Assembly: GCF_018882285.1 (NCBI RefSeq)
Contig: NZ_JACVOT010000001.1
Span: forward strand, 496,001 to 560,000
DNA from: Polynucleobacter sp. AM-26B4
Lineage (GTDB): Bacteria > Pseudomonadota > Gammaproteobacteria > Burkholderiales > Burkholderiaceae
DNA: 64,000 nt
Direction: 5' to 3'
The position numbers and the translations under genes are program-made. Numbering within the stretch: position 1 is the stretch's first letter; the number at the start of each line of letters is the position of its first letter. Shown one piece after another: positions 1 through 64,000 of the stretch. The notes under the pieces were generated by a model, which did no database searches, was not told the DNA's origin, and was given only the letters and a program-made list of their open reading frames with translations.

Positions 1-394
1 TCCAAAATTACAACGCGTGATCATTGATGCTCTTGAAGATGTCAAAGCAGAAGACATTCGTGTTTTTGATACAACCAAGATCAGCGATCTATTTGATCGC
101 GTGATCATCGCTACAGGTAATAGCAACCGTCAAACAAAATCTTTAGCGATGTCCGTCAAGGAATCAGTCAAAGAAAAAGGTGGTGACGTTATTTCTGTTG
201 AAGGCATGGAAACTGGTGAATGGGTGTTGGTCGATTGTGGCGACATCATTGTTCACATCTTGCAACCGATGTTGCGCTCTTACTACCAACTCGAAGGTAT
301 TTGGGGTGATAAGCCTGTGCGCGTCAAATTAGGCAGCAAGGCTAACAAGTCAAAACGTTTCGCTAGCGAACCTGAGGATGATGAGGACGACTAA
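1..394 (+). CDS. rsfS: Ribosomal silencing factor RsfS (5' end outside the window)
   Basis: RsfS (Iojap/DUF143 family) binds ribosomal protein L14 and blocks subunit joining when nutrients are scarce. The reading frame is open from base 2 to the left edge and reads P-K-L-Q-R before the GTG at 17, so that GTG is an internal valine and the true start lies upstream. Family features are the segment around IDALEDVKAEDIRVFD, the central IIATGNSNRQTKSLA region and the EGMETGEWVLVDCGDIIVH block. The C-terminus carries a lysine stretch followed by an acidic tail (EPEDDEDD). rlmH follows after 29 bases, the usual rsfS-rlmH pairing of Proteobacteria. Confidence 0.95.
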   Translation, partial: PKLQRVIIDALEDVKAEDIRVFDTTKISDLFDRVIIATGNSNRQTKSLAMSVKESVKEKGGDVISVEGMETGEWVLVDCGDIIVHILQPMLRSYYQLEGIWGDKPVRVKLGSKANKSKRFASEPEDDEDD

Positions 395-423
395 ACCTCA
401 GGTTTAAGACTCCTTTTTCAATC

Positions 424-867
424 ATGAAACTTTGGGTCATTACAGTGGGTCACAAGATGCCCGCCTGGGCTGAAACTGCAACCCAAGATTATTTGAAACG
501 CATGCCAGCAGATTGCGCGATTCAGATCAAAGAACTCAAACCAGACATCAGCCCTGCCAAAGAGGCAATCAAAATACGTGAAGCCCTGCCAAAGGGTGTT
601 CATATCATTGCTTTGGATGAGCGAGGTAAAGATCTTTCCACTCAAGACCTAGCCAACCAACTCAGCACTTGGCGCCAAGATGGCAAAGACATTGCATTAT
701 TGATTGGTGGTGCGGATGGCTTGGATGCTGAGCTTAAAAAAGAAGCTGCATCGATGATTCGACTCTCCAGCATGACCCTTCCACATGCCATGGCCAGAGT
801 TTTATTGGTCGAACAACTTTACCGCGCATGGACCATCTTGCAAGGCCATCCCTATCATCGCGTTTAA
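424..867 (+). CDS. rlmH: 23S rRNA pseudouridine-1915 N3-methyltransferase RlmH
   Basis: RlmH is a SPOUT methyltransferase that uses S-adenosylmethionine to methylate pseudouridine 1915 in helix 69 of 23S rRNA on assembled 70S ribosomes. The 147-residue protein is a little shorter than the usual 155 but has all the landmarks: N-terminal MKLWVITVG, the SAM-binding loop LIGGADG at about residues 93-99, and the C-terminal HPYHR at 142-146 that contributes to the active site. It lies directly behind rsfS and in front of maf, so the three are probably cotranscribed. Confidence 0.96.
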   Translation: MKLWVITVGHKMPAWAETATQDYLKRMPADCAIQIKELKPDISPAKEAIKIREALPKGVHIIALDERGKDLSTQDLANQLSTWRQDGKDIALLIGGADGLDAELKKEAASMIRLSSMTLPHAMARVLLVEQLYRAWTILQGHPYHRV

Positions 868-893
868 GAGCGCCTCATTAAAAAGTAAGTGTG

Positions 894-1538
894 ATGCACT
901 CATTGATTTATCTGGCCTCTCAAAGCCCTCGCCGCCAAGAACTTCTCAAGCAAATAGGCGTTAAGTTTCAATTACTCCTGGCCGATTCAAGTGAAGATGC
1001 CGAATCATTAGAGGCTCAATTATCCAATGAACCAGCTTTGGTTTATGTGAAGCGCGTCACTTTGGCAAAGCTATCAGCCGCCAAACAACGACTTCATGCC
1101 AGAGGATTAGATTCAGCACCCATCTTGTGCGCTGATACCACTGTGGCACTTATGCTGGAAGATGGCAAAGAAATCATTTTGGGTAAGCCTACTGATCGCA
1201 AGGATGCCAAAAGAATCTTGCAGCTCTTGAGCGGCAAAACACATCAAGTCCACACAGCGGTTGCTGTATTGGGAACGCCTCACATGAATGACGCTCAACC
1301 CAAACTTCTTGTCTCAAGCTCACAAGTAACTTTTAAGTCACTCAGTGATGCAGAAATTGATGCTTATATTTCCAGCAATGAGCCCATGGGCAAAGCCGGT
1401 GCCTATGGCATACAAGGCATTGGCGGCTGTCTGATTAGCAGTATCTCAGGCAGCTATAGCGGCATCATGGGCTTACCTCTTTTTGAGACCTCCCAACTCT
1501 TAAATGAAACTGGTGTACAGTTTTCTCTTAGGCCTTAA
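894..1538 (+). CDS. maf: Maf family nucleoside triphosphate pyrophosphatase
   Basis: Maf proteins hydrolyse non-canonical or modified nucleoside triphosphates (dTTP/UTP or m7GTP, depending on subgroup) to monophosphates as a house-cleaning function. The N-terminal YLASQSPRRQELL signature holds the substrate-binding S-P-R-R, and CADTTVAL at about residue 79 contains the catalytic Asp. EILGKPTDRKDA and AGAYGIQG are further family motifs. A GTG at 891 lies immediately before the ATG at 894; neither has a strong ribosome binding site and the ATG is preferred. Subgroup (YhdE, YceF or another) was not settled by eye. Confidence 0.9.
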   Translation: MHSLIYLASQSPRRQELLKQIGVKFQLLLADSSEDAESLEAQLSNEPALVYVKRVTLAKLSAAKQRLHARGLDSAPILCADTTVALMLEDGKEIILGKPTDRKDAKRILQLLSGKTHQVHTAVAVLGTPHMNDAQPKLLVSSSQVTFKSLSDAEIDAYISSNEPMGKAGAYGIQGIGGCLISSISGSYSGIMGLPLFETSQLLNETGVQFSLRP

Positions 1539-1590
1539 AACTGATTTAAAACCCCTGCGCACTGACTCAATAGATTGATAAGTTTCAACC

Positions 1591-3060
1591 ATGATTGAAG
1601 AAATCCTCGTAAACATCACCCCTCAAGAAACCCGAGTAGCCATCATTGCTCAGGGAGTGGTGCAAGAGCTTCATATTGAAAGAAGCCAAAGTCGAGGCAT
1701 TGTTGGTAATGTCTATTTAGGTAAGGTAACGCGCGTGCTACCAGGTATGCAATCTGCATTTGTGGACATTGGTTTAGATAAGGCAGCATTTCTTCACGTG
1801 GCTGATTTATGGATGCCAAAAAATTCCAAGCCCGATAACACCCCCATTGAAAAACTAGTGTTCGATGGACAAACCATTTTGGTTCAAGTTCTCAAAGATC
1901 CACTGGGCACCAAAGGGGCTCGCTTGAGCACGCACATCAGTATTGCTGGTCGCAATTTAGTTTTCTTGCCACAAGAAGACAATGGCCAACAAGTGGCCAT
2001 CTCTCAAAAAATTGAAAATCTTGAAGACCGTGATGCTTTAAAGAAAAGATTTCAAGGTTTACTGACTGACCACCAAAACGAATCTGGTAGCTACATCTTA
2101 AGAACCAGCGCCGAAGATGCAGATGATCAAGAGTTATCCAATGACTTGAGATATCTGAGCGCTACTTGGAAAAAGATTCAGGATGGCAGCAAGCAGATAC
2201 CCGCTCCATGCTTGCTTCATCAAGACTTAAGCCTTGCTGAGCGAGTATTAAGAGATTTGGCGTCGGATGCCATCGGCCAAATACGCGTTGACTCTGCCGA
2301 AAACTTTGAAAAACTCAAAACATTTGCCAAAGACTTTATGCCCAACCAAGAATCTAAATTGATTCTTTATCGTGGGGAACGCCCACTGTTTGATCTGTAC
2401 GACACAGAATCAGAAATCAATCGCGCTCTGGGTCGTCGCGTTGATCTTAAATCAGGCGGCTACTTGATGATTGATCAAACAGAATCAATGACCACCATTG
2501 ATGTCAACACTGGCAGTTATGTGGGTGCCAGAACATTTGATGACACCATTTACAAAACAAATTTAGAAGCTGCTCAAACCATTGCACGCCAATTGCGTTT
2601 ACGCAATCTTGGCGGAATCATCATCATTGATTTCATCGACATGCACAGCAAAGAACATCAAGATGCAGTGCTAGAAGAACTCAATAAAAACTTAGCCAGA
2701 GACAAAATCAGAACTTCTGCCAACCCCTTCTCTTCATTAGGCTTGGTCGAAATGACTCGAAAGAGAACTCGTGAGTCATTGGCACACCTTTTATGCGAGC
2801 CTTGTGAAGTTTGTCAGGGCAAAGGTCAAGTTAAAACTGCCCAAAGTATTTGCTATGAGGTTTTGCGCGAAGTATTGCGCGAGCATCGCCAGTTCAACCC
2901 GAAAGAATTCAGAATCATTGCCAGCGCTGATGTGATTGACCGCTTCTTAGAAGAAGAAAGCACTCACCTTGCGCAGTTGATTGAATTCATCGGCAAACCG
3001 ATTCGCCTTCAAGCTGAATCAAGCTTCAATCAAGAGCAATACGATATTGTCTTAAGTTAA
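1591..3060 (+). CDS. rng: Ribonuclease G
   Basis: RNase G is an endoribonuclease of the RNase E/G family that matures the 5' end of 16S rRNA and cuts some mRNAs. At 489 residues it matches the E. coli enzyme and lacks the long RNase E scaffold tail. An S1 RNA-binding domain lies at about 38-120 (RVLPGMQSAFVDIGLDKAAF). The magnesium-binding aspartates are in TIDVNTGSYVGAR near residue 303 and IIDFIDM near 346. The zinc-link cysteines are in CEPCEVCQGKG near 401-411. It ends the rsfS-rlmH-maf-rng block and converges on msbA, 22 bases away, with no clear terminator between them. Confidence 0.96.
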   Translation: MIEEILVNITPQETRVAIIAQGVVQELHIERSQSRGIVGNVYLGKVTRVLPGMQSAFVDIGLDKAAFLHVADLWMPKNSKPDNTPIEKLVFDGQTILVQVLKDPLGTKGARLSTHISIAGRNLVFLPQEDNGQQVAISQKIENLEDRDALKKRFQGLLTDHQNESGSYILRTSAEDADDQELSNDLRYLSATWKKIQDGSKQIPAPCLLHQDLSLAERVLRDLASDAIGQIRVDSAENFEKLKTFAKDFMPNQESKLILYRGERPLFDLYDTESEINRALGRRVDLKSGGYLMIDQTESMTTIDVNTGSYVGARTFDDTIYKTNLEAAQTIARQLRLRNLGGIIIIDFIDMHSKEHQDAVLEELNKNLARDKIRTSANPFSSLGLVEMTRKRTRESLAHLLCEPCEVCQGKGQVKTAQSICYEVLREVLREHRQFNPKEFRIIASADVIDRFLEEESTHLAQLIEFIGKPIRLQAESSFNQEQYDIVLS

Positions 3061-3082
3061 AACGTACTGTCTTTCATTAGAT

Positions 3083-4885
3083 TTAAGCGTGCGAGAACTG
3101 TAAGCGGTGCAAGCTGGCATACAGACCATTTTCAGCAATCAACTCAGCGTGCGATCCATTCTCAACGATTCTTCCATGATCTAAGACCACAATGCGATCA
3201 GCATTTTCTATCGTCGATAGTCGGTGTGCAATGACCAAGGTGGTTCTACCTTCCATGAGCTTCTCAAGGGCCTCTTGAACCTGACGCTCTGATTCAGAAT
3301 CCAAGGCAGAAGTGGCCTCATCCAAAATCAATATAGGCGCATCTTTATAAATCGCTCTTGCAATCGCCAAACGCTGTCTTTGGCCACCGGATAATCGATT
3401 ACCGTTATCCCCAACTTCAGAATCAATACCTTCAGGCAACTCTCTGATTAACTCCGTTAAGTTTGCAGCCTGCAGTGCCTCATGAACTCTGCCGCGATCA
3501 ATCTCTTCAGGGCTTGCAGCACCATACGCCACGTTGGCCGCAATGGTGTCATTGAATAAAACCACGTCCTGACTCACAAAAGCCATTTGACGACGTAGAT
3601 CCTTCAAATCAATGTCCTGAATATTTAATCCATCCAAATGAATGGCACCATTGGTTGGATTAAAAAAGCGTGGCAATAAATTAACCAAAGTAGATTTACC
3701 GCTGCCAGACGGTCCTACAAATGCAACCACCTCGCCTGCCGGAATTTTTAAATCAATCTCTTTCAGTACTTCTTTGATAGCCTGCTCATCATCAGAGCCC
3801 AAAGCCCTCACACCAGAGTAGCCAAAGCCAACTTTTTTGAATTCAAGCTCACCACGGGCTTTTGTTAACTTAATTGCATCGCCTCTGCGCACTGAATCTT
3901 CTTCAATTGGCTGATCCATCAATTTAAAAATCATGTCTGCAGCAGCAATGCCTCGCTGCAAAGGTTGATTGATATCAGCCAAATGCTTCAAAGGAGAAAT
4001 GATCAAAATCAAAGCTGTGACAAAAGCCACAAAACCACCCACAGTGACTTCTGCCATGGATGATTGGAATAAGGCCACCAACAACACTCCTGACAAAGCA
4101 ATCGAGGCCACAAATTGAGTCATGGGTTGATTCAAACCACCAGCCACAGCGATCTTCATCGAATAACGTCTGAGTTTGTTAGCGATCAGCGCAAAACGCT
4201 GTTTTTCATAAGCCTGGCCGCCATGCAACTTCACAACCTTATAACCACCAACACTCTCTTCAACAACATAGGAGAGTTCATTGGTCATATCTTGACTGAC
4301 TTTGTGCAATTTACGCAAACGCGTATTGATCAACTTCACCATAAAACCAATGATTGGAAAGATGATCAAAATTAAAAGTGTTAAGCGCCAGTTGAGGTAG
4401 AACAAATAAGCCATCAGACCGATGACCGTCAAACTGTCTCTGACCAGGTTCATCGCAATGCTGGTGATCACTTGAAGAACTGCGTTGACCTCGAATACCA
4501 CCGCATTGATGAGCGATGCTGCTGAGCGATTTTGGAATAGATCAGCAGGAGCCTGTAGCAAGCGGTTGAACATTTGTTCACGCAATTTGAACAAAACAGA
4601 ATTGGTGATGTGACTTAAGGCGTAATTCGAGCCAAATTGAGCAAAACCTCGGATAAATGCCAAACCTACCAAAAAGGCTGGTACATGCCACAACTTATCA
4701 TCCAACTTTCCACTGAAGCCACGATCCAATAAAGGCTTGAGAAGAGCTGGAATGGCTGTTTCAGTGGCAGCAACAATCGCCAAACCCAGCAATGCCAAAA
4801 CAACAGCCACCTTATGAGGCAAGGCATACCTTAAAATGCGGGTTAGCGCAGTTTGCGTCTTAATTTCAATGCTATTTGAATCCAT
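3083..4885 (-). CDS. msbA: Lipid A export ABC transporter MsbA
   Basis: MsbA is a homodimeric half-transporter that flips core-lipid A across the inner membrane. The 600 residues hold an N-terminal six-helix membrane domain (about 20-330) and a C-terminal ATPase with Walker [10 protein letters not shown] near 390, signature LSGGQRQR near 497 and Walker [13 protein letters not shown] near 515. The H-loop histidine lies in VIAHRLST. Other type I half-transporters look similar, but the position head-to-head with LPS-type glycosyltransferase genes supports lipid A/LPS export. Only 39 bases separate it from the divergent gene at 4925, so both promoters must be compact or overlapping. Confidence 0.88.
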
Positions 4886-4924
4886 AACCTCAATCGTAAC
4901 CTACACCGGTGCTAACATCGCTCT

Positions 4925-5686
4925 ATGAGCCTATCAGTCATCTTAATTACCAAAAATGAAGAAGCCAACCTCAAGGACTGCCTTGAGAGTGTTTCTTTTG
5001 CAGATGAGATTATCGTTGTAGACAGTCAAAGTAGCGATAAAACTCAAGAAATCGCCCAATCTTTTGGGGCAAAGCTTGAAATTACCTCAGATTGGCCTGG
5101 ATTTGGCCCACAAAAGAACCGCGCCCTCAATTTAGCCACGCAAGATTGGGTGTTATCGATTGATGCCGATGAAAGGGTCACCCCTGAACTAAAGCAAGAG
5201 ATTCTGGCCACCATGGCATCACCGAGTGCTGCAGATTGTTATGCAATTCCAAGGTCTTCTTGGTACTGCGGCCGCTTCATGAAGCACTCAGGCTGGTACC
5301 CAGATTACGTTGATCGCCTATTTAAACGAGGCACTGCAAAATTTTCCGATCACTTGGTTCATGAACGTTTACTCCCCACTGGATTGAGTGGGAGACTAAA
5401 AAACCACTTTTTACATTACAGTTTTAGAGATTTCTCACAAGTCTTAAGAAAGATTGACGCCTATTCAAGCGCTTCAGCTGAGCAAGCATTTAAAAAAGGT
5501 AAAAGATCATCAGTTTGCAAAGCTTTTTGGCATGCCGTGTGGGCGTTCATCAGAACCTATTTCTTACGCTTAGGCTTTTTAGACGGCCCCCAAGGTCTTG
5601 CCTTAGCAATATCGAATGCTGAAGGAAGCTATTACAAATACGTCAAAATGTGGCTTATTGAAGAGCACGATAAAGATACTAAATGA
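4925..5686 (+). CDS. Family 2 glycosyltransferase, WaaE/KdtX-like LPS core enzyme
   Basis: This is a GT-A fold, family 2 glycosyltransferase of 253 residues. It opens with the nucleotide-sugar-binding strand SVILITKNEEANL, continues with EIIVVDSQSSDKT, and has the metal-binding SIDADERV near residue 79. The middle part (PRSSWYCGRFMKHSGWYPD) resembles WaaE/KdtX beta-1,4-glucosyltransferases that decorate the first heptose of the LPS core. The gene is divergent from msbA and its end overlaps the next glycosyltransferase gene by 4 bases (ATGA), which implies translational coupling. Acceptor and donor are inferred from similarity only. Confidence 0.85.
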   Translation: MSLSVILITKNEEANLKDCLESVSFADEIIVVDSQSSDKTQEIAQSFGAKLEITSDWPGFGPQKNRALNLATQDWVLSIDADERVTPELKQEILATMASPSAADCYAIPRSSWYCGRFMKHSGWYPDYVDRLFKRGTAKFSDHLVHERLLPTGLSGRLKNHFLHYSFRDFSQVLRKIDAYSSASAEQAFKKGKRSSVCKAFWHAVWAFIRTYFLRLGFLDGPQGLALAISNAEGSYYKYVKMWLIEEHDKDTK

Positions 5687-6468
5687 AAATCAGTGTAATT
5701 GTTGCTACCTACAACAGGCCGGATGCACTTGACGTAGTTTTACAGTCTCTTGAGTGTCAAACAGACAATGATTTTGAAATAATTGTTGCCGATGATGGCT
5801 CTGATGATGAAACAAGATCTCTTGTAGAAATACATATTCAAAATACAAAGAATTTAATCAAGCATGTTTGGCATGAAGATCTTGGTTTTAGATTATCAAA
5901 AATTAGAAATCTAGCAATGCAGTCCGCCACGGGAAGTTATCTTATTTTTCTAGATGGTGATTGCGCTGTTCAGCCAGATTTTATAGAAAGCCATCGACGA
6001 TTATCTGAAAAAGGTTTTATTGTCACTGGCAGTAGAATTCTATTAGAGAAAGAAATTACAGAAAAAATTTGCAAAGACAGATTTTTTAATTTTTCAGAAT
6101 TTAAAAGAAACTCTTTTAAATATCTAATCAAGAAGCAAATTAACAAATTTTTACCATTATTTATTAAGCTTCCAGATCACCCCCTCAGAAAATATAAAAA
6201 ATTTCAATGGCGTCGAATTAAAGGATGTAACTTAGGATGTTGGAAATCAGATGCCATGCTTATAAATGGCTTTGATGAAGCGCTGATTGGCTGGGGTCAT
6301 GAAGACGCCGATTTTGTTTTTAGAATGTATCAAAATGGCATTAACAGAAAATCAGGTGCCTGGGGTACTGAAGTGCTGCATTTATGGCACAAAATGGCTA
6401 ACAAAGAAAATGCTGAAAAAAATGCAGCCATTGTTAGAGCAAAAATTCTGGCAAAAGGGAATTCTTAA
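5683..6468 (+). CDS. Family 2 glycosyltransferase with C-terminal galactosyltransferase-like domain
   Basis: The 261-residue protein has an N-terminal GT2 domain (MKISVIVATYNRPDAL, IIVADDGSDDETRSLV) with the metal-binding FLDGDCAV near residue 91. The C-terminal GWGHEDADFVFRM near 203 is typical of the Glyco_transf_7C domain found in chondroitin-synthase-like and some LPS glycosyltransferases. The start overlaps the preceding stop by 4 bases. The gene is visibly richer in A and T (many AAA, TTT and ATT codons) than its neighbours, suggesting that this position of the LPS cluster has been exchanged by horizontal transfer. Sugar specificity is unknown. Confidence 0.85.
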   Translation: MKISVIVATYNRPDALDVVLQSLECQTDNDFEIIVADDGSDDETRSLVEIHIQNTKNLIKHVWHEDLGFRLSKIRNLAMQSATGSYLIFLDGDCAVQPDFIESHRRLSEKGFIVTGSRILLEKEITEKICKDRFFNFSEFKRNSFKYLIKKQINKFLPLFIKLPDHPLRKYKKFQWRRIKGCNLGCWKSDAMLINGFDEALIGWGHEDADFVFRMYQNGINRKSGAWGTEVLHLWHKMANKENAEKNAAIVRAKILAKGNS

Positions 6469-7572
6469 TTGAGTCAAAAACATATTAAAAAAATCCTGAT
6501 CATTGCCACACGCCAAATTGGCGATACGCTGATAACCACGCCACTCATTTCAGCAGCGAAAAGAATCTGGCCAGATGCTCAAATTGACTTCTTTGGCTAT
6601 GAAAATAGTTTATCCATGCTCAGCGGAAACACAGACATCCATCAACTGATTGGAACGCGACCCAAACTATCATTTATTGATTATCTCAAGCAGTTCTTTC
6701 TATTATTCAAAAGATATGACTTGGCCGTCATCACCCAACCCAGTGACCGAGCTTATATCTATGGATTGATTGCTGCAAAACACCGCGTGGGTGTAATTCC
6801 AGTTGAACCCAAATTAAATTGGTGGAAAAAGAAGATATCAATTCACAACGTTGAAGTTGACTATTTTCATCAGCACGTGATCACAGAAAAACTTCGACTT
6901 TTAGAGCCATTCGTCAGTGAGGGCGACTCATTTGGCCACCCAATATCAGTGAGGCCACCAAAGCCCGTAGAATTACCTTCTGAAATTCAAACTGAATTAT
7001 CAGAATCATTCGTGGTCATTCACCCAACACCTTTGACAGCTTATAAACGCTGGCCACTGGCTAATTGGGTGGAGCTGATTGAATCTCTATCCGAAAATCA
7101 TCAAATTGTTTTAAGTGGCGCGCCAATTGCTCAAGATAGGGAACTAAATCAAGCAATCATTGATTTATTGAGTGACTCTGCAAAAAAGAGTATTTTGAAT
7201 CTTGATGGTCGCTTAAAGTTAGATCAATTAGGCACCTTGTTGCGCCAAGCCAAGCTTTATATTGGAGTTGATACATCAGTCACTCATCTAGCAGCAGCAT
7301 GCAACGCCCCTACCATTACTCTGTTTGGTGCGACACCACCCACAAATTTTGGGCCATGGCCGAATGGATTTGTTGGTAAGCAACCATATGCATTAAAAGC
7401 TACCACTCAAAAGGTTGGCAAGATCACCATACTCCAAGGTCCTGGTGATTGTGTGCCGTGCAGAAAAGCTGGTTGTGAAGATAAGCCTGACAGCAGAAGT
7501 GATTGCTTGATCAATTTACCTGTTAGATTGGTTCTTGAAGCTGTGAGTACTTACGGTATTACTTTTAAATAA
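6469..7572 (+). CDS. Family 9 glycosyltransferase (heptosyltransferase-like)
   Basis: This 367-residue GT9 protein probably transfers a heptose to LPS inner core, as WaaQ/WaaF-type enzymes do. Family signs are the N-terminal KKILIIATRQIGDTLITTP, the mid-protein FVVIHPTPLTAYKRWP, and the C-terminal donor-binding region LYIGVDTSVTHLAAACNAP. A cysteine-rich stretch (DCVPCRKAGC) precedes the C-terminus. The gene starts with TTG directly after the preceding stop codon, with GGGA just upstream, so it is the third member of the same operon. Another GT9 gene (waaC) lies at the far right of the window. Confidence 0.87.
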   Translation: MSQKHIKKILIIATRQIGDTLITTPLISAAKRIWPDAQIDFFGYENSLSMLSGNTDIHQLIGTRPKLSFIDYLKQFFLLFKRYDLAVITQPSDRAYIYGLIAAKHRVGVIPVEPKLNWWKKKISIHNVEVDYFHQHVITEKLRLLEPFVSEGDSFGHPISVRPPKPVELPSEIQTELSESFVVIHPTPLTAYKRWPLANWVELIESLSENHQIVLSGAPIAQDRELNQAIIDLLSDSAKKSILNLDGRLKLDQLGTLLRQAKLYIGVDTSVTHLAAACNAPTITLFGATPPTNFGPWPNGFVGKQPYALKATTQKVGKITILQGPGDCVPCRKAGCEDKPDSRSDCLINLPVRLVLEAVSTYGITFK

Positions 7573-7576
7573 GAAA

Positions 7577-7616
7577 TTAAGTACGTCTAATAGGTGTACC
7601 CATCAAGCGTACTTAA
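7577..7616. repeat. Long-spaced inverted repeat at the dnaE / glycosyltransferase convergence
   Basis: TTAAGTACG at 7577-7585 is matched perfectly by CGTACTTAA at 7608-7616, with 22 bases between the arms. The right arm lies inside the last codons of dnaE. There is no T-tract on either side, so it is not a standard rho-independent terminator. It may act as a weak bidirectional end for the two convergent genes or be chance. Confidence 0.3.
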
Positions 7617-10600
7617 CTTCGACCATCCCTTGACCGCCTGACTTATTCAAAGCCACGCTCAAGTTTCTGATACTTTCATCATCAGGATAGATCTTCCAGG
7701 TATCAGGGAACTGAACCAAACAGGCAGTTCCATTTGAAATAACATCTGCAGTCATCATCAAGCCTTGTTGATTTTTACCTGCAAAGGTACTGACTTGCTG
7801 CTTGAACCCAGAAAGATCAATGCCTTGCTGCAATTGAACGTGAAGACTTCTGGCAAACTTTAAACGCGCCGTAGTCACATCCATGATTGATTCGGCAACG
7901 ACCCTCATGCCCCCTGAAAATTTATCAGGCGTGACACCGACCTTGGCGATGATCAATTCATCTTCTTTCAACCAATGTCTATTGGGTTCAAATAGCTCGC
8001 TGTAAATGGTCATCTCTATTTGAGCTGATCCATCATCAATCGTTGCAATCATTAATTTGCCCCGTGGGCCCATCATGCTTCTGGTGGAAGTCATGATGCC
8101 GGCAATCAATCTGTCCTTACCTTCGGTCAATTGATTTAGCTTGGTTCTCACAAAATGACTAACCTCATCACGATAAGCATCAAACAAGTGGCCAGTTAAA
8201 TACAAACCCAAGGCAGCTTTTTCTTCTTGCAAGCGACGCTTCTCGAACCAAGCATCTTCCTTGATTAACTCTGGCTTATGCTCATCTGAAGACCCAGCCA
8301 TATCAAATAAGCTCACTTGCTGCGCAGAAGCATCTGCTTGATCAGCAGCTTCCATCGCTCTTGGCAAAGATGCTAAGAGTGTTGCTCGAGAGTCAAAACC
8401 GCCATACAAAGAATCAAACGCTCCCGCACGAATCAAAGCTTCCATCGTGCGACGGTTGACCACGCGACGATCTAATCTAGAGCAGAAATCAAACAAGTCT
8501 TTGAAAGGACCATCCGCTCTTGCCTGAATGATTTGCTCAATCGCACCCTCTCCAGAACCTCTGATAGCTCCCAAGCCATAACGGATCATGGTGGCAGCCT
8601 GCTCTTTATTTTGGGGATCTTCGCGCAATGGCATGAAGCGGTAAACACTGGTGTTCACATCTGGAGGAAGTATCTTGATCTTATTGGCCAATGCATCTTC
8701 ATAAAGTATCTTTACTTTATCGGTGTCATCCATTGCCAATGACATATTGGCTGCAATAAATTCAGCTGGGTAATGTGCCTTTAACCAAGCCGTGTGATAA
8801 GCCAACAAAGCATAGGCTGCGGCATGCGATTTATTAAAACCGTAGCCTGCAAATTTTTCCATCAAGTCAAAAGTTTCATCAGCCTTATCAGCCTTGAGAC
8901 CACTTTTACCAGCACCATCCCTGAATAACTGACGATGCTCAGCCATTTCTTCAGGCTTTTTCTTACCCATGGCACGACGCAATAAGTCAGCGCCACCCAG
9001 TGAGTAACCACCAATGATTTGCGCCATCTGCATCACCTGCTCTTGATAAACCATGATGCCGTAGGTTTCTCTTAGAACTGGTTCAACACGTGGATCTGGG
9101 TAATGAACTTGTTCTTTGCCGTGTTTACGCGCAATGAACGATGGGATCAAATCCATCGGACCTGGCCGATACAAAGCCACCAAGGCAATGATGTCCTCAA
9201 AGCGGTCGGGCTTTGCCTCACGCAACATGCCTTGCATGCCACGGCTTTCTAACTGGAACACTGCGACCGTATTGGCATTTTTTAAAATTTCAAATGCAGC
9301 AGGATCATCGAGTGGCACTTGACCAACACGCCAATCTTTCTTCTCTGGGTATAGCTGATGAATATATCTTTCAGCCCAATCCAAGATCGTGAGTGTTGTG
9401 AGTCCCAAGAAGTCAAACTTGACCAAGCCGACTGCTTCAACATCATCCTTATCAAACTGACTGACCACTCCAGAATCCGAACCTTCTTTGCCATCTTTAC
9501 TGCCTTGGGTATACAGAGGGCAGAAATCTGTGAGCTTGCCTGGAGCAATCAATACGCCACCAGCGTGCATGCCTACGTTTCGGGTCATGCCCTCTAACTG
9601 TTGAGCCAAACCCAATAATTGTTTAACTTCTTCTTCGCGAGACTCGCGCTCAGCCAAAAGCTTTTCTTCTTTTTTGGCTTGCTCAATCGTGACTTGCTGA
9701 CCTGGTTTATTAGGAATCAGTTTAGAGATGCCATCCACAAATCCGTATGGTTGCTCTAGCACACGTCCCACATCTCGAATCGCCGCACGCGCTGCCATCG
9801 TGCCAAATGTGGCAATTTGGCTGACCGCATCTTTGCCGTACTTTTCTTTTACATAGGCAATCACACGATCGCGACCGTGCTGACAGAAGTCAATATCAAA
9901 GTCAGGCATCGAGACGCGCTCAGGATTTAAGAATCGCTCAAAGAGCAAGTTGTATCTCAATGGATCTAGATCGGTAATCCCTAAGGAGTAAGCTACTAGA
10001 GAGCCCGCCCCAGAGCCTCGACCAGGGCCCACTGGCACACCATTATTTTTTGCCCAGTTAATAAAATCAGCAACGATCAAAAAGTAACCTGGGAAACCCA
10101 TTTGAGAAATGGTTCTTGCTTCAAACTTTAAGCGCACCTCATAACTGGGTCGCTGCTTTTCTCTTTCAGTTTCATCAGGATATAAATGCAGTAAATGTTT
10201 GGATAAGCCTTCCATGGCTTTTTCCATCAAATAATCATCCAATGTCATACCTTTAGGCACTGGAAAATCTGGCAACTGAGGCTTACCCAAGGTCAATGAC
10301 AAATTACAACGTTTGGCAATTTCTACACTGTTGGTGATGGCCGCTGGCAAGTCTGCAAAAAGTTTTTGCATCTCTTCTTGCGTTTTAAAGTACTGCTCAG
10401 AAGTAAATTTCTTTGCGCGCTTAGGATTACCGAGCACTTCTCCTTCAGCAATACACACTCGCGCCTCATGTGCTCTGAAGTCAGAAGGCTTCATGAACTG
10501 AATTGAATGCGTTGCCACTACCGGTAATTGAAGTTCATTTGCCAAATGAACGGCTTCATGAAGATGAGCTTCGTCCTGAGGATGACCTGCGCGCTGAATC

Positions 10601-11109
10601 TCAATATAAAAAGAATCTTTAAAGTAGTTTGCCCACTTTTTGGCACAAGCTGTTGCTTCATCATGCTGAGCTGCCAATAAATACTGTCCAACATCACCCA
10701 ACCTTGCACCTGATAATGCAATCAAACCTTCAGCATGCTGTTTGAACCAAGTTTCATCAATTTCAGATCTGCCTTTGAATTGATTGGTTAACGATGCCTT
10801 GGTTAATAGCTCGCATAGATTCAAATAACCCTGATGATTTTTTACCAACAACTGTAATCTGAATGGTTTATCTCTATCTTCGGCATTGGTAATCCAAACA
10901 TCACTACCAATAATAGGTTTAATACCCTCTTTGCGTGCGGCTTGATAGAATTTAACCAAACCAAACACATTGCTCAAATCGGTCAGAGCCAATGCACCCA
11001 TTTGATCTTTAACCACTGCAGCAATGGCATCATCTATGCGCACAGCCCCATCCACAATCGAATATTCGGAGTGAAGACGCAAATGAACAAAGTTAGTGAT
11101 AGGCGACAT
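7603..11109 (-). CDS. dnaE: DNA polymerase III alpha subunit
   Basis: DnaE is the catalytic polymerase subunit of the replicative DNA polymerase III holoenzyme. At 1168 residues it has standard length. It starts with the PHP domain (FVHLRLHSEYSIVDGAV), carries the catalytic aspartates in MPDFDIDF near residue 401 and a third in VKFDFLGLTTL near 566, and has the polymerase fingers motif GPGRGSGAGSLVAY. Helix-hairpin-helix and OB-fold regions follow; LIAGIMTSTRSMMGPRGK marks the OB fold. It is read away from the FkbM-type gene and converges on the glycosyltransferase gene at 6469. Confidence 0.97.
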   Translation of the reverse strand: MSPITNFVHLRLHSEYSIVDGAVRIDDAIAAVVKDQMGALALTDLSNVFGLVKFYQAARKEGIKPIIGSDVWITNAEDRDKPFRLQLLVKNHQGYLNLCELLTKASLTNQFKGRSEIDETWFKQHAEGLIALSGARLGDVGQYLLAAQHDEATACAKKWANYFKDSFYIEIQRAGHPQDEAHLHEAVHLANELQLPVVATHSIQFMKPSDFRAHEARVCIAEGEVLGNPKRAKKFTSEQYFKTQEEMQKLFADLPAAITNSVEIAKRCNLSLTLGKPQLPDFPVPKGMTLDDYLMEKAMEGLSKHLLHLYPDETEREKQRPSYEVRLKFEARTISQMGFPGYFLIVADFINWAKNNGVPVGPGRGSGAGSLVAYSLGITDLDPLRYNLLFERFLNPERVSMPDFDIDFCQHGRDRVIAYVKEKYGKDAVSQIATFGTMAARAAIRDVGRVLEQPYGFVDGISKLIPNKPGQQVTIEQAKKEEKLLAERESREEEVKQLLGLAQQLEGMTRNVGMHAGGVLIAPGKLTDFCPLYTQGSKDGKEGSDSGVVSQFDKDDVEAVGLVKFDFLGLTTLTILDWAERYIHQLYPEKKDWRVGQVPLDDPAAFEILKNANTVAVFQLESRGMQGMLREAKPDRFEDIIALVALYRPGPMDLIPSFIARKHGKEQVHYPDPRVEPVLRETYGIMVYQEQVMQMAQIIGGYSLGGADLLRRAMGKKKPEEMAEHRQLFRDGAGKSGLKADKADETFDLMEKFAGYGFNKSHAAAYALLAYHTAWLKAHYPAEFIAANMSLAMDDTDKVKILYEDALANKIKILPPDVNTSVYRFMPLREDPQNKEQAATMIRYGLGAIRGSGEGAIEQIIQARADGPFKDLFDFCSRLDRRVVNRRTMEALIRAGAFDSLYGGFDSRATLLASLPRAMEAADQADASAQQVSLFDMAGSSDEHKPELIKEDAWFEKRRLQEEKAALGLYLTGHLFDAYRDEVSHFVRTKLNQLTEGKDRLIAGIMTSTRSMMGPRGKLMIATIDDGSAQIEMTIYSELFEPNRHWLKEDELIIAKVGVTPDKFSGGMRVVAESIMDVTTARLKFARSLHVQLQQGIDLSGFKQQVSTFAGKNQQGLMMTADVISNGTACLVQFPDTWKIYPDDESIRNLSVALNKSGGQGMVEVKYA

Positions 11110-11165
11110 TAGGTAACTAGAAACTCAAAGATACTTTCAAAAAAATAAAATCAATGCGGGCAATC

Positions 11166-11849
11166 CTAAATACACAACTTAGGATCTTTTTTATAGATAG
11201 TTGAAAGACCAGACCAAGCACATAACGTGTAATTTTTCTGGACGATATATTGATGTATTTCACTAGCAACTATCTTATCAATACCCCCACGTGAATCCCA
11301 GTTTTCTATACAAATAAGAGTCGGCTGGTATTCATCAAAATTGAGACTTTTTAAAACTTTAAAATCAACTCCCTCAACATCAATATTCAAAAATGAAAAA
11401 CACTTGGGAATCTGATTTTCCTTAAGAATTTCATTTAATGTTTTAGTTTCAATTTGGCCAATCTTTTTATAAGTACTTGTGTCAGAAATACACTCTGGCG
11501 CAATTGTGGTGTTGGTAGAAAAAGATTTTTGGCTGTATATGTCAACTAACTCCCTAACATCACTGACTGCTGCAAGGATACTTTTATCACGAGGTCGAGC
11601 CAATTTACAAGCCAATATCTTTTCGTACTCTAAATCAATTAACAAGCCTCTCCATCCTTTTTTGTAAAGCAAAAAAGTATTCGACCCTCTGCGAGGATTA
11701 TTGCAACCAACGTCGACATAAATTGGCTCAGATTGCTGATCTTTTAATTCGAATTGAATAATTAAATCTTCAGCAAATTGGGAATAAGAAGTTTTAGCTT
11801 TTGCGGGGGAAAGAACAGCCTTTCGAAAAGCCGAAATAAATGTTTTCAT
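11166..11849 (-). CDS. FkbM-family methyltransferase
   Basis: The 227-residue protein matches the FkbM type of SAM-dependent methyltransferases, which O-methylate sugars and other secondary substrates. The SAM-binding strand is YVDVGCNNPRRGSNT near residues 43-57, followed by WRGLLIDLE. The later FLNIDVEGVDFKVLKSL and LICIEN are also FkbM signatures. The gene is clearly AT-rich compared with dnaE and gluQRS on either side and stands alone between two housekeeping genes, so recent acquisition is likely. By analogy it may methylate a surface polysaccharide. The substrate cannot be read from sequence. Confidence 0.82.
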   Translation of the reverse strand: MKTFISAFRKAVLSPAKAKTSYSQFAEDLIIQFELKDQQSEPIYVDVGCNNPRRGSNTFLLYKKGWRGLLIDLEYEKILACKLARPRDKSILAAVSDVRELVDIYSQKSFSTNTTIAPECISDTSTYKKIGQIETKTLNEILKENQIPKCFSFLNIDVEGVDFKVLKSLNFDEYQPTLICIENWDSRGGIDKIVASEIHQYIVQKNYTLCAWSGLSTIYKKDPKLCI

Positions 11850-11984
11850 TGTGTTTGTGTTGTGTAAGATGGTTCAATGATACATCCAAAACATACCTGC
11901 ACTACTTAGTAAAATTAACTCATTTCACTCAAAAAAGAATACATTTCACCAGCTTTATCTACGCAAGCATCGCCTACAAAATTT

Positions 11985-12884
11985 ATGAGCTTAAAACCCC
12001 AATATTGCGGTCGCTTCGCACCCTCACCCACAGGAGCTCTCCACGCAGGGTCGCTCGCAACCGCCCTAGGCAGTTGGCTCGACGCCCGAGCACATCAAGG
12101 AAAGTGGCTTTTACGGATCGAGGACCTTGATTTACCAAGGTGCGTTCCAGGCGCCGACAAAATCATCATCCAACAACTGCTCAATTGCGGTTTACATTGG
12201 GATGGAGAGATTGAATACCAATCCAAACGAAGCCATTTCTACGAATCAGCACTGAATCAATTGTTGCAAGAAAAAAAGGCTTACGGCTGTCGATGCACGC
12301 GCAAACAAATAGAAGATCAATTACTGAGTTTGGGCAAAAAGAAAGACCGTCATGGTGAGTTGGTCTACCCAGGAAGCTGCCGAAATTTAAAAGAGGTCAC
12401 TGAACCATGCGCTTGGCGTTTATTGGTCACAGATTCTGAGGTTGAATCATCCGTGGGTGATTTTGTCTTAAAACGCTCAGACAGAGTGTTCACCTATCAA
12501 TTGGCGGTTGTCGTGGATGACTACTTACAAGGAATCACACACATTGTCAGAGGTGAAGATTTATTGGACAACACCGCAAGGCAAATTTATTTACAAAAAC
12601 AATTGAACTATCCTCAACCTCATTACCTTCACCTGCCGTTGGTACGAGATGACAACAATGAGAAGCTCAGTAAACAAACCAATGCAACTGCGAGTGCTTG
12701 CAATACCCCTGAAGAAGCATTAGAGGCTCTTCAAGCAGCTGCGCGACATTTAGGATTAGATGAGCCAGAACTTTTTAAACAGGGCTCTGATAGCACTCAA
12801 TTCAGCGAATCAACAATCCATGAATCAACGATTACACAGTGGTTAGAAATCGCTGTTGAGTATTACAGAAAAACCCGCTTGTAA
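11985..12884 (+). CDS. gluQ: Glutamyl-Q tRNA(Asp) synthetase
   Basis: GluQRS is a truncated glutamyl-tRNA synthetase paralogue that activates glutamate and attaches it to queuosine in the wobble position of tRNA-Asp. The 299-residue protein contains the ATP-binding HIGH-like segment APSPTGALHAGSL, the downstream RIEDLDLPR, zinc-binding cysteines (CRCTRKQ and YPGSCR), and the KLSKQ loop. It lacks the anticodon-binding domain of GltX, as expected. Two queuosine genes, queG and queC, lie elsewhere in the window, so the organism appears to make its own queuosine substrate. Confidence 0.93.
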   Translation: MSLKPQYCGRFAPSPTGALHAGSLATALGSWLDARAHQGKWLLRIEDLDLPRCVPGADKIIIQQLLNCGLHWDGEIEYQSKRSHFYESALNQLLQEKKAYGCRCTRKQIEDQLLSLGKKKDRHGELVYPGSCRNLKEVTEPCAWRLLVTDSEVESSVGDFVLKRSDRVFTYQLAVVVDDYLQGITHIVRGEDLLDNTARQIYLQKQLNYPQPHYLHLPLVRDDNNEKLSKQTNATASACNTPEEALEALQAAARHLGLDEPELFKQGSDSTQFSESTIHESTITQWLEIAVEYYRKTRL

Positions 12885-12892
12885 ATGTAAAT

Positions 12893-12952
12893 GTGGCTTT
12901 AATTGCAGCTTTCACTGCAGCTTTCACTGCAGCTTTAACCACAACTTATTTT
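12893..12952. repeat. 12-bp tandem repeat between gluQ and rhlE
   Basis: The unit GCAGCTTTCACT occurs twice without change at 12905-12916 and 12917-12928. It is flanked by degenerate copies GTGGCTTTAATT (12893-12904) and GCAGCTTTAACC (12929-12940), and a more distant one runs to 12952. The array fills the whole gap between the convergent stop codons of gluQ and rhlE and reaches the rhlE stop at 12946-12948. It would lie in the 3' untranslated part of both mRNAs. It is likely a slippage-generated, potentially variable locus. Confidence 0.8.
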
Positions 12953-14319
12953 TTAAAACCGCCCAATAGAGCAGCTCTTGGCTTGCCGCCAGGCTGAATA
13001 GATGGCTTGCTAGCTACCTGAGAGGTAGTTTGAGTTGTTGCCTGCGCACTTGGTTCAGCTTGACCAGGTGTGGATTGTTTTTCGTCTTTTGCAGCGGATG
13101 CTTGATAAGGCATATAAAAGAATGGATCTCCAGCTGGACCATTAGCAGGATCCGGTACTGGCAATCGCAAAAGCTTGCGGTTCATTAACTTTTCAATATC
13201 AGCCAACAGTCTTTCTTCAGAAGCATCGACCAATGCAATTGCATCACCCTGCGCACCTGCGCGACCAGTACGACCGATGCGATGCACATAATCCTCAGCA
13301 TTAAATGGCAACTCATGATTGATCACGCAAGGCATGTCTGCAATATCAAGGCCTCGCGCTGCCACATCAGTTGCAACCAATACATCCATCGTGCCTTTTT
13401 TGAAAGACTCCAAGATTTGCATGCGTTCAATCTGACTCTTGTCTCCATGAATCGCACCAGCTTTGATACCGCTGCGCTCAAGAGCACTGGCCAGTTTGCC
13501 GCAACCAATGCGGCTATTGGTGAACACGATGGCTTGACGAGTCAACCCTTGCTGAATACGGGCTTTTAAAACTTTGATGACCGCATCTTTCTTTTGCTCA
13601 GATGGCACCATGTGTATCACTTGGCGAACCGTATCTGCAGCAGCATTTTGTCTTGCGACCTCAATGGTCACTGGATCACGCAAATAGCTTTGCGCTAATT
13701 TTTTAATCTCCGGTGAAAAAGTGGCCGAGAACAAAAGTGTCTGACGTTTCGCAGGGATCAAGCCAATGATGCGTTGAAGATCTGGCAAGAAGCCCATGTC
13801 CAACATGCGGTCTGCTTCATCCAAAATCAAAAATTGCACTTGAGATAGATTCGCAGTTTTTTGACCAATGTGATCTAGCAAGCGACCTGGTGTTGCAATC
13901 AATAGTTCAACACCAGAGCGCAATAAACTTGTTTGAGCCGACATATCAACACCACCAAACACCACGGCTGTTCTGATATCGGTGTACTTGGCGTATTTGA
14001 ATGCGTTATCAGCCACCTGGTCTGCCAACTCACGGGTTGGGGTTAAAACCAAAGCACGTATTGGATGTCTAGCAGGAGACGCACTGCTACTGGCCATTGG
14101 CAAAATGTTTTGCAAAATCGGCAAAACAAAGGCGGCAGTTTTGCCTGTGCCAGTTTGCGCAGCACCCATCACATCTTGACCCTTCAAGACATGCGGCATC
14201 GCTTGCGCTTGAATTGGTGTAGGCGTTGTATAGCCCTGCTCTAAAACAGCGCGCAGGATTGGTTCGGAAAATCCGAAATCGGTAAAACTTGGGGGGGTAT
14301 TGGTTTGTTCTGTACTCAC
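12946..14319 (-). CDS. rhlE: DEAD-box ATP-dependent RNA helicase, RhlE type
   Basis: This RNA helicase probably helps ribosome assembly or RNA turnover. It shows the DEAD-box set in order: the Q motif region FTDFGFSEPILRAV...TPIQAQAMP, motif I AQTGTGKTAAF, PTRELADQV, TPGRLLDHI, DEAD in LILDEADRMLDMGF, SAT in LFSATFSPEI, and HRIGRTGRAG. The 457-residue protein ends in a low-complexity tail rich in Gln, Thr, Ser and Pro with a basic end (GGKPRAALLGGFKK), as in betaproteobacterial RhlE proteins. It is monocistronic and converges on gluQ. Confidence 0.93.
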   Translation of the reverse strand: MSTEQTNTPPSFTDFGFSEPILRAVLEQGYTTPTPIQAQAMPHVLKGQDVMGAAQTGTGKTAAFVLPILQNILPMASSSASPARHPIRALVLTPTRELADQVADNAFKYAKYTDIRTAVVFGGVDMSAQTSLLRSGVELLIATPGRLLDHIGQKTANLSQVQFLILDEADRMLDMGFLPDLQRIIGLIPAKRQTLLFSATFSPEIKKLAQSYLRDPVTIEVARQNAAADTVRQVIHMVPSEQKKDAVIKVLKARIQQGLTRQAIVFTNSRIGCGKLASALERSGIKAGAIHGDKSQIERMQILESFKKGTMDVLVATDVAARGLDIADMPCVINHELPFNAEDYVHRIGRTGRAGAQGDAIALVDASEERLLADIEKLMNRKLLRLPVPDPANGPAGDPFFYMPYQASAAKDEKQSTPGQAEPSAQATTQTTSQVASKPSIQPGGKPRAALLGGFKK

Positions 14320-14387
14320 AGGGCTCTATTATGAGGCCTGTGAGTATTTAGCACTGATTTATTGCTTAACTGCTTGTCGACCGCTTC

Positions 14388-14795
14388 TTAAAGAGCTGCG
14401 ATACCAGCCTTGGCGATTTCAGCGTCTTCGTTTGACTTAACCCCTGAAACACCAACAGCACCGATGGTTTGACCATCGACCACGATGTTCACACCACCCT
14501 CAAGCGTTCCCTGAAGAACTGCTGTGGCATTTAAAAATGAGTAACGACCACCATTGATCACGTCTTCATAGATTTTGCTCTCACGACGTCCTAAAGCTGA
14601 TGCACGGCCTTTTTCTTGAGCAATATAAGCGGATACTGGTGGGCAATTGTCACGGCGCGTGAAGCCCAATAAATGACCGCCATCATCTACCACTGCGATT
14701 GATACTGCCCAATTATTTTTCTCAGCATGAGCATTGGCTGCGGCCAATATTTTTTGTACATCTGATTGATTTAAATAAGCTTTTTGACTTGGCAT
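14388..14795 (-). CDS. GlcG/HbpS (DUF336) family heme-binding-like protein
   Basis: The 135-residue protein belongs to the DUF336 family, which includes GlcG and the heme-degrading, redox-sensing HbpS. Visible family features are AEKNNWAVSIAVVDDGGHLLGFTR, DNCPPVSAYIAQEKGRASA, and the glycine-rich C-terminus with TIGAVGVSGVKSNEDAEIAKAG. There is no clear signal peptide, so it is probably cytoplasmic. It is divergent from the ArsR regulator at 14990, with 194 bases between them, so a shared regulatory region is possible. Its ligand and exact role are unknown. Confidence 0.85.
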   Translation of the reverse strand: MPSQKAYLNQSDVQKILAAANAHAEKNNWAVSIAVVDDGGHLLGFTRRDNCPPVSAYIAQEKGRASALGRRESKIYEDVINGGRYSFLNATAVLQGTLEGGVNIVVDGQTIGAVGVSGVKSNEDAEIAKAGIAAL

Positions 14796-14939
14796 GGTGC
14801 TCTCCTATGAAGATTTATGTTTTTTAAGACTTTGTACGATACCTTAAATTGGTCTTTTCGTCCGCCAATTGCTATCGCATTTAGCCAAGAAGCCATTAAG
14901 AACAGTAACCAAGCACCCTCTATTAATCTCAATGAATAG

Positions 14940-14975
14940 TTAATATTAATATATAATGTAAATAATTAATTAATA
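14940..14975 (+). promoter_or_regulatory. Candidate -10 box and AT-rich operator upstream of the ArsR gene
   Basis: A TATAAT at 14952-14957 lies 33 bases before the ATG of the ArsR gene. It is bracketed by a perfect 10-base palindrome TTAATATTAA (14940-14949) and by a TTAATTAATAA run around 14966-14975. BigR/SqrR-type regulators bind AT-rich imperfect palindromes over their own -10 region, so autoregulation here is plausible. No good -35 box was found at the expected distance. Confidence 0.4.
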
Positions 14976-14989
14976 AATTGGTGAACTTG

Positions 14990-15328
14990 ATGGACGCAAA
15001 AGAAAAACTATCCATGAGCGAAGGCATGCAGTTTGATATTGCTGCGATGAGAGATAACGCAGACAAAGCTTGTCGCATGATGAAAACACTGGCTAATCGT
15101 GACCGCTTGATGTTGTTATGCCAATTAAGCCAAGGTGAAAAGCGCGTTGGAGAATTAGAAGAAGTCACCAATATTCAACAGCCCACTTTGTCACAACAGT
15201 TGGCCGTGCTTCGTGAAGAAGGCGTTGTATCAACACGTCGTGATGGTAAACATATTTATTACAAGATTTCGAGCCCCATCGCGATGTCCGTGATGGAATT
15301 GTTGTACGCCAGCTACTGTGGCAAATAA
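14990..15328 (+). CDS. ArsR-family repressor of the BigR/SqrR (persulfide-sensing) type
   Basis: This winged-helix ArsR-type regulator has 112 residues from the ATG at 14990, which has GGTGA at 14980-14984 as its ribosome binding site; in-frame TTG and GTG codons lie further upstream. The recognition helix is in NIQQPTLSQQLAVLREEG and the wing in TRRDGKHIYYKI. Two cysteines, in RLMLLC (residue 44) and LLYASYC (residue 110), are 66 residues apart, the same spacing as the dithiol pair of BigR/SqrR that forms a polysulfide bridge. There is no metal-binding ELCVCDL motif, so arsenic sensing is unlikely. A DUF2892 gene follows with an 11-nt gap. Confidence 0.85.
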   Translation: MDAKEKLSMSEGMQFDIAAMRDNADKACRMMKTLANRDRLMLLCQLSQGEKRVGELEEVTNIQQPTLSQQLAVLREEGVVSTRRDGKHIYYKISSPIAMSVMELLYASYCGK

Positions 15329-15338
15329 GGAGAAGTCT

Positions 15339-15527
15339 ATGCAATGCAACGTCGGCGGAATTGACCGCACTTTACGTATCGTGATTGGCGCACTCTTAGT
15401 TGTTTTGGCAATTATTGGTGTGATTGGTAACTGGGGCTGGATTGGTTTATTGCCAATCGCAACGGGTGTGTTTCGTTTTTGCCCGGCCTACCCATTGCTA
15501 GGTATTAAAACTTGTAAAAAAGATTGA
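15339..15527 (+). CDS. DUF2892 (YgaP transmembrane domain-like) small membrane protein
   Basis: The ATG at 15339 is preceded by AAGGAGAAG, an excellent ribosome binding site; an in-frame GTG at 15318 would overlap the regulator gene and is less likely. The 62-residue product starts MQCNVGGIDRTLRIVIGA, has two hydrophobic helices, and ends FRFCPAYPLLGIKTCKKD. This matches the DUF2892 family, which forms the membrane part of rhodanese YgaP. Here the rhodanese part is absent. Three cysteines (2, near 48 and near 59) fit a role around sulfane sulfur, and cotranscription with the BigR-like gene supports it. The function is inferred. Confidence 0.85.
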   Translation: MQCNVGGIDRTLRIVIGALLVVLAIIGVIGNWGWIGLLPIATGVFRFCPAYPLLGIKTCKKD

Positions 15528-15565
15528 TTTTGATTAATTGCTTTATAGCTAAATACGGTTGGTGA

Positions 15566-15964
15566 TCAACCTAAAAAGTTCATCACCAATCCGAACAACA
15601 CCAAACTAAATGTTCCCACCAGCAATGCTGGAATCATGCGCTCACCTGGCTTTGAATACATGATGATGAGCGCCACAATGCTCACTGCCAAACGAATATA
15701 AATTGGCACCGTACCAAGCAAACCAACCGGTAACAAAATAATTCGGACAGTCAATGCTGCCACCATCGCATAAGTGACTGCTGACAACCATTTAAATAAT
15801 TCACTGTCTTGGCTTATTTTCCCAGAGAGGTAAACGCCCAAGCCTCGCCAAAAATAAGTTCCGACACAAGCCGCAATCAAAGCAGCCCACATACCAGCAT
15901 CGTTGAACATGGTGCTTAGTTCTGATGACTCAAGCATGTTGTCTATTCCTAAAATGTTTATCAA
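15566..15964 (-). CDS. azlD: AzlD-type small subunit of branched-chain amino acid exporter
   Basis: AzlD is the small partner of AzlC in exporters of branched-chain amino acids (homologous to YgaH of YgaZH). The 132-residue protein has four hydrophobic stretches and the typical AALIAACVGTYFWRGLGVYL near the N-terminus. The longest frame overlaps the azlC end by 35 bases. The ATG around 15937 (MLESSELSTM) would shorten the overlap to 8 bases and is an equally good start. Confidence 0.85.
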   Translation of the reverse strand: MINILGIDNMLESSELSTMFNDAGMWAALIAACVGTYFWRGLGVYLSGKISQDSELFKWLSAVTYAMVAALTVRIILLPVGLLGTVPIYIRLAVSIVALIIMYSKPGERMIPALLVGTFSLVLFGLVMNFLG

Positions 15965-16637
15965 TCATGTAGGCAATCGTGCCGCCCATAATTCCAGCGA
16001 TCAATAAGGAGTAATCAGGAAACCAAAGATATGAGAGCAAACCAATCGGTGCACCCAACAAGATAGCGATACGATTTGCTCGTGGCTTTACTTCAGTGAA
16101 AGTTAATAAGAAAAAGAGTGGATTGATAAACACCAAACCCAAATTGATATAGCTTGGCACTTGTCCTGCCACCATGTAACCTAAGACCGTTGCTGGCGTT
16201 GATACGGCCCAACATACAAAAGCAAATCCGGTGAAGTAAGAAAGACGATCTTCAGGTTTCATTTTTGGAAAATCTCTCATGGACACAGCCCATGCCGTCA
16301 TCGCCACAAAATGAACCACCAAGTAATAAAAAGAACTGCGCTGCTTTTCAGGGAATTGTGGAAAGAGCGTTAAACACATCGTAAAGAATCTCGTGGCCGT
16401 GAGTGTCACAGCAATCGCAATCGTGACACCCGAGGCACTCAAGACGAGCAACTCGACGAGTACCACCTGACCAGGGAGTGCGAACATAAAAAAGCTGGTG
16501 GCGCTGGTTAGCCAAATATCTAGACCATTGGCCTGCCCCATCGCGCCAAAACCCAACATCCCCGCAAACAAAATAGCAGCAGGGGCACCAAATGCGTCTT
16601 TGGCGCCCTTAAAAACGATGTCTCTATTCAAACTCAT
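15930..16637 (-). CDS. azlC: AzlC-family branched-chain amino acid exporter, large subunit
   Basis: The 235-residue membrane protein matches AzlC/YgaZ. Near the N-terminus it has FKGAKDAFGAPAAILFAGMLGFGAMGQANG, then LPGQVVLVELLVLSASGVTI, followed by TATRFFTMCLTLFPQ. With the overlapping azlD it forms a two-component exporter for branched-chain amino acids or methionine. Substrate identity is not fixed by sequence. It ends a minus-strand run that starts after queG. Confidence 0.88.
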   Translation of the reverse strand: MSLNRDIVFKGAKDAFGAPAAILFAGMLGFGAMGQANGLDIWLTSATSFFMFALPGQVVLVELLVLSASGVTIAIAVTLTATRFFTMCLTLFPQFPEKQRSSFYYLVVHFVAMTAWAVSMRDFPKMKPEDRLSYFTGFAFVCWAVSTPATVLGYMVAGQVPSYINLGLVFINPLFFLLTFTEVKPRANRIAILLGAPIGLLSYLWFPDYSLLIAGIMGGTIAYMIDKHFRNRQHA

Positions 16638-16678
16638 GGGATGCAGTTTATTGGTTTTTTAATTTTTGGTTATTTGAT

Positions 16679-17806
16679 CTATTTAGATACTTTACTTGCC
16701 TGCATCAAAGCCCACTCAATGTGCTCTTTCAGCATGTCACTGGCATTGGGTAACACTTGCTTTAAACCACCAATGATTTTTTCTCTGGCACCACTATCAA
16801 GAGTCTCTGACCTGAGGGCATTTCCCATGCCCACGGCAAGATTTCGTCGCCAAGCTTCATACCCAATTCTGCGGATCGGACTGCCTTCGTGCTTTGACAA
16901 AAAGTCCTCTTCTGACCATGACCATAAATTCAATAAATCAGCATGCTCTAAACCATGCCTTGGTAAAAAATCAGGTACTGAACTTAGTTGAGCAAATTTA
17001 TTCCAAGGACAAACCAACTGACAATCATCGCAACCGTAAACCCGGTTACCCATAAGCGGCCTTAGCTCTTCAGGAATAAACCCTTGATGCTCAATCGTCA
17101 AATATGAAATACAACGACGCGCATCTAATTGGTAAGGGGCTGTGATGGCTTGTGTCGGACAGATATTAATACAAGCAGAACATTCACCGCAATGACTGGT
17201 GATAGGTTCATCAACAGGGAATGGCACATCCACGAGGATTTCACCCAAGAAAAACATCGACCCGGCTTCACGATTGAGTAACAAAGTGTGTTTACCTCGC
17301 CAACCCAAACCCGACTTATTCGCCAACTCAACTTCCATGACTGGGCCTGAATCAACAAATACCCGATAACCAAAAGAGCCTATCTTTTTCTCAATCACAT
17401 CAGCCAGAGATTGCAAGCGCTGGCGCAGAACCTTGTGATAGTCACGACCTCGGGCATACATGGCCACCACCGCCTGGGAAGGCTCATCCCATCGGGCGAT
17501 TTCTTTATTGCGCCAATCAACTGCTTGGCGCATTTCAGAGGTATCAGGTAGGTAATCCATCCGAACCGTTAAAATCCGAACCGTGCCTGGCTGCAATTCT
17601 TGAGGATTGAGTCGCAAATGAGCGCGCTCCCTCATATAATTCATGTCACCGTGACGTCCAGCATCCAACCACTCTTTCAATCTTGGTCCTGCCACACTCA
17701 AATCTGTGTCAGAAACTCTGATATCGCCAAATCCCAAGTCGATGGCCTCGCGCCTCAACCAAGAAATATCTTGGATGAAATCATCTTTGGCTGCTTGGGT
17801 TTGAGT
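16679..17806 (-). CDS. queG: Epoxyqueuosine reductase QueG
   Basis: QueG carries out the last step of queuosine synthesis, reducing epoxyqueuosine in tRNA with a cobalamin and two [4Fe-4S] clusters. The cluster cysteines are in CGECSACINICPTQAI and CDDCQLVCPWNK. The longest frame starts at 17896, but the GTG at 17806 (VTQTQAAKDD) is favoured: GGAG lies 9 bases before it, the product is 375 residues like E. coli QueG, and it removes an overlap with the divergent tsaE. Confidence 0.93.
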   Translation of the reverse strand, partial: TQTQAAKDDFIQDISWLRREAIDLGFGDIRVSDTDLSVAGPRLKEWLDAGRHGDMNYMRERAHLRLNPQELQPGTVRILTVRMDYLPDTSEMRQAVDWRNKEIARWDEPSQAVVAMYARGRDYHKVLRQRLQSLADVIEKKIGSFGYRVFVDSGPVMEVELANKSGLGWRGKHTLLLNREAGSMFFLGEILVDVPFPVDEPITSHCGECSACINICPTQAITAPYQLDARRCISYLTIEHQGFIPEELRPLMGNRVYGCDDCQLVCPWNKFAQLSSVPDFLPRHGLEHADLLNLWSWSEEDFLSKHEGSPIRRIGYEAWRRNLAVGMGNALRSETLDSGAREKIIGGLKQVLPNASDMLKEHIEWALMQASKVSK

Positions 17807-17842
17807 CACAATTTTTGCTCCATGATGAGATTGTAGGGCCCA

Positions 17843-18400
17843 ATGACAAAAGATACTCATCTGATGATTCCGTCCAGAACTCTTTCTTCTGAGCAAAACA
17901 CGGAGGCGTTTGCTTTAAAACTTGCCCAAGAGATTCAACATCTTTTCCAAGCTAAAAGTAATCATTTGGGTAAAGCTCTTCATTTTTCTTTGGTGGGTGA
18001 TCTGGGTGTTGGTAAAACCACACTGACAAGACACATTCTTCGCTCATTGGGTCACATGGGCAAAGTCAAAAGCCCTACCTATGGTTTGTGCGAGCCCTAC
18101 CAAGTGAACCTCAATTTAAAAAACAAACCAAATGAAATAGCGCAAACAATCCTGCCCTTTCATCATTTTGATTTGTACCGCATGAGTTATGCCAAAGAAT
18201 GGATAGATGCTGGCTTTAGAGATGTCTTCAGCGAAGCTGGTATTTGCATGGTTGAGTGGCCAGAAAAAGCTGAAGGTACTTTGCCTTTGGCTGACTGGAT
18301 CATCACTTTATCGACCAATGATGATGAAACCAGATCACTCATGATCACGAGTCAAACAGCTATTGGCGACGAACTGGCCAAAGGATTTCAAGTAACATGA
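17843..18400 (+). CDS. tsaE: tRNA threonylcarbamoyladenosine biosynthesis ATPase TsaE
   Basis: TsaE is the ATPase that works with TsaB and TsaD to make the t6A modification at position 37 of ANN-decoding tRNAs. The P-loop is GDLGVGKTTLTR near residues 52-63, followed by KSPTYGLCEPY and the FHHFDLYRM and MVEWPEK motifs of the family. At 185 residues it is longer than the usual 150-160. The extra residues are at the N-terminus and between PTYGL and HFDLYR. Its stop overlaps the amidase start by 4 bases, a pairing conserved in many Proteobacteria. Confidence 0.92.
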   Translation: MTKDTHLMIPSRTLSSEQNTEAFALKLAQEIQHLFQAKSNHLGKALHFSLVGDLGVGKTTLTRHILRSLGHMGKVKSPTYGLCEPYQVNLNLKNKPNEIAQTILPFHHFDLYRMSYAKEWIDAGFRDVFSEAGICMVEWPEKAEGTLPLADWIITLSTNDDETRSLMITSQTAIGDELAKGFQVT

Positions 18401-19731
18401 AATTCATTGGTGGCAATCGAGCAAATAGATTCAAGCGACGCGAGCTTCTAAAAAGAATTGCTCAAACCAGCGCACTCATTTTTTTAGGCCCTAGTCAAAT
18501 TGCTTGGGGTGCAAAATTAATGGCGGTCCGCATCTGGCCGGCAGAAGACTACACGCGCGTGACCTTAGAGTCGGACCAAGTACTCAAGGTAAACCATCAA
18601 CTTCTGACCAATCCACATCGTCTGGTTGTAGACGTTGAGGGACTAGAACTCAACAACACCATCAAAGAATTGGTGGCAAAAGTTAATAGCAACGACCCGT
18701 ACATCGCTCAAGTTCGTGTTGGTCAATTTCAGCCAAAAGTTGTGCGCTTGGTGTTCGATCTCAAAGAAAGTATTCAGCCTCAGCTGTTTACTTTAGATCC
18801 AGTTGGCAGCTATCAAAATCGCTTGGTGTTTGATCTATACCCAACAGTTGCAAATGATCCCTTGATGGAGCTGGTACGCCAGAGTGCAAAAAAAGAAGCT
18901 GCTTTGGATGCAGATGATCCCATTGGTGCAATTGCCAAAAGAGAATCTCAAAAAGCTGAAACTATCAAACCTAATCAATCTGATAGCAAGCCAGATAGCA
19001 AAGCAACTAAGCCAAGTCATCGCAGACTTTTGACCATTGCGATTGACCCTGGGCATGGCGGTGAAGATCCTGGCGCGATTGGTAAGAGGGGCTCTCGAGA
19101 AAAAGATATCGTCTTAGCCATCTCACGCAGATTGAAGCAAAAGATTGAAGCTGAGCCTGATATGCGCTCCTACTTAACGCGCGATGGCGATTACTTCGTC
19201 CCACTGCATGTGCGCGTCAATAAAGCGCGTCGTGTTCAAGCAGATTTGTTTGTATCGATTCATGCGGACGCGTTTGTCAAACCTCATGCACGCGGTGCTT
19301 CGGTATTTGCTCTTTCACAACAAGGAGCAACCAGCACTGCAGCCAGATGGTTGGCCAATAAAGAAAACAGTGCTGACTTGATTGGCGGCCTCAATATCAA
19401 AACTCAAGACAAGCAAGTCGCTCAATTACTGCTTGATATGTCAACAACCGCTCAAATCAAAGACAGCTTGAAGTTAGGTGATGCTGTTCTAAAACAAATT
19501 GGTGGCTTCGCAAAACTACATAAACCACAAGTTGAACAAGCTAGTTTTGCTGTACTTAAGGCACCCGATGTTCCATCAATTTTGATTGAAACTGCATTCA
19601 TCAGCAATCCTGAAGAAGAGGCTCGCTTAAATGATCATGAATACCAAGAACAGATTGCCCAAGCCATTCTGAGAGGCATTCGAAGCTACTTTGCCAAGAA
19701 CCCACCAGTGGCTAAAAGTAGACAAATCTAG
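18397..19731 (+). CDS. amiC: N-acetylmuramoyl-L-alanine amidase with Tat signal and AMIN domain
   Basis: This periplasmic zinc amidase cleaves the bond between muramic acid and the peptide and is needed for daughter-cell separation. The N-terminus FKRRELLKRIAQTSALIFLG is a twin-arginine export signal, as in AmiA/AmiC. An AMIN domain (about 44-150) targets the septum. A linker rich in Lys, Ser and Asp leads to the Amidase_3 domain. Zinc ligands are in DPGHGG (near 218), REKD (near 234) and SIHADAF (near 288), and the catalytic Glu is in LIETAFIS near 396. It is coupled to tsaE through ATGA. Confidence 0.93.
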   Translation: MKFIGGNRANRFKRRELLKRIAQTSALIFLGPSQIAWGAKLMAVRIWPAEDYTRVTLESDQVLKVNHQLLTNPHRLVVDVEGLELNNTIKELVAKVNSNDPYIAQVRVGQFQPKVVRLVFDLKESIQPQLFTLDPVGSYQNRLVFDLYPTVANDPLMELVRQSAKKEAALDADDPIGAIAKRESQKAETIKPNQSDSKPDSKATKPSHRRLLTIAIDPGHGGEDPGAIGKRGSREKDIVLAISRRLKQKIEAEPDMRSYLTRDGDYFVPLHVRVNKARRVQADLFVSIHADAFVKPHARGASVFALSQQGATSTAARWLANKENSADLIGGLNIKTQDKQVAQLLLDMSTTAQIKDSLKLGDAVLKQIGGFAKLHKPQVEQASFAVLKAPDVPSILIETAFISNPEEEARLNDHEYQEQIAQAILRGIRSYFAKNPPVAKSRQI

Positions 19732-19751
19732 CTCTAATTTAAAAAGTCCGC

Positions 19752-19757
19752 TATAAT
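19752..19757 (+). promoter_or_regulatory. -10 box of the tRNA-Lys promoter
   Basis: A perfect TATAAT sits 17 bases before the first base of the tRNA, so transcription should start about 10 bases upstream of the mature 5' end. No convincing -35 hexamer was seen at a 16-18 base spacing. Confidence 0.6.
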
Positions 19758-19774
19758 CTTTTTTTGGCAAGATT

Positions 19775-19850
19775 GGGTCGGTAGCTCAGTCGGTAGAGCA
19801 GCGGACTTTTAATCCGTTGGTCGCGAGTTCGAATCTCGCCCGACCCACCA
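19775..19850 (+). tRNA. tRNA-Lys (anticodon UUU)
   Basis: The 76-base sequence folds as a standard tRNA: acceptor stem GGGTCGG/CCGACCC, D-arm stem GCTC/GAGC, anticodon arm GCGGA-CTTTTAA-TCCGT with anticodon TTT, T-arm GCGAG-TTCGAAT-CTCGC, and an encoded CCA at 19848-19850. It reads lysine codons AAA/AAG. It stands alone between the amidase gene and an AT-rich glycan-gene pair. Confidence 0.98.
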
Positions 19851-19941
19851 GAATAAAACAGTAAATTCTAAAAACTGGCTATTTCTGCAATTTGACTGTT
19901 GGCTATCTAATGCTTCCTAAACATCTACGAAAAATGAGTTT

Positions 19942-21819
19942 ATGGACACAAACAACGAGCATTTACTAAGGTTAGCTGAAGAAAATTATCTAAGGGGAAA
20001 TTACCCCTTTGCGGAAGAAGTTTTAAAAAACCTAATTAAAGTAGATGGCCTAAACTCAAAAGCTAATGAGTTATTAGCTTACATCTATGGTAAAAAAGGT
20101 GACTTTGAGACATCACTACAACTTTTAAGAAACGCTACCAAGTCAAAAAATTGTTCGCCAGAATCTCTTTATTACCTTGGTTCATGCCTATTAAAAATTG
20201 AGAGCTTTGAAGAAGCCTTACAGGCATTTAAAGATTCGCTTGAAAAGGCCGGTGATTTTTTTGAAGGCTTGCACGACGCTGGAATTGCCTGCTCTCGCCT
20301 TGGAAAAACACAAGACGCCCTAAATTATTACAAGGCGGCATTTAATTGCAATAAAAATTCACCGGAGCTTTATTTCAATATTGCATTAATTTACGATCAA
20401 CTTGAAAAATATGAAGACGCAATCAAAAATTATGATGAATCAATCAAACTTGATTCATCTAATTATCAAGCTTGGCTAAACAAAGGCGTAAGCCTAAAAG
20501 AAATTGGTAAATATGATGAAGCACTCCTACACTTCGACCATGCAATAAATCTTCAGCCAGAATACTTCAAAGCTTGGGGAAATAAAGGTGCCGCTCTTAA
20601 CGAGATGAAAAGGCATGGCGAAGCTCTTGAATGCTACGAAGAAGCATTAAGAATAAATTCTGATTATGTTGAAGCTTGGTCAAATAAGGGCCTCACACTA
20701 AATAACCTCAGACAATTTGATACAGCAATCGAGTGTATTGAAAAAGCCATTACCCTAAATCCTCAATATGTTGAAGCGTGGCTAAATAAAGCCATAGTTT
20801 TGAATGACTTAAAGAGGTTTGAAGAAGCTATTCAATGTTGCAACGCGGCCATCAAAATAGATTCAACCCACCATGAAACTATCTACAATAAATCACTGAT
20901 AAACCTATCAAATAAAAACTTTGATTCAGGGTTTAAAGATTATGAATCCAGATTCAAAAAGATTAATTTTTCATTTCCACTAGATTTGAATGAAGTCCCA
21001 GTTTGGAATGGGCTAAAAAAGAATAGCCAAATACTGGTAGTAGGTGAGCAGGGATTGGGTGATGAAATTTTTTATAGTCGGTTTTTAAACAATCACGCTA
21101 CAGACAATCAAATAACCACATTAGTTGACAAGAGGCTTGTAAATATTTTTTCAAGATCTTTCCCAAAAGTAAAATTTCTCAGTAGAGGCTCTCATCTTGA
21201 GAAATCTTCATTTGACTATCAAATCCCCATGGGAAGCCTCGCGAAATTGACAATAAAAAATTTACTTGACGTCGAAAAATTAAGTGGTCAATTTTTAACT
21301 ACAACTCCCCTTGCAACTAATAAATTCAATAATACCGCCCAATTCAAGTGCGGCATTTCATGGAAAAGTACAAACAAAGAAATTGGTAACGCAAAAAGCA
21401 TTGATCTTATTGACCTCAAAGAGATTTTTAATAATTCTGAATCCGATTTTATTAATCTGCAGTATGGCAATGTTCAAGATGAGCTTGCTAAAGTTTCCAG
21501 CTTAAGTAGAAATCCTATACGTCAGATAAATGGCATTGACTTATTTAATGACATTGATGAACTATTATCAATCATCGAAAGCTGCAATATTATTATCACC
21601 ACCTGTAACATAACTGCTCATCTTGCTGGATCTATTGGAAAAAAAACATTACTTATTGCACCTTACTCTCGAGGAAGAATTTGGTATTGGCACTACGATA
21701 AAATCAACGTCTGGTACCCCAGCATTAAGCAATTTTTTCAAGATAGTGACTTCACGTGGAATAATGCAATTAGAGAAATAACTAAAGAACTGGAGCAAGA
21801 AATTGCTAGAAAAAATTAA
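19942..21819 (+). CDS. TPR-repeat protein fused to a glycosyltransferase-like domain
   Basis: The first about 320 residues are TPR repeats of 34 residues (for example YVEAWSNKGLTLNNL, YVEAWLNKAIVLNDL), with W/Y-A-W and N-K-G positions typical of OGT/SPINDLY-like arrays. The remaining about 300 residues resemble the family 9/41-like domain of bacterial TPR-glycosyltransferases: ILVVGEQGLGDEIFYSRFL near residue 365, a middle LQYGNVQDEL, and a C-terminal IITTCNITAHLAGSIGKKTLLIAP like the donor site of GT9 enzymes. The gene is strongly AT-rich. It lies just behind tRNA-Lys, and the next glycosyltransferase gene overlaps its end by 17 bases. Protein or surface-glycan glycosylation is inferred, not shown. 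Confidence 0.8.
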   Translation: MDTNNEHLLRLAEENYLRGNYPFAEEVLKNLIKVDGLNSKANELLAYIYGKKGDFETSLQLLRNATKSKNCSPESLYYLGSCLLKIESFEEALQAFKDSLEKAGDFFEGLHDAGIACSRLGKTQDALNYYKAAFNCNKNSPELYFNIALIYDQLEKYEDAIKNYDESIKLDSSNYQAWLNKGVSLKEIGKYDEALLHFDHAINLQPEYFKAWGNKGAALNEMKRHGEALECYEEALRINSDYVEAWSNKGLTLNNLRQFDTAIECIEKAITLNPQYVEAWLNKAIVLNDLKRFEEAIQCCNAAIKIDSTHHETIYNKSLINLSNKNFDSGFKDYESRFKKINFSFPLDLNEVPVWNGLKKNSQILVVGEQGLGDEIFYSRFLNNHATDNQITTLVDKRLVNIFSRSFPKVKFLSRGSHLEKSSFDYQIPMGSLAKLTIKNLLDVEKLSGQFLTTTPLATNKFNNTAQFKCGISWKSTNKEIGNAKSIDLIDLKEIFNNSESDFINLQYGNVQDELAKVSSLSRNPIRQINGIDLFNDIDELLSIIESCNIIITTCNITAHLAGSIGKKTLLIAPYSRGRIWYWHYDKINVWYPSIKQFFQDSDFTWNNAIREITKELEQEIARKN

Positions 21820-22483
21820 TTTAGTTGTTGGCTTTGACCAAAGAGAGGCAATTGCATACCATGTGTTTTGTCAGAGTGTTATCGAACACTCAACAATGCC
21901 AGTTCAAATTATGCCCTTGGCACTTAATTTAATGACCAGCTATGCTGAATCTCATAAAGATGGAAGCAACACCTTTATTTACTCTAGATTCTTAACTCCA
22001 TACCTTATGAACTTTAAAGGGTGGGCAATATTTGCAGATGGCGACATGATATGCAAAGAGGATTTAGCATGCCTTTGGAAGCTCAGGGATCCCAATAAGG
22101 CTGTTCAGGTTATCAAACATGACTATAAAACCAAAGCCACAACCAAATATCTTGGCAATAAAAATGAAAATTACCCAAGAAAAAATTGGTCTAGCGTCAT
22201 ATTATGGAATTGCGAACATCCCAAGCATCAAGTTTTGACTCCAAAATTTGTCCAAAATCAGTCAGGTTCATTCCTTCATAGATTTTCATGGCTCGCAGAT
22301 AATGAGATTGGCGAACTAAGTATTGAATGGAATTGGCTTGCTATTGAGTATGAAGATAACCCTAAAGCCAAACTCATTCACTACACCCTAGGAACCCCCT
22401 GCTTTAAAGAATATGAGTCAACCAGCATGTCATCAGAGTGGTTTGAAACCTACAAAAAAGTATTAGAGGGAATGGGCACTTAG
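21803..22483 (+). CDS. Small glycosyltransferase with DxD motif (GT8-like)
   Basis: The 226-residue protein looks like a GT-A glycosyltransferase. It starts LVVGFDQREAIAYHVFCQSV, has FADGDMICKEDL with a metal-binding D-G-D near residue 76, and later VILWNCEHPKHQVLTP. Such proteins are annotated as GT8-like or uncharacterised glycosyltransferases. The TTG start lies within the last codons of the TPR gene, so translation is coupled. The AT-rich composition matches its partner, suggesting they came together. Donor and acceptor are unknown. Confidence 0.7.
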   Translation: MLEKINLVVGFDQREAIAYHVFCQSVIEHSTMPVQIMPLALNLMTSYAESHKDGSNTFIYSRFLTPYLMNFKGWAIFADGDMICKEDLACLWKLRDPNKAVQVIKHDYKTKATTKYLGNKNENYPRKNWSSVILWNCEHPKHQVLTPKFVQNQSGSFLHRFSWLADNEIGELSIEWNWLAIEYEDNPKAKLIHYTLGTPCFKEYESTSMSSEWFETYKKVLEGMGT

Positions 22484-22630
22484 TTACCTGATCGAGAGGT
22501 TAAATTTGCCCATCAAAAAATATAAGTTTCTCTTCATTATGACGCTGGAATTAGTTGTTTATGCTACACATATTTACGAGACCTCTTACCCCAGATTCAA
22601 GGCCCCAACTATATTCTCTTAAATAAAACT

Positions 22631-23077
22631 TTACTCATAAAAAGTGGAATAGCGTTTTTTAACGAACCTCAAAAGGCATGGACCCAATAAAGAAGAAATG
22701 CCGTGCCGATACTTGGCAAAGAACCAATAACTCGGCTTTAGGATGGGCATCATCCATGCTCTCGTAAAAATCCAAGCCAATGTTTTCAAATCAGCCCTGC
22801 GATAAGCTTCGCCAAAAACAGCAACACCATTGATGGGTGCTTCTCCCTCTACTTGGCCGTACATCTTGGCCAAAGCATCTTTGCACGATACTCCCACCGC
22901 TTGGGGATCATAGTTCGCAGAATTGATATCCACAAAACTCAACAAACCAGCTTGATTGCGTGACTTTAAAAAAGTGATTTCCGCCAAACACAAAGGGCAA
23001 GCACCATCATAAAAAAGCGTGAATGGCTTCAGTGAATTGATGGGCAAGTTAGTAGATGAGTGATGGGATGAGCTCAT
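22631..23077 (-). CDS. DCC-family thiol-disulfide oxidoreductase-like protein (DUF393)
   Basis: The 148-residue protein has the defining DCC motif in FYDGACPLCLAEITFLKSRN, with the Cys-x-x-Cys near residues 27-30 that would form a thioredoxin-like redox site. A second cysteine (GVSCKDALAKMYG) and the C-terminal PSYWFFAKYRHGIS fit the family. A cellular substrate is not known for most members. The gene is isolated between the glycosyltransferase pair and a DUF2237 gene. Confidence 0.85.
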   Translation of the reverse strand: MSSSHHSSTNLPINSLKPFTLFYDGACPLCLAEITFLKSRNQAGLLSFVDINSANYDPQAVGVSCKDALAKMYGQVEGEAPINGVAVFGEAYRRADLKTLAWIFTRAWMMPILKPSYWFFAKYRHGISSLLGPCLLRFVKKRYSTFYE

Positions 23078-23213
23078 GTGAATCAGTGTAATCTTTATTA
23101 AGAGCCTTCGCTTTTAGCGGCTTTTAGGGGTTTTTAGTGAATTTAGTGCGCAACCACGCAAATAAAATAAAACCAATACACTGGTGACATTGTTAATACA
23201 TTGATTGAATTTC

Positions 23214-23624
23214 ATGACACAGAAGCAAGCTCACAATCACGCATCCCAAGAGATCACTCTCAATGTGTTTGGTGAACCCATCGTTCCCTGCTCATTTGAT
23301 CCACTCACAGGATTTTTTAGAGATGGCTGTTGCAAAACAGATGCTCAAGATAAAGGCAGTCATTTAGTTTGCGCAGTTGTTACCGATGAGTTTTTGCAAT
23401 TCAGTCTTCAAAGAGGCAATGATTTGATCACCCCTCGGCCAGAATGGGCATTCCCTGGTCTCGTGTCAGGTGATCAATGGTGCTTGTGTTTGAATCGCTG
23501 GAGAGAAGCTCTTAAAGCCAACTGCGCACCCCTCATACAACTAGAAAGCACGCACATCAATGCCCTTGAATACGTTGACCTTGAAACTCTCAAGCAATAT
23601 GCAGTGAAAGATGCATTGATTTAA
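23214..23624 (+). CDS. DUF2237 family protein
   Basis: The product of about 136 residues from the ATG at 23214 matches the DUF2237 family of small conserved proteins of unknown function. The hallmark is PCSFDPLTGFFRDGCCKTD followed by GSHLVCAVVTDEFLQFS and the tryptophan-rich end (WAFPGLVSGDQWCLCLNRW). The conserved cysteines (SFD...GCC...C...CLC) suggest a metal or redox site, which is inference. An in-frame TTG at 23205 is less likely as the start. Confidence 0.8.
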   Translation: MTQKQAHNHASQEITLNVFGEPIVPCSFDPLTGFFRDGCCKTDAQDKGSHLVCAVVTDEFLQFSLQRGNDLITPRPEWAFPGLVSGDQWCLCLNRWREALKANCAPLIQLESTHINALEYVDLETLKQYAVKDALI

Positions 23625-23754
23625 TCAAGTTTTTCAATAAAAGAAGCCTCCAAAAGAATCAGCCGCATCAAAATCAAATCTTTTGATTAGATTGAATAAA
23701 TATGGCTTAATATTGAATAGTAGAAATATTAATAAAGTAACTAAAGGAGATTCA

Positions 23755-24183
23755 ATGAAAGTTCTTGTATCGATTGACGGCTCAAAGCACAGCATCAAAG
23801 CAATTGATTATTTGATTCAAAATGCATCAATGTTTTCAGGCAAAGGATCTGGTTTGATCGTTTTGCACGTTGAACCAAACGTCATCCCACCTGAAGTTAC
23901 TCAATATATTTCCAAAAAAAATATCGCTGATTGGTACGCCGATCAGAGCAAAGCCGCCATCAAAGCAGCAACAGCTAAATTAGACAAGGCAAAAGTACCT
24001 TATAAATTAGTTCAAAAAATTGGTCACGTTGCTGACACCATCCTCGCTGAAACTAAAACAGCCAAAGCAGAAATGATTGTGATGGGTTCTCATGGCCGCA
24101 GCTCTTTGATGAGTCTTGTGATGGGCTCAGTGACATCTCAAGTATTGGCTCAATCTAAGCAACCAGTTTTGATCATTAAATAA
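23755..24183 (+). CDS. Universal stress protein, UspA family
   Basis: The ATG at 23755 has AAAGGAGA as ribosome binding site, so the longer frame from 23683 is not used. The 142-residue protein is a single Usp domain: MKVLVSIDGSKHSIKAIDYL at the start, VLHVEPNV, and the ATP-binding VMGSHGRSSLMSLVMGSVTSQVL near residues 113-133. ATP-binding Usp proteins help survival under stress. It is monocistronic and followed by a strong terminator. Confidence 0.92.
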   Translation: MKVLVSIDGSKHSIKAIDYLIQNASMFSGKGSGLIVLHVEPNVIPPEVTQYISKKNIADWYADQSKAAIKAATAKLDKAKVPYKLVQKIGHVADTILAETKTAKAEMIVMGSHGRSSLMSLVMGSVTSQVLAQSKQPVLIIK

Positions 24184-24220
24184 TTAAAATCAAAACAGCT
24201 GAACCAAAGCTCGTAAACAA

Positions 24221-24252
24221 AAAGCCACTTAGTCAACTAAGTGGCTTTTTTA
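24221..24252. terminator. Bidirectional rho-independent terminator between uspA and plsY
   Basis: AAAGCCACTTAG (24221-24232), loop TCAA, and CTAAGTGGCTTT (24237-24248) form a perfect 12-bp stem followed by T residues. The A-run on the other side gives a T-run for minus-strand transcripts, so it serves both convergent genes. Confidence 0.9.
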
Positions 24253-24293
24253 ATGCATTGTTAATTCTTTGTTACTTCTTTGTCACTACTTTG

Positions 24294-24905
24294 TTATTTC
24301 CTCTTACCCAAACGACCCTCAGTGCCATTCAGTAAATTTGCAATGTTTGAGCGATGACGCCAAATCAATAAAGTACTCATCAACAAAATAGCCATGGCCA
24401 TTGGCTGGATGCCGAATAAGAAAACAAAATAAACTGGGGCAAACAAAGCAGAGATCAAAGCTGCCAAAGATGAGTATCTTAAGAAAACTGCTACGATCAA
24501 CCAAGTTGATAGAGTTGTGAGTCCCAACACCCAATTAATGGCCAGAAGAATACCCAAGGCTGTCGCAACACCCTTGCCACCTTTGAAACCATGAAACACT
24601 GGGAATAGATGGCCTATAAATGCTGTCACGGCCACTGCTGGTAAGACCCAAGAATCAATATCCACCCCCACCAAAGCTCTGGCAAGAACGACAGCAATAT
24701 ATCCTTTGGCGGCATCACCCAAAAGAGTTAGCACAGCCGCAGCCTTGCTACCTGTTCTCAATACATTGGTGGCCCCTGGATTACCAGAGCCATAACTGTG
24801 CGGATCAGGCAAGCCCATGAGCTTGCTAACAACTACTGCAAAAGAAATAGAACCGATCAAATACGCCATTAAAACCACTAAACCACTGAACATGAATTGG
24901 TTCAT
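24294..24905 (-). CDS. plsY: Glycerol-3-phosphate acyltransferase PlsY
   Basis: PlsY is an inner-membrane enzyme that transfers an acyl group from acyl-phosphate to glycerol-3-phosphate, the first step of phospholipid synthesis. The 203 residues carry the three PlsY motifs: [17 protein letters not shown] with [12 protein letters not shown], then [20 protein letters not shown], and the C-terminal [18 protein letters not shown]. Five or so membrane spans are visible. The gene overlaps the xerD end by 4 bases, so the two are translationally linked. Confidence 0.95.
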
Positions 24906-25828
24906 ATGCTTGCCCTTGGATGATGCTGTTGATGAATACTTTTTAAACGTTCACGTGCCACGTGAGTGTATATCTGAGTCGTTGAAATATCTGCATGACC
25001 TAATAATAATTGCACCACCCTCAAATCAGCACCATGGTTCAGTAAATGAGTGGCAAAGGCATGACGTAGCGTATGAGGGGATAAAGGCACATTGACATTA
25101 GCAATCGTGGCATAGCGCTTGATGATGTGCCAAAAAGCTTGGCGAGTCATGCCGTCACCCGTATGACGAGCCAAAAACAAATACTGACTTGAAGAGTTTT
25201 GTTTTGATGCGCTGAGAAGCTGTGGTCTTGATTCATCAAGATAGCGCTTTAACCATGTGGCAGCTTCCATCCCAAAAGGCACCAATCTCTCTTTACCACC
25301 CTTGCCGCTGACGACGCGCACAACACCTTCATTCAAACCAACTTCAATGGTTTTCAAAGAAACTATTTCGGAAACACGCAAACCACTGGCATACATCAAC
25401 TCGAGCATGGTTCTGTCGCGAACCCCCAAGGCTGTATTTAAATCAGGTGCGGCCAATAAAGATTCGACCTGAGACTCACTGAGTGTTTTCGGAAAACGTG
25501 GCGCTTGTTTTGCTGCTCTTAAATTAAGACAGGGATCTGCCTTGATTAAATTCTTGCGAATACCTAAACGATAAAAACGTCTTAAGACAGTCAAACGACG
25601 ATTGGCCGTGGTTGCTTTGTCAGATCGTCTATGAGCAATGTAGGCCATCACATCAGCCGGGTTGGCATCGTAAATAAACTTTTGGCGATCAGCATCCAGC
25701 CACTTGGAAAAAATATTTAAATCTTGTCGGTAAGCGCTCAATGTATTTTTAGATAAACCATCTTCAAGCCAACAAGCATCACAAAAGATATCAACAGCTT
25801 CCATGCTTCTGATCAAGACTTTACTCAT
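24902..25828 (-). CDS. xerD: Tyrosine recombinase XerD
   Basis: XerD and XerC resolve chromosome dimers at dif. The catalytic residues of tyrosine recombinases are present: Arg in [13 protein letters not shown], Lys in [14 protein letters not shown], HxxR in [14 protein letters not shown], His in [16 protein letters not shown] and the nucleophile Tyr in QIYTHV. The end [16 protein letters not shown] is characteristic of XerD rather than XerC. The ATG at 25828 (MSKVLIRS) gives 308 residues, close to the family's 298. A longer frame begins at 25897 with 23 extra residues that look non-conserved. Confidence 0.92.
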
Positions 25829-25923
25829 GGGGGCATCATCCTGAAATTGCTCTCCAATATCAGTTTTTCTGCCAGAAGTTGTTTTTTTGACTACCATTGA
25901 GCTTTTATTCTAAAAGAGACACT

Positions 25924-26814
25924 GTGAATCCTGCATTTTTACTGCTTCCAGACTTCCTGCTCATTTTGCTGGGTTTCTTGCTGGTGCGCTACACAGTTTT
26001 AGACAAAACAGTCTGGGAGAGTGTTGAAAAGCTGGTTTATTACGTGCTTTTCCCTGCCCTTTTATTCCACTCCATCAATCAAACCTATTTTGATTGGGGC
26101 GGTACCAGCAATATGTTGTTGGTTGCTGCTGTGGCTTTTTTCAGCGCCATGGGTCTTAGCTTTGCAGCTAAATGGATTTTCAAACCATCTTCTATGAGTT
26201 GGTCATCAGGTTTTCAAACAGCGTTTCGTTTTAATTCTTACATCGCCTTTGCTGCGGCTGGTCGCTTAGCCGGTGAAGAAGGTGTGGCATTGATGGCGAT
26301 CACCACTGGATGCTTTGTACCAGTCGCGAATGGTTTTGCCGTTTGGGCCTTGGCGAAAAATTCCGAATCTCACATTTTCAAAGAGCTCTTAAAGAACCCT
26401 TTGATCATCGCAACCACTTTAGGATTGATCAGCAACGTTCTAGGCTTAAAACTACCAGAACCCATCGCTCTTAGCATGTCACGCTTAGGAGCGGCATCGA
26501 TTGGCTTGGGCCTACTCACCGTTGGATCTGGCTTGATGTGGATCCAGAGCAAAAAAGATGGTGCTCTGATTGCTTATTGGAGCGCGATTAAATTATTGGC
26601 TATGCCAGCTGTGGCACTTATTCTGGGTCGTTATATGGGCTTGTCTCAAGCGCAATTGAACAGTGTAGTGCTATTTGCCGCTATGCCAACTGCGACAACA
26701 GCTTATGTTTTAGCCAACCGCATGGGTGGTGATGGAGCTTTAGTGGCAGTGTGCATTTCAATCATGACGATTGCTGCTGCAGTCACACTACCGCTGTGGC
26801 TACTACTGCTTTAA
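25924..26814 (+). CDS. AEC family transporter
   Basis: This 296-residue protein is an auxin-efflux-carrier-type permease with about ten membrane helices. Family features are LPDFLLILLGFLLVR near the N-terminus, LVYYVLFPALLFHSI, and the C-terminal LFAAMPTATTAYVLANRMGGD. AEC members move organic acids or other anions. The TTG at 25897 would give a longer product, but the GTG at 25924 begins right at the first conserved residues and is preceded by AAAGAGA. It is divergent from xerD. Confidence 0.83.
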   Translation: MNPAFLLLPDFLLILLGFLLVRYTVLDKTVWESVEKLVYYVLFPALLFHSINQTYFDWGGTSNMLLVAAVAFFSAMGLSFAAKWIFKPSSMSWSSGFQTAFRFNSYIAFAAAGRLAGEEGVALMAITTGCFVPVANGFAVWALAKNSESHIFKELLKNPLIIATTLGLISNVLGLKLPEPIALSMSRLGAASIGLGLLTVGSGLMWIQSKKDGALIAYWSAIKLLAMPAVALILGRYMGLSQAQLNSVVLFAAMPTATTAYVLANRMGGDGALVAVCISIMTIAAAVTLPLWLLLL

Positions 26815-26868
26815 TCATCAAAATCTTTTTCTGATCAACAGATTTTTCAATCTAGCACTTAGTAACAA

Positions 26869-26907
26869 GATCTTAGATCTTAGATCTTAGATCATTGATA
26901 AATGATC
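26869..26907. repeat. Short tandem repeat and inverted repeat at the AEC / murB convergence
   Basis: GATCTTA is repeated three times without change at 26869-26889. It is followed by GATCATT-GATA-AATGATC (26890-26907), an inverted repeat with 7-base arms that includes the murB stop codon at 26892-26894. No T-run follows, so a terminator role is weakly supported. Confidence 0.6.
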
Positions 26908-27914
26908 GGCTCAATCGTTAAAGAAACACCAAATGTTTCTTTAACTTTTTGTTTGATCGCATCAGCCAAGCCAAGCAATTCAAGTCCTGTGCCAGCGCCA
27001 TGATTGACTAAGACCAAAGCTTGCTTTTCATACACACCCACATGGCCCTGACGCTGACCTTTGAAGCCGCACTGATCAATCAACCAGCCCGCAGCTAATT
27101 TCCAATCACCTTCAAGATTACTTGCATCAGTTGGGTAGCTCACCATCAATGGGAATTGTTTCTTTAATTCAAGATGCTGCTGATAACCCACAACAGGGTT
27201 ATGGAAAAAACTACCTGCGTTACCAATCACTCGATGATCTGGCAACTTCGCTTGACGAATCGAGCAAACTTTTTCGAAGATATCTTTGGCGCAAACCTTT
27301 GCTTGATCTTGAAAAGCCTTGTTCAACTCTGCATAAGAAAGATTGGCCTTCCATTCTTTGGGAAGCGCAAAGCAAACTGAAACAACTACATAGCGTCCCG
27401 GCTGCTTTTTAAAAACACTGTTTCTGTATGAAAAATCACATTGCTCTTTAGATAGCTTGATGAACTTATTGCTCAAAGTATCAAACGCGCAAAGACTATC
27501 AAACACTTCGGCCAACTCCAAACCATAAGCGCCAATATTTTGAATCGGTGCTGCACCCACTGTTCCTGGAATCAGGGCTAGATTCTCAAGCCCCTCATAG
27601 TTATTATCCAAAGACCAAGATACCAACTCATGCCAAGATTCACCAGCCATCGCTTCAATATAAAAATGCGTGGCAGTTTCTTTTAACAGTTGGCGCCCTT
27701 TGATTTCCATCAAACCGGTATAGCCAGCCAAATCTTTGGCGAGCACCAAATTACTGCCACCCCCAAAGATTTGCCAAGGGACATTGTCTTTTTGAGCTTT
27801 TTGAATCAATTCAGGCACATCCACAACTTCGGTCAAATGCACCAAATATTGGGCAGACACATCAAAACCAAAGGTGTTGTGTTCGCGTAATGTGGCATTT
27901 AATTCAATCTTCAT
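26892..27914 (-). CDS. murB: UDP-N-acetylenolpyruvoylglucosamine reductase
   Basis: MurB reduces UDP-GlcNAc-enolpyruvate to UDP-MurNAc with NADPH and FAD in peptidoglycan precursor synthesis. At 340 residues it is the longer type I form. FAD-binding motifs are FGGGSNLVLAKD and LALIPGTVGAAPIQNIGAYG. The catalytic Ser lies in GNAGSFFHNPVV and the C-terminal Glu in VSLTIEPIIY. It converges on the AEC gene and is divergent from yajQ with 49 bases between. Confidence 0.94.
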   Translation of the reverse strand: MKIELNATLREHNTFGFDVSAQYLVHLTEVVDVPELIQKAQKDNVPWQIFGGGSNLVLAKDLAGYTGLMEIKGRQLLKETATHFYIEAMAGESWHELVSWSLDNNYEGLENLALIPGTVGAAPIQNIGAYGLELAEVFDSLCAFDTLSNKFIKLSKEQCDFSYRNSVFKKQPGRYVVVSVCFALPKEWKANLSYAELNKAFQDQAKVCAKDIFEKVCSIRQAKLPDHRVIGNAGSFFHNPVVGYQQHLELKKQFPLMVSYPTDASNLEGDWKLAAGWLIDQCGFKGQRQGHVGVYEKQALVLVNHGAGTGLELLGLADAIKQKVKETFGVSLTIEPIIYQ

Positions 27915-27963
27915 GCCACAATCTTAACTGTGATTAACTTTTCAATTGATTTTTAGGTGACCC

Positions 27964-28449
27964 ATGCCCTCATTTGACGTTGTATGTGAACCAGACATGA
28001 TTGAAGTAAAAAATGCTCTGGAACAAGCCAATAAAGAAATTTCTACGCGTTTTGACTTCAAAGGCTCTGATGCCAGAATTGAACACAAAGGTGAAGAACT
28101 CACTCTTTTTGGTGACGATGACTTTAAGTTACGACAAGTGCGTGATGTGCTGTTGGCCAAATTAGCCAAGCGCAATGTTGATGTGCGCTTTCTAAAAGAC
28201 GGCAAGCTTGAAAAGATTTCAGGCGACAAGCTCAAGCAAATTGTTGAAATTCAAAAAGGTATCAGCACGGAACTTGCCAAGAAGATTGTCCGTATCATCA
28301 AAGACAGCAAGATCAAAGTCCAAGCGAGTATTCAAGGTGATGCTGTGCGTGTCACAGGCGCTAAGAGAGATGATCTTCAGACAACCATGGCGATGCTTCG
28401 CAAGGATGTGGAGGAAGCTCCACTGAACTTTAATAACTTTAGAGACTAA
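27964..28449 (+). CDS. yajQ: YajQ family nucleotide-binding protein
   Basis: YajQ is a small two-domain ferredoxin-like protein that binds nucleotides; a homologue in Xanthomonas binds cyclic di-GMP and acts as a transcriptional cofactor. The 161 residues match family length. Landmarks are [60 protein letters not shown] and the C-terminal [15 protein letters not shown] precedes the ATG. A perfect bidirectional terminator follows. Confidence 0.95.
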
Positions 28450-28470
28450 TTTAGAAAAAATTCAGCAATA

Positions 28471-28506
28471 AAAAACCTCTTGGTCTATTCAACCAAGAGG
28501 TTTTTT
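28471..28506. terminator. Bidirectional rho-independent terminator between yajQ and sodB
   Basis: AAAAACCTCTTGGT (28471-28484) pairs perfectly with ACCAAGAGGTTTTT (28492-28505) around a 7-base loop and carries A- and T-runs at its two ends, so it ends both convergent transcripts. Confidence 0.93.
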
Positions 28507-28546
28507 GCTTAATGTTCTTTAGTGCTTAAAACTTAAGATTTAAACC

Positions 28547-29125
28547 TTAAGCAAAGTTCTTTGCTACGAAGTCCCAGTTAACCAAGTTCCAGAATGCCTC
28601 AACATATTTTGGACGGGCATTGCGGTAGTCAACGTAGTAAGCGTGCTCCCAAACGTCACAAGTCAACAAAGGCTTGGCATCTGTTGTCAAAGGTGTTGCA
28701 GCATTGCTGGTTGAAACCAAATCAAGAGTACCGTCTGACTTCTTTACCAACCAAGCCCAGCCTGAACCAAATGTGCCAACCGCACACTTTGTGAACTCTT
28801 CTTTGAATTTATCAAAAGAACCAAACTTTGCATTGATGGCATCAGCCAATGCGCCTGTTGGAGCACCGCCACCGTTTGGCTTCAAACCCATCCAGTAAAA
28901 AGTATGGTTCCACACTTGAGCGGAGTTATTGAACACACCACCTGAAGATTTTTTAACGATGTCTTCTAAGCTCATTGATTCAAATTCTGTGCCCTTGATC
29001 AAGTTATTCAAGTTGGTGGCATAGGTTTGATGATGCTTACCGTAATGGAATTCCAAAGTTTCTTTAGAAATGTGTGGTGCTAATGCATCTAGTGCATAAG
29101 GTAACTGCGGTAATGTATGTTCCAT
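28547..29125 (-). CDS. sodB: Iron superoxide dismutase
   Basis: SodB converts superoxide to oxygen and hydrogen peroxide in the cytoplasm. The 192-residue protein has the four metal ligands His27 (FHYGKHHQ), His74 (VWNHTFYW), Asp157 and His161 ([11 protein letters not shown]). Gln70 in NNSAQVWNH is the position that marks iron-type rather than manganese-type enzymes. A ribosome binding site GGAGA lies six bases before the ATG. The gene has its own transcript, ended by the shared terminator with yajQ. Confidence 0.96.
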
Positions 29126-29174
29126 AAAATCTCCTGTTGATCTTTGAGTGTTGTGACTGAACTAAAACGCTATT

Positions 29175-30407
29175 CTATTCTTTTGAAATTATCTTTGCCG
29201 AAAGGCTCACTTTTGATATTTCAATCTGAGCACTGCCCAAGGCCAAATGAACATCCACTTGATCGCCTTGATCGATGCTTTTAGGATCCCGCAAAGCTTG
29301 ACCTTGCTTATTCAAAAGAACTGCATACCCACGATCCAAGGTTCTTTGTGGGCTTAAAAGTTCCAAATGACTGGCCCAACTGCGGTGTTTTTCTGAATAA
29401 GTATTGATCCTGACTTGCCAGGATTGATCTAAACGCATTGTCAATTGTTCAATCTTTTCTTTCATCCGATCAGCATTGGGCAAGGCATGAGAAAGTCTCA
29501 ATGACAGTTGATCTAAACGTTGTGCTTCCTTATCAATTCTTTGACTGACCCGTGTCGACATTTTTTGACTAAGCGCACTCAAGTCTTGCAACAAAGCTTG
29601 TCGATCAGGAGTGACTAACTCTGCGGCACCAGTTGGTGTAGGGGCACGCAAATCAGCCACAAAATCTGCGATGGTGAAATCTGTCTCATGCCCGACCCCA
29701 GAAACTAAAGGAACAGGCGATTGCGCAATCACTCGGGCCAAGCCCTCATCATTGAACGCCCATAAATCTTCAATACTGCCACCACCTCTGACCAAGAGGA
29801 TGACATCAATTTCATCCGCCTTAGCAACCGCATAAGCGGCCTCCAGGGCTTTGATCAGAGCTGGGGGTGCATCAACCCCTTGGACCAAGCTTGGAAAGAT
29901 TGTGACGGGGATGTGAGGCGCCCTTCGAGCCAAGGTACTGAGTACATCTTTCAGAGCGGCTGCTTGCGGTGATGTGATCACTGCAATGCGTCTAGGGTGC
30001 TTGGGCAGTGAACGCTTGGCATCCTCATCAAACAGACCCTCTTTACTCAACTTATCTTTGAGCTTCAAGAAGGCCTCATACAAACCACCCTGACCGGCTC
30101 GACGCATCATCCCAACGTTTAATTGAATGTCTCCGCGTGGAACGTACATAGAAATGTTAGCGGCCACTTCAACTAAATCCCCTTCTTTGGGTAAAAAACC
30201 AACTTGACCATTCCTGCCGCGGAACATGACGCAACGAATTTGACCTTCGGCATCCTTTAAAGAGAAATACCAATGTCCGCTGTCATAAGCCTTGAAGTTA
30301 GAAATCTCCCCTCGAACCCAGACGCTACCGATACCCTCTTCCAAAACACTGGCAATCGCGCGGTTCAGATCTCCAACACCGATAATTTCTTTTGATATTT
30401 CTGTCAT
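29175..30407 (-). CDS. xseA: Exodeoxyribonuclease VII large subunit
   Basis: XseA is the catalytic subunit of exonuclease VII, which degrades single-stranded DNA in both directions. The 410 residues hold an N-terminal OB-fold (about 7-105: GSVWVRGEISNFKAYDSGHWYFSLKD), then the catalytic core with RIAVITSPQAAALKDVL, VRGGGSIEDLWAFND and PLVSGVGHETDFTIADFVAD, and a coiled coil leading to the RGYAVLLNKQGQ C-terminal part. The small subunit gene xseB is not in the window. Confidence 0.94.
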   Translation of the reverse strand: MTEISKEIIGVGDLNRAIASVLEEGIGSVWVRGEISNFKAYDSGHWYFSLKDAEGQIRCVMFRGRNGQVGFLPKEGDLVEVAANISMYVPRGDIQLNVGMMRRAGQGGLYEAFLKLKDKLSKEGLFDEDAKRSLPKHPRRIAVITSPQAAALKDVLSTLARRAPHIPVTIFPSLVQGVDAPPALIKALEAAYAVAKADEIDVILLVRGGGSIEDLWAFNDEGLARVIAQSPVPLVSGVGHETDFTIADFVADLRAPTPTGAAELVTPDRQALLQDLSALSQKMSTRVSQRIDKEAQRLDQLSLRLSHALPNADRMKEKIEQLTMRLDQSWQVRINTYSEKHRSWASHLELLSPQRTLDRGYAVLLNKQGQALRDPKSIDQGDQVDVHLALGSAQIEISKVSLSAKIISKE

Positions 30408-30702
30408 TTGTCCATGTCAAATTAGTAACTATATGGCTTCGCGGTTAATAACTATCCACAGGGCCAATTAAAAACTAGGGTGCCTTCCCATAATTCCGAT
30501 CAGAATCAATCATCATCATGCAACTTATTGATTTTAATATAAATATTCAATTTATAAATTTTGAAAATTTAAGCTCACAACCAAGAATCAAGGGCTTAGC
30601 ACGCATCTTAAAGAAAGTTTTTCACATAGTTATCCACAAGCTTGATGCTTTTTCCCACAGACCTTTGAGCCCCACATAACTCCATCGTTTAAAGTATAGG
30701 GT
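30408..30702. other. AT-rich intergenic region with a perfect DnaA box (xseA-exbB)
   Basis: These 295 bases hold no gene but serve two divergent genes. TTATCCACA at 30630-30638 is an exact DnaA-box consensus, and CTATCCACA at 30452-30460 differs by one base. Between them lies a very AT-rich stretch (about 30530-30590). It resembles a small DnaA-binding locus but lacks the dense box cluster and the dnaA/dnaN neighbours of an oriC. The exbB and xseA promoters must lie here too. Confidence 0.4.
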
Positions 30703-31323
30703 ATGTACACAATTCTTATTGCCGCTGGCTGGCCAGTTTGGCCCTTATTGATCACATCCATTCTTGCTTTGGCGATTCTTTTGGAAAGAATCTGGTTTTT
30801 ACAGACCAAACGGATCACACCACCCCAATTATTAGAAGGCGCTATCCAATTAGCCAGTTCTGGGGCTCTAAAACAGCCTAAAACCGCTCAAGACGCTACG
30901 AAAGCATTATCAGATGCTGCGCCCCTTGGACAAATTTTGGCGGCAGCCTTATTGGAAAAAGCAAACGGTGGCTCAGAGGACAAAATCATTGCAGCGATGC
31001 AAGATGCCGCCGAATTCGTCACTATTTTGTTGGAACGCTATTTAGGTGCCCTGGCAACGATTGCAACGATTGCGCCTCTTTTAGGCTTGTTTGGTACTGT
31101 TGTTGGCATGATTGAAATTTTTGGCAGCCAGCAAGGCGTTGGTGCCAACCCTCAACAATTGGCCAACGGTATTTCAATTGCTTTGTACAACACTGCCTTT
31201 GGCTTATTGATTGCGATTCCTGCATATGCTGGTTGGAGAGGTCTCAAAGCAATGGCTGAAAAGCGCCAACGTGAGTGTGATGTTGCTGCAAAAAAATTAC
31301 TCGCTCACTTGAACAGTATTTAA
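30703..31323 (+). CDS. exbB: ExbB/TolQ/MotA family proton channel protein
   Basis: The 206-residue inner-membrane protein has one N-terminal helix (AAGWPVWPLLITSILALAIL) and two C-terminal helices with the conserved LATIATIAPLLGLFGTVVGMI and GISIALYNTAFGLLIAIPAY. These features define ExbB/TolQ proteins, which form the pentameric stator that uses proton motive force to energise TonB-type transport. Since a separate tolQ occurs at 39573-40229, this is best called ExbB. It is followed by exbD and lpxK, a common order in Burkholderiaceae. Confidence 0.9.
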   Translation: MYTILIAAGWPVWPLLITSILALAILLERIWFLQTKRITPPQLLEGAIQLASSGALKQPKTAQDATKALSDAAPLGQILAAALLEKANGGSEDKIIAAMQDAAEFVTILLERYLGALATIATIAPLLGLFGTVVGMIEIFGSQQGVGANPQQLANGISIALYNTAFGLLIAIPAYAGWRGLKAMAEKRQRECDVAAKKLLAHLNSI

Positions 31324-31332
31324 TTAGCCCTC

Positions 31333-31794
31333 ATGCTTTTTCGTCAAAATCATCGCAGCCTTTTTTTCTTAGGAAAATCAAGCGCTCCCAATAGTCAGCA
31401 ACAAGCTCCTGAAATCAATTTAATTGCTTTCATCGATGTTCTGTTGGTGATATTGATTTTCTTGATGATCTCTACAACTTTCACACGCTATCAAGAACTA
31501 TCCATCACCTTGCCAGCTGCAGAAGGTGCTGCATCAAAAAGCAAACCAAAAGATATCTCTGTTGCAATCTCTTCAGATGGTCGAGTGGCGATTGATGGCA
31601 AAAGAGTAGCGATGGAGCAACTGACCCAAAGCTTGAGTCAATCAGCAAAAAACACTGGTGGCGACAATGGTCCTATGGTGATCATTGCTGCCGACGGTAA
31701 AGCGCCTCATCAAGCGGTGATGCAAGTGATGGAAGCTGCGCGCAATGCAAATTTGCCGAACATCGTGTTTGCCACCCAATCAAAGTCAAAGTAG
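31333..31794 (+). CDS. exbD: ExbD/TolR family biopolymer transport protein
   Basis: The 153-residue protein has one transmembrane helix near the N-terminus (PEINLIAFIDVLLVILIFLM) with the conserved Asp of the proton path in FIDVLLV, and a periplasmic domain ending in MVIIAADGKAPHQAVMQVMEAA. This matches ExbD. It is 9 bases behind exbB, so the two form one energising complex. lpxK starts 10 bases further on. Confidence 0.9.
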   Translation: MLFRQNHRSLFFLGKSSAPNSQQQAPEINLIAFIDVLLVILIFLMISTTFTRYQELSITLPAAEGAASKSKPKDISVAISSDGRVAIDGKRVAMEQLTQSLSQSAKNTGGDNGPMVIIAADGKAPHQAVMQVMEAARNANLPNIVFATQSKSK

Positions 31795-31804
31795 CATTGG
31801 CAAT

Positions 31805-32929
31805 ATGAGCCAACAAAAACTTACCCAAAACACACAAGCTCTTCAAGCGCCTAACTTTTGGGAAAAAAGAGGTTTTAAAGCACTTTTATTGTGGCCCGCA
31901 TCGCTTATTTTTGGCTGGCTCACTGGTCTCAGAAAAGCTCTGTATGTCGTGGGCATACTTAGAAGCGAAGCAATCTCTGTACCCCTAGTGATTGTTGGAA
32001 ATATTCGGGTTGGTGGCACCGGAAAAACACCCACAGTTTTAGCCATTGCAAAAGCTTTGCATCTTCATGGTTTTAAGCCAGGCATCATTTCTCGTGGCTA
32101 TCAAAGCAATTCATCAAATGCTCAGTCAGCTCCAGAAGAAGTCACTCCAGAATCTTCACCAATCGAGCACGGTGATGAGCCTTGCTATATGGCCCAAGAA
32201 TTAGCTGATCAAAAAATTCCGGTGATGGTTCACAGCCATCGCGTGAATGCAGCAAAAGCATTGATGATCAAACATCCTGATGTGAATGTGATCATCAGTG
32301 ATGATGGCCTTCAGCATTACAAGCTGAAACGTTGGCCTGCACGAGAAGGTGGCAGAGACATTGAACTGGTCGTTCGCGATGCCAGAGGAGAAGGTAATCA
32401 ATGGCTGATGCCTGCCGGACCGCTACGAGAAAAACCTCAGCGTGCACGCGACTTTACCTTGAACATTGTTGGCGCCGAAGACACAAGCAAAGCTTTGCCG
32501 CCCTACTTTCAGGATGCCCCAAATTTTGTACTGCCCGTTAAGACCGATCAGCTTTATCAGCTGGCAACACCAAGTCATCGAATGGCTTTGAGTGAAATCA
32601 CTCAACTGCTCGATCCAAACGAAGATACCGAGAAACAGTTGTTAGCTGCAGCAGGCTTGGGCAATCCGAAGAAATTCTTTGATTTATTAAGATCAACTGG
32701 TTTGAAGTTTCAAGAAATGGCGTTACCAGATCATTTTGACTTTTCCACCAATCCATTCAAAGAAAATACTGCAAAAGTGATACTCATCACCGAGAAGGAT
32801 GCCGTAAAATGCAAACAACTCAACGACTATAAGGATGATGAGCGTATCTGGATTTTGCCTATCACGGTGGATTTGCCAAAAGACTTTGTTGCCCAAATGG
32901 TTGAGATATTAAAAAGACCCCAACCTTGA
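31805..32929 (+). CDS. lpxK: Tetraacyldisaccharide 4'-kinase LpxK
   Basis: LpxK phosphorylates the 4' position of the lipid A disaccharide at the inner membrane. The ATG at 31805 follows exbD by 10 bases; an upstream frame from 31745 overlaps exbD and is not used. The 374-residue product has an N-terminal amphipathic helix (KALLLWPASLIFGWLTGLRK), the P-loop NIRVGGTGKTPTVLAI near residues 69-84, PGIISRGYQ, the VNVIISDDGLQHYKL block with catalytic Asp residues, and MPAGPLREKP. Confidence 0.95.
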   Translation: MSQQKLTQNTQALQAPNFWEKRGFKALLLWPASLIFGWLTGLRKALYVVGILRSEAISVPLVIVGNIRVGGTGKTPTVLAIAKALHLHGFKPGIISRGYQSNSSNAQSAPEEVTPESSPIEHGDEPCYMAQELADQKIPVMVHSHRVNAAKALMIKHPDVNVIISDDGLQHYKLKRWPAREGGRDIELVVRDARGEGNQWLMPAGPLREKPQRARDFTLNIVGAEDTSKALPPYFQDAPNFVLPVKTDQLYQLATPSHRMALSEITQLLDPNEDTEKQLLAAAGLGNPKKFFDLLRSTGLKFQEMALPDHFDFSTNPFKENTAKVILITEKDAVKCKQLNDYKDDERIWILPITVDLPKDFVAQMVEILKRPQP

Positions 32930-33001
32930 CACAAACACTTAAAGCATTAGATTCATTCACCGCCTCTTAAGATAATCCAATAACTCTTTAGCTGACACAT
33001 C

Positions 33002-33175
33002 ATGGATAAACGTTTACTTGATATTTTGGTCTGCCCAATTTGCAAATCTCCTTTACATCACGATGTTGAGACCAATGAATTAATTTGCAAAGCCGATCAA
33101 CTGGCCTTCCCGATTCGTGACGACATTCCAGTGATGCTGGTGAATGAAGCACGTGAACTGAACGCTTCTAAATAA
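33002..33175 (+). CDS. Trm112-family small zinc-finger-like protein (YcaR)
   Basis: This small gene encodes 57 residues starting [18 protein letters not shown] and ending in [10 protein letters not shown]-like sequence ([10 protein letters not shown]). It is the Trm112/YcaR family: a CPIC motif at residues 11-14, then [20 protein letters not shown]. Trm112 proteins activate methyltransferases in eukaryotes and archaea; the bacterial role is unclear. Only three of the usual four zinc cysteines are present (11, 14, 29). The lpxK-ycaR-kdsB order is conserved in Proteobacteria. Confidence 0.9.
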
Positions 33176-33196
33176 AACCAAATAAGCAAAAACTTA

Positions 33197-33958
33197 ATGA
33201 AGCCTAACACCCCATTCTTGGTTGTGATTCCTGCGCGCTTAGCCTCGACTCGTTTACCCAACAAACCATTGGCTGATATTGCTGGCAAGCCCATGGTGGT
33301 CAGAGTGGCGGAGCGTGCACTGATGTCTGGGGCCTCACGAGTGGTGATTGCGGTTGACGATCAAAGTATTTTTGATGCCTGTAAAGCTCATAGCTTAGAT
33401 GTGATGCTGACCAGCAAAGATCACCCAACAGGTACTGATCGATTGAGTGAAGTGGTCACCAAACTTAATTTGCATGATGATGAAATCATTGTCAACGTTC
33501 AAGGTGACGAACCATTGATACCCCCTGACTTGATCACTGATGTTGCGCAAACACTCTCACAACACCCTCAAGCATCGATTGCGACCACAGCTTTAGCGAT
33601 TCATGATCTTGCTGAAGTAAACAATCCCAATGTGGTGAAAGTGGTCATGAACCAGTCTCAACAGGCACTTTATTTTTCACGCTCCGCCATCCCATTTAGT
33701 CGCAATCCTGAGCAATACCAAGCGCAGTGTTATCGACATATTGGGATGTACGCCTATCGAGCCAGTTTTTTGAAGAAATTCTCGCAACTTCCCCCAGCCC
33801 CCATCGAGGAAGCCGAAGCTTTAGAACAGCTCAGAGCCCTATGGCATGGTCACCTTATACAAGTTTTACTAACTGATGAGGCCCCGCCCCCAGGCGTTGA
33901 TACAGCTGATGATTTAGAGCGTGTTCGCCAGGTTTTTAACAGCCTGGGTAAATCCTAG
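33197..33958 (+). CDS. kdsB: 3-deoxy-manno-octulosonate cytidylyltransferase
   Basis: KdsB makes CMP-Kdo, the activated donor for the first sugar added to lipid A. The 253-residue protein opens with FLVVIPARLASTRLPNKPLADIAGKP, the CTP-binding signature, and continues with GTDRLSEVV, VNVQGDEPLIPP, and HIGMYAYRASFL. It follows the Trm112 gene by 21 bases, and the whole exbB-exbD-lpxK-trm112-kdsB set probably forms one transcript. Confidence 0.95.
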   Translation: MKPNTPFLVVIPARLASTRLPNKPLADIAGKPMVVRVAERALMSGASRVVIAVDDQSIFDACKAHSLDVMLTSKDHPTGTDRLSEVVTKLNLHDDEIIVNVQGDEPLIPPDLITDVAQTLSQHPQASIATTALAIHDLAEVNNPNVVKVVMNQSQQALYFSRSAIPFSRNPEQYQAQCYRHIGMYAYRASFLKKFSQLPPAPIEEAEALEQLRALWHGHLIQVLLTDEAPPPGVDTADDLERVRQVFNSLGKS

Positions 33959-33988
33959 GCTCAAAAATTAGCCTTCAAGGGCAAATAA

Positions 33989-34768
<780 letters not shown>

Positions 34769-34785
34769 ATCAAAAAGCCTTAATA

Positions 34786-34822
34786 AAAAAGCCGGTGAAG
34801 CATTAGCTTGACCGGCTTTTTT
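34786..34822. terminator. Bidirectional rho-independent terminator between adk and queC
   Basis: GCCGGT (34791-34796) pairs with ACCGGC (34811-34816), and AAGC/GCTT extends the stem inside, with an ATTA loop. An A-run on the left and a T-run on the right allow function in both directions for the convergent adk and queC. Confidence 0.88.
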
Positions 34823-34835
34823 CATATCTAATAAT

Positions 34836-35564
34836 TTAAAGATAATGAGTTGGATCAGGAACACCCGATGCTTTAAAGCCTTGTTTGCGAAGGCGGCAAG
34901 ATTCACATTGGCCGCAAGCCAAACCCTCGGTACTGGCCTGATAACAAGACACCGTTTGCGAGAAATCCACACCCAATGACATACCTATTTCAATGATTTG
35001 TGCCTTGCTCATCTGAATGATGGGGGCGTGAACTCTGAAGCGCGTGGACTCTTGATGAGACTCAACGCCCACCTTGGTGGCCAAATTGGCCGTTGCTTCA
35101 AAAGACTTCACATAATCAGGGCGACAATCTGGGTAGCCAGAGTAATCAACCGCATTAGCGCCAAAGAAAATATCTAAACCACCCAAAGCTTCGGCCCAAC
35201 CCAAGGCCACTGAGAGCATGATGGTGTTGCGTGCAGGCACATAGGTGATAGGTATTTCATTGTTGGCGCCCGGACTGGTTGGAACATCGTAGGCATCATC
35301 TGTCAAAGCAGAGCCACCCACAAACCGGCGCAGATCTAAATCAATGATTTGATGCTCAACTGCACCCAAAGATTTTGCGACCCTTGTCGCAGCATCTAAC
35401 TCAGAAGAATGTCTCTGGCCGTAACGAAACGACAAGGCATAGACAGCGTAACCAAGTTTTTTTGCAATCGCCAAAACAGTTGCCGAATCCAAACCACCCG
35501 ATAACAAAACAACGGCGGGAGCATTCCGCTTCCTGGCATGCATCATCTCAAAATTAACGGACAT
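34836..35564 (-). CDS. queC: 7-cyano-7-deazaguanine synthase
   Basis: QueC converts 7-carboxy-7-deazaguanine to preQ0 with ATP and ammonia on the path to queuosine. The 242-residue protein has the PP-loop [17 protein letters not shown] near residues 19-35 and the zinc-binding cluster [21 protein letters not shown] near the C-terminus. [18 protein letters not shown] and [15 protein letters not shown] are further QueC hallmarks. It follows cpoB by 11 bases, a common tol-pal/que arrangement in Proteobacteria. Confidence 0.96.
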
Positions 35565-35575
35565 ACGATCTTCGA

Positions 35576-36319
35576 TTACTTCAAGCGTTTGAGGGCCTGT
35601 TTAGCCAAATCAGCAGCCTCAGTATCTGGATGCTTGGCAATTAAATTTTCCAATGTCTTTTTGCCAGCAGGTTTCTGACCTGCTTCAATCTGACTATTGG
35701 CCAAAGTTAACAGTGCATCAGGCACACGTCCATGCAAAGGATAGCGTTTAACCATTGATTGGAGCGTTGCAATCGCTGACTTATGGTCTTTTTGTGCGTA
35801 CTCTGAATTACCTAACCAGAATTGAGCCAATGGCCAATATGGGCTGTTTGGGTATTTTTTAACAAAAGACTGAAACCCTGTATCAGCTCTCTTTAAATTG
35901 CCATCCTGAAAAGCCTTTAAAGCAGCGTCATAAGCTTCTTTTTCACCAGGTTGAACTTTGCCTTGAACACCCTCAATCTCCATCACTTGAGGCTCATGTT
36001 TTTTCATCCGATCATTGAGATCTTGATAAAAAGTTTTTTGTTGCGCAGTTAACTCTTCAACTTGCTTTTCCAAGACTTCTGAACGACCCCGCAATTTAGC
36101 GGTTTCCTGATTGAGTTCGTCAAGACGACCCTGAAGTTCAACTTGGGCTTTTTGACTGGCTGAGAGTTGCGCTCGCAAATCTAAAATAGCGCGGCGCGCT
36201 TCACCATCCTCTATGAAAGCAAAACTAGAGGGAGATGTGAAAGATAGGCCTACAAAAACAACAGCGGCCAAAGCCGCTGTTGAATTGTGCAGAAAACTAA
36301 AGCACTTTGATTGCTGCAT
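35576..36319 (-). CDS. cpoB: Cell division coordinator CpoB (YbgF)
   Basis: CpoB is a periplasmic protein that links the Tol-Pal machine with peptidoglycan synthesis at the division site. The 247 residues comprise a cleavable signal peptide (hydrophobic stretch [17 protein letters not shown]), a coiled coil (about 45-100, [22 protein letters not shown]), and a C-terminal TPR domain (about 125-245) with [17 protein letters not shown] and [18 protein letters not shown]. It ends the tolQRAB-pal-cpoB run and precedes queC. Confidence 0.93.
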
Positions 36320-36351
36320 GAGTATTCTTTTCTTAAATCAATTTAAATCGA

Positions 36352-36828
36352 TTAATAAGCGATATCAGCACGGCGATTTTCTTGCCAAGCTGCTTCGTTG
36401 CTACCCTGTGCCTTTGGTTTTTCTTTACCAAAGCTCACTGCTTCCATCTGTGAATCAGGCACTCCTAGCAATGACAATGATTTACGCACAGCTTCTGAAC
36501 GACGTTGGCCCAATGCCAAGTTGTATTCAGTTGTACCGCGTTCATCTGTGTTGCCTTCAATTTTGATCTTGCGATCTTTGTTGGCCTTCAAATAATTAGC
36601 ATGAGCTTGTAATGTTGCTTGGTACTCAGCTTTAACAGCGTAGCTATCAAAGTCAAAGTAAACACTGCGCTTGAACAATGGGCTCTTAGGATCGTTCCAT
36701 GGTTGTGAGCTGTAATCCGTACCGCCCTTACCATTCACATCATCCAACTTCACGCCAGATGCGCAAGCTGTTAACAAAGCTACTGACAACAATAATGTTG
36801 CACGACGAGCGATTGAAAATTGTTTCAT
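36352..36828 (-). CDS. pal: Peptidoglycan-associated lipoprotein Pal
   Basis: Pal anchors the outer membrane to peptidoglycan and is the partner of TolB. The 158-residue precursor has a lipoprotein signal with lipobox LLTAC at residues 18-22, so Cys22 is lipidated. The OmpA-like domain follows: SVYFDFDSYAVKAEYQ, and the peptidoglycan-binding KIEGNTDERGTTEYNLALGQRRS. It is separated from tolB by 148 bases holding a terminator-like hairpin, so it may also have its own promoter. Confidence 0.96.
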   Translation of the reverse strand: MKQFSIARRATLLLSVALLTACASGVKLDDVNGKGGTDYSSQPWNDPKSPLFKRSVYFDFDSYAVKAEYQATLQAHANYLKANKDRKIKIEGNTDERGTTEYNLALGQRRSEAVRKSLSLLGVPDSQMEAVSFGKEKPKAQGSNEAAWQENRRADIAY

Positions 36829-36905
36829 GATTTTCTCCAGTCAAAATATTTATTAATTAATCTGTGTACTTATTATTTACTTGTTTCTATTGGTTAATTT
36901 TCATC

Positions 36906-36934
36906 AAAAAAGGCTTAATTCGATGAATTAAGCC
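36906..36934 (-). terminator. Rho-independent terminator/attenuator between tolB and pal
   Basis: Read on the minus strand, GGCTTAATTC (36934-36925) pairs with GAATTAAGCC (36921-36912) around a 3-base loop and is followed by TTTTTT. The perfect 10-bp stem and U-run look like a real terminator. It would end or dampen tolQRAB transcription before pal-cpoB-queC. Confidence 0.8.
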
Positions 36935-36976
36935 CTATCGTACCAAATTAAGATGAATGTATTACTTTTTGGACAA

Positions 36977-38263
36977 CTAGTCCATGAATGGGCCCCAGGC
37001 AGGCTCACGAATATCAGCGCCTGGCAAACTCAAGGTTTGCTTATTTTTACCGTCAATCGATACCGCCATCAATACTGGTTTGCCTGCTGAGCGAGTAGCG
37101 TAAAGAATGTATCGTCCATTGGCAGCAAAAGTAGGAGTTTCATCTCTGGTGCCATCACTCAAGGGTGTGACATCACCAGTCGCCAAATCTTGAAGGTGCA
37201 AGCGATAAGCTCCAGACACACGAGCGATGTAAGCTAAATTTTTACCATCTGGCGATAAGCGCGGACTTGTCACAAAAGAATGTTTAAAAGTCACTCGTTG
37301 CGCAGCACCGGCCGCTTCGCCAGCAGTCGACATTCTATAAATCTGTGGGCTACCACCACGGTCACTCGTGAAATAAATAGACTTACCATCTGGCGACCAC
37401 TGTGGCTCAGTATCAATGGATGAGCCTCTGGTCAAACGTTGGAGTCCAGTGGCATTGGCATTGATTTTATAAATCTGAGTATTGCCATCCCTCGATAAAG
37501 CCATGGCGAGTTGACTGCCATCCACTGACCAAGAAGGCGCACTGTTATTGCCTTTCTGGTTAGAAAGAATCGTGCGGCGCCCAGTTGCCAACTCATGAAC
37601 GTAAATCACTGGCTTGCGCGCCTCAAAAGAAACGTAGGCAACTTTTTTGCCATCAGGCGACCAGTTAGGCGAAATGATTGGTTCATTACTTGCTAATGCA
37701 GGTTTAGCATTTTCACCATCAGAGTCCGAGATCACCAAGCGATGACTCTTGCCAGAGCGAATCACATAAGATAAGCGCGTTGAAAAAATGCCGCGCTCAC
37801 CTAAAATCTTTTGAATGATGTCATCAGCAATCTTGTGTCCTGCTAAACGTAAATCTTCAACACCAACAGTGACAACAATACCGCCCAAGCTTTCGCCTTT
37901 GCGGATATCAAATAAACGATAGCGAATCTCAAAACGACCATCTGATAACTTGGTGACATTACCAACTGCTAGAGCATCAGCACCTCGCGCAGACCATGAC
38001 TTGAAGTCAGGGTTGATGTCCCAACCCAACTCAGCAGAGCCACTCTCGACATTTCGAATCGCTCCACTGCGAGTCAAGTTAGAGCGAACCACATCCGTTA
38101 CCTTGACTGGCAATTGATTTTCACCAACAAAGCGCATCACAGCCACCGGGAACAGTGACTGACCCACACCCGTGATTTCAATATTCATTTGCGCTTTGAC
38201 ACCGACTGAAAATGCCATCAAAGCAAATATCATCAAAAAGTTCTTGGTCAGAGTTGTTTTCAT
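36977..38263 (-). CDS. tolB: Tol-Pal system protein TolB
   Basis: TolB is the periplasmic beta-propeller that binds Pal and TolA. The ATG at 38263 begins a signal peptide (MKTTLTKNFLMIFALMAFSVGVKAQ); a longer frame from 38290 has no signal-like start. The N-terminal alpha/beta domain is followed by a six-bladed propeller with repeated motifs such as PNWSPDGKKVAYVS, PSWSVDGSQLAMAL, PQWSPDGKSIYFTS and PRLSPDGKNLAYIA. About 428 residues is the family's normal length. Confidence 0.96.
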   Translation of the reverse strand: MKTTLTKNFLMIFALMAFSVGVKAQMNIEITGVGQSLFPVAVMRFVGENQLPVKVTDVVRSNLTRSGAIRNVESGSAELGWDINPDFKSWSARGADALAVGNVTKLSDGRFEIRYRLFDIRKGESLGGIVVTVGVEDLRLAGHKIADDIIQKILGERGIFSTRLSYVIRSGKSHRLVISDSDGENAKPALASNEPIISPNWSPDGKKVAYVSFEARKPVIYVHELATGRRTILSNQKGNNSAPSWSVDGSQLAMALSRDGNTQIYKINANATGLQRLTRGSSIDTEPQWSPDGKSIYFTSDRGGSPQIYRMSTAGEAAGAAQRVTFKHSFVTSPRLSPDGKNLAYIARVSGAYRLHLQDLATGDVTPLSDGTRDETPTFAANGRYILYATRSAGKPVLMAVSIDGKNKQTLSLPGADIREPAWGPFMD

Positions 38264-38291
38264 CTTTGCTTCACCAATCTCATCAATCAAT

Positions 38292-39113
38292 TTAATCTTT
38301 GGGTTTAAAGGTCAATCGTATTTGTTTAGGCACCTTGCCATCATCATCTTTAGGCAAAGTTTGAGCATCATCAACAGCTCTTAAAACAGCACGATCCCAA
38401 GCAGCATCACCACTGCTCTTTAAAACTTTTCTATTCATGATTGTGCCATCAGGGGCCAACTCTACGCCAACCTCTACCGCCGGATTGCCCGCCACCAAAG
38501 ATGGATTGAACACAATCAAAGGCAAGATCTTTTTACGCACTTTATCTGCATAGCCAGGCTTGGCATTACCGCCGCCACCCACACCGTCTCCAACCACACC
38601 ACCTCGACCACCCGCAGCACCTTCTTTACCTGCAGCAGACCTCAAGCGAGCCAATTGATCAGAGCGTGCTTTTTCTTGTGCCAAAGCCTCTTTGCGCTCA
38701 GCATCGGCTTTGGCCTTCGCTTTGGCTTGCTCTTGTTTTTGTTTGGCTAGTTTTTCTTGTTCAGCTTTTTGTTTTTGTAGTTCTTTTGGATCAACTTTTT
38801 TAGCGGCCTTGACCTCTTCTTTAGGCTCAGGCTTTTTCACTGCTTCTTTTTTCTTTTTCAAAGCAATGTCTGCTTTTTCATCCGCATCGATTTTTGGATC
38901 AATGTTTGCTGGAGCGCTTTTGATGACCGGAACATTGTCCCAAATCTCCGCCTCAAGACCAGCAGGCGTTTGGCTTTTCCAACTCAAACCAAAGGTCAAA
39001 AATCCAAACAACAAAAGATGCATCCCCAAAGCCCACACAAAGGCTTTGCCGGTTCCAGGTTCTGCCTGAATTCGGTTTCTAAGGGGATTCATTGGAAATG
39101 CTGCTGCGCTCAA
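38292..39113 (-). CDS. tolA: Tol-Pal system protein TolA
   Basis: TolA bridges the inner-membrane TolQR motor and the TolB-Pal pair. The 273-residue protein has one N-terminal helix (FVWALGMHLLLFGFLTFGL), a long lysine/alanine/glutamate/glutamine-rich helical middle (about 90-165), a glycine-rich hinge (GGRGGVVGDGVGGGGN), and a TonB-like C-terminal domain (about 185-273) with VEVGVELAPDGTIMNRKV. It is shorter than E. coli TolA (421), which is normal for Burkholderiales. Confidence 0.92.
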   Translation of the reverse strand: MSAAAFPMNPLRNRIQAEPGTGKAFVWALGMHLLLFGFLTFGLSWKSQTPAGLEAEIWDNVPVIKSAPANIDPKIDADEKADIALKKKKEAVKKPEPKEEVKAAKKVDPKELQKQKAEQEKLAKQKQEQAKAKAKADAERKEALAQEKARSDQLARLRSAAGKEGAAGGRGGVVGDGVGGGGNAKPGYADKVRKKILPLIVFNPSLVAGNPAVEVGVELAPDGTIMNRKVLKSSGDAAWDRAVLRAVDDAQTLPKDDDGKVPKQIRLTFKPKD

Positions 39114-39132
39114 TTCATCTCTCAGTGATGTG

Positions 39133-39555
39133 TCAGTTGCTCTTAACCGCCAACCCTACGCGCTTGATACCGTTCTCTTTTAAGCGCGCCATCACGTCCA
39201 TCACAATCTCATATTTGATGGATTTATCGGCAGCAATCACCATCGGTTGATCAGGTGTTAATTCAGCGCGCTCACGAGCAAACGCCCCAAGCTCAGCTCT
39301 TGTGACAGTTTTATCTGCCTTGCCCTCACTCTTGATCAAAATAACTTCTTCAGCAGAAATATTGATCAGGACCGGTGGCATTGGTTGCACTTGTGCACCA
39401 CCCACTGTTGGCAAACTGACAATGCCTGGATTGACCATTGGAGTTGTGACCATGAAGATCACCAACAACACCAACATCACATCAATGTATGGCACCACGT
39501 TGATGTCAGCCATTGCACGCCGACGACCACCAGATTTTCTAGAGATACTAGCCAT
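39133..39555 (-). CDS. tolR: Tol-Pal system protein TolR
   Basis: TolR is the single-span partner of TolQ in the proton-driven Tol motor. The 140-residue protein has ADINVVPYIDVMLVLLVIFMV, in which Asp in PYIDVML is the conserved proton-path residue, and a periplasmic ExbD-like domain ending in MVIAADKSIKYEIVMDVMARL. It lies between tolQ and tolA in a tight operon. Confidence 0.95.
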   Translation of the reverse strand: MASISRKSGGRRRAMADINVVPYIDVMLVLLVIFMVTTPMVNPGIVSLPTVGGAQVQPMPPVLINISAEEVILIKSEGKADKTVTRAELGAFARERAELTPDQPMVIAADKSIKYEIVMDVMARLKENGIKRVGLAVKSN

Positions 39556-39572
39556 GAATGAGCAATCTCCGT

Positions 39573-40229
39573 TTAACGAACTTGCTGTTGACGCTGCAAA
39601 ATATTTGAAAACTCTTCAATGAAAGTTTCAAAGCGAATCGCTAAGCGATCAATGTCAGCTGCATTGCGGTTGTATGCAACCACCGCAGGAATTGCCGCAA
39701 ACAAACCAATCGCAGTGGCTACCAATGCTTCAGCAATACCAGGAGCAACACTGGCCAAAGTAGCTTGCTGCACATTGGCCAAACCTCGAAATGAATTCAT
39801 GATGCCCCACACGGTTCCGAACAAACCAATGTAAGGTGATACAGAACCAACTGAAGCCAAGAAAGGCAAGTTCGCCTCCAAGGTATCCATCTCACGCTGG
39901 TAAGCAGCTTTCATGGCGCGTCGGGCTCCATCAATCTCTTTACCCTTTAAAAACTCTTGCATGCCGCTTTCAAAGATACGCTCAAGACTCGCTGATTGGT
40001 CTTTATTGCGCATAGCACCTTGAAGCAAAGTATTCAAATCACCACCCGACCAAAAGTCTCTTTCGAAACGCTCTGTCTCTTGACGAACCGCTTTAAGAGC
40101 CAAACCTTTTCTAAAAATAATTGTCCATGAGGCCACTGAAAGACCGACCAATAACAACATGACCAGTTGCACCAAAATACTGGCGTTCAGAATCAAGGAC
40201 AGAATTGATAAATCTTGAGTGGCTTGCAT
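39573..40229 (-). CDS. tolQ: Tol-Pal system protein TolQ
   Basis: TolQ is the three-helix channel subunit of the Tol motor. The 218 residues begin with DLSILSLILNASILVQLVMLLL and contain the conserved LPFLASVGSVSPYIGLFGTVWGIMNSF and GIAEALVATAIGLFAAIPAVVAYN. It is the first gene of the tolQRAB operon. No ybgC acyl-CoA thioesterase gene precedes it here; the gene upstream in the same direction is an SDR. Confidence 0.95.
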   Translation of the reverse strand: MQATQDLSILSLILNASILVQLVMLLLVGLSVASWTIIFRKGLALKAVRQETERFERDFWSGGDLNTLLQGAMRNKDQSASLERIFESGMQEFLKGKEIDGARRAMKAAYQREMDTLEANLPFLASVGSVSPYIGLFGTVWGIMNSFRGLANVQQATLASVAPGIAEALVATAIGLFAAIPAVVAYNRNAADIDRLAIRFETFIEEFSNILQRQQQVR

Positions 40230-40283
40230 GAGCGTTAATTTCCGTAGGGTTGAGCTTAGGGTTAAGTGAGGTGATTCGTTTAA

Positions 40284-41051
40284 TTACTTGCGATGAACAG
40301 CCAAAGGACCAGATGCCTGACACGCTGGCATCATTTCAATGACGTTGATGTTCACATGCGCTGGCAATGTTGATGCCCAATAAACTGATTCAGCGATGTC
40401 AGTCGCAGTCAAAGCTTGGACGCCGTCATACACCTTAGATGCTTTTTCATCATCGCCCTTGAAGCGCACGTTTGAAAACTCTGTGCCTGAACACAATCCT
40501 GGTGACACATCAGTCACGCGCACAGGTGTACCCAATAAATCAGACTTGAGGTTCAAGCTGAATTGGCGCACAAATGCTTTTGTGCCACCGTAAACGTTGC
40601 CACCTGGGTATGGGTAGCGACCAGCAATCGAACCCAAATTGAATACATGGCCTGCACCGCGCTCAACCATGCCTGGCAAAAATGCTCGTGTCATGTACAT
40701 CAAACCCTTGATGTTGGTATCAACCATTTGCTCCCAATCATCTAAATCAACTCGGTGTGCTGGCTCTAAACCAAGAGCTAAACCAGCGTTGTTCACCAAA
40801 ACATTCACGCCTGCAAATTCCTTAGGCAGTTTTGCTGGCAAGGCAAAAACCATGTCTTTATTGGTCACATCCAAAATTTCAGTGTGTAAACGGGCCTGCT
40901 GATCGGCTGGCAAAGACTTTTTTAAGGCCTCTAGGCGGTCTGCGCGACGCCCTGCTGCCACTACTTTATGGCCTTCAGCCAAATAACGCTTGGCGATCGC
41001 TTGGCCAAAGCCTGCAGTGGCGCCTGTCACTAATACTGTCAACTTAGTCAT
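40284..41051 (-). CDS. Short-chain dehydrogenase, YdfG-like 3-hydroxy acid dehydrogenase
   Basis: The ATG at 41051 has AAGGAGA as ribosome binding site; a frame running 51 codons further upstream has no such site. The 255-residue SDR has the NAD(P)-binding TGATAGFGQAIAKR near residue 8, NNAGLALG, the catalytic Ser in FNLGSIAGRYPYPGG and the YGGTKAF pair (Tyr-x-x-x-Lys). It is closest to YdfG, which oxidises L-serine, L-allo-threonine and 3-hydroxypropionate-type substrates with NADP. The C-terminus NVIEMMPACQASGPLAVHRK also fits YdfG. It is divergent from glyA. Confidence 0.86.
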   Translation of the reverse strand: MTKLTVLVTGATAGFGQAIAKRYLAEGHKVVAAGRRADRLEALKKSLPADQQARLHTEILDVTNKDMVFALPAKLPKEFAGVNVLVNNAGLALGLEPAHRVDLDDWEQMVDTNIKGLMYMTRAFLPGMVERGAGHVFNLGSIAGRYPYPGGNVYGGTKAFVRQFSLNLKSDLLGTPVRVTDVSPGLCSGTEFSNVRFKGDDEKASKVYDGVQALTATDIAESVYWASTLPAHVNINVIEMMPACQASGPLAVHRK

Positions 41052-41148
41052 TTTTGGTCTCCTTACTGGTTTTTTTGTATCATTTAGGTCTGCAGAGTTT
41101 AGCGTATGCTTGCGACAAATTACTTGATTCCCATAGAAAGCCCACATC

Positions 41149-42396
41149 ATGTTCAAACGTAGTGAAACATTGGCCAAAACTGATCCCGCATTGTGGGATG
41201 CCATCCAAGCTGAAAATAAGCGTCAAGAAGACCATATTGAACTGATTGCCTCAGAAAATTACACCTCTCCAGCGGTTTTAGAGGCTCAAGGCTCTCAATT
41301 AACCAATAAGTATGCCGAAGGCTACCCTGGCAAGCGTTATTACGGTGGCTGCGAGTATGTAGACGTTGCTGAGCAATTGGCGATTGATCGTTTGAAACAG
41401 ATTTATGGCGCAGACGCAGCCAACGTTCAGCCTCACTGTGGCGCATCTGCCAATGAAGCAGTGTTTTTGGCGTTTTTAAAGCCTGGTGACACGATTCTAG
41501 GCATGAGCTTGGCCGAAGGTGGTCACTTGACTCACGGCATGGCTCTTAATATGAGCGGCAAGTGGTTCAATGCCATTTCTTATGGTTTGAACGCTCGTGA
41601 AGAAATCGACTACGACGCGATGGAGCGTTTGGCGCGTGAGCACAAACCAAAATTAATCATTGCTGGTGCATCTGCTTACTCATTGCACATCGACTTTGAG
41701 CGTTTTGCCAAAGTGGCTAAAGAAGTGGGCGCGATTTTCATGGTCGACATGGCTCACTACTCTGGATTGATTGCTGCGGGTGTTTATCCAAACCCAGTGC
41801 CTCACGCAGACATCGTGACATCTACAACGCACAAGAGTTTGCGCGGTCCTCGTGGCGGCATCATTTTGATGAAAGCAGAACACGAGAAAGCCATTAACTC
41901 AGCGATCTTCCCTGGTTTGCAAGGCGGTCCATTGATGCACGTGATTGCTGCCAAAGCAGTTGCTTTCAAAGAAGCTTTAGAGCCAAGCTTTAAAGAGTAT
42001 CAAAAGCAAGTATTGGTGAACGCCAATGCAATGGCACAAACATTGATCAAGCGCGGCTTGCGCATCGTTTCTTCAGGAACACAATCACACGTGATGTTGG
42101 TGGATCTTCGCGCTAAGAAAATCACTGGCAAAGAAGCAGAACGTGTTTTGGGTGAAGCGCACATCACATGTAATAAAAATGCGATCCCTAACGATCCTGA
42201 GAAACCATTTGTGACAAGCGGTATTCGTTTGGGCTCACCAGCGATGACCACCCGCGGTTTCAAAGAAGCTGAAGCCATTCAAGTGGCTAACTGGATTGCA
42301 GACGTTTTAGATAATCCTAACGACGCTGCCAACATTGCTAAGGTGCGTGAGCAGGTATCAGCTCTCACTAAACGCTTCCCTGTTTACAGCAATTAA
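41149..42396 (+). CDS. glyA: Serine hydroxymethyltransferase
   Basis: GlyA interconverts serine and glycine with tetrahydrofolate, feeding one-carbon metabolism. The 415-residue PLP enzyme has the lysine that binds PLP in [14 protein letters not shown] near residue 229, [20 protein letters not shown] near the N-terminus and [17 protein letters not shown]. It is the first gene of a unit with nrdR 21 bases downstream. No glycine riboswitch is seen in the 97-base upstream gap. Confidence 0.97.
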
Positions 42397-42417
42397 TTCA
42401 GGGAATAAAAGAAGCTC

Positions 42418-42864
42418 ATGCATTGTCCTTTTTGCAAACACTCTGATACACAAGTTCTAGACACTCGCGTATCGGAGGAAGGTGACGTCATTAAACGACG
42501 TCGTCGTTGCGAAAAGTGCGATAAACGTTTTACAACGTATGAGCGTCCTGAGTTAGCACTTCCAGCGATTGTTAAAAAGAATGCCAGTCGTGTTGAATAC
42601 AATCGCAGCAAGATTGTTGACTCGATGGGCATTGCACTGCGTAAGCGCCCTGTTTCCGCAGAAGCCGTTGAAGAGGCGATCAGAAATATCGAAGAGCGCT
42701 TACTAGCTACTGGCGAAAAAGAAATTGCCAGCGATCGAGTAGGTGAACTTGTGATGCGCGAACTCAAGCGCCTTGATAAAGTCGCCTACATCCGCTTTGC
42801 CTCTGTCTACAAGAGCTTTGCAGACATCGAATCATTTGAAAGTGCGCTCAAAGAGCTTAAATAA
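42418..42864 (+). CDS. nrdR: Transcriptional repressor NrdR
   Basis: NrdR senses dATP/ATP and represses ribonucleotide reductase genes by binding NrdR boxes. The 148-residue protein starts with a zinc ribbon ([15 protein letters not shown] and [10 protein letters not shown]), then an ATP-cone domain ([19 protein letters not shown]). The glyA-nrdR order is typical for betaproteobacteria. The stop codon directly abuts the stop of the opposite-strand antitoxin gene, inside a short inverted repeat GCTTAA-ATAA-TTAAGC (42855-42870). Confidence 0.97.
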
Positions 42865-43074
42865 TTAAGCCCACTTAAGATTTAATTTTCGATTAGACGT
42901 TGCACAATCTCTGAGATACAAATTAATTAAGCTCTGATAAGGTATTCCAACCTCTTCAGAGATTCCTTTGAAGTATGAAATTGAGTCCTCATCAAGTCGA
43001 ATAGTTATTTGTTTTTTAAGCGCAGCTGCATAACTATTTTTCTTAGCCCCAGAGAAGTCGTAGTTCTTACGCAT
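42865..43074 (-). CDS. brnA: BrnA-type antitoxin
   Basis: BrnA antitoxins bind the BrnT RNase and repress their own operon. The 69-residue protein begins MRKNYDFSGAKKNSYAAAL, the usual BrnA N-terminus, and then has a ribbon-helix-helix DNA-binding part (KKQITIRLDEDSISYFKGIS, YQSLINLYLRDCA). It lies 10 bases behind brnT on the minus strand. Its stop codon abuts that of nrdR with no space. Confidence 0.85.
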   Translation of the reverse strand: MRKNYDFSGAKKNSYAAALKKQITIRLDEDSISYFKGISEEVGIPYQSLINLYLRDCATSNRKLNLKWA

Positions 43075-43084
43075 ATATTCACCT

Positions 43085-43366
43085 TTATGGATAAAAGTTT
43101 GCTTCCGAAGTTGTTGCCTTTCTAGCGGAAATGATTCTAATCACACTATCGTACGATCTATAGCAGTGGCACACGATAATTAATCTGGCAATTTTGCTCA
43201 ATCCCAACAAAATATATCTTCGCTCTCGGTCAGAGTGATCGGGATCACTCATCAGCCTGGCCCAGTCATCATAAAAAGCCGACTTAGCCTCCTCAAACGA
43301 AACTTTATGTTTTTTAAGATTCAACAAAGCTTTCTTCTCATCCCACTCAAAGGTTATGTTTTTCAT
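43085..43366 (-). CDS. brnT: BrnT family toxin (ribonuclease)
   Basis: BrnT is a RelE-like ribonuclease toxin that inhibits translation until neutralised by BrnA. The 93-residue protein matches the family: ITFEWDEKKALLNLKKHKVSFEEA at the N-terminus, RYILLGLSKIARLIIVCHCY in the middle and VIRIISARKATTSEANFY at the end. The toxin gene comes first, as is usual for brnTA. The pair is AT-rich and lies between nrdR and a pilin cluster, fitting a mobile cassette. Confidence 0.88.
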   Translation of the reverse strand: MKNITFEWDEKKALLNLKKHKVSFEEAKSAFYDDWARLMSDPDHSDRERRYILLGLSKIARLIIVCHCYRSYDSVIRIISARKATTSEANFYP

Positions 43367-43396
43367 AACTATATTGTAGTTATTTTTTAATTATAT
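43366..43396 (-). promoter_or_regulatory. Promoter and operator-like palindrome of brnTA
   Basis: On the minus strand TATAAT (43396-43391) is a perfect -10 box 24 bases before the brnT ATG. Between it and the start lies ATAACTA-TATTG-TAGTTAT (43366-43384), a perfect inverted repeat with 7-base arms whose last base is the A of the brnT start codon. This is where BrnA would be expected to bind to repress its own operon. Confidence 0.55.
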
Positions 43397-43504
43397 ACAA
43401 GAAAAAAACATGTGGCGACACAAAAAAATATTTTCAGAAATTTCTTACAAGCCAATCATCCGTAGCTGATTTTCAAGCAGGTCCTGATTTGGCATCATTG
43501 ATTG

Positions 43505-43720
43505 ATGTCACCCACTACTTCTTTCAATCCACTCGGCTTCACCTTCATTGAGATTTTGATTGCACTCAGCCTATTGAGTGGCTCTTACTTTGTCATTTTT
43601 TCCACACAACAATTTCTTGCAAGCCAGTCACTTAAATTGGAGACCCAATTTCTAGAAATTCTGCGCGCTAGTGATGATCACGAATTAGAAATCGCGCTGA
43701 TGGATGAGGACCATCAATGA
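43505..43720 (+). CDS. Short type IV pilin-like protein (PilV-like)
   Basis: The 71-residue protein has a type III prepilin signal: leader MSPTTSFNPLG, cleavage before FTFIEILIALSLL, with Glu at +5. The sequence after the helix is only about 45 residues, so it is much shorter than usual minor pilins such as PilV (about 150). It could be a small initiator pseudopilin or a truncated gene. A TTG at 43502 precedes the ATG at 43505. It overlaps the next gene by 4 bases (ATGA). Confidence 0.7.
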   Translation: MSPTTSFNPLGFTFIEILIALSLLSGSYFVIFSTQQFLASQSLKLETQFLEILRASDDHELEIALMDEDHQ

Positions 43721-44370
43721 ATCTTCTAGAAATATTGATCTGCAGCCTCGCGGGCAGCTTGATTCTGATGAGCTTGACTCAATCAGGACACCAAATTTAT
43801 GCATCACTGGATCAGCAAGCGGCCAAAGCAATCCTACAAAGTGAAGCTCTGCAAGCCTTGCAAATGATGGGAGAAGCCATTCAGATGGCCAGCAGCCCCA
43901 AAGGATCGAAGATCCCACGATTGATGATCAAAGACAGTGCATCGATGAGCAATGCTCAAGCAGGTCAATTTCAGATCAGGAAAGGCTCAGCCAGCATGGA
44001 CAGCTCTGATGCGTTCTTCAGCACCAACAAAGAAGAAGAGATGAACTACAGAGCCTTTTTTGTACAAATGCAAGGACATCATCAGCAACGTGATGGCGTG
44101 CTGTATTTACAAACCAAAAATAAAAAATCTCAACTACAGAACGACGCATTGATTGGTCATATTCAATCAATGCAAATACAAGCAGGCATCAAAGAGAATG
44201 GTTTGATTCAGTGGTACGAGCCTTATCAAATCAGCGAGCGCTCGAGCAAAAACAATCCGCATTGGAAACAAGTCAAAGCAGTAAAAATTTATTTAAAACT
44301 TCAGAAAGGACGTCACTCACTTGAACTTGAAAAGATCTACGCCTTGCGTCATCCAGCCATCAATCCATAA
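43717..44370 (+). CDS. PilW-like minor pseudopilin lacking a leader peptide
   Basis: The 217-residue protein has a pilin-type N-terminal helix (LLEILICSLAGSLILMSLTQSG) followed by a globular region, as PilW-like proteins do. The start methionine lies exactly where mature residue +1 should be (M-N-L-L-E, Glu at +5), and an in-frame stop at 43705-43707 rules out an upstream leader. Without leader and Gly(-1), PilD could not process it in the usual way. It starts inside the end of the previous gene. PilW identity is inferred from position between PilV- and PilX-like genes. Confidence 0.65.
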   Translation: MNLLEILICSLAGSLILMSLTQSGHQIYASLDQQAAKAILQSEALQALQMMGEAIQMASSPKGSKIPRLMIKDSASMSNAQAGQFQIRKGSASMDSSDAFFSTNKEEEMNYRAFFVQMQGHHQQRDGVLYLQTKNKKSQLQNDALIGHIQSMQIQAGIKENGLIQWYEPYQISERSSKNNPHWKQVKAVKIYLKLQKGRHSLELEKIYALRHPAINP

Positions 44371-44824
44371 GCCCATCAATCACTCAACTGGTTTTATATT
44401 GATCAGTGTGCTGAGCTTTATTCTGCTGACCACCCTATCCATAGCAGCCATCCTCAATATGACTGTCACTCAGATCAGAATACTGGGTAGTGAAAAATCA
44501 TATTTAGAGAATTTCAGGTTAACCGAGCAAAAGTTAATCAGCGCTGAAAGATTGATAGCTCAGGGGCTTGAAGCCAATCACCTGGTTGAAACAGAGACCT
44601 TCCGACCAAAGAACTTTAGAAGCAAAGCTGGTATTAATAGTCAACATTTCAAATTGACGGCCACCACTCAAGAGCAGCAGAGGCGGACTGACAGTAAAAC
44701 AACAATCCAAAGCATCATCAGAGTGGATGTTCCAAAAGAAACTTCTTCAAGTTCTAAGAAAGCATCTGCAACACCGAGAAAAAATGAGAGAACCGTACAA
44801 CGCCTTGAATGGAAAAAGCCATGA
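44321..44824 (+). CDS. PilX-like minor pilin assembly protein
   Basis: The 167-residue protein has an N-terminal hydrophobic helix after a short basic leader (STGFILISVLSFILLTTLSIAAIL), as in PilX_N-type proteins. The rest is polar, with a serine/lysine-rich segment near the C-terminus (KETSSSSKKASATPRK). TTG at 44321 is the only long start and would overlap the PilW-like gene by 50 bases. Its end overlaps the following pseudopilin gene by 16 bases. All four genes thus overlap, a sign of one translationally coupled unit. Confidence 0.65.
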   Translation: MNLKRSTPCVIQPSIHKPINHSTGFILISVLSFILLTTLSIAAILNMTVTQIRILGSEKSYLENFRLTEQKLISAERLIAQGLEANHLVETETFRPKNFRSKAGINSQHFKLTATTQEQQRRTDSKTTIQSIIRVDVPKETSSSSKKASATPRKNERTVQRLEWKKP

Positions 44825-45411
44825 TTACAATGACTGGCATTTCAACTAAAGGCTTCACATTGATCGAGGCATTGATCTGTCTTGCAATGATGGCTGCTAT
44901 GTCGGCAATTGCCGCACATTTATTCAGTCAACAAATAGCACTTTTACAACTGGATGAAGTCAGCCAAGCATTTATTCAAGATGCGCAATTAGCCCGACAA
45001 CTATCAAGACAATCCAATCAAACTGTGACGCTCAAACCACTGGGAGATGGTGAATTCAGAGACTGGTCTGATGGTTGGGAAATCACTCAAAATATATTTT
45101 CTTCAGAAGAAGCATTTAAAACACTCAAGCAATATCCTTTGCATGGTGGCCATTTAAAAGGTCGCATTCAGATAGCTCAGGATTCATTAAAAGACAGTCA
45201 GCAATTCACCGACATGAGTGCACCGTATAAAGCTCGGCACATCAGCTTTCAATCAGGAAACATCGCACAACTGCGCAATGGAGGCTTTGTGGCCAATCGC
45301 ATCATTTGGCAACACCGACAGTACCCCCAGCTACAAATGCATGTGATTCTCGGTCCTGGTGGACGTTGGCGAAGCTGCAATCCCAATAGGGATAATCAAA
45401 AATGTCTGTAA
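44809..45411 (+). CDS. GspH/FimT-type pseudopilin
   Basis: The 200-residue protein has a leader MEKAMITMTGISTKG followed by FTLIEALICLAMMAAMSAIAA, with Glu at +5, a normal type III signal for PilD. The globular part with DAQLARQLSRQSNQTVTLKPLG and the C-terminal GPGGRWRSCNPNRDNQKCL resembles FimT/FimU minor pilins, and the two terminal cysteines (in SCNP and KCL) could form a disulfide. It ends the minor-pilin cluster. No major pilin, PilY1 or assembly ATPase is near, so the main machine must be encoded elsewhere. Confidence 0.78.
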   Translation: MEKAMITMTGISTKGFTLIEALICLAMMAAMSAIAAHLFSQQIALLQLDEVSQAFIQDAQLARQLSRQSNQTVTLKPLGDGEFRDWSDGWEITQNIFSSEEAFKTLKQYPLHGGHLKGRIQIAQDSLKDSQQFTDMSAPYKARHISFQSGNIAQLRNGGFVANRIIWQHRQYPQLQMHVILGPGGRWRSCNPNRDNQKCL

Positions 45412-45468
45412 AGTATTTGAATCACCTCTAAAATAAAGCATCCCTTCAGCTTTCTATTAAAACTATTT

Positions 45469-46605
45469 ATGTACACCCCCAGTGATCATGACTACATGAC
45501 CATGGCCTTGGCAGAAGCCAAGAAATCCATGTTCGTGAGTAACCCAAATCCTCGGGTTGGGTGTGTCATTGTTAAAAATAATGAAATTCTGGGAGTAGGT
45601 CATACACAAGTGGTCGGCTCAGACCATGCAGAAATCAATGCACTCAAAGATGCCAAAGCCAAAGGCAAAGATGTCACAGGTGCAACGGTGTACGTCACTT
45701 TAGAACCTTGTTGTCATCATGGGCGCACGCCTCCTTGCACTGATAGCTTGATCGCTGCCAAAGTATCAACCGTGATTGCCGCTATGACGGATCCCAATCC
45801 TTTGGTAGCAGGACAAGGATTAGAAACACTCAGAGCCTCAGGCATTGAAGTGCGTTGCGGTCTTTTAGAAAAAGAATCCACGGAACTCAATCCTGGCTTC
45901 ATCAAACGCATGACGCAAAAGAAACCTTGGGTGCGCATGAAAATTGCTGCGAGTCTCGATGGTAAAACTGCTCTTCACAATGGCGTGAGCCAATGGATCA
46001 CCAGTGCAGAGGCCAGACACGATGGTCACCTGTGGCGCGCCAGAGCTTGCTGCATCCTCACAGGCATCGGCACCGTCAAAGAAGATGATCCACAACTAAA
46101 TGTCAGAGACGTTCATCCAAAAGATATTTCTGCAAGACAACCAATGCGAGTCTTGATTGATTCATTTTTGGAAGTTCCGCTCAACGCAAAAATTTTGGAT
46201 GAGACCATCGGTGGTCAAACCTTGGTTGTTTGCGGACAAGTGGATGATGCGCACTTTGCTCAAATAGAAACTGCTTTAAAAGCCAAGAATGTTCGCTTGA
46301 TAAAAATGGCTGACACATCCAATCCAAAAGGCAAAGTTGATTTATCCGCCTTATTCACTTACTTGGCAGAAAAATGTCACGTCAATGAAGTGCACGTTGA
46401 AGCGGGCTTCAAACTCAATGGCTCACTGCTTCGCGAAAATTGCGTCGATGAGCTATTGATCTACATGGCACCAAAACTTTTAGGCGATGCTCAAGGCATG
46501 GCCAATCTACCTACTCTCACAAGCCTTGATGGCGTTGATGCTTGGGATATGATGGATCATCAAACCATTGGTCATGATTTGCGCTTGCGCCTTATAAAAA
46601 AGTAA
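45469..46605 (+). CDS. ribD: Bifunctional pyrimidine deaminase/reductase RibD
   Basis: RibD carries out two steps of riboflavin synthesis: deamination and then reduction of the pyrimidine intermediate. The 378 residues have an N-terminal deaminase with zinc ligands in DHAEINAL and LEPCCHHGRTPPCTDSLI, and a C-terminal reductase (about 150-378: WVRMKIAASLDGKTAL, SQWITSAEARHDGHLWRA, VEAGFKLNGSLL). It begins the operon ribD-ribE-ribBA-ribH-nusB. No FMN riboswitch fits in the 57-base gap upstream. Confidence 0.96.
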   Translation: MYTPSDHDYMTMALAEAKKSMFVSNPNPRVGCVIVKNNEILGVGHTQVVGSDHAEINALKDAKAKGKDVTGATVYVTLEPCCHHGRTPPCTDSLIAAKVSTVIAAMTDPNPLVAGQGLETLRASGIEVRCGLLEKESTELNPGFIKRMTQKKPWVRMKIAASLDGKTALHNGVSQWITSAEARHDGHLWRARACCILTGIGTVKEDDPQLNVRDVHPKDISARQPMRVLIDSFLEVPLNAKILDETIGGQTLVVCGQVDDAHFAQIETALKAKNVRLIKMADTSNPKGKVDLSALFTYLAEKCHVNEVHVEAGFKLNGSLLRENCVDELLIYMAPKLLGDAQGMANLPTLTSLDGVDAWDMMDHQTIGHDLRLRLIKK

Positions 46606-46621
46606 CTTATAAAGAAAACCT

Positions 46622-47254
46622 ATGTTCACTGGAATCATTCAAGCAATCGGACACATCGACACCGTTGAAAAACTCGGTGATGGCTTTCGCTTACACATCA
46701 ACGCCGGAAAATTAGACATGGATGATGTTCAATTGGGCGACAGCATTGCGCTTCAAGGCGCATGCATGACTGTGGTCTCAATGACTGACTCACATTTTGC
46801 GATCGATATATCAGCAGAGTCTTTGGATAAAACCACGGGCTTGGATAAACCTGGTCACATCAATCTTGAAAAAGCATTGCGCTTCAATGATCGCTTGGGC
46901 GGTCACTTGGTCAGCGGTCACGTCGATGGCATGGGCACGGTGACACTTTTTGAACAAGTCGAACAAATTAAAACGAATGAATCTCAAAACAATGAAGGCT
47001 CATGGCATTTGATCATCAAAGCTCCTCTGTCTTTAGCCAAGTACTTGGCCTACAAAGGTTCGATCGTGGTTAATGGCACATCGTTGACCGTCAATAAAGT
47101 TGAAGATCTTCAAGATGGCTGCCTGATGCACATCAACCTCATCCCTCACACACTTCAAAACACCACCCTTCAATACCTCAAGGCAGGCTCTTTGGTGAAT
47201 TTAGAGGTTGATTTGATTGCTCGATATGTTGAGCGCATGCTCGCGCCCAATTAG
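46622..47254 (+). CDS. ribE: Riboflavin synthase alpha chain
   Basis: This enzyme dismutates two molecules of 6,7-dimethyl-8-ribityllumazine to riboflavin. The 210-residue protein consists of two homologous lumazine-binding barrels: the first starts MFTGIIQAIGHI and the second follows GGHLVSGHVDGMGTV near residue 97. The C-terminal LINLEVDLIARYVERML-like sequence (VNLEVDLIARYVERML) is typical. It lies 16 bases after ribD. Confidence 0.95.
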   Translation: MFTGIIQAIGHIDTVEKLGDGFRLHINAGKLDMDDVQLGDSIALQGACMTVVSMTDSHFAIDISAESLDKTTGLDKPGHINLEKALRFNDRLGGHLVSGHVDGMGTVTLFEQVEQIKTNESQNNEGSWHLIIKAPLSLAKYLAYKGSIVVNGTSLTVNKVEDLQDGCLMHINLIPHTLQNTTLQYLKAGSLVNLEVDLIARYVERMLAPN

Positions 47255-47352
47255 GCCTGAATGAGTCCTGAGCGACTAAAAGGCTCATGCATTAGCTAAA
47301 AGATAGCTAAAAACCCTGCCTTCACTCAAAAAAGCTTTAAAATCACCGCTCT

Positions 47353-48486
47353 ATGCCAAGCACAAGCTATTCCCTCTCCTCTACTGAAGAAATCATTGCC
47401 GACATGCGTACCGGCAAGATGGTCGTTTTAGTCGATGAAGAAGATCGTGAAAACGAAGGCGACTTGGTGCTGGCCGCTGATCATGTCACACCTGAAGCGA
47501 TTAACTTCATGGCCAAACATGGTCGAGGCTTGATTTGCTTGACCCTGACTCGCGAACGATGCGAGCAACTCAATTTACCTTTGATGGTGCGTGACAACAC
47601 GGCAGCTCTAGGCACTAATTTCACGGTATCGATTGAAGCAGCTGAAGGTGTTACCACCGGCATCTCTGCTGCCGATCGCTCTCACACAGTCAAAGTGGCG
47701 GTTTCTCCAACAGCCAAACCGCGTGACATCGTGATGCCTGGCCACATTTTTCCTCTCATGGCACAAGCTGGCGGTGTGTTGGTTCGTTCCGGCCACACTG
47801 AAGCAGGCTGTGATTTAGCAGAACTAGCAGGATGCAGTCCAGCCGCTGTGATTTGCGAAATCATGAAAGACGATGGCGAGATGGCTCGCTTACCTGACTT
47901 AGTTGAATTCGCTAAAGCTCACCAATTAAAAATTGGCACCATCGTTGACTTGATCCATTACCGCAGTCGCAATGAGAGCATCATCAGTCGTCAAGGCACT
48001 CGCGTATTCAATACCCCATGGGGACCTTTACAAGGCATTGCTTATAAAGACAGTCCAACAGGTTGTGCGCACTTGGCCTTGATCAAAGGTCAACCAAATC
48101 CAAGCCAAGAAACCTTGGTGCGTGTGCATGAACCCGCCACCATTCTTGATTTACTTGAAACAGAATCTGCCAGTCATTCATGGCCTGTGACTCAGGCGAT
48201 TAAAACCATCGCTGAAAGTGAAGCTGGCGCGATCGTTTTATTGAATTGCGCCGGAACAGCTGCTGTGAACACAGACGCTTGGTTCAATCAGTTAGGTAAG
48301 TTGGATGGCATTGCCCCAGTGAACCCTCAAAGAAAAACTGATTTCCGTACCTACGGTATTGGCGCGCAAATTTTGAAAGATTTGGGTATCCGCAAAATGA
48401 AATTGTTGGCCAAGCCAGGCAAGTTACCAACCATGGCCGGCTACGACTTAGAAGTCACCGGACATTTGCCATATCAAGCAACATAA
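47353..48486 (+). CDS. ribBA: DHBP synthase with degenerate GTP cyclohydrolase II domain (RibBX-like)
   Basis: The 377-residue protein combines 3,4-dihydroxy-2-butanone 4-phosphate synthase (about 1-205) and a GTP cyclohydrolase II-like domain (about 210-377). The RibB half is intact: VLVDEEDRENEGDLVLAAD, TNFTVSIEAAEGVTTGISAADR, and GHIFPLMAQAGGVLVRSGHTEA. In the second half, the motifs that bind zinc and catalyse in true RibA (ECLTGD, RCDCG, QEGRGIG) are absent: the region reads VRVHEPATILDLLETES and later IVLLNCAG. It thus resembles the RibBX variant of Proteobacteria, and a separate ribA should be elsewhere. Confidence 0.9.
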   Translation: MPSTSYSLSSTEEIIADMRTGKMVVLVDEEDRENEGDLVLAADHVTPEAINFMAKHGRGLICLTLTRERCEQLNLPLMVRDNTAALGTNFTVSIEAAEGVTTGISAADRSHTVKVAVSPTAKPRDIVMPGHIFPLMAQAGGVLVRSGHTEAGCDLAELAGCSPAAVICEIMKDDGEMARLPDLVEFAKAHQLKIGTIVDLIHYRSRNESIISRQGTRVFNTPWGPLQGIAYKDSPTGCAHLALIKGQPNPSQETLVRVHEPATILDLLETESASHSWPVTQAIKTIAESEAGAIVLLNCAGTAAVNTDAWFNQLGKLDGIAPVNPQRKTDFRTYGIGAQILKDLGIRKMKLLAKPGKLPTMAGYDLEVTGHLPYQAT

Positions 48487-48535
48487 TTAGTTTTCTCGAT
48501 TTTTAGTTTTATCACCACCACACACAAAGGTTCAT

Positions 48536-49027
48536 ATGCCACTAACTAACATTGATCGAATTGAAGCAGACTTAAACGGTCAAGACCTTTGCATCGGTAT
48601 TGTGCAAGCGCGTTTTAATGCTCCTATCTGTGAGGCTTTAACAGAGGCTTGCGTTAAAGAATTATTAGCTCTTGGTGTTGCAGAGCCCGACATTGTGATC
48701 ACAACCGTTCCAGGCGCTTTAGAGATTCCTTTGGCACTTCAAAAACTCACTGAGAGTGGCGAGTTTGATGCGCTGATTGCTTTGGGTGCAGTGATTCGTG
48801 GTGAAACTTATCACTTTGAACTTGTTTCAAATGAATCAGGGGCTGGCATCTCACGCGTTGGTCTTGATTACGGCATTCCTATTGCAAACGGCGTTCTCAC
48901 TTGTGAAACAGATGCACAGGCTCAAGCACGCGTTCTTGAAAAAGGTCGTGATTGTGCGCGCACTGCTGTTGAAATGGCCAACCTATCCATTGGCCTAACA
49001 CCTGATGATGAAGTTGAAGAAGACTAA
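48536..49027 (+). CDS. ribH: 6,7-dimethyl-8-ribityllumazine synthase
   Basis: RibH condenses the pyrimidine from RibD with the butanone phosphate from RibB into lumazine. The 163 residues include [53 protein letters not shown] with the catalytic His, and [17 protein letters not shown]. It follows ribBA by 49 bases and precedes nusB by 30, the usual ribH-nusB linkage. Confidence 0.96.
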
Positions 49028-49057
49028 TCAATACCAAATATAAATATTTAGCAGCTT

Positions 49058-49552
49058 ATGAACTTTGATCCCCAACAACTCAATAAACCGATTTCATCTG
49101 TCACGGTGAAACGGTCTTTGACGCCACGTCGTCGTGCACGCGAATACGCACTACAAGGTGTTTATCAATGGTTGGTGATCAAAGCAGCTGGTGGCTTTGC
49201 AGATCACGCCACCATTGCCAAGCAACTCGGCGAAGACCCTGGCTTCAAAAAAGCCCAAAAAGAATTATTTGATCATTTGTTTTCTGGGGTGGTGAACCAC
49301 TATGACATCCTTGAAAACCACATCAAGAAACATATTGATCGCCCAATGGAAGAGTTGTCACCGGTTGAATATGGTGCCTTACTCATTGCTGCCTTTGAAT
49401 TAGCCCAAGATATCAGCGTACCGTTCAAGGTCGCTATCAATGAAGCTGTAGAACTTGCTAAGGTATTTGGTGGCACAGATGGCCACAAGTATGTGAATGG
49501 TGTTCTAGATAAATTGGCCCAAGAACTCAGACCTCATGAGATGCCGCGCTAA
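49058..49552 (+). CDS. nusB: Transcription antitermination factor NusB
   Basis: NusB binds boxA RNA with NusE and promotes rRNA antitermination. The 164-residue protein has the family features RRRAREYALQGVYQWLV near the N-terminus and the C-terminal VPFKVAINEAVELAKVFGGTDGHKYVNGVLDKLA. It ends the riboflavin operon. The first about 20 residues (MNFDPQQLNKPISSVTVKRS) are an extension beyond the E. coli start. Confidence 0.95.
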   Translation: MNFDPQQLNKPISSVTVKRSLTPRRRAREYALQGVYQWLVIKAAGGFADHATIAKQLGEDPGFKKAQKELFDHLFSGVVNHYDILENHIKKHIDRPMEELSPVEYGALLIAAFELAQDISVPFKVAINEAVELAKVFGGTDGHKYVNGVLDKLAQELRPHEMPR

Positions 49553-49599
49553 TAGCGCTAAGGGCCCAGGAGCTCTAGAGATAGAGCTAAACAACTAAA

Positions 49600-50397
49600 T
49601 TAATTAAGGCTCTGGCCTAAGCTAGCAATTCTCAAAGCTGCAGCTTGTCTTAAACGATTTCTTTCAGCCAAAACCTTCTCGCCATAACCACCATCATTGA
49701 TAAAGATGGATGAGGCGCCCACATACAAACGTAATCCAGCGTGTAATGAACCGCCTTTGGCGATGTACTCACGGAGAATCAAAGAACCCACACGCATATT
49801 AGCGTCTGGATCCAAGGCTGCTTCATGGCCGCCAAATAACTCAAACTTTTCTACGTGAACCCGGGTCATCACTTGCATCAGACCCTGGGCACCCTTTTTG
49901 CTCTCGGCCAAAGGATTAAAACTTGATTCAACCGCTGTGACAGCCAAAATCAAGGTTGGGTCTAGACCCACCTCACGACTCACTGTCATGGCTTTATCAA
50001 CAAACTCTAAGCTCGCAGAATGGGCAATCTTATATTTATTAGATATGTATGAAGCAACGGCTTGACGCTCTGCTCCAGACTTTAGGATTTTTGCATCCAA
50101 GGCTTCAGCATCCACCAAGCTTGTTGGGATTTTGGCTGCTTGAGGTGCCACAGATGGAACAGGGTCAAAACTGTTCTGGAATATTTGATAAGCCTCAGCT
50201 GGGATCAGCCAAGAGGCCAATTCAACACGCAAAGGCTGGTTCATCCACATGGCCAAGACCATGAAGGAAGCTAGAACGCCCAAGGAGCTCATTACGCCCT
50301 TGAACTTTGCTTTGGCAATAGAAAGCAAGTCAACGGACGCAGAGCTGTCTCTGTCCTGTATGCCTGTGTTAACCATCTTCAAAGTGTTTGTATTCAT
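49600..50397 (-). CDS. Lytic transglycosylase with SLT domain, membrane-anchored
   Basis: The ATG at 50397 is preceded by GAAGG and gives 265 residues; a frame 42 codons longer has no ribosome binding site. The protein has one N-terminal helix (SSLGVLASFMVLAMWMNQ) and a C-terminal SLT domain: catalytic Glu in LAVTAVESSFNPLA, then SKKGAQGLMQVMTRVHVEKF and AALDPDANMRVGSLILREYI. It should cleave glycan strands in the periplasm with formation of anhydromuropeptides. It converges on nusB. Confidence 0.82.
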   Translation of the reverse strand: MNTNTLKMVNTGIQDRDSSASVDLLSIAKAKFKGVMSSLGVLASFMVLAMWMNQPLRVELASWLIPAEAYQIFQNSFDPVPSVAPQAAKIPTSLVDAEALDAKILKSGAERQAVASYISNKYKIAHSASLEFVDKAMTVSREVGLDPTLILAVTAVESSFNPLAESKKGAQGLMQVMTRVHVEKFELFGGHEAALDPDANMRVGSLILREYIAKGGSLHAGLRLYVGASSIFINDGGYGEKVLAERNRLRQAAALRIASLGQSLN

Positions 50398-50856
50398 TTC
50401 TACCTTCTTAAAAAGTGTTTCGTTCACCGATTCAAACCAAGGATCAAACCAAGCCCTGAAATTTGTGCACTGCAACATCTCTTTGAGTTGATGCATATTA
50501 GGAAAGGTTATATACACTGTCAAGCATATAGAAAATTATTTACAATATTTTTAGTTATTAAAAGACTGTATAAAGAATCATACCCCCTGTGGATAAGGTG
50601 GGTGACTCATTGACGTATAAGGGTAAATTTTATGTTAGTAAGCACTAATTTTATATTCTGAAAAAACTACATTTAGTGGTTTTTTTTGAATTAAAAACCA
50701 TAGATTGATTCAATCATCCTGAAATATCAGGGTTTTAACTGATCTTTCATTCTGGTATTCAGAGGGAGTGCCCGCTCTTGAACTGGAGCATCTTAATGAT
50801 CCAAAAAATTCAATCGATGCAGAAGGACTCAATAACTTAGGGCAAAATCTCAAGCT
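50398..50856. other. Intergenic region upstream of gabD: DnaA box, hairpin, small open frame
   Basis: TGTGGATAA (50588-50596) is an exact DnaA box on the minus strand. TTGACG (50610-50615) and TATGTT (50631-50636) could be a weak promoter with a 15-base spacer. AAAAAACTAC (50661-50670) and GTGGTTTTTT (50676-50685), followed by more T, form a weak terminator-like hairpin. From about 50720 to 50860 one plus frame is open (reading FWYSEGVPALELEHL) and ends in the ATGA shared with gabD; it has no ATG/GTG/TTG start in front and may be a gene remnant. Nothing else is recognisable. Confidence 0.35.
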
Positions 50857-52248
50857 ATGACAAACCAATTCTTTGAAGTAAACAACCCGGCCAATCAACA
50901 AATCATTGCTCAGGTCCCCAATATGACCCCAGCAGATGCCTTGCGAGCCGTTGATACGGCTAACGTAGCACTTCCTGCCTGGAAAGCAAGAACTGGCAAA
51001 GACAGAGCACAGCTATTAAGACGCTGGTTCGAACTCATGAACCGCGATGCTGATCGCTTGGCCCGCTTGATGACTGAAGAACAAGGCAAAGCATTGATGG
51101 AAGCCAAAGGTGAGGTTACTTATGCGGCTTCATTCATTGAATGGTTTGCCGAAGAAGCCAAGCGCGTGATGGGCGCTATTCCTGCCAGCCCTTGGTCTGA
51201 TAAACGCATGATGGTCCTCAAGCAAGCCATTGGGGTCTGCGTTTCGATCACCCCATGGAACTTCCCTTTGGCCATGATCACCCGCAAAGTAGCCCCAGCC
51301 ATTGCTGCTGGCTGCACGATTGTGATCAAACCGGCGGAGCAAACCCCTTTATCAGCCCTGGCACTGGCAGAACTGGCCAAAGAAGCCGGGATTCCTGATG
51401 GCGTCATCAATATCGTGACAGCCGATGCAAAGAATTCTGTAGCGATTGGCAAAGCCCTTTGCGACTCTCCTATGGTTCGTCATCTGTCTTTCACAGGCTC
51501 AACCCCGGTTGGCAGAATCTTGATGGAGCAATGTGCCCCTACTATTAAGAAGGTGGCCCTTGAACTGGGTGGCCATGCCCCCTTCATTGTGTTTGAGGAT
51601 GCAGACTTAGACGCAGCGGTCAGTGGAGCCATGCAATCTAAATACCGTAATGCCGGTCAAACCTGCGTTTGCACCAATCGTTTTTACGTACATGCGAGCT
51701 TGCACGATGTATTCGTGGAAAAATTAGCTCAAGCCAGCAAACGTTTGGTCATTGGTCCAGGATTAGATAAAGGCGTTCAATTAGGTCCATTGATTGATCA
51801 ACAAGCTATTGATAAGGTTGAGCAACACGTTCAAGATGCGGTCGCAAAAGGCGCCCGTGTGATGACTGGTGGCAAGCGCCACACTTTGGGTGGCACCTTT
51901 TATGAACCCACTGTATTAGCAGGCGTTAAAAAAGGCATGTTGATCACTGAAGAGGAAACCTTTGGTCCAGTGGCTGCCGTGATTCCATTCACATCAGAGT
52001 CAGAAGTGATTCAAATGGCCAATGACAGTGAGTACGGCTTAGCTTCGTATTTTTACAGTAAAGATATCAGTCGTATTTGGAGAGTTGCTGAAGCCTTGGA
52101 ATTTGGGATGGTCGGCGTGAATACCGGCACGATCTCAAATGAAGTGGCACCTTTTGGCGGTGTTAAACAATCTGGTCTTGGCAGAGAAGGCAGTGTTTGG
52201 GGAATGGATGAGTACTTAGAAATGAAGTACGTTTGCCTTGGGCTCTAA
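50857..52248 (+). CDS. gabD: NAD(P)-dependent succinate-semialdehyde dehydrogenase-like enzyme
   Basis: This aldehyde dehydrogenase oxidises succinate semialdehyde (or a close aldehyde) to the acid. The 463-residue protein has the catalytic Cys in NAGQTCVCTNRFYVH, the general-base Glu in ALELGGHAPFIV, the NAD-binding FTGSTPVGRIL, and ITPWNFPLAMITRKVAPA near the N-terminus. It is slightly shorter than the usual 480 or so at the N-terminus. GabD-type sequence (QSKYRNAGQTC) is the best match; the in vivo aldehyde is not certain. Confidence 0.86.
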   Translation: MTNQFFEVNNPANQQIIAQVPNMTPADALRAVDTANVALPAWKARTGKDRAQLLRRWFELMNRDADRLARLMTEEQGKALMEAKGEVTYAASFIEWFAEEAKRVMGAIPASPWSDKRMMVLKQAIGVCVSITPWNFPLAMITRKVAPAIAAGCTIVIKPAEQTPLSALALAELAKEAGIPDGVINIVTADAKNSVAIGKALCDSPMVRHLSFTGSTPVGRILMEQCAPTIKKVALELGGHAPFIVFEDADLDAAVSGAMQSKYRNAGQTCVCTNRFYVHASLHDVFVEKLAQASKRLVIGPGLDKGVQLGPLIDQQAIDKVEQHVQDAVAKGARVMTGGKRHTLGGTFYEPTVLAGVKKGMLITEEETFGPVAAVIPFTSESEVIQMANDSEYGLASYFYSKDISRIWRVAEALEFGMVGVNTGTISNEVAPFGGVKQSGLGREGSVWGMDEYLEMKYVCLGL

Positions 52249-52293
52249 ATCCAACTCTATATCAAGCCAAGCAAATCATTAGAAACAAAATTT

Positions 52294-53094
52294 TTATACT
52301 TTCTTGAACACCAAATCCCAAACTCCGTGCCCAAGACGAATACCTCGATTCTCAAACTTGGTCACTGGGCGGTAAGTTGGACGCTCTGCATACCCACCTG
52401 CTAAGACACCCGTATTGACCAAGGTAGGCTCTGCAGATAAAACTTCCATCATCTGCTCAGCATATTCTTGCCAATCAGTGGCCAAGTGCCAATAGCCACC
52501 TGGTTTAATCCGGCTACTTAATAGTGATACAAATTCTGGCTGGATCAAACGACGCTTGTTGTGGCGTTTTTTATGCCACGGGTCTGGAAAGTAAACATGA
52601 ACGCCATCTAAAAAAGATTCTGGAATCATGTTTTCAACAACTTCTACTGCATCATGGCGCATGAGTCTTAAATTAGTGAGTCCTTGCTCACCTATTAACT
52701 TAAGTAATGCGCCCACTCCTGGCTCATGAACCTCAATGGCCAGAAAATCATCAGCCGGTCTGGCGGCAGCGATCTTGGCGGTGGTCTCCCCCATGCCAAA
52801 ACCTATTTCAAGGATTTTTGGCCTTGGTGTCTTATTTAAATCAGCAGGATTAGATTTAAAACTTTTATCCCAATCAATTGCTTGACCAGTGAAGGGCAAT
52901 AAAAATTCAGGGCCCAAGGTTTCAATAGCGCGAGCTTGGCCAGGAGTCAAACGGCCGGTGCGTAAAACAAAAGACTTGATGCGATGCAAGTAATGCGCAG
53001 AGTCCCCAGAGTCCTTGGGCTCTTTAGCAAATGCTTCTTTGGCTTGCTCAAAGGATTGATGTAAACGCGGAGATTCTGAATTCTTTTCTGACAT
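52294..53094 (-). CDS. trmB: tRNA (guanine-N7-)-methyltransferase
   Basis: TrmB makes m7G46 in tRNA with SAM. The 266-residue protein has a variable N-terminal part of about 45 residues, then [18 protein letters not shown], the SAM-binding [28 protein letters not shown], and [20 protein letters not shown], all TrmB signatures. The C-terminal [18 protein letters not shown] is also typical. It is divergent from the bactofilin gene. Confidence 0.95.
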
Positions 53095-53210
53095 GCGCTT
53101 ATTTTAATCTCCTGAGCTGCATCGCCTTCCATCCTCACCCCAAGGCCAATCTCATTCCCCATAGAGCTAATGATTTATACTTATGACAATTATTAGAGAT
53201 TTGTCATATT

Positions 53211-53651
53211 TTGTTTAAAAAGAAAAAACCGCGCGCTGAAGGAATGGAGAGTTTTGATACCTTGCTAGGTAAAAGCTCAGTGATTCATGGTCGTATGACT
53301 GTGCACGACAGTCTGCGCATTGATGGCAAAGTATTCGGCAACCTAGAGCCAGCAGATAAGTACCCTTGCTCGATTGCGGTTGGTCCAAGTGGAGTTGTCA
53401 CCGGCAACATTCATTGCAATAAAGCTTATATCGCTGGCAAAGTGATCGGCAATATTTTTGCCAAAGAATTAATCGTCTTGTCTGAGTGTGCCGTGGTTCA
53501 CGGAGATATCAGCGCTGAAGCATTCACCATCGCAACCGGTGCAGTGATTGAAGGCACGATGCTTCAAGCTAATCGTAAAGTTAGAAACCCACAATCAAAT
53601 CAGCTTCGCTCAAATATCAGCGCAAGCAGCATGACCTCAGTTCAAAATTAA
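53211..53651 (+). CDS. Bactofilin family protein
   Basis: The 146-residue protein starts with TTG ([11 protein letters not shown]) and has a central right-handed beta-helix (about 20-120) made of repeats such as [39 protein letters not shown], and [21 protein letters not shown]. This is the bactofilin (DUF583) fold, which polymerises without nucleotides and acts as a scaffold in cell shape or envelope processes. The start has a weak AGAGA upstream. Its stop overlaps the opposite-strand uppP stop in TTAA. Confidence 0.9.
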
Positions 53652-54517
53652 TGTGACCACTGGACGACGCCCGTCCAAGCAGTCAGCAAAACTAAAACTC
53701 CAAAAATAATTCGGTACCAAGCAAAGATCCTGAAGTCATGGGTGGCCACATAACGGATCAACCAACGGATACACACAAAGGCAGACACAAAAGAGACTGC
53801 GAAGCCAATTCCCAAGGTCGGACCAAAAGTACTCCATGAAGCATCACCTAAAACATGACGCAGTTTGATTAACTCATAGAGTGTTGCACCTGCAATCACT
53901 GGAATAGCCAAGAAGAAAGAGAACTCTGTGGCAACCTTTCTTGGTAAACCAAACAACATGCCGCCAATGATGGTTGCACCAGAGCGAGAAGTTCCTGGAA
54001 TCAAAGCAGCGCATTGCGCCAAACCAATTTTCAATGCATCTCGCCAATTGAGATCATCCACACTATCAATGTCTCGAGAAATTAGTACGCCGTCACCCGC
54101 ATCAGACTCCAACTTCTTTTGACGAGCCTCTGCCCAAAAAATAATGAAGCCACCCACAATGAATGCTGTGGCCACAGGAATTGGAGAAAATAATGCGCTC
54201 TTAATATATTTGCCAAGTAGCAAAGCCAAGACAATGGCTGGAATCGTGGCGATGATGACATTCACGGCAAAACGTTGTGATGCTCTTCTTGAAGCAATAC
54301 CAGTGACCACACCGATGAGTTTATGACGGTACTCCCAACAAACTGCCAAGATCGCACCAAATTGAATGATGACCTCAAAAGCTTTACCCTTGTCGTCATT
54401 AAAATCCAATAGGTCACCCACCAAGATCAAATGACCCGTCGATGAAATCGGCAAAAACTCAGTAAAACCCTCTACCAAGCCCAAGATGACAGCTTTAAGA
54501 ATTAAATAGATATCCAT
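53648..54517 (-). CDS. uppP: Undecaprenyl-diphosphate phosphatase
   Basis: UppP (BacA) recycles undecaprenyl diphosphate to the monophosphate lipid carrier in the inner membrane. The 289-residue protein has both active-site regions: [23 protein letters not shown] near the N-terminus and [22 protein letters not shown] near residue 170. Eight hydrophobic stretches fit the family. An extra polar stretch ([20 protein letters not shown], about 130-150) lies between helices. Confidence 0.95.
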
Positions 54518-54577
54518 GGCGTGATGATAAACAATTAATCTGCCAGCAAGAACGGTGAATTAGAAAGTTTTAAAGAC

Positions 54578-55798
54578 TTATTCGTATCGCAACGCCTGTA
54601 TTGGCTGCATGGATGATGCTTTGCGAGCAGGATAGTAGCCAAAGAAAATACCAATCACAGCAGAGAAGCCCACCGCCAAGATCACTGACAGAACTGAAAG
54701 TTGCACTGGCCATTCAGCCAACTCAGCAACCAACCAAGTTCCGAGGCCTCCCAATAAGATTCCAAGCACACCACCAATCGTTGACAGTGTGATGGCTTCC
54801 ACCAAAAATTGCGACAAGATATCTTTGCCCCTGGCACCAACAGCCAAGCGTAAGCCAATTTCTCGGGTTCTTTCTGTGACTGAGACCAGCATGATGTTCA
54901 TGATACCAATGCCACCCACCAACAAACTAACTGATGCAACTGCTGCTAATAAGATGGCCATCACTTTGCTCGCAGCTTCTTGAGCTTGAAGTATTTCTGT
55001 CAAATTACGTAAAGAAAAATCATCTGGGGTGTTACCACTCAAACGATGGCGTTGGCGTAAAAGATCTCTGACTTTTTCTTCAGCCTCTTTCATATCAACG
55101 CCCTCACGCGCTTTAATGAAAATTGAACTGACTCGACCAATGCGCCCTTGTAATGCGCCGAAGATTTTGTTGCGAGCGGTGGACAAAGGCATGATGACGA
55201 TGTCATCTTGATCTTGCCCCATCATGCTTTGACCTTTGCGCTCCAATAATCCAATCACCGTGAAAGGAACGCCGCGCACGCGGATGATTTGATCCACTGG
55301 ATCATTGTCACCAAACAACTCTCTGGCAACCGTTTGACCAATGATGGCTACTTTGCCGGCACTAGACATTTCACCAGCTTCAAATAAGCGGCCACTCACA
55401 AGAGCCCAATCACGCGCCTCAAAATACTCGGGCGTGGCTCCCACAATTGCTGCCAACCAGTTCGTATTCCCCCACACAATCTGTCCACTGCCACGTTGCG
55501 TAGGTGCAGCCACTTGTATTTCTGATATTTCTCGCATGACAGCCCAAGCGTCATCCTCGACCAATGTTTGAGCAGTCCCAGTTCCACCTCGCACACCAGC
55601 GGTTGTCACTGAGCCTGCCCACAGGATCATCAAGTTAGAACCCAAGCCAGCAATTTGCTCTTTCACCCGTGCTTGCGCACCACTGCCCACCGCAATCATC
55701 ACAATCACTGCAGCCACACCGATGATGATGCCCAGCATCGTCAAACCAGAACGCAGTTTGTTCACACGCAGTGCCTGAAGAGCAATCGGTAAGTTCAT
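54578..55798 (-). CDS. MacB-type ABC transporter permease
   Basis: The 406-residue protein is the FtsX/MacB-type membrane part of a mechanotransmission ABC exporter: one N-terminal helix (SGLTMLGIIIGVAAVIVMIAVG), a large periplasmic domain (about 45-270), and three C-terminal helices (IMNIMLVSVTERTREIGLRLAVGARG and following). Here the ATPase is a separate gene that overlaps the start by 4 bases. Together with the adaptor protein and the divergent TolC-like gene it forms a MacAB-TolC-like exporter. Substrate is unknown. Confidence 0.9.
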   Translation of the reverse strand: MNLPIALQALRVNKLRSGLTMLGIIIGVAAVIVMIAVGSGAQARVKEQIAGLGSNLMILWAGSVTTAGVRGGTGTAQTLVEDDAWAVMREISEIQVAAPTQRGSGQIVWGNTNWLAAIVGATPEYFEARDWALVSGRLFEAGEMSSAGKVAIIGQTVARELFGDNDPVDQIIRVRGVPFTVIGLLERKGQSMMGQDQDDIVIMPLSTARNKIFGALQGRIGRVSSIFIKAREGVDMKEAEEKVRDLLRQRHRLSGNTPDDFSLRNLTEILQAQEAASKVMAILLAAVASVSLLVGGIGIMNIMLVSVTERTREIGLRLAVGARGKDILSQFLVEAITLSTIGGVLGILLGGLGTWLVAELAEWPVQLSVLSVILAVGFSAVIGIFFGYYPARKASSMQPIQALRYE

Positions 55799-56541
55799 GA
55801 CAGAGCACCCAAATTGATCGCTGACGATCCGTCAGTCTTGCCATTTGAATGAGTATCACTCAAGACCTTGCCATCTTTGAATGTGATGGTGCGAGATGCA
55901 TAAGCTGCCACATCAGGTTCGTGAGTGACCACCACAACAGTCATCCCTTGTTGATTAAGCTGCGTTAAGAGCGCCATCACTTCAGCACTGGTTTTAGAAT
56001 CCAATGCCCCGGTAGGCTCATCCGCCAGAATTAAATCAGGATCATTGACCAAGGCTCTGGCAATAGCGACTCGCTGTTGCTGACCACCTGATAACTGAGA
56101 CGGCGTGTTATGAAGACGCTCGCCCAAACCCACTTGTTCCAAACGTTGTTTCGCATGCTCATACCGTTGCTCTTTGGTGAGTCCTGCCAAAGGACCCAGA
56201 CGGGCATACAGCAAAGGCAAGGCAACGTTCTCAATGGCAGAAGTTCTGGCCAAGAGATTGAACTGTTGGAACACAAATCCAATGCGCCGATTGCGTAAAT
56301 CTGCCAACTCATCACTGGACATGGTGGCGACATTTTCTCCACCCAATAAATAAGAGCCAGTGCTTGGCTGATCCAAACAACCAATCATGTTCATAAAAGT
56401 TGATTTGCCTGATCCAGATGCGCCAACAATCGCAACAAATTCGCCTTGATCAATGGTGATCGACACATCATCCAAAGCGTGAACTGTTTGCTCACCCACG
56501 CCATAGGTTTTCACCAAATGATGCGTTTTGATCAAAGTCAT
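55795..56541 (-). CDS. MacB-type ABC transporter ATP-binding protein
   Basis: The 248-residue ATPase belongs to the LolD/MacB group: Walker A VGASGSGKSTFMNMIG near residue 37, Q-loop GFVFQQFNLLARTSAIENV, signature LSGGQQQRVAIARAL, Walker B LILADEPTGALDSKTS and the VVVTHEPDVA H-loop. It overlaps the permease gene by 4 bases and follows the adaptor gene by 21, so the three are one operon. Confidence 0.93.
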   Translation of the reverse strand: MTLIKTHHLVKTYGVGEQTVHALDDVSITIDQGEFVAIVGASGSGKSTFMNMIGCLDQPSTGSYLLGGENVATMSSDELADLRNRRIGFVFQQFNLLARTSAIENVALPLLYARLGPLAGLTKEQRYEHAKQRLEQVGLGERLHNTPSQLSGGQQQRVAIARALVNDPDLILADEPTGALDSKTSAEVMALLTQLNQQGMTVVVVTHEPDVAAYASRTITFKDGKVLSDTHSNGKTDGSSAINLGALS

Positions 56542-56562
56542 GCTCTTGGTCTTTGTCAGTCT

Positions 56563-57849
56563 TTAGAAGAGTCGTGGGCCTGAAGGACGACTCGCACCTG
56601 CTTTGCCTGCGCCAGAAACGCCGATGATGACCAGATCACCAACCTGCAGGGTGGCTATCGCATCTTCGCCCGGTAATACCTCGCTGGCATTACCGTCACT
56701 CAAACCTACCCGAATAGATTTTTGAACTGGCTTGTCTTTTAAGCCTGATTTTTCCAACACCCAAACTTTACGCGTGGTCACTTTGACATCCCTGATGGCA
56801 GATGGCTTACCAGTCATTGGTGCAGATGCTGGTGTAGATCCTGTCGCACCTGAACTTCTAGATGGGCTGACTGATTCATTCTTTGCCGAACCACTGGTAT
56901 TAGGCATCTTGAATCTCAAAGCAGCATTCGAGATGCGTAAAACTTTTTCTTTTTGCTCTGTGATGATCGAAGTATTGGCCGTCATTCCTGGTAACAGTTT
57001 CAAATCAGTATTTTGAGCACTGAGTAAAACGGTATAAGTAATCACGTTTTGAACATTGATGGGTGCCTTGCGCACTTGCTTGACCTGACTTTGAAACACC
57101 TTGCCAGGAAATGCATCGACTGTGAATGTGGCGGCCATACCTTCCACAATGCGACCCACATCTGATTCATCAATGGCTGTTTCAACTTGCATGTCCGCCA
57201 AGTTTTGCGCAATGATGAATAACTCTGGAGCCTGCAAACTGGCTGCTACGGTTTGACCTCGCTCAACACTGCGCTTGACCACCACACCATTGACGGGTGA
57301 ACGAATCACTGTGTCATCCAAAGCTTTTTTGGCCATCGTCAAAGAAGCTTTGGCACTTTTATAAGCGCTGAGAGTTTGATCAAATGCTGCAGGAGAAATG
57401 AATTTTTTCTCAATCAGTTTGATATTGTTATCGTGATTGCGTTTAGCCAAAATGTAATTGGCTTCAGCCTGCTCAAATCGAGCCTGCCATTCACGTGGAT
57501 CAATCCGTGCAATGACTTGGTCCTTTTTCACCACATCATTAAAGTCCACATAAATTTCTTGGACCATGCCAGATACTTGCGTGCCCACTTGCACCGACTT
57601 CACAGGATTCAGTGTGCCACTGGCACTGATTGTTACAGCCAAAGGTCCCTCTTCAATTCGAGCAGTTTTGTATTCCGGATCACTCCAACCAAAAACTGAA
57701 CTCAATATCTTCCAAAGTACCCAAAATACCAAAACGGCTAGAGTGAAATAAACCCCTCGGCGAAACCATATATGGGCCTTCAAAAAGGTTTTGAATTGTT
57801 CTAGCCTTGCTTTCAATTGACTGCCAAGGCGGCTCAGTAGAATCTTCAT
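56563..57849 (-). CDS. MacA-like periplasmic adaptor (HlyD family)
   Basis: The 428-residue membrane-fusion protein has an N-terminal anchor (RGVYFTLAVLVFWVLWKIL), a lipoyl half (SASGTLNPVKSVQVGTQVSGMVQEIYV), a helical hairpin (about 110-180), the second lipoyl half (DDTVIRSPVNGVVVKRSVERGQ) and a beta-barrel. In the C-terminal part, a low-complexity insert rich in Ser, Gly, Ala and Pro (about 315-345) interrupts the barrel/proximal region; this is not usual for MacA. The protein should connect the ABC permease to the TolC-type channel. Confidence 0.88.
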   Translation of the reverse strand: MKILLSRLGSQLKARLEQFKTFLKAHIWFRRGVYFTLAVLVFWVLWKILSSVFGWSDPEYKTARIEEGPLAVTISASGTLNPVKSVQVGTQVSGMVQEIYVDFNDVVKKDQVIARIDPREWQARFEQAEANYILAKRNHDNNIKLIEKKFISPAAFDQTLSAYKSAKASLTMAKKALDDTVIRSPVNGVVVKRSVERGQTVAASLQAPELFIIAQNLADMQVETAIDESDVGRIVEGMAATFTVDAFPGKVFQSQVKQVRKAPINVQNVITYTVLLSAQNTDLKLLPGMTANTSIITEQKEKVLRISNAALRFKMPNTSGSAKNESVSPSRSSGATGSTPASAPMTGKPSAIRDVKVTTRKVWVLEKSGLKDKPVQKSIRVGLSDGNASEVLPGEDAIATLQVGDLVIIGVSGAGKAGASRPSGPRLF

Positions 57850-57959
57850 ATTAGCAAGTATAGGGTTTTATAAGAAAATCCATATGACAAAGGTCAAATT
57901 TGGCATTGGGGTGGGGTTTTTCAACTGCAAACAGCTCATTTTTGATGCAAAATGACAGG

Positions 57960-59495
57960 ATGAAATCAAATACTCTTTGCCTTCCTCAGCACCTTGCACA
58001 GAAAAAGCTGGCAATGATGCTTGCATTAGCTTTCGCAGGATCAGTGGCCAGTCTTTCAGTCTTAGCTCAAGGCTCAGTGTCTACTGTGCCACCCAGCACG
58101 GTGACCACAAGCAATCCACCCCCTCAAGTCAAACAAAACAACCTCAACACCGAAGTGTTGGATTTGCTCAGCTTGTATCGTGAAGCAGCTTTCAATGACC
58201 CAACATTCAACGCTGCCAAATACAGTTACATGGCCGGTAAAGAAAAGCGTTGGCAAGGTTTATCTGTTTTAGCTCCTCAGGTGGTTGCAACTGGTAGCGA
58301 AACAAAAAGTGATGTCTTCAATGCCAGACTTGGAACTCGTAGCAATGATTTGATGTCCAGAGCTTGGACTGTCAAACTCACCCAACCTCTTTTTAGCTGG
58401 GATAAATGGGCTCAGTTCAGACAAGGTGACTTAAACGCCAACATTTCAGAGGCTCAATTTGCCGCTGCAGAACAAGATTTGGTGATACGAGTCACCGAAG
58501 CTTATTTCAATGTTTTAAATGCCGAAGACTCTTTAAATCTATCCAGAAATAAAAAAGCGTTGATTGCTGAACAACTAGAACAAGCGAAACGTAATTTTGA
58601 GGTGGGCACATCGACCATCACTGACACACATGAAGCACAATCTCGTTATGACTTGGTTGTTGCTCAAGAATTAGCTGCAGAAGCTGATTTAACGATCAAA
58701 CGTGGCGCACTTGAACAAATCACTGGCAAACAAATCGCCCAACTCAAATCATTGAGCAATACGGCCAAAATTGATGCGGTCGCCAAGGACAGAAAAGTTA
58801 AGCTTAAAAAAGGTGAAAAGCCTACTCCTGTGAACGTCCAACAAGTGGTGGCAGTTCAACCTGGACAGACGATTCAGGATTGGGTCAAACAAGCTGAAGA
58901 TGTGAGCTACAGCATCATAGCCAGCAAATTAACTTATGAAGTGGCTACGAAAGAAACGCAACGCGCTTATGCAGGTCATGCACCCTACGTTGATTTTATT
59001 GGCCAGCGTGGCTATAGCGATAGTGAAAATACACTCTCCTCTGATGGCACGATGCTCAATACTCGGTCTTATTCAACTCAAGCCATCATTCAATTGACGG
59101 TGCCTCTCTTCTCAGGTGGTTACAACCAATCTGTGGTTCGAGAAAAATCTGCCTTGGCAAATAAAGCATTAGCCGACTTAGAAAACACCCGTCGCTCTGT
59201 AGCGCAAACCACACGCCAAGCGTATTTAGGATTCAACAATGGTTTGGCTCAAGTAAAAGCTTATGAAGCCGCGGAGATTTCAGCTCTGAGCGCCTTGGAA
59301 TCTAACAAGCTTGGCTACGAAGTGGGTGTGCGCATCAACATCGATGTGCTGAATGCTCAAGACACTTTGTTCACGACTCGCAGAGACTTGGCGAAGGCCC
59401 GTTATGACACCATCTTGAATGGTCTCAAGCTCAAAGCTCAAGCAGCAGTGCTCAGCGACGAAGACCTACAGGCTGTCAATGCTTTATTAAAGTAA
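57960..59495 (+). CDS. TolC-family outer membrane channel
   Basis: The 511-residue precursor from the ATG at 57960 has a signal peptide (hydrophobic MMLALAFAGSVASLSVLAQG), then two outer-membrane-efflux repeats: DLLSLYREAAFNDPTFNAAKY with LTQPLFSWDKWAQFRQGDL in the first, and LTVPLFSGGYNQSVVREKSALANKAL with IDVLNAQDTLFTTRRDLAKARYD in the second. It should form the trimeric exit duct for the MacAB-like exporter encoded divergently 110 bases away. An in-frame ATG at 57945 and a longer frame from 57900 are alternatives. A strong terminator follows. Confidence 0.92.
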   Translation: MKSNTLCLPQHLAQKKLAMMLALAFAGSVASLSVLAQGSVSTVPPSTVTTSNPPPQVKQNNLNTEVLDLLSLYREAAFNDPTFNAAKYSYMAGKEKRWQGLSVLAPQVVATGSETKSDVFNARLGTRSNDLMSRAWTVKLTQPLFSWDKWAQFRQGDLNANISEAQFAAAEQDLVIRVTEAYFNVLNAEDSLNLSRNKKALIAEQLEQAKRNFEVGTSTITDTHEAQSRYDLVVAQELAAEADLTIKRGALEQITGKQIAQLKSLSNTAKIDAVAKDRKVKLKKGEKPTPVNVQQVVAVQPGQTIQDWVKQAEDVSYSIIASKLTYEVATKETQRAYAGHAPYVDFIGQRGYSDSENTLSSDGTMLNTRSYSTQAIIQLTVPLFSGGYNQSVVREKSALANKALADLENTRRSVAQTTRQAYLGFNNGLAQVKAYEAAEISALSALESNKLGYEVGVRINIDVLNAQDTLFTTRRDLAKARYDTILNGLKLKAQAAVLSDEDLQAVNALLK

Positions 59496-59515
59496 AACTT
59501 ATAACGCCGTTATTT

Positions 59516-59552
59516 AAAAGCCAAGAATGTGATGAACATTCTTGGCTTTTTT
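59516..59552. terminator. Bidirectional rho-independent terminator between tolC-like and DUF1640 genes
   Basis: AAAAGCCAAGAATGT (59516-59530) pairs perfectly with ACATTCTTGGCTTTT (59536-59550) over 15 bp around a 5-base loop, followed by T residues; the A-run on the other side serves minus-strand transcripts. Confidence 0.93.
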
Positions 59553-59580
59553 AATTTGATGCAATCACTTTTTCAAATAG

Positions 59581-59844
59581 TTAACCAGCATGGAAGGCTA
59601 GTACAACGCTCAAACAAAGACCTACTTGAATAAACGATAAACCCACCATCCACTTGATCAGATCGTTTTTCAATTCACCTTGAGAAAAAAGTAGCTTTGC
59701 TTCCAACAGATTCAAATCAGTTTTAGTGGCAAGATTTTCAAATGAGTCTCTCACTGCTTCAGTCATCCCCTCTGCGTGAGTTTGAGAAAAACCCACACCA
59801 GTTAATTGTTTTTTAAACTTCAATGTGTCAAACAACGTTGTCAT
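59581..59844 (-). CDS. DUF1640-type coiled-coil membrane protein
   Basis: The 87-residue protein has an N-terminal amphipathic part (FDTLKFKKQLTGVGFSQTHAEGM), the FENLATKTDLNLLEAKL segment typical of the DUF1640 (CCDC90-like) family, and a C-terminal membrane helix (WMVGLSFIQVGLCLSVVLAF). Such proteins are often found next to toxin-antitoxin or mobile genes; the function is unknown. A 13-bp perfect inverted repeat ends 7 bases before its ATG, and no ribosome binding site is visible. Confidence 0.75.
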   Translation of the reverse strand: MTTLFDTLKFKKQLTGVGFSQTHAEGMTEAVRDSFENLATKTDLNLLEAKLLFSQGELKNDLIKWMVGLSFIQVGLCLSVVLAFHAG

Positions 59845-59850
59845 AGAAAA

Positions 59851-59883
59851 TTTATGATGAGATTGTTAAGATCTCATCATAAA
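59851..59883 (-). terminator. 13-bp perfect inverted repeat between tex and the DUF1640 gene
   Basis: TTTATGATGAGAT (59851-59863) and ATCTCATCATAAA (59871-59883) pair perfectly around a 7-base loop. On the minus strand the hairpin lies after tex and is followed by only TTTTC before the DUF1640 ATG. It may end tex mRNA weakly, or it may bind a dimeric regulator or hold back translation of the small gene. Confidence 0.5.
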
Positions 59884-59914
59884 GTAAACAATAACCTTCT
59901 TATAAAAACTAGTA

Positions 59915-62407
59915 TTAGTTTTTTACCTTCAACTTCGCAAACGCCTCAGCAAAAGCAGTATTTCCTAATGGTGCAGACGAAGTCTGCTGTCTTTGACTCG
60001 AGGACTTTACTGAAGTCTTCGCTCCATTGTTACTAAATCTCTCGCCGGGCTGTGAACGAGCCGCAGTACTCGACGGCGCAGAATCATTCAACTTCATCGT
60101 TAAGCCAATGCGTCGACGCTTTACATCAACTTCAAGCACCTTCACTTTAACTACTTGACCAGCCTTCACCACCTCATGAGGATCTTTGACGAACTTATCA
60201 GCCAACGCAGATACGTGCACCAAACCATCTTGATGAACACCAATGTCTATGAAAGCTCCAAAGGCTGCCACGTTGGTCACAACGCCTTCCAAAATCATGC
60301 CCGGAATCAATTGATTGATATCTTCCACGCCGTCTTCGAAGGTCGCCGTTTTAAATTCTGGTCGTGGATCACGACCAGGCTTTTCTAACTCAGCCAAAAT
60401 ATCTTTGATGGTCACAACACCAAATTTGTCATCCACCAGTTTTTGAATCACATCATTGGCAGCCACCTTTTTGAGCAATTCTTTGTTACCAATCACTTCA
60501 GTCACGGGCTGACCCAATTGCTTCAACATCTTTTCAACCAGCGGATAAGACTCGGGATGCACAGAAGATTGATCGAGCGGATTATCACCCCCGCTGATAC
60601 GCAAAAATCCTGCGGCTTGCTCAAAGGCTTTGTCACCTAAACGCGGCACCTCTTTCAAAGCCTCACGATTATTAAAGCGTCCCTTGCTATCTCTAAAAGC
60701 AACAATGTTTCTGGCTAAGCCGGCATTCAGACCAGACACTTTAGACAGCAATGGCACTGATGCCGTATTCAGATCTACACCCACAGCATTCACACAATCC
60801 TCCACAACAGCATCCAAAGTTCTAGATAACTGGAATTGGTTCACATCATGCTGATACTGACCCACACCAATGGCCTTGGGCTCAATCTTCACCAATTCCG
60901 CCAAAGGATCTTGCAAACGACGTGCAATCGATACAGCACCACGAAGCGATACATCTAACTCCGGAAACTCAAGGGCCGCCAATTCAGAGGCAGAGTACAC
61001 AGAAGCGCCAGCTTCAGACACAACAATTTTTTGCAAACCAAAATCACCGGATGATGACTTTTGACTATTTAATAACTTCATCAAGTCTTTCACCAAGCGA
61101 TCAGTCTCACGACTGGCAGTGCCATTACCAATAGCCACCAAAGACACCTGATGTTTCACACACAAAGCACCTAAAACTGCCAAAGAACCATCCCAGTCTT
61201 TACGTGGTTCATGTGGATAAATCGTGGAAGTCTCTAATAACTTTCCTGTGGCATCAACAACAGCCACTTTACAGCCTGTTCTAATTCCTGGGTCAACCCC
61301 CATCACCACTTTCGGGCCAGCAGGAGCAGCTAATAGAAGTTCGTGGAGGTTGCGTGCAAAAACTTTGATTGCCTCTGTCTCAGCCGCTTCACGCAATTGT
61401 GTGAACAATGCCATTTCTAAGGATAAAGACGTTTTTACACGCCATGTCCAACGGCACACCTCTGCCAACCACTTATCTGATGAGCGACCCAATGACTCAA
61501 TGCCCACATGCTTGGCGATCATCACTTCGCAAGGATGAGGCACTAATGCCTCTTGAGAGTCTTCTAAAGACAACTTGAGTTGCAATACCCCTAACTGACG
61601 TCCTCTAAAAAGAGCCAAAGCACGGTGTGAGGGCACTAAGCGAACTGGTTCAGAATAAGCGTAGTAATCTCGGAACTTTTCCTCCTCTGCCATCTCTTTG
61701 CCATCAGTAACTTTGGATGTCATCAAACCCTGTGACCACAAGAAGTCACGAAGCTTGGCTAGTAAAGGCGCCATTTCAGAAAACTCTTCGGCCAAGATAT
61801 CTCTGGCACCATCCAAAGCCGTCTTTACATCGGGTACCAAAGGCTTGCCACCATGAATACTCTCGTCACCCGCTTGAGACTTTTTAATATCTTCAGCACT
61901 GAGATCTGCATAGGCAGCAGGATCAATATTGATATATTTCACGGCTTCAACTTGAGGGTCGAGGGTAGGGTCAGCCATCAAAGCTCGAGCCAAAGGCTCT
62001 AATCCTGCTTCACGGGCAATCATCGCTTTGGTACGACGTTTTGGCTTATAAGGCAAATAAAGATCTTCTAAAGCCTGCTTGGTATCGGCAGCGCCAATAG
62101 ATGTCATCAAAGCATCGGTTAACTTACCTTGCTCATGAATTGATTTGAGAATCGCCACACGACGCTCTTCAAGCTCACGCAAATACAGTAAACGTTCTTC
62201 AATATTGCGCAATTGTGTGTCATCCAAACCACCTGTGACCTCTTTTCGATAGCGCGCAATAAAGGGCACCGTAGCACCCTCATCCATCAAACCAACAGCC
62301 ACCCCAATTTGCTGAGGTCGCACTTTCATTTCTGTGGCGATTTGGTTATTAATGCGCAAAGCAATCTGCTCTGCCGAAGGCAAATTTAAATCCATGGGCT
62401 TACTCAA
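59915..62407 (-). CDS. tex: Tex family RNA-binding transcription accessory protein
   Basis: Tex is a conserved multi-domain RNA-binding protein linked to transcription elongation and toxin expression. The 830 residues comprise an N-terminal helical part ([36 protein letters not shown]), a YqgF-like RNase H domain ([18 protein letters not shown] near 366), a helix-hairpin-helix region ([20 protein letters not shown]), and a C-terminal S1 domain ([34 protein letters not shown]). The tail after S1 is basic and Ser/Gln-rich. It lies 26 bases behind waaC on the minus strand. Confidence 0.96.
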
Positions 62408-62433
62408 ATGATTGGGATTAATTAAAAGATGAT

Positions 62434-63531
62434 TTAAGGGAAGTGAGACTGGATGATATTGATCACTTCTTGGGCAGTCGGTGGCTGACCCTTATCACCC
62501 AAGTTATGAATATTTGAAGACCAATAGCCTTCAGTTTTCCAACGAGGAGAATCACAATACAACTCAATCGTTGGCACACCTAAAATGGCAGACAAATGGG
62601 TCAAGCCTGTATCAACACCGATGGTTATCTTGGCACCAGCCACCAAACCAAAGGCATCAGCAATTGAAAACGCATTCGGCACAATCGCTTTAGAACCCAC
62701 CAAACCAGTCAATGTGTATTGACCGGCCATTTTCTTAGCCAATTGCTGACTGACTTCTTTTTCTTTGTCATTGCCCCACGGTAAAACTATTTGTATACCC
62801 CGCCCGATGAGCTCTTTGCCAACGGCCACCCAGGCATCATCTGACCAACGCTTTGATTTACCAGCCGTCGCATGAAAACACATCACGTAAGGCTTAGAAA
62901 CATCAAACCCCAAATCCACTCTAGTGGATGCAAAACCTAGCTTAGCAGCATCGACTAAAGACTGAACATAGGCTGGCGGATAAAACTGAGGAGGTGAAGC
63001 AACGCGATCAGGCACTGGTAAATCAAGTGCTGAGGCCGTTACCCAGCGCGAACGATCAACCGCATGACAATGAAACGGCACTTGCACTGGATCAGTGTAG
63101 AAACGACGAGCCCAAGGCTCATAACCAGAAAACTCAGTTTGATTCGCCAAACCAAAGACTGAAGCAGTCTTTTTGGGGTTGGCTAAATGGGTCACCCAAG
63201 CAGACTTGAGCAAGCCCTGGGTTTCAATGATCAGATCATATTGGGTAGCAGCAATATCTGCTTTGAACGCAATGTACTCCTGAATGCTGCGGATGAATTC
63301 ACCGCGCTTCAATGCCTTTTTCCAGCGACGGAATGACAAAGGGATGATGCGGTCAATGCCAGCAAAAACAGGTGATACAGTTGTTTTAAGAGGTTCCAAT
63401 AAGCCCACATAGCCTTCTTCAACCACCCAATCAATTTGGGCATCTGGATATTTGGCACGCAGATCCCAAACTATGGGCAAATTGTGCAAAACATCACCCA
63501 AAGAGGACAATTTAACGATCAAAATCTTCAT
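62434..63531 (-). CDS. waaC: Lipopolysaccharide heptosyltransferase I
   Basis: WaaC adds the first L-glycero-D-manno-heptose to Kdo2-lipid A. The 365-residue GT9 protein starts [20 protein letters not shown], with the acceptor-side Asp in SLGDVLH, then [41 protein letters not shown] and the donor site [20 protein letters not shown]. The order waaC-tex is on the minus strand, divergent from the PhnA gene. It shares the family with the GT9 gene at 6469. Confidence 0.93.
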
Positions 63532-63607
63532 GGGGTCTATTTTCGCTTAAATATCAAAGGACATTGATTTTTTCAAATAAGCAAGCTGAAAAGACTAAAA
63601 TTACCCA

Positions 63608-63952
63608 ATGCCTAATAACTCAATCCCAGCATGCCCTGTTTGCGGCATGGAAAATACTTACCCTGATGGTGAAAACATCATTTGCCCAGATTGCTCGTAT
63701 GAGTGGCCAGCAAACACCCCATCAGTTGAGGCAGAAGAGAAAAGAATATATAAAGATGCCTATGGCAACATCTTGAATGATGGCGATACAGTCACCCTCA
63801 TCAAGGACCTAAAAGTTAAAGGCTCTTCTTTAGTTATCAAAGGTGGCACCAAAATCAAGAACATCCGCTTGGTGGATGGAGACCATGACATTGATTGCAA
63901 AGTCGATGGTCAAAGCATGTTGCTTAAATCTGAATTTATGAAGAAGGCTTAA
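63608..63952 (+). CDS. yjdM: PhnA/YjdM family zinc-ribbon protein
   Basis: The 114-residue protein has an N-terminal zinc ribbon ([26 protein letters not shown]) and a C-terminal domain with [39 protein letters not shown], the typical PhnA/YjdM form. The name PhnA is historical: E. coli YjdM is not needed for phosphonate use, so the function is unknown. It is divergent from waaC. Confidence 0.93.
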
Positions 63953-63961
63953 ATCAGCCAT

Positions 63962-64000
63962 CTATTCATAACCATTGGGATTCATAGATTGCCAACGCCA
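63962..64000 (-). CDS. Possible 3' end of a minus-strand gene cut by the right edge
   Basis: Read on the minus strand from base 64000, the frame gives W-R-W-Q-S-M-N-P-N-G-Y-E and then a TAG stop at 63964-63962. This looks like the C-terminus of a protein, converging on the PhnA gene with 9 bases between. Only 12 codons are visible, so the call is weak and no product can be named. Confidence 0.3.
   Translation of the reverse strand, partial: WRWQSMNPNGYE

Follow-up and report, generated by a model that had tools for sequence, protein, structure and literature searches.

A dithiol ArsR regulator and a standalone DUF2892 membrane protein in Polynucleobacter: a probable half of an import module for sulfane sulfur that has become dispersed

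The ArsR-family regulator described here can best be understood, with a probability of about three in four, as a thiol-persulfide-responsive repressor that would control two loci: its own arsR-DUF2892 pair, and a distant pair of YeeE/YedE genes, relatives of which stand together with such a pair in other bacteria. The arsR-DUF2892 pair is then probably half of a sulfane-sulfur import module that has become dispersed. The window, that is, the whole stretch of 64,000 nucleotides analysed, is G000:C2:496001-560000 of a 1.67-Mb Polynucleobacter genome near P. cosmopolitanus. Its relevant features are the following.

14947-14968, strand not assigned: weak operator-like site of arsR, with three mismatches to TAATATAT-N6-ATATATTA, at -43 to -22 from the ATG.
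14952-14957, plus strand: TATAAT, a candidate -10 hexamer that falls within the operator-like site and is invariant in nine aligned intergenic regions.
14990-15328, plus strand: arsR, for a dithiol winged-helix repressor of the SqrR/BigR/SoxR/YgaV kind with C44 and C110.
15327-15332, plus strand: AAGGAG, read from the sequence as the ribosome binding site of the DUF2892 gene.
15339-15527, plus strand: gene for a standalone DUF2892 (PF11127) membrane protein of 62 aa, modelled with two long helices and carrying C3, C48 and C59 and the motif CPxYxxxGxxTC.

The arsR gene runs from an ATG at 14990 to a TAA at 15326-15328 and encodes 112 aa; ten bases separate its stop from the ATG of the DUF2892 gene at 15339, before which the ribosome binding site lies as had been described earlier. 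A scan with the sigma-70 consensus found no full promoter before arsR. Upstream lies a divergent HbpS-like gene (PF03928), and downstream the convergent genes for AzlD and AzlC. G000 shares the order rhlE-hbpS-arsR-DUF2892-azlC with six sister genomes, in which HbpS, ArsR and DUF2892 are 75-100% identical; an arrangement and proteins so conserved across seven genomes are not there by chance. Among the loci compared, this order is confined to these seven (G000, G005, G006, G009, G027, G029 and G032), and the best named match of the DUF2892 protein, from Polynucleobacter cosmopolitanus (95%), has it likewise.

The regulator has cysteines at positions 32, 44 and 110; the last two, in RLMLLC and YASYC, are 66 residues apart, just as the first-pass annotation had read them. 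Among its PDB relatives, phmmer places BigR first (4.4e-22), then SqrR (3.7e-21), then HlyU and YgaV; C44 falls on a cysteine in both BigR and SqrR, and the best stretches pass C110, reaching the matching C-terminal cysteine. Both residues are invariant across 18 aligned relatives, E. coli YgaV included, and likewise in a second alignment of 24 relatives (rows hand-picked in each). The AlphaFold2 model (pLDDT 88) has C44 in helix 37-46 and C110 just past helix 96-109. Its first three PDB matches are HlyU (4k2e_A, rmsd 1.1), SqrR (6o8l, 1.2 over 91 columns) and BigR (3pqj_A, 1.9 over 95); across the SqrR crystals (reduced, disulfide and tetrasulfide) the rmsd is 1.2-3.2, and across those of BigR 1.7-1.9. 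Judged by these superpositions, the sulfurs of C44 and C110 would lie near each other. The protein thus has two marks of the SqrR/BigR/SoxR/YgaV dithiol class: the winged-helix fold, and a cysteine pair made up of one residue in an early core helix and one at the C-terminal end. With 101 bits against the BigR equivalog model NCBIfam NF040642 it falls below the curated cut-off of 155, and it is therefore called a member of the dithiol class, not BigR. It appears to be a conserved SqrR/BigR-like sensor of known kind. A tree of 49 rows makes the window's clade of seven genomes one group (support 96/97); it does not favor either the copies linked to persulfide dioxygenase (PDO) or those linked to YeeE as the nearer to that clade, and it carries a long-branch warning.

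The link to the second locus comes from a palindrome, TAATATAT-N6-ATATATTA. It emerged from the sequences that precede PDO and YeeE genes at loci outside the clade, where many such promoters have it in common. Many congener promoters were seen in the process; the YeeE and PDO promoters of the clade were not. Searched for genome-wide with up to three mismatches, the palindrome has 12 places in G000 against 9 for a reversed control, so that further targets in this genome cannot be called. One copy is perfect: it lies at G000:C2:316635-316656, 41 bp before a two-gene YeeE/YedE operon about 194 kb from arsR, and it played no part in the derivation. Six of the 12 places were inspected: this one, that of arsR, and four others rejected as targets. 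Of these four, one is within a peptidase-like gene, one is next to dnaN/dnaA-like genes, one separates two small genes, and one separates an rpoH-like from an ftsY-like gene (names by eye).

A scoring matrix built from 14 palindrome sites outside the clade (training sites 26.9-33.7 bits) gives 30.5 bits to the YeeE-promoter site and 11.6 to the arsR site. The latter is the only copy in the window with up to three mismatches; 46 of 2000 Markov shuffles score as well, and 15 of 100 shuffles of the window contain at least one such copy. The best arsR-promoter scores of the sister genomes are 8.4-13.9 bits, at differing distances from the gene (that of G009 has two mismatches); with sites so weak and so variably placed, autoregulation is a tentative proposal. 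In terms of sequence, then, control of the distant YeeE pair by ArsR is well supported, and autoregulation only weakly so. The SqrR operator, ATTC-N8-GAAT as quoted in PMC9774250, was considered for the arsR promoter and rejected: there is one copy with a single mismatch at 14922-14937, but the window has 35 such copies against 44.8 expected, and no perfect one.

Across the genus the palindrome is a candidate operator. A complete listing has 26 sites with at most one mismatch. Of these, 23 are followed, after 28-86 bp, by the matched part of a PDO or YeeE gene; G024:777255, G035:73601 and G004:846425, a perfect copy, are not. This last (G004:C1:846425-846446; L056:12926) precedes an uncharacterized gene by about 250 bp; relatives of that gene occur in the YeeE-sulfurtransferase row of other congeners. 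At up to two mismatches, 17 of the 28 PDO copies and 13 of the 19 YeeE matches in the genus are preceded by a site, and 11 PDO copies and 6 YeeE matches are not. A site with at most one mismatch occurs in 21 of 32 congeners with a close ArsR (a copy scoring at least 94 bits) and in none of the five without one (Fisher p 0.010, optimistic because the genomes are related and G028 is 78% complete); 11 of the 32 have no such site, and two of the five, G015 and G033, carry PDO.

The distant operon encodes two proteins that both match PF04143 (Sulf_transp) above its cut-off of 27: a C-terminal half of 184 aa (87.9 bits, profile positions 174-306), followed by an N-terminal half of 176 aa (68.9 bits, 13-150 of 310). 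Each half has a CP-containing cysteine motif (by eye), and the pair probably imports thiosulfate or zero-valent sulfur. Orthologs of both halves (82-98%) occur in four sisters, each with the palindrome in the promoter: one mismatch in G027, G006 and G005, two in G029. G032 lacks the orthologous pair, has a 35% relative without such a site, and carries a palindrome with two mismatches just before PDO; a search of G009 (84% complete) did not turn up the pair. In two further genomes, G007 and G019 (L112, G007:C6; L113, G019:C28), a DUF2892 gene stands directly before both halves of the orthologous pair (75-79%); no palindrome with up to two mismatches lies near these operons, the best having three and four, which counts against the two-locus reading.

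The first-pass annotation had seen in the window a minimal sulfane-sulfur response unit around a SqrR/BigR-type sensor. Its sulfur link appears right as far as sequence tells, the regulator being a dithiol ArsR whose relatives stand among sulfane-sulfur genes; its boundary of the system appears wrong, as the sole perfect operator is 194 kb away. The gene context comes from a survey of 61 genomes and a comparison of larger stretches around 40 loci, in which the labels PDO, SQR and isc are our own reading of the sequences. Some ArsR match is present in 53 of the 61 genomes and PF11127 in 50. Of 50 close ArsR copies, 28 have a DUF2892 gene within 200 bp downstream on the same strand and 22 do not; 43 of the copies, and all 28 pairs, belong to the genus. 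Outside the clade, ArsR mostly follows either PDO (with TauE, and sometimes SQR, divergent) or a YeeE-YeeE-...-sulfurtransferase row; some copies are placed otherwise. In three congeners (G034:C3, L036; G002:C1, L047; G023:C1, L051) an isc operon ends with hscA- and fdx-like genes (names by eye) and the ArsR-DUF2892 pair comes next, as if sulfane-sulfur sensing were linked to Fe-S cluster assembly. At G004:C1:838240-838535 an ArsR match just before DUF2892 is in two pieces, one with stop codons. A second, distant ArsR group (L033, L037, L039, L041, L043 and L046) is divergent from an ABC permease, molybdate-like by eye, stands before soxC-like genes and forms its own group in the tree.

PDO (E <= 1e-20) is present in 37 of the 61 genomes and in only one of the seven in the clade, G032; it is absent from G000. 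Close SQR relatives (E < 1e-150) occur in nine genomes and none of the clade, G000 having just a 23% match. Elsewhere G000 has four rhodanese matches in three frames, and one TusA. Sulfite reductase (PF01077) is found in G000 and in 12 of the 13 genomes searched; the only one without a match is G027, the nearest genome by ArsR identity (96%). G027 yet keeps both the ArsR-DUF2892 and the YeeE-pair loci, which would be consistent with reduced sulfur being taken up for assimilation.

In some other bacteria the parts stand together. The best 80 standalone DUF2892 loci from named genomes were searched by profiles: 50 have a related ArsR and 37 a YeeE half. Counting ArsR, YeeE, PDO, SQR, TauE, sulfurtransferase and SulP, 68 loci have one or more (66 of 80 by tblastn) and 12 have none. 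In 21 of these 80 loci DUF2892 has a YeeE half on its own strand no more than 500 bp away; nineteen are from Pseudomonas or Stutzerimonas, one is from Cupriavidus pinatubonensis HN-2 and one from a Burkholderiaceae MAG, and 17 of the 21 have ArsR, C-half, N-half and DUF2892 in that order. Because ArsR/DUF2892 and the YeeE halves are neighbors there, the arsR-DUF2892 pair and the YeeE pair of G000 have the look of a single cassette split in two.

Several characterized systems resemble this one; the comparisons use partial text of the papers cited. In Acinetobacter baumannii, BigR controls yeeE-yedE-pdo2 (PMC7315123, which also cites a related Serratia operon): as proposed here, a dithiol ArsR governs a YeeE/YedE pair, but PDO is in the same operon, whereas in G000 there are 194 kb between the pair and arsR, no PDO is present and DUF2892 is beside arsR. 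YedE1E2 of C. pinatubonensis JMP134 imports zero-valent sulfur and makes GSSH (PMC10812762); it too consists of two half-length YeeE/YedE proteins, and strain HN-2 (L154) has ArsR, C-half, N-half and DUF2892 in a row. The halves in G000, by contrast, are longer, are predicted transporters and lie apart from ArsR and DUF2892. In Hyphomicrobium denitrificans the YeeE-like SoxT1B signals to SoxR (PMC11582611); shared with the present system are a dithiol ArsR bridged by sulfane sulfur and a YeeE-like membrane protein (PMC11582611, PMC10451225). SoxR, unlike the regulator proposed here, controls thiosulfate oxidation genes, and DUF2892, a term that occurs in only four papers of the literature searched, is named in neither of those two. 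The DUF2892 protein Dsui_0042 of Azospira suillum rises about 10-fold under sulfide oxidation, and its deletion impairs the onset of sulfide oxidation just slightly; the paper's text does not mention ArsR (PMC5358917). Sulfide and polysulfide persulfidate BigR itself, and a C42-C108 disulfide frees it from DNA (PMC5823870). The system is thus of a known kind in a new, dispersed arrangement: in the literature surveyed, mostly outside subscription journals and at the level of titles and abstracts, neither an ArsR with standalone DUF2892 nor such a Polynucleobacter regulon was found.

From the work on BigR, YedE1E2, SoxT1B/SoxR and the Azospira protein we infer a mechanism of import sensing. With C44 and C110 reduced, ArsR would bind AT-rich palindromes covering the promoters; basal levels of the YeeE pair would let external sulfane sulfur or thiosulfate in, and cytoplasmic persulfide would rise; sulfane sulfur, as persulfide or polysulfide, would bridge C44 and C110 and release ArsR from the promoters; more importer, DUF2892 and ArsR would follow. 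As G000 has no PDO, sulfur brought in this way would be assimilated or end up in thiol persulfides and would not be oxidized.

The DUF2892 protein fits such a scheme most likely as an accessory membrane protein of sulfur import, its conserved cysteines handling sulfur. Its only Pfam match is PF11127 (YgaP-like_TM; 82.1 bits, cut-off 25.3), of which it is the one copy in G000; it has three cysteines, and a profile scan found no rhodanese domain in it or in eight neighboring proteins, so that the earlier description of a bare membrane protein stands. C48 and C59 are invariant, and C3 is not, in an alignment of the window protein with 27 from the best 80 named loci; among 12 proteins from the genus, C3 is missing once and C59 once. 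The model has two long helices (mean pLDDT 70.7, with low confidence toward the C-terminal cysteine). A relative among PDB sequences was sought with phmmer, which gave one chance match (E 1.3). The gene pair recalls E. coli YgaV-YgaP, where an ArsR of 30% identity that shares the cysteine pair is likewise followed by a PF11127 membrane protein; YgaP differs in its N-terminal rhodanese, known from annotation, and in having one of the three DUF2892 cysteines in the aligned part (PMC9774250, in partial text). The description of the window protein as the YgaP membrane part therefore holds at the level of Pfam and not against E. coli YgaP itself: BLASTP gives E = 0.067, C48 alone is aligned with a YgaP cysteine (C159), and PF11127 stands alone, outside the rhodanese + PF11127 architecture.

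This likeness to YgaP raises a different role for the protein, as an exporter of a product such as thiocyanate or sulfite, which has been suggested for the YgaP membrane part, in place of help with import. The YgaP membrane helices respond to SCN-, with C159, the counterpart of C48, near the site (PMC4730233, in partial text), and a sulfurtransferase gene lies just before ArsR in some relatives. The export role is unlikely nonetheless: the scanned neighborhood offers no rhodanese, YgaP does not have the CPxYxxxGxxTC motif of the standalone type, and elsewhere YeeE and sulfide oxidation genes are frequent neighbors. A tentative extension of the import role, well short of even odds though not negligible, is that standalone CPxYxxxGxxTC proteins are an unrecognized third part of half-size YeeE/YedE importers. 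In the membrane they would act as a persulfide relay, passing on the importer's sulfane sulfur, possibly to the ArsR sensor.

One might also suppose that the system ends where the first-pass annotation ended it, with ArsR controlling itself and DUF2892 alone, and perhaps hbpS too. The pair is in fact flanked by genes of other function, and its own promoter does have a weak site; but the perfect operator copy before the YeeE pair, a site conserved in four sisters, makes this quite improbable. The suggested control of the HbpS-like gene fares no better. The best score on the hbpS side is -5.8 bits, far from the 26.9-33.7 of the training sites, and a different motif, ACGATACC, is found there in most of the nine aligned regions. 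A comparison of hbpS across 23 genomes of the genus has 20 loci from outside the clade, with rhlE adjoining in 18 and arsR in none: hbpS stays with rhlE in congeners without an adjacent arsR, and its regulation by ArsR is rejected. The gene looks like a bystander. In G016, which has no close ArsR, and at a locus in G011, azlC is near hbpS; the simplest reading is that arsR-DUF2892 was inserted between azlDC and hbpS in the ancestor of the clade. G000 has a second HbpS-like gene at G000:C2:261731-262123, 74% identical to that of the window.

Metal sensors of the ArsR/SmtB family hold their metal ligands in the DNA-binding or the C-terminal helices. That ArsR here answers metals, or another oxidant or electrophile through a C32, C44 and C110 thiol switch, and no longer persulfides, its sulfur links being inherited context, is quite improbable: the protein does pass the general metalloregulator model (79.7, cut-off 55), BigR cysteines are also sulfenylated and glutathionylated in vitro (PMC5823870, in partial text), and PDO and close SQR are missing from G000, but no further cysteine/histidine ligand cluster of the ArsR/SmtB type is seen by eye, and the operator-bearing partner belongs to a sulfur transporter family.

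On the two-locus reading, what had been a sulfur sensor with a membrane protein becomes a proposal for a defined regulon in a streamlined freshwater bacterium without PDO or close SQR, and a candidate operator for ArsR in Polynucleobacter is now proposed. The split arrangement of the clade lets the putative sensor-relay part be studied separately from the importer. For the standalone DUF2892 proteins, widespread and so far unexplained, the role pointed to is sulfane-sulfur import, not sulfide oxidation.
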